Below are positions 1-33,262 of a stretch of 33,262 bases of DNA, piece after piece. The stretch comes from Thermodesulfovibrionales bacterium (GTDB taxonomy: Bacteria > Nitrospirota > Thermodesulfovibrionia > Thermodesulfovibrionales > CALJEL01), in the NCBI GenBank assembly GCA_026417875.1, contig JAOACK010000015.1, positions 1 to 33,262 of the forward strand, written 5' to 3'. The stretch's first letter is position 1; each line of letters opens with the position of its first letter. The notes beneath the pieces are model-generated. The model saw only the letters and a program-made list of their open reading frames with translations. It ran no database searches and had not been told where the DNA came from. Both the position numbers and the translations under genes were made by a program.

Positions 1-178
1 GTCCTATGATAAGAATAGAGATATCACCAAATCTTGTATGGGATGAAATGATCTTACAGCCCTCCGTGACACAAATACTTGTTCCCATGGACTGCATGAA
101 TATCTCAACCCCGGTATAAATTGCTGCAGCAATACTTATAAACCTGAAGAGTCTATTTTTAGAAATCATTCTAAACAT
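1..178 (-). CDS. N-terminal part of a VKOR-like membrane protein (runs off left edge)
   Basis: The minus strand reads openly from ATG at 178 to the window edge (59 codons visible). A hydrophobic segment around residues 10-28 is followed by a Cys pair (C36 and C41, spaced C-x4-C) and a Ser-Ser-His stretch, then a second hydrophobic run. This layout resembles the first periplasmic loop of vitamin K epoxide reductase-like or DsbB-like thiol oxidoreductases, which reoxidise disulfide-forming partners in the membrane. The family call rests on the fragment only. A second in-frame ATG lies at 169. No Shine-Dalgarno is seen before either ATG, but a TATATT hexamer ends 5 nt before the ATG at 178, which favours that start and a leaderless message. 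It is transcribed away from the ligase gene at 320. Confidence 0.45.
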   Translation of the reverse strand, partial: MFRMISKNRLFRFISIAAAIYTGVEIFMQSMGTSICVTEGCKIISSHTRFGDISILIIG

Positions 179-183
179 CACAT

Positions 184-213
184 AATATAAGAAAGTTATC
201 TGCTATTTATTAA
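184..213 (-). promoter_or_regulatory. Candidate promoter of the VKOR-like gene
   Basis: On the minus strand TTAATA (208-213), an 18-nt spacer and TATATT (184-189) end 5 nt before the ATG at 178. The -35 matches 4 of 6 consensus bases. The expected start of transcription falls on the start codon. Confidence 0.35.
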
Positions 214-285
214 TTTTACCATTATTGTTCAAGAAAGTTAAACCTTTATATACTAAATTCGATCAAGGAAATTTTTATGTGAATC

Positions 286-314
286 TTGATATACTTAAAT
301 AAAATAGATTTTAT
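286..314 (+). promoter_or_regulatory. Candidate promoter of the ATP-dependent ligase gene
   Basis: TTGATA (286-291), 17 nt, then TTTTAT (309-314), which ends 5 nt before the ATG at 320. There is no Shine-Dalgarno in the remaining 5 nt, so the message would be leaderless. Confidence 0.4.
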
Positions 315-319
315 TAATT

Positions 320-1273
320 ATGGATTACAGAAAGCTGATTATAAAACCAATGCTCGCAATGCCCTCCACCCTGCCCTTTGATTCTGAAAAATATGTATTT
401 GAACTCAAGTGGGATGGCACAAGATGTATTGCCTTTATTGATAAAAATGTTGTAAGACTTCAGAACAGACGACTGCTGGATATATCCGGAAGATACCCTG
501 AGTTTAAAAACCTTCAAGATTCAATAAAAATCGGAGCTGCTATTTTGGATGGAGAGATAGTTATTCTTCATAAAGGAAAACCTGATTTTGAAAGGCTTCA
601 GCAGAGAGAACATATAGAAGACAGGCTCAGAATTAAGCTCCTCTCTGAAACAATGCCAGCAACATATATAGTCTTTGATATCCTTTATTTAAAGGATAAA
701 TCCTTGATGGATCTTTCTCTTATGAGACGGAAAAATATTCTTAAGGAAAACCTGAATCCTTCTGAGCTGGTTATTATTTCCGAACATTATGAAAAAGGTA
801 GAGAGCTTTATAACTTAGCTCTTAAAAAAGGCTTCGAAGGCATTATGGCTAAGGATAAGGAAAGTCCTTATTTAGAGGGAAGAAGGTCATCTTACTGGCT
901 AAAGATTAAAAAATCCAATGATATTGATGCTGTGATATGCGGAATTCTGGAAGGAAGGAAAAAGAGTGTGCCGCTGGGTTCTTTAATATTAGGTCTTTAC
1001 AGAAATGGTGAACTTATCCATATAGGTCAGGTTGGCACAGGATTTAATGAAGAGGAAATTCAAAGAATTCTTAAAATAACAGAAAAACTCTATACATCCA
1101 AACCTGCCTTCAAGGTAACTCCGTATTTCAAAAGAAAAGTTCAGTGGCTTATACCTGAGCTTGTGGCAAAGATCAAATTTCTTGAATGGACTAAAGATGG
1201 CAAATTAAGATCACCTGTTTTCGTTCATCTAAGATTTGATAAACCACCTCATGAATGTGAATTGAAAGTTTAA
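320..1273 (+). CDS. ligD: ATP-dependent DNA ligase, stand-alone LigD-type ligase domain (NHEJ)
   Basis: Seals DNA breaks through an AMP-lysine intermediate; in bacteria this type works with Ku in non-homologous end joining. The nucleotidyltransferase core is visible: motif I ELKWDGTR with nucleophile K30, motif III DGEIV from D77, motif IIIa IVFDILY near 117-123, motif IV EGIMAKD from E173 and motif V WLKIKK from W193. An OB-fold follows (about 205-310, containing GQVGTGF). At 317 aa it equals only the ligase module of LigD. The polymerase and phosphoesterase modules are not fused and not in this window. Its stop overlaps the stop of the converging Ku gene within a shared TTAA. The start lacks a Shine-Dalgarno and looks leaderless. 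The symbol is by homology to the ligase domain of LigD. Confidence 0.9.
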   Translation: MDYRKLIIKPMLAMPSTLPFDSEKYVFELKWDGTRCIAFIDKNVVRLQNRRLLDISGRYPEFKNLQDSIKIGAAILDGEIVILHKGKPDFERLQQREHIEDRLRIKLLSETMPATYIVFDILYLKDKSLMDLSLMRRKNILKENLNPSELVIISEHYEKGRELYNLALKKGFEGIMAKDKESPYLEGRRSSYWLKIKKSNDIDAVICGILEGRKKSVPLGSLILGLYRNGELIHIGQVGTGFNEEEIQRILKITEKLYTSKPAFKVTPYFKRKVQWLIPELVAKIKFLEWTKDGKLRSPVFVHLRFDKPPHECELKV

Positions 1274-2040
1274 ACAGCCTTCTTCTTTTTTTCAAGACTC
1301 TTTTTAAGAGCATCCATAAGGTTTACAACCTTTTCAACCTCTTTCTTTGGTGCTATCTTGACCTCTTTACCAGCTATCTTTGATTTTATTATCTTTATGA
1401 GCTCTTCCCTGTATTCATCTTTGTAATCATTTATATTAAATTTTCCAGTATAATATTTTATTAATTCTTCGGCAAGTTCTATCTCTTTTTCATCAAGATG
1501 GATTTTTTCAGGAATATTTAAAAAATCTGGTTTGATAATTTCATCAGCATAAAAAAGCGACTGGATTGTAAGAGCATTATGGAATATCCTTAAAATCCCT
1601 ATATGCTCTCTCTCCCTCAGGATAAACCTGACAATTCCCACCTTTCCTGTCTTTTTCATTACTGTTCTTAATAATATATAGGCCCGTTCAGCACCTTCTG
1701 CAGGCTGAAGATAATAAGACTTTTCAAAATATATAGGATCAACATCCTTAGGATCAAAAAATTTAACTATCTCTATATTCTTTAAATCTTTATAGGGTGC
1801 TTCTAATTCTTCTTCTGTAAGAATTACAAACTTTCCCTTTTCATATTCATAACCCCTAACTATATCTTCCATTTCAAGACGGACATTGCAGGATGGACAG
1901 AATTTTTCATAATTTACAGGTGTTGAACACTTCTTATGTAGGAGATGAAAGGATATGTCTGATCTGTGAATTGCTCCATAAAGCTTTACAGGAATATTTA
2001 CGAGGCCAAAGGTTATGTTGCCGCTCCATAGAGCTTTCAT
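1270..2040 (-). CDS. ku: Non-homologous end joining protein Ku
   Basis: Bacterial Ku forms a homodimeric ring that threads onto DNA ends, protects them and recruits the LigD-type ligase. The 256-aa length and the opening MKALWSGNITFGLVNIPVKL are typical of the family. Cys residues near positions 38-51 (CSTP...CPSC) lie where some bacterial Ku proteins keep a metal-knuckle-like element. The core ends near residue 215 and the C-terminal tail is very Lys-rich (ends KKKKAV), as in Ku proteins that use a basic tail to contact DNA. It converges on the ligase gene, with a 4-nt overlap at the stop codons. The ATG has no Shine-Dalgarno; a good promoter sits directly before it. Confidence 0.95.
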   Translation of the reverse strand: MKALWSGNITFGLVNIPVKLYGAIHRSDISFHLLHKKCSTPVNYEKFCPSCNVRLEMEDIVRGYEYEKGKFVILTEEELEAPYKDLKNIEIVKFFDPKDVDPIYFEKSYYLQPAEGAERAYILLRTVMKKTGKVGIVRFILREREHIGILRIFHNALTIQSLFYADEIIKPDFLNIPEKIHLDEKEIELAEELIKYYTGKFNINDYKDEYREELIKIIKSKIAGKEVKIAPKKEVEKVVNLMDALKKSLEKKKKAV

Positions 2041-2045
2041 GCTTT

Positions 2046-2074
2046 AATATATCATTTTTTTAATACCTTTACAA
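2046..2074 (-). promoter_or_regulatory. Candidate promoter of ku
   Basis: Minus strand: TTGTAA (2069-2074), exactly 17 nt, TATATT (2046-2051), then 5 nt (AAAGC) and the ATG at 2040. This is the clearest single case of the leaderless arrangement seen in the window. Confidence 0.5.
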
Positions 2075-2229
2075 CTAAAAAGTTTACCGATTTTGCCAAA
2101 AAGGTCTTCGAGCATTGCCCGTTTTTTCCTATCAGCAATATAATGGACAGGGTAAAAAAACTATCCTCACATAAAAATCTAAACGAAATGCAATTCGTTG
2201 CTTCATATAAAATTCTAAATAAAAGCATA

Positions 2230-2607
2230 CAATGAATCACCCTTTATATGGCAAATTGGTTTCTTTGTCTTTCTTACCTCATATTTTGTTGTCACTAATT
2301 CTATGAGTTTGTTTTGGAGCCTAACAATCTGTCTGTGAAGTTATGCTGGATTTAGTTTCTTATACTCATTAATGAGTTATTCTTTAACGTCATCCCTCAG
2401 ATCGGTATCTACTACTATTGCCACACCTTTGTCTGTCTTAATAGCTTTACCATGGTTGCTTAGTAGATAAGAGGCATAGGTTCTGTTATAACCAGTAAGT
2501 GCTACAAATTCATCAAGAATTTTCCCTTTTTGCTTCTTTTTTGAACTTTGATACCTCGAAGCAATTTCTCTCGTTATTGCCTTCTTCTACTTCATCGTTA
2601 ACCCCAT
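2230..2607 (-). pseudogene. Relic of a transposase (ISNCY/integrase-core type), N-terminal region only
   Basis: The gap between ku and the GGDEF gene holds a decayed coding sequence on the minus strand. A strong AAGGAGGT ends 5 nt before ATG 2607. The reading frame gives MGLTMK, a TAG stop, then KAITREIASRYQSSKKK..GKILDEFVALTGYNRTYASYLLSNHG with further in-frame stops after DDVKE and after KLNPA. The phrase about a DEF-ALTGYNR-YASYLL block is the conserved N-terminus of a transposase group often annotated as ISNCY or integrase-core, as I recall it. At least three stops remain, and the catalytic core is missing. Homology fades toward 2230; the stretch 2052-2229 is open but not recognisable. 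It cannot make a functional transposase. Confidence 0.7.
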
Positions 2608-2689
2608 CGTCTACCTCCTTGGATGAAGTTTTATCCAATAGATATAATTATATTTCCTTTAGATTTTTTAAATGAGGTAATTCGGACAC

Positions 2690-2718
2690 TTGACAGTAAT
2701 AAATTTAGCTGGTAAAAT
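2690..2718 (+). promoter_or_regulatory. Promoter of the GAF-GGDEF gene
   Basis: TTGACA (2690-2695), 17 nt, TAAAAT (2713-2718): a near-consensus sigma-70 promoter. The ATG at 2728 follows after 9 nt, leaving a leader of about 3 nt. The -35 sits just beyond the transposase relic, so the relic's end may have supplied it. Confidence 0.6.
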
Positions 2719-2727
2719 TCAAACAAT

Positions 2728-3762
2728 ATGCTAAATAACAAAGAAAAGGAATACCTTATACTCTCTGCTATAGCGAGGATTCATAAGAGCATTGGTGCTA
2801 CCCTTGAGCTTGAAGAAGTGGCACATATCCTTGTAAACGAATTAACAAATATCCTTAATTGTAATGCCTGCGCCTTTCTTCTTTTAGAATGTGAATCAAT
2901 ACGGGTGGTCGCTGAAAAGGGTTTTAAAAAGATGCTGGGTAATATAGAGTTAACTCCCGATTTTCCTGCTATACGGCATATTATAAACACAAAGAAAAGT
3001 ATATATACAAATGATCTGAATAATAGTCTAGTAGCAAGCTGTGTACCTCAAGGATGTGAAATGCAATCAATTATATGTACACCAGTTATTGTGGATGATC
3101 AAGTTAAGGGAATAATCCATATTGATGCTGCCAGTAAAGGTGCCTTTTCTGAGGAAGACCTACAATTTGTTGAGATACTTGCAAGTGAGATTTCCATCGC
3201 TGTTAAGAGGTCCATTCTTTATTCAGAGGTAAAGGCTCAATCACTTAAGGATTGTCTTACAGGATGTTACAACAGGAGAAAGTTTGATGAGGATATAGTT
3301 ATTGATATTGCCTGTTCAAACAGGCACGGACGGCCCCTTTCTTTGCTAATGATTGATATAGACTGGTTTAAAAATTACAATGATTATCATGGTCATGTGA
3401 AGGGTGATCAGGTTCTCAAGAAAATAGGTAGATTATTTAAATCTAACCTAAGGATTACTGACAGGGTCTATCGTTACGGAGGTGAAGAGTTCGCTATCCT
3501 TCTTCCTGAGACAAATAAAGATCAGGCAATAATTGTAGCCGAAAGATTAAGGGAGAAGGTTTATAATGAATATTTTGAGGGTGAATCAGAAAGTCAGCCC
3601 AATAAAAAAATTACAATCAGTATAGGAATTGCTACTTATCCAGCTGATGCAGATTCAATAGAGAAACTCATAAAATGTGCAGATATCGCTTTATATTCTT
3701 CCAAGCAAAATGGGAGAAACAGGATTACCCTTTATAGCAAAGAAGGTGTTCTGGTCTTATGA
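2728..3762 (+). CDS. GAF-GGDEF diguanylate cyclase
   Basis: Makes the second messenger cyclic di-GMP from two GTP. The N-terminal half (about 18-165) is a GAF sensor domain without a transmembrane segment or signal peptide, so the protein is cytosolic. The C-terminal GGDEF domain (about 172-337) has the entry motif LTGCYNRR (177-184), metal-binding D210 and D212 in MIDIDWFK, the active-site signature GGEEF at 251-255 and an inhibitory I-site RITD at 242-245, exactly five residues upstream. The catalytic residues are intact, so activity with product feedback is expected. Cys residues in the GAF part (C45, C48, C54, C105, C110, C117) are numerous, but no known cofactor motif is clear. The gene stands alone with its own promoter and overlaps the end of glyS by 6 nt in convergent orientation. 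Confidence 0.9.
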   Translation: MLNNKEKEYLILSAIARIHKSIGATLELEEVAHILVNELTNILNCNACAFLLLECESIRVVAEKGFKKMLGNIELTPDFPAIRHIINTKKSIYTNDLNNSLVASCVPQGCEMQSIICTPVIVDDQVKGIIHIDAASKGAFSEEDLQFVEILASEISIAVKRSILYSEVKAQSLKDCLTGCYNRRKFDEDIVIDIACSNRHGRPLSLLMIDIDWFKNYNDYHGHVKGDQVLKKIGRLFKSNLRITDRVYRYGGEEFAILLPETNKDQAIIVAERLREKVYNEYFEGESESQPNKKITISIGIATYPADADSIEKLIKCADIALYSSKQNGRNRITLYSKEGVLVL

Positions 3763-5811
3763 GCTTATTTTTGAAAAATCCGCTATTTTGAGCATATTTT
3801 TCCACACATGGGAAAGAAGGTTTAATCTGTTATCTCTTATCTTTTCATCCCTGACCATAACAAGGACACGGTCAAAAAAACTATTAATATCAGGTACCAG
3901 TGATGTAAGACTCTTTAATACAGAAATAAAATCCTTATCTTTTAAAAATCCTTCTATCTCTTTTTCTATTCTTTTTGAATTGAGGAATAATTTCCTTTCC
4001 TCTTCAGTTTCAAAGAGGGCTTCATCTATTAAAGGAGCAGGATTGTAGGATTTAGAAAGTATGTTAAAGACCCTTTTTGCTGCAAGAATGAAATCAGGGT
4101 AAAAAGGTTCTTTCTTGAAGATCTCAAGGCTATTAAGCCTTGAGATTATCTCACCGACTGGAACTTTTGCCATATAGGGACTCAGTGATGATATGAGTTC
4201 AGTACTGTAATCCTCTACCTCCAGCATGTTCTCAAATCTCTGGTTTATGAAATTAATTATTTTTTCAAAAGGGATATTAAGATATGTAAATTCCTTTGAT
4301 GCGACTTTAACAAGTTCCTCCATAGTAATATTATAGTTTTTTTCCTTTAGCATGCTTATTATGGCCATTGTCTGTCTTCTTAGCGCAAAGGGATCTTCTG
4401 AACCTGTTGGTTCAAGACCGAGTCCAAAAAAAGAGACTATGTTGTCAATTTTGTCTGCTATACTTAGGATGATGCCCTCTTCTGTGGAGGGATTTCTGTC
4501 TCCACTCCTTTGAGGAAGATAGTGTTCTTTTATTGCTAAGGCGATTTCTTCAGATTCTCCGTCATTAATGGCATAATAATATCCCATTATACCCTGTAGT
4601 TCGGGAAATTCTCTTACCACACCTGTTAAGAGATCAGTTTTGGCAAGCATCGCTGCCCTTTCAATAATGGTTTTCCTTTCAGGAGCAATTCTATCTGCCA
4701 GATATTGAGTAATATGTCTTATCCTTAAGGTCTTTTCATAGAGCGTACCCAGTTTTTCATGATAGACAACTTTTTTAAGATCTTCTATCCTATCTGCCAA
4801 GGTTTTTTTTCTGTCTTCGGTAAAATAAAATCTTGCATCTTCAAATCGAGCCTTTATAACCCTTTCTGCTCCTGCCCTTACAACAGGGTCATTTTCTTCC
4901 GAGGTATTTGAGATTAATAAAAATTTATTTGCCAGCCCTTTTTCATTATAAAGGGCGAAATATTTCTGGTGATCTCTCATTACAGTTATTAAAAGTTCAG
5001 GGGGAAGCTGAAGATATTCAGCTGGAAAACTTCCCATAACAGCTCTGGGATATTCTACAAGATAGTTTACATGTTCAAGAAGCTCATTATCCTCGTGAAC
5101 TCTTAGTCCAGAGCTATCTGCAAGTCTTTTAATACCTAAAATTATAAGTTCCTTTCTCTTTTCATGATCTACAATTACAGATGATTGAAAGAGTTTGTCA
5201 AAATATTCATCAGGATGATTTATAATTATTCTTTCTTTTGAAAGAAATCTATGTCCCCAGGAATATCTATCTGACCTTATACCATCTAGCTCAAAATCTA
5301 CAACCTCTGAATTGAAAAGGGCAAGTAGCCATCTTATAGGTCTGACAAATTTGATGGAATGGTCTGCCCATCTCATCGATTTTGGAAAATTAAGAGAATT
5401 TATCAAATCAATTGCAAATCTTCCAAGGAGGGACTTTGCAGGCTGGCCCCTTTCTTTAAACTTAGCTACTACATACTCGCCTTTGTCCTTTTTTTTAATC
5501 TCTATTGAGTTAATATCAATCCCCAGCGCTGAACAGAAGCCTTTAAGTGTCTTTGTAGGAGCTCCCTTTTCATCAAAGGCTGTCTTTTTTGGTGGCCCCC
5601 AGACCTCCTTTTCTACATCTTTCTGTTTATCAGGAAGGCCTTCTATTAATAACACAAGCCTTCTTGGTGTTGCACAGGTTTTAATGTTGGAAAAATCAAG
5701 TGAATATTTTTGTAGAAGATTCAGAGCATTTTCCCTAAGCATATTTAAACCAGGTGGAAGAAACCTTGCAGGCACCTCTTCTACACCTATTTCAAGTAGA
5801 AATTTATGCAT
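3757..5811 (-). CDS. glyS: Glycyl-tRNA synthetase beta subunit
   Basis: Beta subunit of the heterotetrameric (alpha2-beta2) bacterial glycyl-tRNA synthetase, which charges tRNA-Gly in the cytosol. The 684-aa length and the N-terminus (LLEIGVEEVPARFLP) are diagnostic. The KFVRPIRWLLAL block, the HD-like region with the HYLPQRSGD motif, and the C-terminal tRNA-binding region are all present. It starts one base after the glyQ stop (TAA, g, ATG), so the two subunits are translationally coupled; a GGTGG stretch just upstream can serve as ribosome site. It ends inside the tail of the convergent GGDEF gene, and no terminator hairpin is visible between them. Confidence 0.97.
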   Translation of the reverse strand: MHKFLLEIGVEEVPARFLPPGLNMLRENALNLLQKYSLDFSNIKTCATPRRLVLLIEGLPDKQKDVEKEVWGPPKKTAFDEKGAPTKTLKGFCSALGIDINSIEIKKKDKGEYVVAKFKERGQPAKSLLGRFAIDLINSLNFPKSMRWADHSIKFVRPIRWLLALFNSEVVDFELDGIRSDRYSWGHRFLSKERIIINHPDEYFDKLFQSSVIVDHEKRKELIILGIKRLADSSGLRVHEDNELLEHVNYLVEYPRAVMGSFPAEYLQLPPELLITVMRDHQKYFALYNEKGLANKFLLISNTSEENDPVVRAGAERVIKARFEDARFYFTEDRKKTLADRIEDLKKVVYHEKLGTLYEKTLRIRHITQYLADRIAPERKTIIERAAMLAKTDLLTGVVREFPELQGIMGYYYAINDGESEEIALAIKEHYLPQRSGDRNPSTEEGIILSIADKIDNIVSFFGLGLEPTGSEDPFALRRQTMAIISMLKEKNYNITMEELVKVASKEFTYLNIPFEKIINFINQRFENMLEVEDYSTELISSLSPYMAKVPVGEIISRLNSLEIFKKEPFYPDFILAAKRVFNILSKSYNPAPLIDEALFETEEERKLFLNSKRIEKEIEGFLKDKDFISVLKSLTSLVPDINSFFDRVLVMVRDEKIRDNRLNLLSHVWKNMLKIADFSKISS

Positions 5812-5812
5812 C

Positions 5813-6685
5813 TTACCACCTTCCCATTAAAGGAAAGCCCATCTTTTCTCTCTGTTCAAGATATCCCTTTGCGCAGAGTTTAGCAAGTGCCCTTACTCTG
5901 GCTATGTACCCGGTTCTTTCCGTTACACTTAGCGCTCCCCTTGCATCAAGGAGGTTGAATGTATGGGAACATTTAAGACAGTATTCATAGGCTGGAAGGA
6001 TCAGCCCTAGATTAAAAAGTCTTTTTGACTCTTCCTCATAGTCTTCAAAATGTTTTCTGAGCTTTTCTACATCTGCATACTCAAAATTGAATTTTGAAAA
6101 TTCTATCTCTTGCTGGTGGTGTATATCCCTGTATTTAATATTCCCTGTCCAGGTTATATCAAATACACTTTCTACTCCCTGTATGTACATTGCAAGCCTT
6201 TCAAGTCCATAGGTTATCTCAAGAGAGACTGGCTTCAGGTCAATTCCACCAACCTGCTGGAAATAGGTGAACTGTGTAATCTCCATGGAATCAAGCCATA
6301 CCTCCCATCCCAGTCCCCAGGCCCCAAGTGTTGGAGATTCCCAGTCATCTTCAACAAATCTTATATCATGCTTTGAAGGATCAATCCCTATGTAAGAAAG
6401 GCTTTCAAGGTAAAGTTCCTGACTGTTTTCTGGTGATGGCTTTATTATAACCTGGTATTGATAATAATGCTGAAGTCTGTTTGGATTTTCTCCATATCTG
6501 CCATCTGTTGGCCTTCTTGATGGTTCAACATATGCGGTCCTCCATGGTTCTGGACCGAGCACCCTGAGAAAAGTAGCTGGATGGAATGTACCAGCACCTA
6601 CCTCCATGTCGTAGGGCTGATGAATTACACATCCCTGTTTTGCCCAGAATTCATTAAGTTTCATTATAAGCTCCTGGAAATCCAT
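5813..6685 (-). CDS. glyQ: Glycyl-tRNA synthetase alpha subunit
   Basis: Catalytic class II core of the alpha2-beta2 glycyl-tRNA synthetase; activates glycine with ATP. I chose ATG 6685 (290 aa, [19 protein letters not shown]), because the family begins here. The open frame continues 17 codons further to 6736, but those residues are not family-like. Conserved blocks include [29 protein letters not shown] and the [11 protein letters not shown] stretch. No Shine-Dalgarno precedes ATG 6685; a TAAAAT hexamer ends 5 nt upstream, which supports this start as leaderless. It is divergent from hemH with only 43 bp between start codons, and is followed by glyS after one base. Confidence 0.96.
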
Positions 6686-6690
6686 GGAAT

Positions 6691-6723
6691 ATTTTACAAT
6701 ATTTTTAAAAATTGTGGTATCAT
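6691..6723. promoter_or_regulatory. Compact divergent promoter region for glyQ and hemH
   Basis: Leftward (glyQ): TAAAAT on the minus strand (6691-6696), 5 nt before ATG 6685; no convincing -35. Rightward (hemH): TTTACA (6693-6698), 19 nt, and extended -10 TGGTATCAT (TATCAT 6718-6723), 5 nt before ATG 6729. The leftward -10 and rightward -35 overlap, so polymerase should occupy only one direction at a time. Confidence 0.45.
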
Positions 6724-6728
6724 ATACA

Positions 6729-7688
6729 ATGAGCATGAAAAAGGGGGTGATTCTTTTAAACCTTGGCGGTCCTGATAGACCTGAGGCTGTTAGACCTTTT
6801 CTTTATAATCTTTTCTCTGACAGGGATATAATCCGATTAGGGCCAAGGTTTCTCCAGAAACCCCTTGCCTATATTATCTCAGCCCTACGGAGCAAAAAAT
6901 CTCAAGAAAATTATAAATTAATAGGAGGAATTTCACCTTTAAAAGCAATTACAGAAGCCCAGGCAGATGCCCTTAGATATAAATTGAAAGATTGTTCAGT
7001 TTATATTGGAATGCGTTACTGGCATCCCTTAATTGAAGAAGCAGTTGAGGAAATTAAAAAGGACGGAATAACCCATCTCCTTGCATTATGTCTCTATCCA
7101 CATTACAGTATAGCTACCTCTGGTTCAAGTATTAATCATCTGAAAAGATGTCTGAGGGGAAGTGGTATATTTTTTAAATCTATCAATTCTTGGCCTGACA
7201 ATCCCTATTACATAAAGGCCATACGGGACAATATAAAAAGGGCATTAGAAAAGGTAAAAAAACCTGAAGAAAGTCATATACTCTTCAGTGCTCACAACCT
7301 TCCTATTTCCTTTATAGAAAAAGGCGATCCCTATGTTAAGGAAACAATGATAACAATAAAAGAGGTAATGAAGGAGATACACCTTCCATGGCATCTCTCT
7401 TATCAGAGTAAAAGTGGTCCTGTAAAATGGCTCACACCATCTACTGAGGAAAAACTCAAAGAACTTGCATCAGGTGGAGTAAAAGAGGTTATTGTTATTC
7501 CTATAAGTTTTGTTTCAGATCATATAGAGACCCTATATGAAATAGATATATACTATAAAGATATTTCTGAGAAACTTGGTATTACACTTGTAAGAACAGA
7601 ATCACTCAATACAAACCCCCTTTTTATAGAAGCCCTTTATAAGATTATAATTGAAAACATGGAGGAAGTATCATGGCAGAAATTGTGA
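6729..7688 (+). CDS. hemH: Ferrochelatase
   Basis: Inserts ferrous iron into a porphyrin at the end of heme synthesis; soluble or membrane-associated. Start options are 6729 ([14 protein letters not shown], 319 aa) and 6735. I prefer 6729, because an extended -10 ends 5 nt upstream and no Shine-Dalgarno is present for either. An upstream frame to 6684 overlaps glyQ and its promoter. Family hallmarks are the N-terminal LLNLGGPD, the catalytic His in FSAHNLP, the [14 protein letters not shown] block and the [16 protein letters not shown] motif carrying the second conserved His/Glu. The sequence does not decide between protoporphyrin and coproporphyrin as substrate. It overlaps the next gene, an oxidase that makes its substrate, by 16 nt. 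Confidence 0.95.
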
Positions 7689-9031
7689 TAATAGGTGGTG
7701 GAATATCAGGCCTTTCCCTCGGTTATTTTTTACTTAAGAAAAAATCAGATCTGGAAATAACAATCCTTGAATCCCAAGAAAGACCTGGAGGAAAGATATG
7801 GACAGAAAGGTCAGAAGGGTTTATTTGTGAGGCTGGAGTAAATGGATTTCTTGACAATAAGAAGGGCACCCTAATGCTTGCAGAGATGCTTGGCCTTAAA
7901 CCTTTAAGAAGTAATGATAGTGCAAGAAAAAGATATGTCTATTTTAAAAACAGGCTTAATTTAATCCCTGATAATCCACAAAAGATATTTCTATCAAATT
8001 TTCTTAGTCTAAAGGCAAGGCTAAGAATGATTGGAGAATATTTTGTTCCTAAGAGGGAACTTGAAGATGAAACAGTTGAGTCCTTTGTAATAAGAAGGGT
8101 GGGTAGAGAATTTTTCGAAAAACTCCTTGATCCAATGGTAACAGGTATATATGCTGGTGATCCTTCAAAATTAAGCATCAGAAGTTGTTTTCCTAAGGTT
8201 TATGACCTGGAAAGAAAATACGGTGGCTTGATAAAGGGATTCATCGCTCTGGCAAAGGAGGCAAAAAAAACCGGCAGAAAGGTGGAAGCAGGTCCTGGTG
8301 GAGTTTTACATTCCTTTGAAGGGGGGATGTATACACTTATAGAATATCTAAGAGATTATTTAGGAAAAAGAATTAAAACGGGAACACCCGTTAAGGCAGT
8401 TGATAAAATAAATGGGAAATACAGAATATACCTGAAAAATGGAGAAAACATGGAGGCTGAAAGAATTATAGTATCAGCACCGGCACCAGAAACTGCTGAG
8501 ATGATCGGGGATCTCAGTAAAGAACTTTCAGCTCTTCTTAAAGAAATCCCCTATCCACCTATATCAGTTGTTGCCCTTGGTTTCAGAAAAGAAGATTTAA
8601 ATATTGATACAGATTATTTTGGATTCCTCATACCTGGCAAGGAGAAAAAGAGGATTCTTGGCTGTCTTTTTGATTCAAGTATATTTCCTAAGAGGGCACC
8701 TGAAGGCCATGTGCTTCTCAGGTGCATGCTAGGAGGCGAAAGAGCACCTGAACTCGCTATGCTTGATGATAAAGAACTCTTTAATACAGTTCTTGAGGAA
8801 CTTGATAGTATTACAGGTCTTAAGGCAGAGCCTGTTTTTAAAAGAATCTTCAGATACGACAAAGCAATTCCACAGTATACCATAGGCCATTCAAAAAGAC
8901 TTGAAGATATTGACAGGATATTATCTGGATTCAGAGGCCTTTATCTTGCTGGAAACGCTTACCGAGGAGTTGCAATTAATGATTGTATCGCCAACAGCGC
9001 AGAACTTGCTGAAAAGATACTCGCAGAATGA
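7673..9031 (+). CDS. hemY: Protoporphyrinogen/coproporphyrinogen oxidase (FAD, HemY type)
   Basis: FAD enzyme that oxidises a porphyrinogen to the porphyrin used by ferrochelatase. The N-terminal Rossmann motif is [16 protein letters not shown] (residues about 5-20), followed by the acidic ribose-binding Glu in LESQERPGGKI. The C-terminal FAD closing region is LYLAGNAYRGVAINDCI. At 452 aa it is normal for HemY/HemG of the monotopic flavoprotein family. GGAGG lies 8 nt before ATG 7673, inside the end of hemH, so translation is coupled. The family normally uses O2, so in an anaerobe another acceptor or microaerobic use would be needed; this is inference. Whether it acts in the protoporphyrin or the coproporphyrin route is not settled by sequence. 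Confidence 0.92.
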   Translation: MAEIVIIGGGISGLSLGYFLLKKKSDLEITILESQERPGGKIWTERSEGFICEAGVNGFLDNKKGTLMLAEMLGLKPLRSNDSARKRYVYFKNRLNLIPDNPQKIFLSNFLSLKARLRMIGEYFVPKRELEDETVESFVIRRVGREFFEKLLDPMVTGIYAGDPSKLSIRSCFPKVYDLERKYGGLIKGFIALAKEAKKTGRKVEAGPGGVLHSFEGGMYTLIEYLRDYLGKRIKTGTPVKAVDKINGKYRIYLKNGENMEAERIIVSAPAPETAEMIGDLSKELSALLKEIPYPPISVVALGFRKEDLNIDTDYFGFLIPGKEKKRILGCLFDSSIFPKRAPEGHVLLRCMLGGERAPELAMLDDKELFNTVLEELDSITGLKAEPVFKRIFRYDKAIPQYTIGHSKRLEDIDRILSGFRGLYLAGNAYRGVAINDCIANSAELAEKILAE

Positions 9032-9073
9032 AGATTACATTAAATCTTTAGTTGCGAAATCTAATCTCTACAA

Positions 9074-9158
9074 TGCCGGAGGCCGGACTCGAACCGGCAC
9101 GGTGCAAAGCACCGAGGGATTTTAAGTCCCTTGCGTCTACCAATTCCGCCACTCCGGC
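9074..9158 (-). tRNA. tRNA-Leu (anticodon TAA)
   Basis: The minus strand folds as a class II tRNA: acceptor GCCGGAG pairs with CTCCGGC, the anticodon loop reads CTTAAAA with TAA, there is a long variable arm, and the T loop is GGTTCGAGTCC. Length is 85 nt. The 3' CCA is not encoded (the next bases are TTG), unlike the other two tRNAs here. It lies between hemY and the tRNA-binding-domain gene, on the opposite strand. Confidence 0.95.
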
Positions 9159-9166
9159 TATTAAAC

Positions 9167-9195
9167 ATTTTATAAGATTTTCGAATTTTTTTCAA
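9167..9195 (-). promoter_or_regulatory. Promoter of tRNA-Leu
   Basis: Minus strand: TTGAAA (9190-9195), 17 nt, TAAAAT (9167-9172), then 8 nt to the first base of the tRNA. Confidence 0.6.
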
Positions 9196-9202
9196 ATAAC
9201 CC

Positions 9203-9231
9203 TTGAGTTGAGCTTTAAAGTAAATTATGAT
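9203..9231 (+). promoter_or_regulatory. Promoter of the tRNA-binding-domain gene
   Basis: TTGAGT (9203-9208), 17 nt, TATGAT (9226-9231). About 16 nt of sequence to the start at 9248 include the Shine-Dalgarno AAAGGAG. It lies back to back with the tRNA-Leu promoter. Confidence 0.5.
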
Positions 9232-9247
9232 TTTTAAAGGAGTCAGC

Positions 9248-9571
9248 ATGATAACTATCGAGGATTTTTCAAAGATTGAACTGAGGACAGGTAAGGTTCT
9301 TGAAGCAAAGAGGATAGAAGGATCAAATAAGCTTATTGTAATGAAGGTTGATACAGGAAATGAGGTCAGGCAGATTGTTGCTGGTATAGGAAAGGTCTAT
9401 TCACCTGAAGAACTTACCGGAAAGACAATTGTAGTTATAACAAATCTTCAGCCTGTAAAACTCATGGGTGTAGAATCACAGGGAATGCTTCTTGCGGCCT
9501 CAGACGATGAAGGTAGACTATCCATACTTACTACTGAAAGAGAGGTAAAGATAGGCTCAAAGATTAAGTGA
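9248..9571 (+). CDS. Stand-alone tRNA-binding domain protein (MetG C-terminal type)
   Basis: A 107-aa protein consisting of one OB-fold tRNA-binding domain like the C-terminal appendix of methionyl-tRNA synthetase (MetG beta). The start MITIEDFSKIELRTGKVLEAKRI, the RQIVAGIGKVYSPEELTGK block and the closing KLMGVESQGMLLAAS are characteristic of this family. It would bind tRNA non-specifically and, as a free subunit, could assist MetRS; a CsaA-like chaperone role is the alternative. I use ATG 9248, which has AAAGGAG six bases upstream; an in-frame ATG at 9227 lies within the -10 region. It is monocistronic, with its tail facing gspJ 26 bp away. Confidence 0.85.
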   Translation: MITIEDFSKIELRTGKVLEAKRIEGSNKLIVMKVDTGNEVRQIVAGIGKVYSPEELTGKTIVVITNLQPVKLMGVESQGMLLAASDDEGRLSILTTEREVKIGSKIK

Positions 9572-9597
9572 ATAATATAAAATACTTTAAAAGAAAG

Positions 9598-10251
9598 CTA
9601 ATCCATACCTGCTGTTCTGATGGAGACAATAATTTCTGGGATTTCTATAATTTTACCTTTATTCATTAATCTTAATTTTATCTTTACAGCTGCCGGCAGA
9701 TATTCTTTTTCACTATCCCAGTTATCCTGCCAGTTATTATCCACAGGATTAAGATATTCACAGCTCAATGATTCAACAGAGTTGTCAAGAACAAAAGCCC
9801 CATCTTCATTACCTTCAAGGTTTTCTTCAAGGAAATATATGCTGTCCTTTTCTTTAAGACCTTCACTGTCTTTAAAAAGATAAACCCATTTAAGTCCTGC
9901 AAGATCATAAGGTTTTCCTGTCTCTGGTATTACAGATGTTGTAACAAATCCTAAGCTATCTGATTTACCAAGGAAGAATAACCTCTCCTTACCTTCCCTA
10001 TTAATCGATTTATAGGGATAGATCCCTCTAATCAACCAGCTAATTCTTGCATTTAATACTCTTATTTTCTGGGATATTTCATCCTGTTCAGTTATCTTTT
10101 CGTAGGAACGGGAGCTGAGCCTGAAAATTGAAAATATTAAAAGTATAATGAGTAAAGAGATAGAAAAAGCTATTAAAAGTTCAATAAGTGTGAATCCCTT
10201 ACTCTTCACCTGTTTCTTTTTCTCCGTAGAGTTTAATTGTCCTAATTTCAT
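9598..10251 (-). CDS. gspJ: Type II secretion minor pseudopilin GspJ-like
   Basis: A 217-aa prepilin-like protein. A short basic leader ends in a prepilin peptidase site KG/FTLIELL (cleavage after Gly19, Glu+5 present), followed by a hydrophobic helix (about 20-40) and a large periplasmic domain. Position and size match GspJ, the tip-complex pseudopilin of type II secretion. ATG 10251 lies inside gspI (53-nt overlap). An alternative GTG at 10209 has GGAG upstream and would leave a leader of only four residues before the cleavage Gly, so the start is uncertain. It is the last gene of the long minus-strand array. Confidence 0.75.
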   Translation of the reverse strand: MKLGQLNSTEKKKQVKSKGFTLIELLIAFSISLLIILLIFSIFRLSSRSYEKITEQDEISQKIRVLNARISWLIRGIYPYKSINREGKERLFFLGKSDSLGFVTTSVIPETGKPYDLAGLKWVYLFKDSEGLKEKDSIYFLEENLEGNEDGAFVLDNSVESLSCEYLNPVDNNWQDNWDSEKEYLPAAVKIKLRLMNKGKIIEIPEIIVSIRTAGMD

Positions 10252-10600
10252 AATGATTATTGTTCCACGATACCCTTATAAGTACCTCGTAAAGCTTCAG
10301 CTGCTCTGAAATCTCATCAATGATCCTGATTTCTCTTGTAAGTGTGTACTTATCAAAAAATTCCTTCTCTGAGCCAGGCTCTACAGTTCCTGATAGGGCC
10401 TTTTCTGTCTCTGAACCTGCAAGAATCATTGCTGCTGTATAATCTGCAGTTTTTCTTGAACTTTTTAGATTCTGAGAAAATAATTCCATCAGGGTAGCTC
10501 CAACAACTGCAAGGAGGGCTAGTGCTACCACCACCTCTATCAGGGTGAATCCCTCAGTCTTTTTCCACTGTAATCTTTGATGTAATACTGTCAATAGCAA
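10199..10600 (-). CDS. gspI: Type II secretion minor pseudopilin GspI-like
   Basis: A 133-aa prepilin-like protein with the processing site EG/FTLIEVVVALALLAVVGA near residue 17, Glu at +5 and a single hydrophobic helix. The small periplasmic domain fits GspI. No ATG is available in frame; the start must be a TTG at 10600 or 10594, within the tail of gspH. The non-ATG start and the overlap suggest it is made only by translational coupling, at low dose, as expected for a tip component. Confidence 0.7.
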   Translation of the reverse strand: MLLTVLHQRLQWKKTEGFTLIEVVVALALLAVVGATLMELFSQNLKSSRKTADYTAAMILAGSETEKALSGTVEPGSEKEFFDKYTLTREIRIIDEISEQLKLYEVLIRVSWNNNHYEIRTIKLYGEKETGEE

Positions 10601-10979
10601 TTCTATAGGACCTGCCTTTTTTATCTGTAATCTTTATTGTTCCTCCTGTATTATCTCCTAAAGGTGAAAAGACTATATCTTTGCCCTCAATCTTAAACTG
10701 CTCAAAAACAACTTTTACCTTTGAACCCTCTATCCAGCAAGTACCCTCATTAGCATCAATCCTCAGCACCACAGGTTTTCTTTCAGACATTGCCATGAGT
10801 TTTGCCCTGTTTAAGAGCCTTACTATTCTATTTGCATCTTCTTTGAGAAGGAATTTTTCATAAAGATTGGCAGTATTAATAAGAACTATGGAGAGAAAGA
10901 TTACAATTAAAGAAGAGGCTATTAAAAGCTCTATCAGGGTAAAGCCTTTACTCCCAGCTTGTAATATCTCTGTTTTCAC
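10554..10979 (-). CDS. gspH: Type II secretion pseudopilin GspH-like
   Basis: Prepilin-like protein of about 141 aa. The processing site is KG/FTLIELLIASSLIVIFLSI, followed by a beta-rich periplasmic domain like GspH or FimT. The true start is uncertain. GTG 10979 gives a short leader (VKTEILQAGSKG); GTGs at 10985 and 10988 and an ATG near 10997 are also in frame. All lie inside the end of gspG. Longer frames up to 11108 fully overlap gspG and are not credible. Confidence 0.7.
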   Translation of the reverse strand: MKTEILQAGSKGFTLIELLIASSLIVIFLSIVLINTANLYEKFLLKEDANRIVRLLNRAKLMAMSERKPVVLRIDANEGTCWIEGSKVKVVFEQFKIEGKDIVFSPLGDNTGGTIKITDKKGRSYRIAIDSITSKITVEKD

Positions 10980-11358
10980 CCTCACCACCAGGTGCGCCAT
11001 CGGCACCATAGGATAAAAGGTCATAATCTCCGTGATTACCTGGACTCTGGTAAATGTAAGGTCTTCCCCAGGGATCAAGCGGGATGCCTTTTTTAAGATA
11101 AGGTCCATCCCAGCCAGGGATACCGGGATTAGATATAAGGGCGTTTAGACCTTCTGCTGTTGTAGGGTATCTTCCTGTATCAAGTCTGAACTGATCCAGT
11201 GCCTGACCAAGTAACTCAATCTGAACCCTTGCTGCTTGGTATCTACCTTTTTTTTCTTTTGCGATATATCTGGGCACCACGAGGGCAGCAAGAAGTCCAA
11301 GGATTACCATAACAACCAGGAGCTCCACAAGTGTGAATCCTCTGTTATTTCTTTTCAT
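10948..11358 (-). CDS. gspG: Type II secretion major pseudopilin GspG
   Basis: Major subunit of the periplasmic pseudopilus. The leader is very short (MKRNNRG), followed by FTLVELLVVMVILGLLAAL with Glu+5. The downstream GRYPTTAEGLNALI, WDGPYLKKGIPLDPWGRPY and YDLLSYGADG signatures with acidic calcium-loop residues are typical of GspG. I use ATG 11358, which has GAGGAGG five bases upstream; the in-frame GTG at 11364 lies within that ribosome site. It is 136 aa long, normal for the family. Confidence 0.93.
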   Translation of the reverse strand: MKRNNRGFTLVELLVVMVILGLLAALVVPRYIAKEKKGRYQAARVQIELLGQALDQFRLDTGRYPTTAEGLNALISNPGIPGWDGPYLKKGIPLDPWGRPYIYQSPGNHGDYDLLSYGADGAPGGEGENRDITSWE

Positions 11359-11376
11359 ACTCACCTCCTCAAAAAT

Positions 11377-12567
11377 TTATATAGGCATTTCATTAATGCT
11401 GAATATCGCAAGTAACATTGATATTACAATAACTGCAACTATTGTTCCCATTACTATTATCATTATGGGTTCAAAAAGACCTATGAGTCTTTTAATATGA
11501 GATGTAACCTCCCTTTCATATCTCTCCGCGATTGAAAGAAAGGTCTCCTCAAGACGGCCGGCCTCCTCACCTACTGATACCATCTGGCTGAGCACAGGTG
11601 GAAAGGCGCCTGACTCTTTTAAAGGTATCGCCACACCTCGACCCTTTCGAACACCTTCTTCAAGGGGCTTGAGCTTCTCAGAGATTATCCTATTGCCAGC
11701 AACCTCCCTTGCAAGCCTGATAGATTCAAGAAGAGGTACACCACCCTGAAGAAGGCTACCAAGGGTTCTTGAAAACCTAGCTACAGCCAATCTCATGAAG
11801 ATTTCTTTTAAAACAGGTATCCTTAATTTTATGTCATCAATAAAATTCCTTCCCTGAGGAAGCTGTATATAATATCTTGTTGCAAGAAGTATGAATGCAA
11901 AAGCTCCTGCGATAATCCACCAGAAAGATGAAAGAAAGGAGCTTACTGAAAAGACTATCTGGGTGCTAAAGGGTATAACAGAACCAAGTTCTTCAAACAT
12001 CTTCTTGAACCTCGGTATAACATAAAAGATAATAACCCCCAGAGCAATAATTCCAACACCTGTAAGAAGGGCCGGATAAATAAGTGCACCTTTAATCTCA
12101 TCTTTTGTAGAGATATTTATTTCAAGAAAATGCTCAAGCCTTTTTAGAGAAGCCTCCAGTGCTCCACTCATCTCACCTGATCTTATCATGTTTACATATA
12201 CTGATGAGAATTCCCTGTGTTTTGCTAGTGACTGGGAGAGAGATAGTCCCTGTTCTATATCCAGATAGACCTTTGATATAATCTCCCTCATTACGGGTTT
12301 TGCTGAATGTTCTGAAAGAACCCTGAGAGCCCTGTCAAGACCCAGTCCTGCCTCGAGAAGATTTCTTAATTCCTGTGTAAAGGAAAGGATATCTTTTTCA
12401 TTTATCTTCTTAAAAAAAGGTCGTCTCTTTGAGATTTCTTTTATCTCAACAGGTATGAGACTTCTCTCCTTCAGTATATCTTTTATAACATTAATATCAG
12501 GTGCTTCAATAACTTCTTTGAGTCTTACACCTGAGCTGTTAACTGCTTTTATACTGAAAAGCGGCAT
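11377..12567 (-). CDS. gspF: Type II secretion inner-membrane platform protein GspF
   Basis: Polytopic platform protein that couples the assembly ATPase to pseudopilus growth. Two repeated cytoplasmic GspF domains (about 60-185 and 265-385) are separated by two hydrophobic segments (about 165-190 and 215-235), and there is a final transmembrane helix near the C-terminus. The repeats share the pattern of GGVPLLESIRLA versus AGLGLDRALRVL. I use ATG 12567: it sits one base after the purB stop (TAA, a, ATG) with GGGGAC upstream, whereas the slightly longer TTG at 12579 lies within purB. Length is about 396 aa. Confidence 0.92.
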   Translation of the reverse strand: MPLFSIKAVNSSGVRLKEVIEAPDINVIKDILKERSLIPVEIKEISKRRPFFKKINEKDILSFTQELRNLLEAGLGLDRALRVLSEHSAKPVMREIISKVYLDIEQGLSLSQSLAKHREFSSVYVNMIRSGEMSGALEASLKRLEHFLEINISTKDEIKGALIYPALLTGVGIIALGVIIFYVIPRFKKMFEELGSVIPFSTQIVFSVSSFLSSFWWIIAGAFAFILLATRYYIQLPQGRNFIDDIKLRIPVLKEIFMRLAVARFSRTLGSLLQGGVPLLESIRLAREVAGNRIISEKLKPLEEGVRKGRGVAIPLKESGAFPPVLSQMVSVGEEAGRLEETFLSIAERYEREVTSHIKRLIGLFEPIMIIVMGTIVAVIVISMLLAIFSINEMPI

Positions 12568-12568
12568 T

Positions 12569-13864
12569 TTAGTCCCCAAGCACCCTTTTATAAATATAAT
12601 CTATATTCCTCATATAATAACCGAGATCAAAAGCCCTTTCTATCTCCTCAGGATTGAGGTACTGCAGGATATCACTGTCAGAAAGAACCAATTGCTTGAA
12701 ATCCTGTTTCTCCTTCCAGCTCTTCATGGCATTTCTCTGTACATATTTATATGCTTCTTCCCCTGTAAGACCCTTTTCTGTAAGCATCAGAAGTATCCTC
12801 TGAGAATTGTAAAGTCCGTAACTTCTTGCTATATTTTCCATCATCCTTTCAGGATAGACCTGGAGATCTTTTATAATACCTGTAAGTCTTACAAGCATGT
12901 AATCAATGAGTATAGTACTGTCAGGTATTATTACCCTTTCAACTGAGGAATGGGATATATCCCTTTCATGCCAGAGGGCAATGTTATCTAAGGCTGCCAT
13001 TAGATTTGCCTTTACAACCCTTGAAAGGCCACAGAGGTTTTCAGCTCCTACAGGATTTCTCTTATGGGGCATCGCCGATGAACCCTTCTGGCCTTCAGTA
13101 AAGGGTTCTTCAGCCTCAAGTACCTCTGTCCTCTGGAGATGTCTAACCTCAAGACTGATCTTTTCAATTGTTGCTGCTGTAATTGCCATTGCTGAAAGAT
13201 ATTCAGCATGTCTGTCCCTCTGGACTATCTGGTTAGCTACAGGTTCAGGATTCAACCCGAGTTTTTTACAGACTTTTTCCTCTATTTCAGGAGGAATGTT
13301 TGAGAATGTACCGACTGCTCCAGATATCTTTCCTGCATTGATAACATCCCTTGCTCTTTTTATTCTTTCCAAATTACGCTCCATCTCAGAATACCAGAGC
13401 AGAAATTTAAGCCCAAAGGACATAGGTTCAGCATGAACTCCATGTGTTCTACCCATACATGGAATATCTTTATATCTCAAAGCCTTTTCTTTTAGAATTG
13501 AAAGTAAATTCTTAATATTTTCAATTATAATATCAGCTGCCTCTCTCATTAAAAGGCTGAGTGCTGTATCCACGATATCAGAGGATGTGAGTCCCTTATG
13601 GACATATCTTGACTCAGGACCTATATGCTCAGACAGAGACTGAAGAAAGGCGATAACATCATGTTTTACAGTACGCTCTACTTCTTCAATTCTTTGAAGA
13701 TCAAAGCCAGCCCTTTCCTTTATTTTCTTAAGAGCCTCATCAGGTATTTCTCCAAGCTCATGCCATGCCTCACACACAGCTATTTCTACCTCAAGCCATT
13801 TTTTGAACTTATTTTCTGGTGACCAGAGCTTCTGCATTACAGGTCTTGTATAACGCTCAATCAT
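12569..13864 (-). CDS. purB: Adenylosuccinate lyase
   Basis: Catalyses two fumarate-releasing steps of purine synthesis (SAICAR to AICAR and adenylosuccinate to AMP); cytosolic homotetramer. The superfamily signature SSAMPHKRNP is intact and carries the flexible catalytic loop. The GRTHGVHAEP block with its His and the TSSDIVDTALSLL block are present. At 431 aa it belongs to the shorter PurB class. AAGGAG lies about ten bases before ATG 13864. It sits 3 nt behind the phosphoesterase gene and directly ahead of gspF, an unrelated function sharing one transcript. Confidence 0.97.
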   Translation of the reverse strand: MIERYTRPVMQKLWSPENKFKKWLEVEIAVCEAWHELGEIPDEALKKIKERAGFDLQRIEEVERTVKHDVIAFLQSLSEHIGPESRYVHKGLTSSDIVDTALSLLMREAADIIIENIKNLLSILKEKALRYKDIPCMGRTHGVHAEPMSFGLKFLLWYSEMERNLERIKRARDVINAGKISGAVGTFSNIPPEIEEKVCKKLGLNPEPVANQIVQRDRHAEYLSAMAITAATIEKISLEVRHLQRTEVLEAEEPFTEGQKGSSAMPHKRNPVGAENLCGLSRVVKANLMAALDNIALWHERDISHSSVERVIIPDSTILIDYMLVRLTGIIKDLQVYPERMMENIARSYGLYNSQRILLMLTEKGLTGEEAYKYVQRNAMKSWKEKQDFKQLVLSDSDILQYLNPEEIERAFDLGYYMRNIDYIYKRVLGD

Positions 13865-13867
13865 AAC

Positions 13868-14599
13868 TCAGACTCCTTTCTTCAATCTATCAATTAATGG
13901 ATAGGGCAAACCAACGTCTTTCATCTTTTTTTGAGTTTTCTCTATATCATAAGGCAGTCTTATAAAATTTATACCACTTCCATTAAAGATAGCATAACAT
14001 GCCCTTGGATCACCATCCCTTGGCTGACCTACACTTCCTGCATTTATAATATACCTGCTTTTATCCTTTATCATGCAGGGCCTATCTGTTCTTATAATTA
14101 GCTCTCCCTGGTCTGTTTTTTCTACAATAAATGGTGAATGGCTATGTCCTATGAAGCAGAGCCTTTCATTGAAATAATAAAAATTAATCATAGCATCTCT
14201 AAGGGTTATTATATAATGCCACTCTTCAGGCTCCCTTGGTGAGGCATGAACTGCCAGGATATCAATTTCCTTGTACATATAATTAGACTTAAGAGGTAAT
14301 GTCTTAAGAAAATCAAATGATTTTTTTGTTAAAACAGATCTTGTCCATAATATTGCATCCCTTGCTATTTCATTAAAATACTCATCAAGGGAAGGGTCTA
14401 TAACCGCCCTGTCATGATTTCCTGCTACCATAGAGATACACTCATTTTTTAAGATTTCAAGAACAGCTTCAGGATCAGGGCCATAACCTACTGCATCTCC
14501 AAGAAAAATTATATTCTTTATTTGATTTCTTTTTATATCAGAAATTACAGTATTAAGGGCTTCAAGATTTCCGTGTACATCTGATATAACTGCAAGCAT
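13868..14599 (-). CDS. Metallophosphoesterase (calcineurin-like)
   Basis: A 243-aa phosphoesterase with the full dinuclear-metal motif set: D-x-H in SDVHGN (residues about 6-11), GD in FLGDAVGYG, GNHD, a His in AVHASP and GHSH. It resembles the YfcE/MJ0936-type single-domain family that hydrolyses phosphodiesters or phosphoproteins. The physiological substrate cannot be told from sequence. Its ATG overlaps the nusB stop by one base (TGATG), and purB follows after 3 nt. Confidence 0.85.
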   Translation of the reverse strand: MLAVISDVHGNLEALNTVISDIKRNQIKNIIFLGDAVGYGPDPEAVLEILKNECISMVAGNHDRAVIDPSLDEYFNEIARDAILWTRSVLTKKSFDFLKTLPLKSNYMYKEIDILAVHASPREPEEWHYIITLRDAMINFYYFNERLCFIGHSHSPFIVEKTDQGELIIRTDRPCMIKDKSRYIINAGSVGQPRDGDPRACYAIFNGSGINFIRLPYDIEKTQKKMKDVGLPYPLIDRLKKGV

Positions 14600-15030
14600 C
14601 AGGTCTTTTTCGTCAACTCAACCCTTGAGGCTACTTCCCTTGCAATTCTGTCAAGGATTCCATTTATGAAAGATGGGGAATCCTCTGAAGAATATCTCTT
14701 TGCTATCTCGATTGCCTCATTTATGGTAACAGGCGCAGGTATATCAGGTCTATAAAGGAGTTCATATGTAGCTAGTCTGAGAATATTTCTATCAACAGCT
14801 GCCATCCTTTCTACTGTCCAGTGCTCCGAAACACTGCTAATTATATCATCTATTTCCTTTATATGTTTTAAGGTTCCGTAAAGTAACTCTTCTGCAAAGG
14901 TCCGTATATCCTCTGCTTCAATTCTCATCGACCAGAAATCTTCAAGCTCTTTTTTATCAGGTATCTTCTTGGTGAAATCATACTGAAAGAGGAGTTGCAA
15001 AGCACATTCTCTTGAGGTTCTCCTTTTCAT
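14599..15030 (-). CDS. nusB: Transcription antitermination factor NusB
   Basis: All-helical RNA-binding protein that, with S10 (NusE), assembles the antitermination complex on rRNA operons. The 143-aa length, the opening RRTSRECALQLLFQYD and the C-terminal INEAIEIAKRYSSEDSPSFINGILD are family signatures. It begins 3 nt after the ribH stop without a good Shine-Dalgarno, so coupling is likely. The ribH-nusB order is widely conserved in bacteria. Confidence 0.96.
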   Translation of the reverse strand: MKRRTSRECALQLLFQYDFTKKIPDKKELEDFWSMRIEAEDIRTFAEELLYGTLKHIKEIDDIISSVSEHWTVERMAAVDRNILRLATYELLYRPDIPAPVTINEAIEIAKRYSSEDSPSFINGILDRIAREVASRVELTKKT

Positions 15031-15033
15031 GGA

Positions 15034-15495
15034 TTAAATCTTTTTAAGAACCTGTGCCATCTCAATAGCTGTAAGAGCAGCATCCCATCCCTTATTACCG
15101 GCTTTGGAGCCAGCTCTTTCAATTGCCTGCTCAATGGTATCAGCAGTAATAATCCCAAAGGTAACAGGAATGCCTGTTTCAAGACCAACCTGGGCAATAC
15201 CCTTTGAAACCTCAGAGGCAACATATTCAAAATGTGGTGTAGCACCCCTTATTACTGTTCCAATACAGATAATTGCATTATAAATACCTTTTTTTGCCAC
15301 TGACTTTGCAACAAGGGGGATCTCGAAAGCTCCTGGAACCTTTACAATATCTATAGACCTGTCCTCTGCTCCGTGCCTTAAAAGACAATCCTTCGCTCCC
15401 TCAAGCAGTCTTTCTGTAATAAAATCATTGAACCTGCTAACTATTATGCAAAATTTCAGACCCTGTGCCTGAAGCTCTCCCTCAATTATTTTCAT
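15034..15495 (-). CDS. ribH: 6,7-dimethyl-8-ribityllumazine synthase
   Basis: Condenses the pyrimidine intermediate with 3,4-dihydroxy-2-butanone 4-phosphate to the riboflavin precursor lumazine; often forms 60-mer shells. I place the start at ATG 15495 (153 aa, [15 protein letters not shown]), with AAGGAGGA eight bases upstream. The longer frame to 15576 reads into ribBA. Conserved parts are [44 protein letters not shown] and the GNKGWDAA tail with the catalytic His region. It lies 13 nt after ribBA. Confidence 0.97.
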
Positions 15496-15508
15496 GTTTA
15501 TTTCCTCC

Positions 15509-16717
15509 TTAAACATTTTCAAGAAGATGACCGAGTTTTTTCTTTTTTGTTCTAAGATAAACAAGATTTTTATCATGGGGCTTTATCTCTATGGGAACTC
15601 TTTCAATAACCTTCAATCCATATCCTTCAAGTCCTACTATCTTTTTTGGATTATTTGTCATAAGCCTCATATTCTTTACCCCAAGGTCAACCAGTATCTG
15701 GGCGCCTATTCCATAGTCTCTGAGATCAGGTTTAAAGCCGAGCTGGATATTTGCTTCCACGGTATCAAGCCCCTTGTCTTGCAGCTCGTAAGCTTTCAGC
15801 TTATTCTCAAGTCCTATGCCCCTACCTTCTTGCTTCATGTAAAGTATAATACCCTTACCTTCCCGCTGTACCATCTCCATTGCCCTGTGAAGCTGTTCGC
15901 CACAATCACATCTTTTTGAGCCAAAGACATCTCCTGTAAGACATTCTGAATGAACCCTTACAAGAACAGGTTCATCAGGCTTTATATCACCCTTTACAAG
16001 GGCGATATGTATATTAGAATCTACATAATTTGAATAGGCAATGGCTGTAAAATCTCCATAATCAGTGGGAAGTTTAGTGGTTGCAATCCTCTTTACAAGT
16101 CTTTCTGTCCTCATTCTGTATTTAATAAGATCTTTGATCGTCACAATCTTTAGGTTATGTTTTTTAGCAAATTCCATCAATTCAGGAACCCTCGCCATTG
16201 TTCCATCATCATTCATTATCTCACATATAACACCTGCTGGATAGAGACCTGCAAGTCTTGCAAGGTCAACGGAACCTTCTGTGTGCCCCACCCTCTGGAG
16301 AACTCCGCCTGGCCTTGCCTTAAGAGGAAAGACATGACCTGGTCTTGCAAGGTCTTCAGGTTTGGTTTTGGGATCTATTGCTGTAAGGATTGTTTTTGCC
16401 CTGTCATGTGCAGAAATGCCTGTGGTTACACCTCTCTTTGCCTCAATGGATATGGTGAAGGCAGTACCATAGGGTGATGAATTTTCGTCTGTCATCATGG
16501 GTAGTTTAAGTTCTTCAACACGCTCAGGGGTAAGGCTAAGGCATATTAGACCCCTTCCATACTTTGCCATAAAGTTTATTGCCTCTGGGGTAACCTTTTC
16601 AGCAGCCATGCAGAGATCACCTTCATTTTCCCTGTCTTCATCATCAACGAGGATAATCATCCTGCCCTTCTGGAGTTCTTCTATTGCCTCATCAATAGTA
16701 TTGAATTTATATTCCAT
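15509..16717 (-). CDS. ribBA: Bifunctional DHBP synthase / GTP cyclohydrolase II
   Basis: Supplies both branches of riboflavin synthesis. The N-terminal domain (about 1-200) makes 3,4-dihydroxy-2-butanone 4-phosphate from ribulose 5-phosphate and has the acidic metal loop [11 protein letters not shown] and [16 protein letters not shown]. The C-terminal domain (about 207-400) opens the GTP ring and shows the zinc cysteines in [21 protein letters not shown]-like order plus the KQEGRGIGL motif. Both active sites look intact. AGGAGGT lies seven bases before ATG 16717. It sits 11 nt after ribE. Confidence 0.97.
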
Positions 16718-16728
16718 AAACCTACCTC

Positions 16729-17352
16729 CTAATCTGCAAAACTTACTCCCTTCTGGCTTATGCCAGGAAGGGCTTCAAGGTATCTAATGACATACTTTCC
16801 TATTATATCAGCTTCTAAATTGACCCTGTCACCAGGGCCTTTAAATCCGAGGGTTGTAATCCTTGCAGTATGGGGAATTATTATAAGGCTGAAATAGTCC
16901 CTGCCTAATTCAACCACTGTAAGACTTATGCCATCAACTGCAACAGAACCTTTCGGAACAAGGTATTTCATGAATTCAGAAGGTGCTGATATTTCGAAAT
17001 AGACAAGGTCTCCTTTCTGCTGTTTTGTTTTTATAATCCCTGTGCAGTCCACATGTCCTGTAACCATATGACCACCAAAGGAGCTATCTGCCCTCATGGC
17101 TGGTTCGATATTTACCCTTGCACCTGGAGTAAGTTCACCGAGATTTGTGACCTTCAAAGTTTCTTCTGAAAGGTCAAAACCCACTGCATGGTCTTTTATA
17201 TCCACAACTGTGAGGCAGACTCCGTTCACAGCAATGCTATCACCTATAGAGGCTTTTTTTGAAAAAGATGTCTTTATATAAAGGCGGCTAACCTTTCCTC
17301 CCTTTATAAGGGATTGAACTGTTCCGAGTTCAATGATTATCCCTGTAAACAC
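16729..17352 (-). CDS. ribE: Riboflavin synthase alpha chain
   Basis: Dismutates two lumazine molecules to riboflavin; homotrimer. Two tandem barrel repeats are visible: [12 protein letters not shown] with [10 protein letters not shown], and GHVDCTGII with [10 protein letters not shown]. The length of 207 aa is typical. The start codon is GTG at 17352 and overlaps the TAG stop of the preceding gene by one base, so expression depends on coupling. ribD, usually next to ribE, is not in this cluster. Confidence 0.96.
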
Positions 17353-17675
17353 TACTCACCAACTTTTAACTGGAAATTATAGGTATGCTCATATACATCA
17401 AAAAGATTAACGCTCTCTGTCCAGCCCGTTTCGATAACATAATTTCCCCTTGAGCCTGATATGAGTACATCTGACTCGCTTATAGGAATACCAATTTGCT
17501 GAGCCTGTTGCATTACTGCTGGAAGTATTTCTTCCTGCTTAACCTCAAATCTTGCAATATCCTCAACCTTTGCCTTAAAACTGTAATACCTCCAGTAAGG
17601 CTCACCGAGTCTAATGCCAGAATATATGATGGCGACAAAGATGGCGAGAAAAATGAGGGCCTTTAGTATCTTCAT
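17352..17675 (-). CDS. Single-pass membrane protein, DUF4845-like
   Basis: A 107-aa protein with one N-terminal transmembrane helix (about 4-22) and a small extracytoplasmic domain rich in Glu and aromatic residues. I do not recognise strong motifs. Its position directly behind lepB matches the DUF4845 proteins found after lepA-lepB in many Proteobacteria, and the architecture (one helix plus about 80 residues) agrees. The ATG overlaps the lepB stop (ATGA), with GGGAGG ten bases upstream. Its role is unknown. Confidence 0.55.
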   Translation of the reverse strand: MKILKALIFLAIFVAIIYSGIRLGEPYWRYYSFKAKVEDIARFEVKQEEILPAVMQQAQQIGIPISESDVLISGSRGNYVIETGWTESVNLFDVYEHTYNFQLKVGE

Positions 17676-18283
17676 TTTATAAGCCTCCCAATCCTGTTTA
17701 ATCTTACAGTATTTCTTTCACTGTCCCATGACCAGTAGATTATCATTGCCTTACCCTTAACATCTTTTAGATCTACGTATCCCCAGTAGCGACTATCATA
17801 GCTCTGATCCCTGTTGTCCCCCATAACAAACAGTTTGTTTTTTGGTACAATATAGGGTCCGAAATTGTCCCTTGGCTCAAAGGGATTTCTGTAATTACGA
17901 TCTGTATGCAGAACATAAGGTTCATTTAGGGGCTGTCCGTTAATATATACAATCTTATTTCTTTCTTCAATCAAATCACCTTCAACTGCTATCACTCTTT
18001 TTATAAAATCTCTGCTCGGGTCTTCAGGGTATTTAAATACAATTATATCCCCTCTCTGGGGTTTTCTTAAAACAAGTATTTTTCTGTCAGAGAAGGGAAG
18101 TTTTATTCCATAAATAAACTTATTCACAAGAAGATGGTCACCCACCAGCAGGGTCGGTATCATTGAGCCTGAGGGAATCTTAAAAGCCTGGACAACATAG
18201 GCCCTAATAATAAGTGCGATGAGGAGCGCAGTTATTATAGCCTCAATGTATTCTTTGAGTATCTCCTTCTTTGTCTTTTTCAT
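17672..18283 (-). CDS. lepB: Signal peptidase I
   Basis: Membrane-bound serine protease that removes signal peptides from exported proteins. One N-terminal helix (about 13-33) anchors it. Box B KIPSGSMIPTLLVGD carries nucleophile S40, box D DFIKRVIAV carries general-base K95, and box E GDNRDQSYDSRYWG is complete. At 203 aa it is a compact single-anchor form. It starts immediately after the lepA stop, with GGAGGG before it. The context lepA-lepB is common in bacteria. Confidence 0.96.
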   Translation of the reverse strand: MKKTKKEILKEYIEAIITALLIALIIRAYVVQAFKIPSGSMIPTLLVGDHLLVNKFIYGIKLPFSDRKILVLRKPQRGDIIVFKYPEDPSRDFIKRVIAVEGDLIEERNKIVYINGQPLNEPYVLHTDRNYRNPFEPRDNFGPYIVPKNKLFVMGDNRDQSYDSRYWGYVDLKDVKGKAMIIYWSWDSERNTVRLNRIGRLIK

Positions 18284-20080
18284 CTATCCCTCCACCTTTA
18301 ATACTGAAAGAAAGGCCTCCTGGGGCACTTCAACCTTTCCAACCTGCTTCATCCTCTTTTTACCCTCCTTCTGTTTTTCAAGGAGCTTCTTTTTTCTCGT
18401 AACATCTCCTCCATAGCATTTAGCAAGGACATTTTTTCTGAGTGGTTTTATCGATTCTCTTGCTATAACTCTGCTACCAATAGCTGCCTGTATTACAACC
18501 TCAAAAAGCTGTTTTGGAATCGTTTCTCTGAGCTTTTCAGCTATCTGACGTCCTCTATAATAAGCCCTGTCCTTATGTATAATCAAGGAGAGGGCGTCAA
18601 CAGGTTCTCCGTTAAGGAGTATATCAAGTTTAACAAGTTCAGAAGGTCTGTAACCAATGAATTCATAATCCATTGAGGCGTATCCCTTTGAAAGTGATTT
18701 GAGTTTATCATAAAAGTCCCAGAGTATCTCATTCAGGGGTATTTCATATACAACCATTATCCTTTCCCTGCCTATATAATGAAATTCCTTCTGCTCACCT
18801 CTTTTTTCCTGACAGAGCTCAAGTATCGGTCCTATAAAATCCTGTGGCATAAAAATAGTAACCTTAACATAGGGTTCTTCGATGGACTTATATCTCTGAG
18901 GCAGCTTTGAAGGATTGTCTATGTAAAGAACCCTGTCCTGCTCATCAATTACTCTGTAAATAACAGTTGGTGCAGTGCTTATGAGGGAAAGACCGAATTC
19001 TCTTTCAAGCCTTTCTTTTATTATATCCATGTGAAGAAGACCGAGAAATCCGCACCTGAAACCAAAGCCAAGGGCACTGGATGACTCGGGTTCAAAAACA
19101 AAAGATGAATCATTCAGCCTCATCTTAAGTAGTGCTTCTTTTAGATCTTCGTATTGCTCTGAATCTGTTGGATAGAGACCGCAGAAGACCATTGGTTTTA
19201 TTTCTTTGAATCCTGGAAGGGGTATAGAGGCGGGTCTTGATGCATCTGTTATGGTATCACCTATTCTTGTATCTGACACATTCTTTATACCGGCTATTAC
19301 ATAACCAACCTCACCTGCAATTAATTCATCGGTCTTTTTCATCTTTGGTGTAAGAATACCTGCTTCAGTGACCTCAAAATCTTTGTTATTTGACATGAGT
19401 CTTATTTTCATTCCCTTTCTCAAAATTCCATCAACAACCCTCACTATCACTATAACTCCCTGATAATTGTCGTACCAGGAGTCAAAAATCAGCGCCCTCA
19501 GCGGTGCATCAGGAGCACCCTTTGGCGGTGGTATTCTTTTAACTATCGCCTCAAGTATCTCCTCTGTTCCTATCCCTTCTTTTGCAGAAGCAAGAATGGC
19601 ATCTGAACAGTCAATTGCAAGGGTGTCTTCTATCTCTCTTTTGACCTTCTCAGGATCTGCTGATGGAAGGTCTATCTTGTTTATCACAGGTATTATTTCA
19701 AGATTATTCTCCATGGCAAGATAGGCGTTTGCAATAGTCTGTGCCTCAACTCCCTGGGTAGCATCAACAACAAGGAGACAGCCCTCACAGGCTGCAAGGC
19801 TTCTTGAAACCTCATAGGAGAAATCTACATGACCAGGTGTGTCTATGAGATTTAGTATATAGGTCTTTCCATCCCTTGCCTTGTAATTAAGGGTAGCTGT
19901 ATGGGCCTTAATAGTAATACCCCTTTCCCTCTCAAGGTCCATGGAATCAAGCACCTGCTCGACCATTGACCTTTTTGGAATTGCATCTGTAAATTCAAGA
20001 AGCCTGTCTGCAAGGGTTGATTTACCATGGTCTATGTGAGCAATTATAGAAAAATTTCTGATGAGCTCTCTCTTATCCAT
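18284..20080 (-). CDS. lepA: Elongation factor 4 (LepA GTPase)
   Basis: Ribosome-dependent GTPase that influences translation initiation and stalled elongation. G1 AHIDHGKST begins near residue 14, G3 is DTPGHVD, G4 is NKID. The C-terminal domain specific to LepA is present ([21 protein letters not shown] and the [17 protein letters not shown] end). The length of 598 aa is exact for the family. It begins directly after the ROK gene stop (TAA then ATG), with no separate promoter visible. Confidence 0.97.
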
Positions 20081-21043
20081 TTATAATATCAAAGCCAGTC
20101 TTGCAGCTCCGAGAAGGCCCGCATCCTCACCAAGTTCAGAGGGTATTATCTGTGTATTATCAAAAAGCTCCCTGAATGCCCTTTTCTGAGCCTCTTTTAT
20201 TGCCTCCTGAACATATATATTCCACATTCCTGTTAATCCACCTGTAAGGATTATGGCCTGAGGGCTTAGTATATTTATTATATTAGCAATACCAATACCC
20301 AGGTATCTACCAGCAGCCCTTAGTACCTCTCTTGAAAAGGCATCTCCTTCCAGTGCCATCTCATATACTATCTCCGGATTTATCCTGTAGGCACTTCCTT
20401 CACAGCATGTGCTTAATCTTGTCTCTGTACCCGACATTATTCCGTGAATTGCCCTGTCAACTATTGCCCTTCCAGAGGCATAAAGCTCCAAACATCCAAC
20501 ATTACCGCATAAACAGGATTCACCATTTGCAACTATGGTCATATGACCGAACTCCGCTGCTAGGGGTGCAAGTGTACCGTCGCACACAATACCTCCGCCT
20601 ATTCCTGTGCCCAGGGTAAAAAGTGCAAAAAAATTAAATTTTTTACCGGCTCCAAGCCAGGCCTCTCCAAGGGCAGCTGCATTTGCGTCATTTTCAATTA
20701 CTACCTTTGATATGCCTGTTTCTTTTTTTATAAAATTTACAAGATCAACACCCTCTATTGATGAAATGTTGGGAGACTTAAATACTCCTGTTCTCTGATT
20801 ATTCAGTACACCTGCAACTGCAATACCAATGGAATGGATCCCGGGTCTATGAAGCTTTTTTATCATCTCTACAAGATTATCGAGAGGTTCAGCACCTGTG
20901 GTTTCTTTTAATTTTTCTTCTATTGATCCATTCTCTCTGACCAGGGCAACTCTTGTGTTTGTGCCTCCCATATCAGCAGCAATTACATATTTATTTGCCA
21001 TTTCTGAAACCCCTACCTCCCTGTGAATTTTTTTAGCAGGCAT
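20081..21043 (-). CDS. ROK-family sugar kinase (glucokinase-like)
   Basis: Phosphorylates a hexose with ATP, most likely glucose or N-acetyl-hexosamine. The phosphate motif is DMGGTNTR, the central block is LGTGIGGGIVCDG, and the ROK zinc motif GESCLCGNVGCLE with three Cys is intact. No DNA-binding domain is fused, so it is an enzyme rather than a repressor. ATG 21043 has AAAAGGAG directly upstream; a second ATG at 21001 gives a family-like start (MANKYVIAADMGGTN), with GGGAGGT 13 bases away, so either is possible. It is the first gene of the 15-gene array. Confidence 0.88.
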   Translation of the reverse strand: MPAKKIHREVGVSEMANKYVIAADMGGTNTRVALVRENGSIEEKLKETTGAEPLDNLVEMIKKLHRPGIHSIGIAVAGVLNNQRTGVFKSPNISSIEGVDLVNFIKKETGISKVVIENDANAAALGEAWLGAGKKFNFFALFTLGTGIGGGIVCDGTLAPLAAEFGHMTIVANGESCLCGNVGCLELYASGRAIVDRAIHGIMSGTETRLSTCCEGSAYRINPEIVYEMALEGDAFSREVLRAAGRYLGIGIANIINILSPQAIILTGGLTGMWNIYVQEAIKEAQKRAFRELFDNTQIIPSELGEDAGLLGAARLALIL

Positions 21044-21118
21044 TCTTTCTCCTTTTATGGATTAAGATTGAGCTGAGAGATTGCGGAATCATATGAAAAA
21101 ATCTCTGCAGTTAGATTA

Positions 21119-21148
21119 ATTTTATCATAATAGAGTAAAAAGAGTAAA
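21119..21148 (-). promoter_or_regulatory. Candidate promoter of the ROK-lepA-...-gspJ array
   Basis: Minus strand: TTTACT (21143-21148), 18 nt, TAAAAT (21119-21124). A leader of about 70 nt precedes ATG 21043. The rest of the gap 21044-21377 holds the cytochrome terminator and AT-rich sequence with no gene. Confidence 0.35.
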
Positions 21149-21312
21149 TATTTTTAATTCAAAGATTGACGCAAAATGGGCTTGACTCACTATGGCTACT
21201 AAATTCTAGCTCAATTCACCGCTATTTCATATAACCCTTTTTAATTCATAGCATTCATGTTTTTTTTATATTAAAAATGCAGAGATAAGGCTATTTTAAA
21301 ATTTAAAAATTG

Positions 21313-21335
21313 AAGCCCTGCTAAATGCAGGGCTT
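21313..21335 (-). terminator. Terminator of the octaheme cytochrome gene
   Basis: Perfect 9-bp stem AAGCCCTGC / GCAGGGCTT with a 5-nt loop, followed on the minus strand by the T-rich run CAATTTTTAAATTTT. It lies about 40 nt beyond the stop at 21378. Confidence 0.75.
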
Positions 21336-21377
21336 GATAATTATATAGTCATAATTAATTTGAGTGTAAATAAACTA

Positions 21378-22892
21378 TTACTTCTTTACGCCCTTCTTAA
21401 GTTCAATCCAGTCACGCATGTGCTGGAGATTTTCTGTAAGATTCCACCATCCATTCTTAAAGGTTGAATAATCAGGAGCTCCTGTCATTGCAGAGGCGTA
21501 TTTTATTGAGTTGGCATAAAACAGCCATTGCCTTATCCACATCTGTTCTACAGTCTCATCAAAGGGATTCTTTCCATGAGGAAGCCCTTCTGCTAGGTTA
21601 TTCTTCCACGCATCAACAAGTAACAGTGTAGAAGCGAGTATCATGCTGTCGACCTCTTTTACTGTGTTGTCCATCTTTTCAAAGTGGTTATTTACCCAAG
21701 AGGTACTGTGACAGCTCTTGCAGATATTTTTAAACTTAGCCTCCCTTTTTGATTGTTCCTCCTGGCTTATTAAATAATCAGTCGCAGGCTCACCTGTAAA
21801 TGTAGTGGGAAGTGGTAGTCCATCTTTGTTTCTTATAATAGATGTATCTCCCTGTTTTGGCTGCGGATGGGAATAAACAAGTCCGAACAATCTTATCCAG
21901 AGCCTTGAGCCAAAATCATGGGTTCTTTCTGCAATAACAGTTTTTCCATCAGGTGCAGTTATAAGGCTATTATGGCATGCAGAACATGTTGGAGCCTGAA
22001 AATCTTTCCCAGCCTTCCAGGGCACTGCATTAAAATCCCATTCCTGGTACAGCGAGGCATAAATATTTCCATGCTTGCTTTCTTTGTAAACATTATAGGC
22101 AGGCACATCAGGCTCTAAATGGCACTGTCCGCAGGTTTCAGGCTTCCTTGCAATTTTTATAGAAAAACTGTGTCTTGGATGACATGCTGTACAGGCACCC
22201 ATGCTTCCATCAGGATTTATCCTGCCAACTCCCTGATTGGGCCAGTTAATAAGATCAGGAACCTTTATCTTACCAAGCTTTGTCTCTACCTCTTTCAAAC
22301 CCTTAACCTTTACCTCAGTGCCGTGACAGCTGAAACAGGTCTCCTGCTTGGTAAAGTCTGTTGATTCCTTCTGTATTATCCTGCTATCCTCAACAGCCTT
22401 TTTGCTTATTACTGTTTCAACGAGTGCATGATACACAGGATTCTTTGTTAGATTCCCTGAAGCATGTGCCTTTTTACTTCCGGAGTATTCACTGGCTTCT
22501 ACAGGATGACAGGTTGAACAGTCATTTATGGATACAACAACATTGATCCTGTAACCCATGTGATCAAAGCTATCTCTGTGTTTATCTGTATTCAGGCTGT
22601 GGCACTCATAACAGCCAACAACTACATTTTCAAGTTTTGAATCAACCTTTTTTGAAGAAATCCTTCTTTCAATTTCAGGCTTTTTTAGTGCCATGGAGGG
22701 AGATGTTTTAGAGTGAAGACTGTTCATCCAGTCCTCAACTATTCCAGGAGTATAAAATTTATGACATCCTACACAGCTTTCCGTCTCCTTGCTAATTGGT
22801 GGAGACTTCCTTTTTTCTATCTTTGTCTGTGCGAATACAAAGGCTGGAATTAATATCAAAGCTACAGCAAACAAAAAAATTAATTTTCTCAT
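21378..22892 (-). CDS. Periplasmic octaheme cytochrome c, hydroxylamine oxidoreductase (HAO) family
   Basis: A 504-aa exported protein with a signal peptide (residues 1-21, ending VFA) and exactly eight CxxCH sites at C40, C94, C125, C186, C234, C254, C303 and C391. Heme spacing, the fourth site CFSCHGT (active-site heme of HAO), the SKHG block before heme 7 and the conserved region after heme 8 (CKSCHSTSWVNNHFEKMD, then QWLFYANSIKYASAM) fit the HAO family. HAO-like enzymes interconvert hydroxylamine, NO, nitrite and ammonium; direction cannot be read from sequence. Y475 in APDYSTF is a candidate for the crosslinking Tyr of oxidative HAOs, but I cannot align it with certainty. AAGGAGGA precedes ATG 22892. 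It is monocistronic, with its own terminator. Confidence 0.85.
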   Translation of the reverse strand: MRKLIFLFAVALILIPAFVFAQTKIEKRKSPPISKETESCVGCHKFYTPGIVEDWMNSLHSKTSPSMALKKPEIERRISSKKVDSKLENVVVGCYECHSLNTDKHRDSFDHMGYRINVVVSINDCSTCHPVEASEYSGSKKAHASGNLTKNPVYHALVETVISKKAVEDSRIIQKESTDFTKQETCFSCHGTEVKVKGLKEVETKLGKIKVPDLINWPNQGVGRINPDGSMGACTACHPRHSFSIKIARKPETCGQCHLEPDVPAYNVYKESKHGNIYASLYQEWDFNAVPWKAGKDFQAPTCSACHNSLITAPDGKTVIAERTHDFGSRLWIRLFGLVYSHPQPKQGDTSIIRNKDGLPLPTTFTGEPATDYLISQEEQSKREAKFKNICKSCHSTSWVNNHFEKMDNTVKEVDSMILASTLLLVDAWKNNLAEGLPHGKNPFDETVEQMWIRQWLFYANSIKYASAMTGAPDYSTFKNGWWNLTENLQHMRDWIELKKGVKK

Positions 22893-22947
22893 TTTCTTCC
22901 TCCTTTTTTTAGAAATTAAGTCTATTTTTAATTGCTCTCACAGATAT

Positions 22948-22976
22948 TAACTATAACTTTCTTCATTGCTTTTCAA
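22948..22976 (-). promoter_or_regulatory. Candidate promoter of the octaheme cytochrome gene
   Basis: Minus strand: TTGAAA (22971-22976), 17 nt, TAGTTA (22948-22953); a TATAGT overlaps it with a 15-nt spacer. The leader is about 50 nt and ends in a strong Shine-Dalgarno. The 300-bp gap 22893-23192 is otherwise AT-rich and I see no gene in it. Confidence 0.3.
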
Positions 22977-23192
22977 CATCTATAAAATTATCTTATTCGT
23001 GTTTGTTTTCCTTCTAACTTTTAAAAATATTGAACTGAAATCACAAAAAATAAAACAAGATTTATTACTGATTATAAGAACAGCAGCTCCTTTCATAAAA
23101 AACATATATCATAATAAAAATCAAAGTGTCAAGAATATAAGATATTTACTTATAAGTATTCATAGGCTTGAAGGAAAGGCACAGCCTAGCCT

Positions 23193-24425
23193 TTAATGTC
23201 TTATAACCTGGAGGGGTTCAAAGGTTGTTGCCCTTTTTGATGGATATATACCTGCAAGAATACCTATTGAAATGGATGCAATGGTTGAAAATATAATACC
23301 TATTACTGAAATGGAAAATGGTAGACCGGTCAGGTTAAAGATTATTGCACTTGTAGGTAAACTTACCGCAAGACCAGTCATTCCTCCAGTAAGGGAGATA
23401 AAGGATGATTCCATGAGAAATTGAATTATTATATCCCTCTTTGTTGCACCAACAGCCCTTCTTATGCCTATCTCTACCTTTCTTTCATTCACGATCAATA
23501 TCATGATGGAGAGAATTCCAATCCCTCCTATAAGGAAAGATATTACTGCTGAAATTCTCCCGAGGGTCTTTATAAGTGTTATTGCCTGTGTCTGGAGTGT
23601 CATTACATCCTTCATGTCTATTAGGGTAAAATCATCTTCCTTTTCTTCTTTTAACCTGTGCTGTTTTCTGAGAATATCTCTTATTTCTGATTTAGCAATG
23701 TCATTGTATCCACCAGGCCTTATCTTCACATATATGGTATTTATATAATCTTTATTTACAAGCCTTCTTAAAAAGGTACTCAGAGGAACAAAGACCTGAT
23801 TATCCTGGTCAACACCTGAGACATCCACACCCTTTTCCTCCATCACTCCAACTACCTGAAAGGCTACCCTGAAGATAAGTATATTTCTGCCGATGGGATC
23901 TTCATCTCCAAAGAGTTTTCTTGCAACTGCCTTTCCAAGAACCGCAACTCTGTTAAGCTCTCTTACATCATCCTCTGTGAAGAATACTCCATCTTCAACA
24001 CTGAAATTTCTTATAGCACTGTAATTTGGCATAACACCTATAACAGGAATATTTGACAGACTGGTGCCACCATATCTTACAGGGAATGCCTTGCTTGATG
24101 AAGGCGAGACTTCAATAACAGATGTTGCTCCTTTCATTATTGCATCAGCATCTTCTATTTTAAGGGTGGTCGATTCAGAAAGTATCCTCATCCTCGCACC
24201 GAACCTTCTGACAATGCCGCTTCTGACAACCACTATGTCCTTGCCAAGTTTTTCAGCCTCAAGTTCTGTCTTTTTCACAAGTGATTTTGAGATATTTGCA
24301 ACTATAATAAGGGAAAAGGTTCCAAGGAAAACGCCTGATATTGCAAGCAATGTCCTTACCCTGAAACCACAGAGTGAACCGATTGCTATCTTAAAATTAA
24401 GAAATATCCAGGAGTATATCTTCAT
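23193..24425 (-). CDS. ABC transporter permease, MacB/FtsX type (second of tandem pair)
   Basis: A 410-aa membrane protein with the type VII ABC layout: transmembrane helix 1 near 25-46, a large periplasmic MacB_PCD domain (about 47-280), and three C-terminal helices (about 290-315, 340-365 and 375-398) in an FtsX domain. NERKVEIGIRRAVGATKRDI is the cytoplasmic coupling motif. The periplasmic LFGDEDPIGRNI block is typical. Such proteins transmit ATP hydrolysis to the periplasm rather than transport through the membrane. It starts 4 nt after its paralogue, with AGGGGA upstream. No ATPase or adaptor gene is beside it. Confidence 0.88.
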   Translation of the reverse strand: MKIYSWIFLNFKIAIGSLCGFRVRTLLAISGVFLGTFSLIIVANISKSLVKKTELEAEKLGKDIVVVRSGIVRRFGARMRILSESTTLKIEDADAIMKGATSVIEVSPSSSKAFPVRYGGTSLSNIPVIGVMPNYSAIRNFSVEDGVFFTEDDVRELNRVAVLGKAVARKLFGDEDPIGRNILIFRVAFQVVGVMEEKGVDVSGVDQDNQVFVPLSTFLRRLVNKDYINTIYVKIRPGGYNDIAKSEIRDILRKQHRLKEEKEDDFTLIDMKDVMTLQTQAITLIKTLGRISAVISFLIGGIGILSIMILIVNERKVEIGIRRAVGATKRDIIIQFLMESSFISLTGGMTGLAVSLPTSAIIFNLTGLPFSISVIGIIFSTIASISIGILAGIYPSKRATTFEPLQVIRH

Positions 24426-24429
24426 TGTT

Positions 24430-25644
24430 CTATCCCCTGATTGCCTCTACCGGATGAAGCTCAGCAGCCTTTCTTGCAGGCTGGATACCAAATATCACTC
24501 CTACAAGCCATGAAAGGACAATGCCGATTGTAAAGGCCTTCCAGGAAAACTTCATGGGAAACTCAAAAATAAGGGTAAGAACTTTTGAGCCTGCAACCGC
24601 CAGGATGAAACCCACAAGACCTCCTGAGGTTGTCAATATCACTGCTTCACCGAGAAACTGGAGAAATATGTCTCTCTTACTGGCACCAACCGCCCTTCTT
24701 ATACCTATCTCACTAATTCTTTCTCTAACTGACAGGAGAAATAGATTTGCAAGTACGAATCCCGCCACAATCAGTGATATGAGCCCTGTAACACCCAGAA
24801 AAGCAACGAGCGTGCCTGTAAGTGCTACGAGGAATCTTGTTATCTCTTTTGGTGATACTATTCTGAAATCATCAGGCTCGCCCTCTTTGAGCCCGTGTCT
24901 CTGTCTGAGTAGGTGTCTGAGTTCATTTATATAAAAATTAAGATTTTCCCTGTCCTCAAACCTTATTCTGAAGGCTGAGATAAATCTTGTCTCATTCTGA
25001 AGTTTTCTCATAACAGTTGTGATTGGCATTATTATCCTGTCATCAAGGATGTCTCCTCCAGGGCTTGTTCCCCTTTCTGAAAGAACACCAACTACCTGAA
25101 CAGGTATCTTTCTTACAAAGATATATTTTCCAACAGGGTCTTCATCTCCAAAGAGCTGCCTTACCACATGAAGACCCATTAGACATACGTTTTTCATTCC
25201 CCTTACATCTTCTTCTGTAAAATCAGAGCCCTGTATAACTGGCCAGGTCCAGACCCTGCTGTACTGACTTGTTGAACCGATTACAAGGGTCTGGTGTCTT
25301 TTATTTTTGTAGGATACATTTACCTCCCTTACAGCAGTCATCGGTACAACCAGATAGGCAGTGGAAAACTCCCTTCTTATAGCCTCAACATCTTCAAGTG
25401 TAATTGTTCTCTGCCTCTGACCGAGTGCCCTGATCTCCTCTGAACCACCGAAGACAAGGAGTGAGTCAGGTCCAAAGGCAGCAACTATTTCAAGAGCCTT
25501 TTCATAGGCTCCCTCTGTGGCTGCAACAATTATGGTAATGGATGAAACACCGAGGCCAACGCTCAAAAGACAGAAGAGTGTCCTCAATTTAAATGCCCTA
25601 ATTGCTCTTATGGACTGAGAGAGTATATGTATAAAACGGTCCAT
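24430..25644 (-). CDS. ABC transporter permease, MacB/FtsX type (first of tandem pair)
   Basis: A 404-aa paralogue of the following gene with the same four-helix layout: helix near 20-42, MacB_PCD domain, and three C-terminal helices. It shares LFGDEDPVGK and SVRERISEIGIRRAVGASKRDIFLQFL, which contact the nucleotide-binding subunit. The two proteins probably form a heterodimer. The partner ATPase must be encoded elsewhere or beyond the window. The start at 25644 has no Shine-Dalgarno; an extended -10 lies 7 nt upstream. Confidence 0.88.
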   Translation of the reverse strand: MDRFIHILSQSIRAIRAFKLRTLFCLLSVGLGVSSITIIVAATEGAYEKALEIVAAFGPDSLLVFGGSEEIRALGQRQRTITLEDVEAIRREFSTAYLVVPMTAVREVNVSYKNKRHQTLVIGSTSQYSRVWTWPVIQGSDFTEEDVRGMKNVCLMGLHVVRQLFGDEDPVGKYIFVRKIPVQVVGVLSERGTSPGGDILDDRIIMPITTVMRKLQNETRFISAFRIRFEDRENLNFYINELRHLLRQRHGLKEGEPDDFRIVSPKEITRFLVALTGTLVAFLGVTGLISLIVAGFVLANLFLLSVRERISEIGIRRAVGASKRDIFLQFLGEAVILTTSGGLVGFILAVAGSKVLTLIFEFPMKFSWKAFTIGIVLSWLVGVIFGIQPARKAAELHPVEAIRG

Positions 25645-25651
25645 CTTTAAT

Positions 25652-25660
25652 ATGATAGCA
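25652..25660 (-). promoter_or_regulatory. Extended -10 promoter of the permease pair
   Basis: Minus strand TGCTATCAT (TG-n-TATCAT), ending 7 nt before ATG 25644. No good -35 is seen. It predicts a leaderless or near-leaderless message. Confidence 0.35.
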
Positions 25661-25694
25661 TATGAAACAATAGTGCATCATGGAGGAAAAAGTA

Positions 25695-25723
25695 TTGACA
25701 GACTTTTTATTTAATGATATTTT
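25695..25723 (+). promoter_or_regulatory. Promoter of the DUF4261 gene
   Basis: TTGACA (25695-25700), 17 nt, TATTTT (25718-25723). A leader of about 75 nt follows and includes GAGGATGG shortly before ATG 25804. Confidence 0.45.
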
Positions 25724-25803
25724 TACTAGTGAGGAATACAGTAAATGTAAATTTTATATTTCTGTTATCTTTACTATGCTTTTGAGCATGTGAGGATGGA
25801 ACA

Positions 25804-26566
25804 ATGGATGAGAAGTCACAGATTTGCATGATAATGGTAAAGGAGGATAAATCCTATAAACAAGCAGATATTGAAAGGGTTCTCAAAAAAGACTGGCCTG
25901 AGTTACTTGAAATAAAAAAACTTCAACGGAAAAGATGGAACAGCCACTTTTGATATTGGTGACTTTCATGCGGGAATAGGTCTTGTTCCTATACCGTTAC
26001 CACCTTCAGAACTGGAATATCCTATCAATACAGCTATTTTCTGGGAAGATGCTGCTGAGAAGATTTCAAAACATAAAAAACATTATGTCATATTCACTGC
26101 CACAAAAAATAAAGACAGGACAATCATTGATGTTAATATAATTCTTACAAAATTAGCTAATTCCTTAAGTAAGTATTTTGATGCAATAGGAATATACTGG
26201 GGGGCTTCTTCACAGGTATTCTCAACTGAACTTTTTGATAAATACAGTAAATTGCTAAAAGATAATGTTTTGCCTTTGCCAGTATGGATAAAGGTCACTG
26301 GCTACAGAAAAGATAATGGTAACCTTTATCTTTACACTTTAGGTATGAAAAATTTTAATCACAGAGAAATGGAAATAATGGATTACAGAGGTAATTTTTC
26401 TGATGGCTATTTCTTTATGCTCGAATTAGCAAATTATCTGATGACCAGAGGTCCTGTTATAAAGGATGGAGACACGGTAGGTTATTCTGAAATAGAAAAA
26501 ATTAAAATTAAATTTAAAAAATCCGAACTGGATGAAGATGAAGAAGTAATGAGTATTTTATTCTAA
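25804..26566 (+). pseudogene. DUF4261 protein gene interrupted by a one-base frameshift at an A7 run
   Basis: From ATG 25804 the frame reads MDEKSQICMIMVKEDKS... to KDWPELLEIK and then hits a stop near 25950. One base over, the frame continues without interruption from about 25916 to the stop at 26566 (..GKDGTATFDIGDFHAGIGL, PIPLPPSELEYPINTAIFWEDAAEKISKH, and the C-terminal part). Removing one A from the run 25914-25920 restores a single 253-aa protein. The order of blocks (short N-terminal strand, DWPEL, then PxPxPxxELExP with a Trp and HxxH) is that of DUF4261 proteins, whose function is unknown. Possible causes are inactivation, a sequencing error or slippage at A7. The intact tail shows little further decay. 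Confidence 0.75.
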
Positions 26567-26629
26567 CCTTGAACATCATAAATTACTTATAGGTAATGTA
26601 AAATTTTCTGTGTAAAATTAAAGAAAAAG

Positions 26630-26683
26630 GGGTGTATCCTCCATAATTAACAATGAATTTCTCAAAGAAAGGAGGACACACCC
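26630..26683 (+). promoter_or_regulatory. Long hairpin that buries the transposase ribosome-binding site
   Basis: GGGTGTATCCTCC (26630-26642) pairs with GGAGGACACACCC (26671-26683) with 12 of 13 matches across a 28-nt loop. The right arm contains the GGAGGA Shine-Dalgarno and ends directly at the ATG 26684. In RNA the structure should block initiation, a known way for insertion sequences to silence translation from outside transcripts. Confidence 0.6.
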
Positions 26684-26938
26684 ATGGCAGTGAAAGAACT
26701 CACTGACCTAAGTTTAACAGATTTATGGAGGGAATATCAAAGGAGTTTTAAGGATTTTTGGCAATTAAGTGATGAAGGGATTAAGGGCATGAGAGTTAGG
26801 TTATTAGAGGAGGCTTTGAAGGCAGAGCAGCTTGAGTATATAGGGTGTTTTGAGTATGAGAGGAGTGCAGGGAGGATGGATTACAGGATATTCACAGCAG
26901 TAATTAGCCAGTTAAATGAACATTGGCGGATAATTTAA
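26684..26938 (+). pseudogene. Truncated IS256-family transposase (N-terminus fused to C-terminal end)
   Basis: 84 codons. Residues 1 to about 70 (MAVKELTDLSLTDLWREYQ.., LLEEALKAEQLEYIGCFEYERSAGRMDYR) match the conserved N-terminal region of IS256-type transposases that normally continues into NG-Y-R and a DDE core. Here, after MDYR, the sequence jumps to IFTAVISQLNEHW, which resembles the protein's C-terminal end. A frameshift follows; reading one base over gives DNLIRQAFVVKMKG up to a stop. The whole catalytic core is absent. Translation is further limited by the hairpin over its start. Confidence 0.65.
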
Positions 26939-27103
26939 TAAGACAGGCCTTTGTGGTAAAAATGAAAGGTAATATATAGCAGGTTTTCGTTTACACAGAA
27001 GGCTTATCAAAACTTGACATGAATATGGAACAGATTAGAGCAGAATAAGGATTGACCAAACCTAAAAAGTTTCTCGAATTTTTTAGTGTAATTCTAAAAA
27101 CTC

Positions 27104-27180
27104 TGGCGCGGCCAGGAGGATTTGAACCCCCGACCTACGGATTCGTAGTCCGCCGCTCTGTCCAGCTGAGCTATGGCCGC
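27104..27180 (-). tRNA. tRNA-Arg (anticodon ACG)
   Basis: 77 nt with encoded CCA. Acceptor GCGGCCA pairs with TGGCCGC, discriminator G; the anticodon loop CTACGAA has ACG; the T loop is GTTCAAATCC. Its 5' end lies 11 nt behind the stop of the lipoprotein gene on the same strand, so it is probably cut from that transcript. Confidence 0.96.
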
Positions 27181-27191
27181 ACCTCATAAGA

Positions 27192-27686
27192 TTAACTCTT
27201 TTTAATTCCTTCTTTCAGGGTAATCCCGTACTTTTCGTGCTGGAATGGATGGATTGTGGGAAACTTTGAATATAGCCAACCCTTGAAAATCTCTTTATCG
27301 CCCTCATATACAATCACTCTTACAGCAGGATTGTTTGGCTCATTTGATGATGAGGTTATGGTAAGGCCATCCATCTTGAAATCAGGAAGGAATTCTCCAA
27401 CCTTTATCTTAAGGTTTGAACCCGGTATTTTGTATTCACTGTTTAATTTCACAGTTACCTCTGAGGTCTTTCTTGCAATCTTATCCTCAATAAGGAGTTT
27501 TACAGCATCCCATTTCCCTTTTACAGCATCTGGCACTATTACCTTTGTCTCTCCAGGTGGCATCATAATACCTGTACCTGGTCCTGCAGGAGCCTGTGGA
27601 ACCGGTTGTTCCTCTTTCTTCTTGCATGCACAAAGGGAGAACGCGATTAAAAAAGCTGCAATCAGTAGAAAAAGTTTTTTAGATAT
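27192..27686 (-). CDS. DUF2155 lipoprotein with apparent ATA start codon
   Basis: The open frame runs upstream of ATG 27566 and encodes a perfect lipoprotein leader: basic SKK, hydrophobic LFLLIAAFLIAF, lipobox LCAC, then KKKEEQ and a Pro/Ala-rich linker. No ATG, GTG or TTG exists in this frame ahead of the leader. A strong AAAGGAGG lies 9 nt before ATA at 27686, which is therefore the likely start (164 aa). ATG 27709 is in another frame and stops after 15 codons. The mature part (VPDAVKGKWDAVKLLIEDK, KVGEFLPDFKMDGLTITSSSNEPNNPAV, KGWLYSKFPTIHPFQHEKYG) fits DUF2155, a periplasmic family of unknown role. It lies between tRNA-Ser and tRNA-Arg. Confidence 0.7.
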   Translation of the reverse strand: MSKKLFLLIAAFLIAFSLCACKKKEEQPVPQAPAGPGTGIMMPPGETKVIVPDAVKGKWDAVKLLIEDKIARKTSEVTVKLNSEYKIPGSNLKIKVGEFLPDFKMDGLTITSSSNEPNNPAVRVIVYEGDKEIFKGWLYSKFPTIHPFQHEKYGITLKEGIKKS

Positions 27687-27712
27687 CCTTTTAGACCTCC
27701 TTTGTTCATTAA

Positions 27713-27731
27713 AGCCCTGAAAATCAGGGCT
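27713..27731 (-). terminator. Hairpin behind tRNA-Ser
   Basis: Perfect 8-bp stem AGCCCTGA / TCAGGGCT with a 3-nt loop, followed on the minus strand by TTAAT. It probably ends or attenuates tRNA-Ser transcription just before the lipoprotein gene. The T-run is short, so partial read-through is plausible. Confidence 0.5.
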
Positions 27732-27766
27732 GCTTCTGTCCGAATCCTGATATCAGACCCTTTCTA

Positions 27767-27859
27767 TGGCGGAGAGGCAGGGATTCGAACCCTGGGTGAG
27801 GTTTTACCCCCACAACCGCTTAGCAGGCGGCTGCCTTAGACCTACTCGGCCACCTCTCC
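27767..27859 (-). tRNA. tRNA-Ser (anticodon GCT)
   Basis: 93 nt with encoded CCA. Acceptor GGAGAGG pairs with CCTCTCC, discriminator G; the anticodon loop CTGCTAA has GCT; the long variable arm is GC-rich around GTGGGGGT..ACCTCAC; the T loop is GGTTCGAATCC. Confidence 0.96.
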
Positions 27860-27868
27860 AGTCAGATA

Positions 27869-27877
27869 ATTATAACA
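27869..27877 (-). promoter_or_regulatory. Extended -10 promoter of tRNA-Ser
   Basis: Minus strand TGTTATAAT, a consensus extended -10, 9 nt before the tRNA. No clear -35. Confidence 0.5.
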
Positions 27878-27956
27878 TAGTCATAACGGTTTGATACTCG
27901 GGCAAAGAGATTCGGTCGGTTAGAAGGACTAATTATGCAGTGTTCATAAAAGGCTT

Positions 27957-30492
<2,536 letters not shown>

Positions 30493-30498
30493 AATTTT

Positions 30499-30506
30499 AT
30501 TATAAT
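30499..30506. promoter_or_regulatory. Symmetric double -10 shared by pncC and the HAD-like gene
   Basis: ATTATAAT holds a perfect TATAAT on each strand (plus 30501-30506, minus 30499-30504). The plus copy ends 5 nt before ATG 30512 and has TTACAA (30477-30482) 18 nt upstream. The minus copy ends 6 nt before ATG 30492. The whole space between the start codons is 19 bp, so both messages should be leaderless and exclude each other. Confidence 0.55.
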
Positions 30507-30511
30507 ACCAT

Positions 30512-31219
30512 ATGCTCATTTTTAAGACAGGCTCTATCTTTTTCTCCTTCCTTATCTCGCTACTCCTATCCTCTATCTCCTCGGCTGCCATAAATGTTGA
30601 GGACAGACTCTGTATAGCTGGCGATGAGATTATGCTCAGCGCAGAGATAAGAAAGGGCCTTTTCAGAAAAGGCGGGGTGATTGTGGAATTTTTTATTGAT
30701 GGCAGGTCAGCGGGCAGAAGTCTTTCAGGTGGTGATGGAGTTGCCTACAGAGCTTTCACTGCGCAGAAAACAGGGCTTTTCAGAGTCACTGTGACGACTG
30801 AAGAGGAAAGGGCAGAAGGACTCTTGCTCTGTCTTAAAAGAGGACAGGCTATATTGCTCATTGATATCGAGACACTTAAGGAAAATCCCTTTTCTCTAAT
30901 ACCCCGAAAGGATAGCAGAGAGGTTATCAGGAGGCTCAAGAGAAGATTTCCTGTTGTTTATCTCTATGCTGGTTTGATGTCCGGAAAGGACATTAAAGAG
31001 TGGCTGATGAAAAATGGATTTCCTTCAGCACCTTTACTTGCTTTTCATGAAGGTATATTTTCTCATATTCAGGAGCTCGGTCTTGCAATCAGGGCAGTTG
31101 TTGGTTCGGCTCAGGTTGCCAAGAGTGCAGGTTCATACAGAATCAAGACCTTTGCCTTTGAAGATATAGAGGGAGCTATCGAGGTTGACTCCTGGCTTGA
31201 GCTTGAGAAAAAAATATGA
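30512..31219 (+). CDS. Exported protein: beta-sandwich plus degenerate HAD-like domain
   Basis: 235 aa. An N-terminal signal peptide (about 1-25, ending SSAA) is followed by a beta-rich, Ig-like segment (28-108) and a domain (112-180) resembling the DUF2183/LNS2-type HAD phosphatases. The first strand ILLIDIETL has D118 and T121, but the second acidic residue of D-x-D-x-T is E120; VVYLYAGLMSGKDIKEWLMKNGFPSAPLL matches the usual strand 2 and P-x-G-P-like turn. The lysine and late Asp motifs are not obvious, so catalysis is doubtful. It could be a binding protein or a weak phosphatase. It has no Shine-Dalgarno and begins right after a TATAAT. Convergent with the next small gene. Confidence 0.6.
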   Translation: MLIFKTGSIFFSFLISLLLSSISSAAINVEDRLCIAGDEIMLSAEIRKGLFRKGGVIVEFFIDGRSAGRSLSGGDGVAYRAFTAQKTGLFRVTVTTEEERAEGLLLCLKRGQAILLIDIETLKENPFSLIPRKDSREVIRRLKRRFPVVYLYAGLMSGKDIKEWLMKNGFPSAPLLAFHEGIFSHIQELGLAIRAVVGSAQVAKSAGSYRIKTFAFEDIEGAIEVDSWLELEKKI

Positions 31220-31233
31220 CTGAGGATCAAACC

Positions 31234-31416
31234 CTATTTTATAGCCGAGATAAAATCCTCTATCCTCATCGAAGGCGATATCCTGAATGCCTTCTCAAGG
31301 ATAGCTGCTTTTTCAGCCTCTGTCTTTGCGAGTTTATACCTTTTCCTTAATTTCCTGAGTTTTTCTCTTCTGTTTCTTCTTCTTCTGAGTTCAGCCTCTC
31401 TCCACTGTCTTGACAT
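31234..31416 (-). CDS. Small, highly basic helical protein
   Basis: 60 aa, with an Arg/Lys-rich predicted helix from residue 6 to about 33 (ELRRRRNRREKLRKLRKRY) and an acidic-to-neutral tail ending RIEDFISAIK. It reminds me of the DUF6800 small-protein family, but I cannot confirm that. The composition suggests nucleic-acid or ribosome binding. It lies 40 nt behind the YkuK-like gene on the same strand and may share its transcript. No clear Shine-Dalgarno. Confidence 0.55.
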   Translation of the reverse strand: MSRQWREAELRRRRNRREKLRKLRKRYKLAKTEAEKAAILEKAFRISPSMRIEDFISAIK

Positions 31417-31456
31417 AGAATTTATTTATCATAAACAGGCCATGGATTTCAAGATG

Positions 31457-31951
31457 TTATCCTGAGTGCCTGTCTGCCACCTTTGATGCTCCAAAGGAAT
31501 CTGGCTTTGTAACAGCCACATATCCTGACCCAGCAACCATTCCCACTACCTCCTTAATTATATCCTTTGTTTCACCATTCTCACCCACATCAATGTGAAT
31601 TTCCACAGGAAGTTTTGCGTAACCATTCTGGGAAAGTTTCTGCCTCAATAGTTCAGCAATCTCAAGGCTCAGTGTTGTCTCGAGCATTATCCTCTGTCTC
31701 AGATTTTTAATCTTTTTATGTCTGATTTTTCTGTAGAAATATCGTCCGCCTGAACCCTTTCTGTGTATAACTATTGCAACAACAAAGGTTGTTTCATCTC
31801 CAAGGAATGAGTCGCTACCTATAATCAAACGATAGCGTCTATGGGGTTCCTGTCCTATGAATTCCACGAGTTTTGAAAATACGCCATCAAAGGTGAGGCT
31901 CCCTGAGGTGGGGCTGTAAAATATCATTCTTTCTTGCGAAGCACTTTCCAT
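31457..31951 (-). CDS. RNase-H-like protein of the YkuK/DUF458 family
   Basis: 164 aa at most. The family start is usually near M9 (MIFYSPTSGSLTF, position 31927), but the first ATG at 31951 is also possible: TTGTTT, 18 nt and TAAAAT end 7 nt before it. The RNase-H-like fold is indicated by acidic residues on successive strands: IIGSDS, VEIHIDVGENGETK and the closing SFGASKVADRHS. Family members are thought to act on RNA or DNA structures; none is well defined. Neighbours give no further clue. Confidence 0.75.
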   Translation of the reverse strand: MESASQERMIFYSPTSGSLTFDGVFSKLVEFIGQEPHRRYRLIIGSDSFLGDETTFVVAIVIHRKGSGGRYFYRKIRHKKIKNLRQRIMLETTLSLEIAELLRQKLSQNGYAKLPVEIHIDVGENGETKDIIKEVVGMVAGSGYVAVTKPDSFGASKVADRHSG

Positions 31952-31992
31952 TTTAATAATTTTAAAACCTTTTTAATTAAAAAAACAAGATA

Positions 31993-32001
31993 TGCTATAC
32001 T
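31993..32001 (+). promoter_or_regulatory. Extended -10 promoter of the UPF0114 gene
   Basis: TGCTATACT, with TATACT at 31996-32001, then 5 nt and ATG 32007. Predicts a leaderless message and decides the start. Confidence 0.5.
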
Positions 32002-32006
32002 ATTTT

Positions 32007-32534
32007 ATGCTTACAAAACTGGAAAGGATATTTGAATGGCTCCTTTGGGAGAGCAGGTTTTTTATTATTCTTGCTGTAGTGGCCAGTATCGCCTCTGCTA
32101 TTTTACTTATTGTGCTTGGGACTTATGATATATTTATTCTTCTTGAGGAGTTCTTTCATGTCTTTTCTAACAAAGAAGTTTATGAGGAATTTCACAAGCG
32201 TGCTGTAGCCCATATAATAGGGGCAATAGATTTTTATCTTATAGCTACTGTACTGATTATATTTGGTGTGGGACTTTACGAGCTCTTTATAAGCAAAATA
32301 GATTATGCAGAACAAGATACCAGATCATCGAGAATCCTTGTGATACACAGCCTGGACCAGCTAAAGGAAAAGCTTGCAAAGGTTATTATAATGGTTCTTA
32401 TAGTTACATTCTTCAAACATGCCCTGGGTCTGAAATACGAAAATGTTCTTAATGTACTTTATCTTGGGGCAGGAATACTTCTTGTAGCCCTTGCCCTGTA
32501 TTTCACACATAAAGGTGATAAATCTAAGCACTGA
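32007..32534 (+). CDS. UPF0114/YqhA-family membrane protein
   Basis: 175 aa with about four transmembrane helices (near 15-38, 65-90, 118-140 and 150-168). The block AIDFYLIATVLIIFGVGLYELFISK and the SLDQLKEKLAKVIIMVLIVTFFK stretch are family hallmarks. The function is unproven; YqhA-type proteins are often near ion or stress genes. I start at ATG 32007 (MLTKLERIFEWLL). The in-frame ATG at 31992 would lie across the -10 hexamer and adds only MLYYF. It converges on the MAT gene with a 1-nt gap. Confidence 0.85.
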   Translation: MLTKLERIFEWLLWESRFFIILAVVASIASAILLIVLGTYDIFILLEEFFHVFSNKEVYEEFHKRAVAHIIGAIDFYLIATVLIIFGVGLYELFISKIDYAEQDTRSSRILVIHSLDQLKEKLAKVIIMVLIVTFFKHALGLKYENVLNVLYLGAGILLVALALYFTHKGDKSKH

Positions 32535-32535
32535 T

Positions 32536-33262
32536 CTAACAGACAGGATACTTACCTCTTGCAAGGTCAAAACAGAATCTTCCGATTCCCTCAAGCTCTC
32601 TTTTTATAACTGCCTCAGCCTTTTCCTTTACATCTTCTAATCTCACTCCTTTCTCAAGGAGTATCTGGGCATTTGCCATCTGTGGTCTGTCAATTGGTGT
32701 ACCGATTCTGCTTAAAAGAAGTACATAGACCTCTTTAATCCCCTCTATCTCCTCATAAATCTTCTTTGCTATTCTGTGAGAAAGGATATTGTATATTTTC
32801 CCAACATGGCTCACAGGATTTTTACCTGCTGCTGCTTCTGTTCCCATAGGCCTGTTCATTGATATAAGGCCATTTACCCGGTTGCCCCTGCCAACCTGAC
32901 CTGAGTCTGCATCCTCTGCTGATGTGCCAAGAAGACTGAGATAGACACCACCTATCCCCCGTTCTCTTTCATCAAGGGTATTGTAATTAATCTCAATAAT
33001 GCTGAAGTCTTTTGAGAATTTTCTAATAAACTTTTCCATCTCAGCCTGTATAGTGTCTTTCCTTAAGAAATACTCCTGCTCAGAACCTATGTATTGTGCG
33101 ATAAGGGGCATTGCCACGGTGAGGTCAAGTCTATCCTTTCTTCTCAGTCCCATAACCTTCACATCCTCGCCTGTCTCAGGAAATTTTTTCTTAAATCTCT
33201 CTGAATTGAGATACTGTTCAAGCTCTAGCACAGCCCTCTCAGTTGATGATAGGGGATAATAT
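32536..33262 (-). CDS. mat: Archaeal-type S-adenosylmethionine synthetase (C-terminal part, cut by right edge)
   Basis: Makes S-adenosylmethionine from methionine and ATP. The visible 242 codons run to the edge; reading past the internal Met at 33231 gives YYPLSSTERAVLELEQYLNS, so the gene continues beyond the window. Blocks SAEDADSGQVGRGNRVNGLIS, RPMGTEAAAGKNPVSHVGKIYN and RIGTPIDRPQMANAQI are those of the archaeal MAT family (about 400 aa), which is not alignable with bacterial MetK over most of its length. This type is less common in bacteria; whether a bacterial metK also exists here is unknown. It ends 1 nt from the converging UPF0114 gene. Confidence 0.9.
   Translation of the reverse strand, partial: YYPLSSTERAVLELEQYLNSERFKKKFPETGEDVKVMGLRRKDRLDLTVAMPLIAQYIGSEQEYFLRKDTIQAEMEKFIRKFSKDFSIIEINYNTLDERERGIGGVYLSLLGTSAEDADSGQVGRGNRVNGLISMNRPMGTEAAAGKNPVSHVGKIYNILSHRIAKKIYEEIEGIKEVYVLLLSRIGTPIDRPQMANAQILLEKGVRLEDVKEKAEAVIKRELEGIGRFCFDLARGKYPVC

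Follow-up and report, generated by a model that had tools for sequence, protein, structure and literature searches.

Bidirectional promoters, in which one near-symmetric -10 element serves divergent transcription start sites, have been described (Warman et al., Nat Microbiol 2021, as cited in PMC10268837), and in E. coli the distance between the two start sites of such promoters is most commonly 18 bp, with 10 and 23 bp also common (Warman et al. 2026, PMC12825309). At these promoters, a polymerase bound in one orientation excludes one bound in the other (PMC12825309). Leaderless genes with a -10 element adjoining the open reading frame are also known (Zheng et al. 2011, PMC3160421; Deinococcus-Thermus study 2025, PMC12340547), and the relevant passages of these two papers concern single genes, with neither divergent pairs sharing one box nor Nitrospirota among them. 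In M. tuberculosis, where divergent promoters lying side by side are described as common, both mRNAs of the divergent pair prpD (Rv1130)/Rv1129c are leaderless according to mapped 5' ends (Cortes et al. 2013, PMC3898074). Here we describe a 19-bp spacer in a Thermodesulfovibrionales genome that is probably a symmetric bidirectional promoter, with both predicted start sites at the start codons and 20 bp apart. The window (i.e., the whole stretch of DNA that was analysed, 33,262 nucleotides) is contig 15 of this 2.0-Mb genome, and the features concerned are as follows:

27957-29990, minus strand: ligA (NAD-dependent DNA ligase), overlapping the end of pncC and presumably co-transcribed with it
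29983-30492, minus strand: pncC (nicotinamide-nucleotide amidase; Pfam CinA; TIGR00199 PncC_domain above cut-off), leaderless candidate
30493-30511: spacer between the two ATGs, 19 bp, AATTTTATTATAATACCAT, proposed bidirectional promoter
30499-30506: palindromic octamer ATTATAAT, its own reverse complement, read directly from the sequence
30499-30504, minus strand: predicted -10 TATAAT of pncC-ligA, 6 nt upstream of the pncC ATG and within the range enriched genome-wide (5-8 nt)
30501-30506, plus strand: predicted -10 TATAAT of the exported-protein gene, 5 nt upstream of its ATG, which is the genome-wide peak distance
30512-31219, plus strand: gene for a 235-aa family-less protein with a signal-peptide-like N-terminus, leaderless candidate

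Direct reading bore out the geometry that the earlier note had described, namely a 19-bp divergent spacer (30493-30511) with a symmetric TATAAT lying 5 nt (plus strand) and 6 nt (minus strand) from the start codons, which occupy 30512-30514 on the plus strand and 30492-30490 on the minus strand (CAT on the plus strand). Both hexamers are perfect and overlap by 4 bp (TATA), one -10 element thus being readable on either strand, and the full perfect palindrome is TATTATAATA (10 bp, 30498-30507). No Shine-Dalgarno (SD) sequence was found upstream of either start in this AT-rich 19-bp spacer. The start-site distance predicted from the geometry is 20 bp; the divergent start sites of bidirectional promoters lie on opposite strands within about 7-25 bp of each other.

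The start of the plus-strand gene at 30512 is fixed by an in-frame TAA inside the spacer, with no other start codon nearby. Its product matched no Pfam or NCBIfam family, and relatives of this exported-protein family occur in 14 of 41 genomes of the order; the nearest relatives of LigA are MAGs filed under Nitrospirota, including Thermodesulfovibrionales. The two divergent genes had been called essential-type, a description that fits only ligA, downstream of pncC; pncC is usually not essential, and the plus-strand gene encodes an uncharacterised exported protein. PncC removes NMN and LigA releases it, so that co-transcription of pncC and ligA would be sensible; no reason is evident for coupling the pair with the exported-protein gene.

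We then considered whether leaderless genes form a class in this genome, using a sample of 1.19 Mb taken as stretches, in which genes were called by a simple codon-usage script rather than a full gene finder, so that individual starts in the following genome-wide counts may be wrong. Exact TATAAT occurred 5-8 nt upstream of 61 starts (about 8 expected), with a sharp peak 5 nt before the first ATG (32, against a background of 1.9 per position). The box and an SD were found together at only 3 genes, whereas 437 genes had just an SD and 127 just the box. A TATAAT peak at this distance that almost never coincides with an SD indicates that leaderless genes are a real class here, and roughly a tenth of genes are leaderless candidates, with promoters that appear to lean on the -10 element. 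An alignment of these genes anchored at the box has T at -5, TG at -3/-2, TATAAT and then A+T, with only a weak TTG at an 18-bp spacer. A TATAAT peak at a similar distance is also present in the congener (G001) and in two genomes of other families (G021 and G012), and several families carry a TATAAT-like box just upstream of the pncC ATG (e.g., L122 and L111). Gene finders that rely on an SD readily misplace leaderless starts.

Divergent pairs with a -10 element (at least 5/6 matches) 4-9 nt before both starts and a spacer of at most 60 bp were then counted against 500 dinucleotide shuffles of all candidate divergent spacers in the 1.19 Mb. Such elements preceded both starts in 13 of 110 divergent pairs (1.2 expected; none of the 500 shuffles reached 13), and 4 of the pairs had spacers of at most 25 bp (0.56 expected). 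Perfect TATAAT in both directions over at most 25 bp was seen in 2 pairs (0.022 expected; no shuffle of 500 reached 2): pncC with the exported-protein gene, and pdxA/tyrS, whose 21-bp spacer (L070:18705-18725; G000:C12) contains this octamer too, as part of the 14-bp palindrome GTTATTATAATAAC. Within 400 kb of each genome, G021 and G012 both showed 3 such pairs, where about 0.2 would be expected, and ATTATAAT is present in one of the G021 pairs. The arrangement at pncC had been regarded as extreme, which is less well supported, given 13 divergent pairs with a -10 element beside both starts, one of them with the same octamer. The two further short-spacer pairs are not of equal standing with these: at cdaA/FixH-like (spacer 15) the box is conserved, but the FixH-like gene is probably leadered, because AAGGAGG precedes one of its later ATGs, and amidohydrolase/ZIP (spacer 22) is tentative only, as the alignment of its spacer with the congener did not reach the partner gene.

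Three divergent pairs with a -10 element at both starts lie within the one 33-kb window. Besides the pair at pncC, glyQ and a ferrochelatase-like gene diverge over 43 bp (6686-6728), with TAAAAT and TATCAT 5 nt before the starts and a spacer largely kept in the congener, where the hemH-side start is less clear; RNase H-like and UPF0114 genes diverge over 55 bp (31952-32006), with TAAAAT and TATACT, and this spacer is well kept in the congener.

Conservation was compared in one congener (G001, very probably the same as L002), whose spacer AATTTTATTATAATACCAC is of equal length and identical at 18 of 19 positions, while the pdxA/tyrS spacer is identical at 20 of 21; all four start codons of both pairs are kept. 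Against fourfold-degenerate sites, 49% of which are identical between the two genomes, these identities are improbable (p = 3e-5 and p = 8e-6, respectively), whereas against the mean coding identity of 78% the p values are only 0.06 and 0.04. Two unbroken matches of 23 nt are the longest in the region, one of them spanning the octamer and the pncC start. The check that the earlier note had proposed, conservation of the octamer in relatives, thus came out in its favour (n = 1), and its reading of two leaderless starts around a symmetric -10 element is supported, as a prediction, by the genome-wide statistics and by the conserved spacer and starts. Retention of the box in the sister species and the further such pairs in the genome also argue that the shared-box pattern is real. 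Conservation between relatives is not a defining feature of symmetric -10 bidirectional promoters.

Outside the genus, the plus-strand gene is not beside pncC, has other neighbours and shows no -10 element at its start, whereas TATAAT-like boxes precede pncC in several families; on these sequence comparisons the pairing is genus-specific and the putative leaderless habit is wider. The exact 6/5 geometry proved unsuitable as a phylum-wide marker: CATN6ATTATAATN5ATG had 11 matches in 296 genomes (2 for a backwards control), with clear genes on both sides only in the two congeners, and the rest look like chance. Among the 294 other genomes of the phylum the motif occurs about 0.03 times per genome, and no match lay between two clear protein genes. 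The sequence CATAAGAT(T/C)ATTATAATGACAGATG is shared by three genomes (L253, L254 and L255) from two families of the phylum, with no clear protein genes on either side, and is perhaps part of another conserved element.

Several other readings of the octamer were weighed. It might promote in one direction only (e.g., pncC-ligA via TGGTATTAT or TATAAT), the second -10 element being its mirror image, which we regard as unlikely; it is likewise unlikely that, as this reading entails, the other gene has its promoter inside the opposing gene or is hardly transcribed. TATAAT is nearly symmetric, so that mirror matches arise easily, a TGn can be read directly upstream of TATTAT on the minus strand of the spacer, and the plus-strand gene does without an adjoining -10 element where it has other neighbours. 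However, its ATG lies here exactly at the 5-nt peak of the leaderless class, it has no SD, and the congener retains both the spacer length and the plus-strand start even though about 48 nt are inserted just after the beginning of this gene, whose product is only 61% identical between the two species.

Alternatively, the palindrome could be the operator of a dimeric regulator, instead of or besides a promoter element, as the perfect palindromes at pncC (10 bp) and pdxA/tyrS (14 bp), both kept in the congener, would allow. We consider this improbable, since two overlapping TATAAT boxes explain most of the palindrome, the 13 divergent pairs have the -10 position in common but no longer palindrome, and no regulator was identified. 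Even less probable is that pncC starts further upstream inside the opposing gene, with the octamer mainly coding for an N-terminal extension. The pncC frame is indeed open upstream of 30492 (ATG 30591), for 84 codons in this genome and for 100 in the congener, and the two species have WYYNKIMK in common; yet ATG 30492 is the only start codon in the aligned stretch that both species share, and in other families the PncC N-terminus falls at roughly the matching position. Moreover, five codons with synonymous alternatives (TAT TAT AAT AAA ATT) are all identical, although fourfold sites agree at only 49%.

Under the favoured reading of a symmetric bidirectional promoter, the housekeeping RNA polymerase would bind and melt the one palindromic -10 element in either orientation, and transcription would start at the A of the start codon (30512 on the plus strand, 30492 on the minus strand) or no more than about 3 nt away. 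Starts at these positions would make both mRNAs leaderless, and the pncC-ligA or the exported-protein transcript would each be translated without an SD. Because the two hexamers share four base pairs, polymerases would be expected to exclude each other and the genes to compete. A -10 element adjoining a start codon is no proof of a leaderless mRNA, and activity in both directions is predicted from the octamer.

For each direction, the upstream promoter contacts would lie within the opening codons of the opposing gene. The earlier note had placed the -35 elements inside the opposing genes, which holds as geometry, although in this genome leaderless promoters depend chiefly on the -10 element and only weakly on a -35. 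A conserved -35 was sought and rejected: hexamers at 15-20 bp spacers match TTGACA at 1-4 of 6 positions, and those of the plus direction are not kept in the congener. The -35 would thus be weak or absent and the promoter carried by the -10 element. Within ATTATAAT, a TGn in register with TATAAT is ruled out because position -2 must be A; the palindrome therefore excludes the TGn that the genome favours, one or both directions may be weak, and symmetry may have been bought at the cost of promoter strength.

If both transcripts start at the start codons, the 19 bp would be close to the smallest possible divergent control region, with no untranslated RNA, and would offer a natural test of gene coupling via polymerase exclusion at a symmetric -10 element, without regulators or leaders. 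We also put forward, tentatively and with somewhat more doubt than confidence, that the head-to-head pairs of these Nitrospirota whose spacers measure roughly 15-25 bp make up a recurring class of minimal bidirectional promoters, leaderless on both sides, in which one palindromic -10 element would be the whole non-coding control region and polymerase exclusion would couple pncC-ligA, pdxA and tyrS to their neighbours. The genome would also place a Nitrospirota lineage among the groups in which leaderless genes are numerous.

A literature search, mostly without subscription papers, returned none on double-leaderless genes sharing one -10 element. Compared to the E. coli bidirectional promoters, the predicted 20 bp falls within the range of start-site distances; two perfect hexamers do not fit geometrically into the 18-bp form, but they do fit into ATTATAAT, which places the sites 20-21 bp apart. 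The locus differs from the promoters of Warman et al. in that the predicted start sites are the start codons, the hexamers are perfect and no non-coding sequence is left outside the box beyond the few flanking bases of the spacer, bidirectional activity being a prediction here. The likeness drawn to prpD/Rv1129c concerns double leaderlessness, with starts mapped experimentally there and predicted from sequence here. Overall, precedents exist for bidirectional -10 promoters, for leaderless genes and for a divergent pair with two leaderless mRNAs, so that this spacer is a compact new instance of known promoter types and not a new type.
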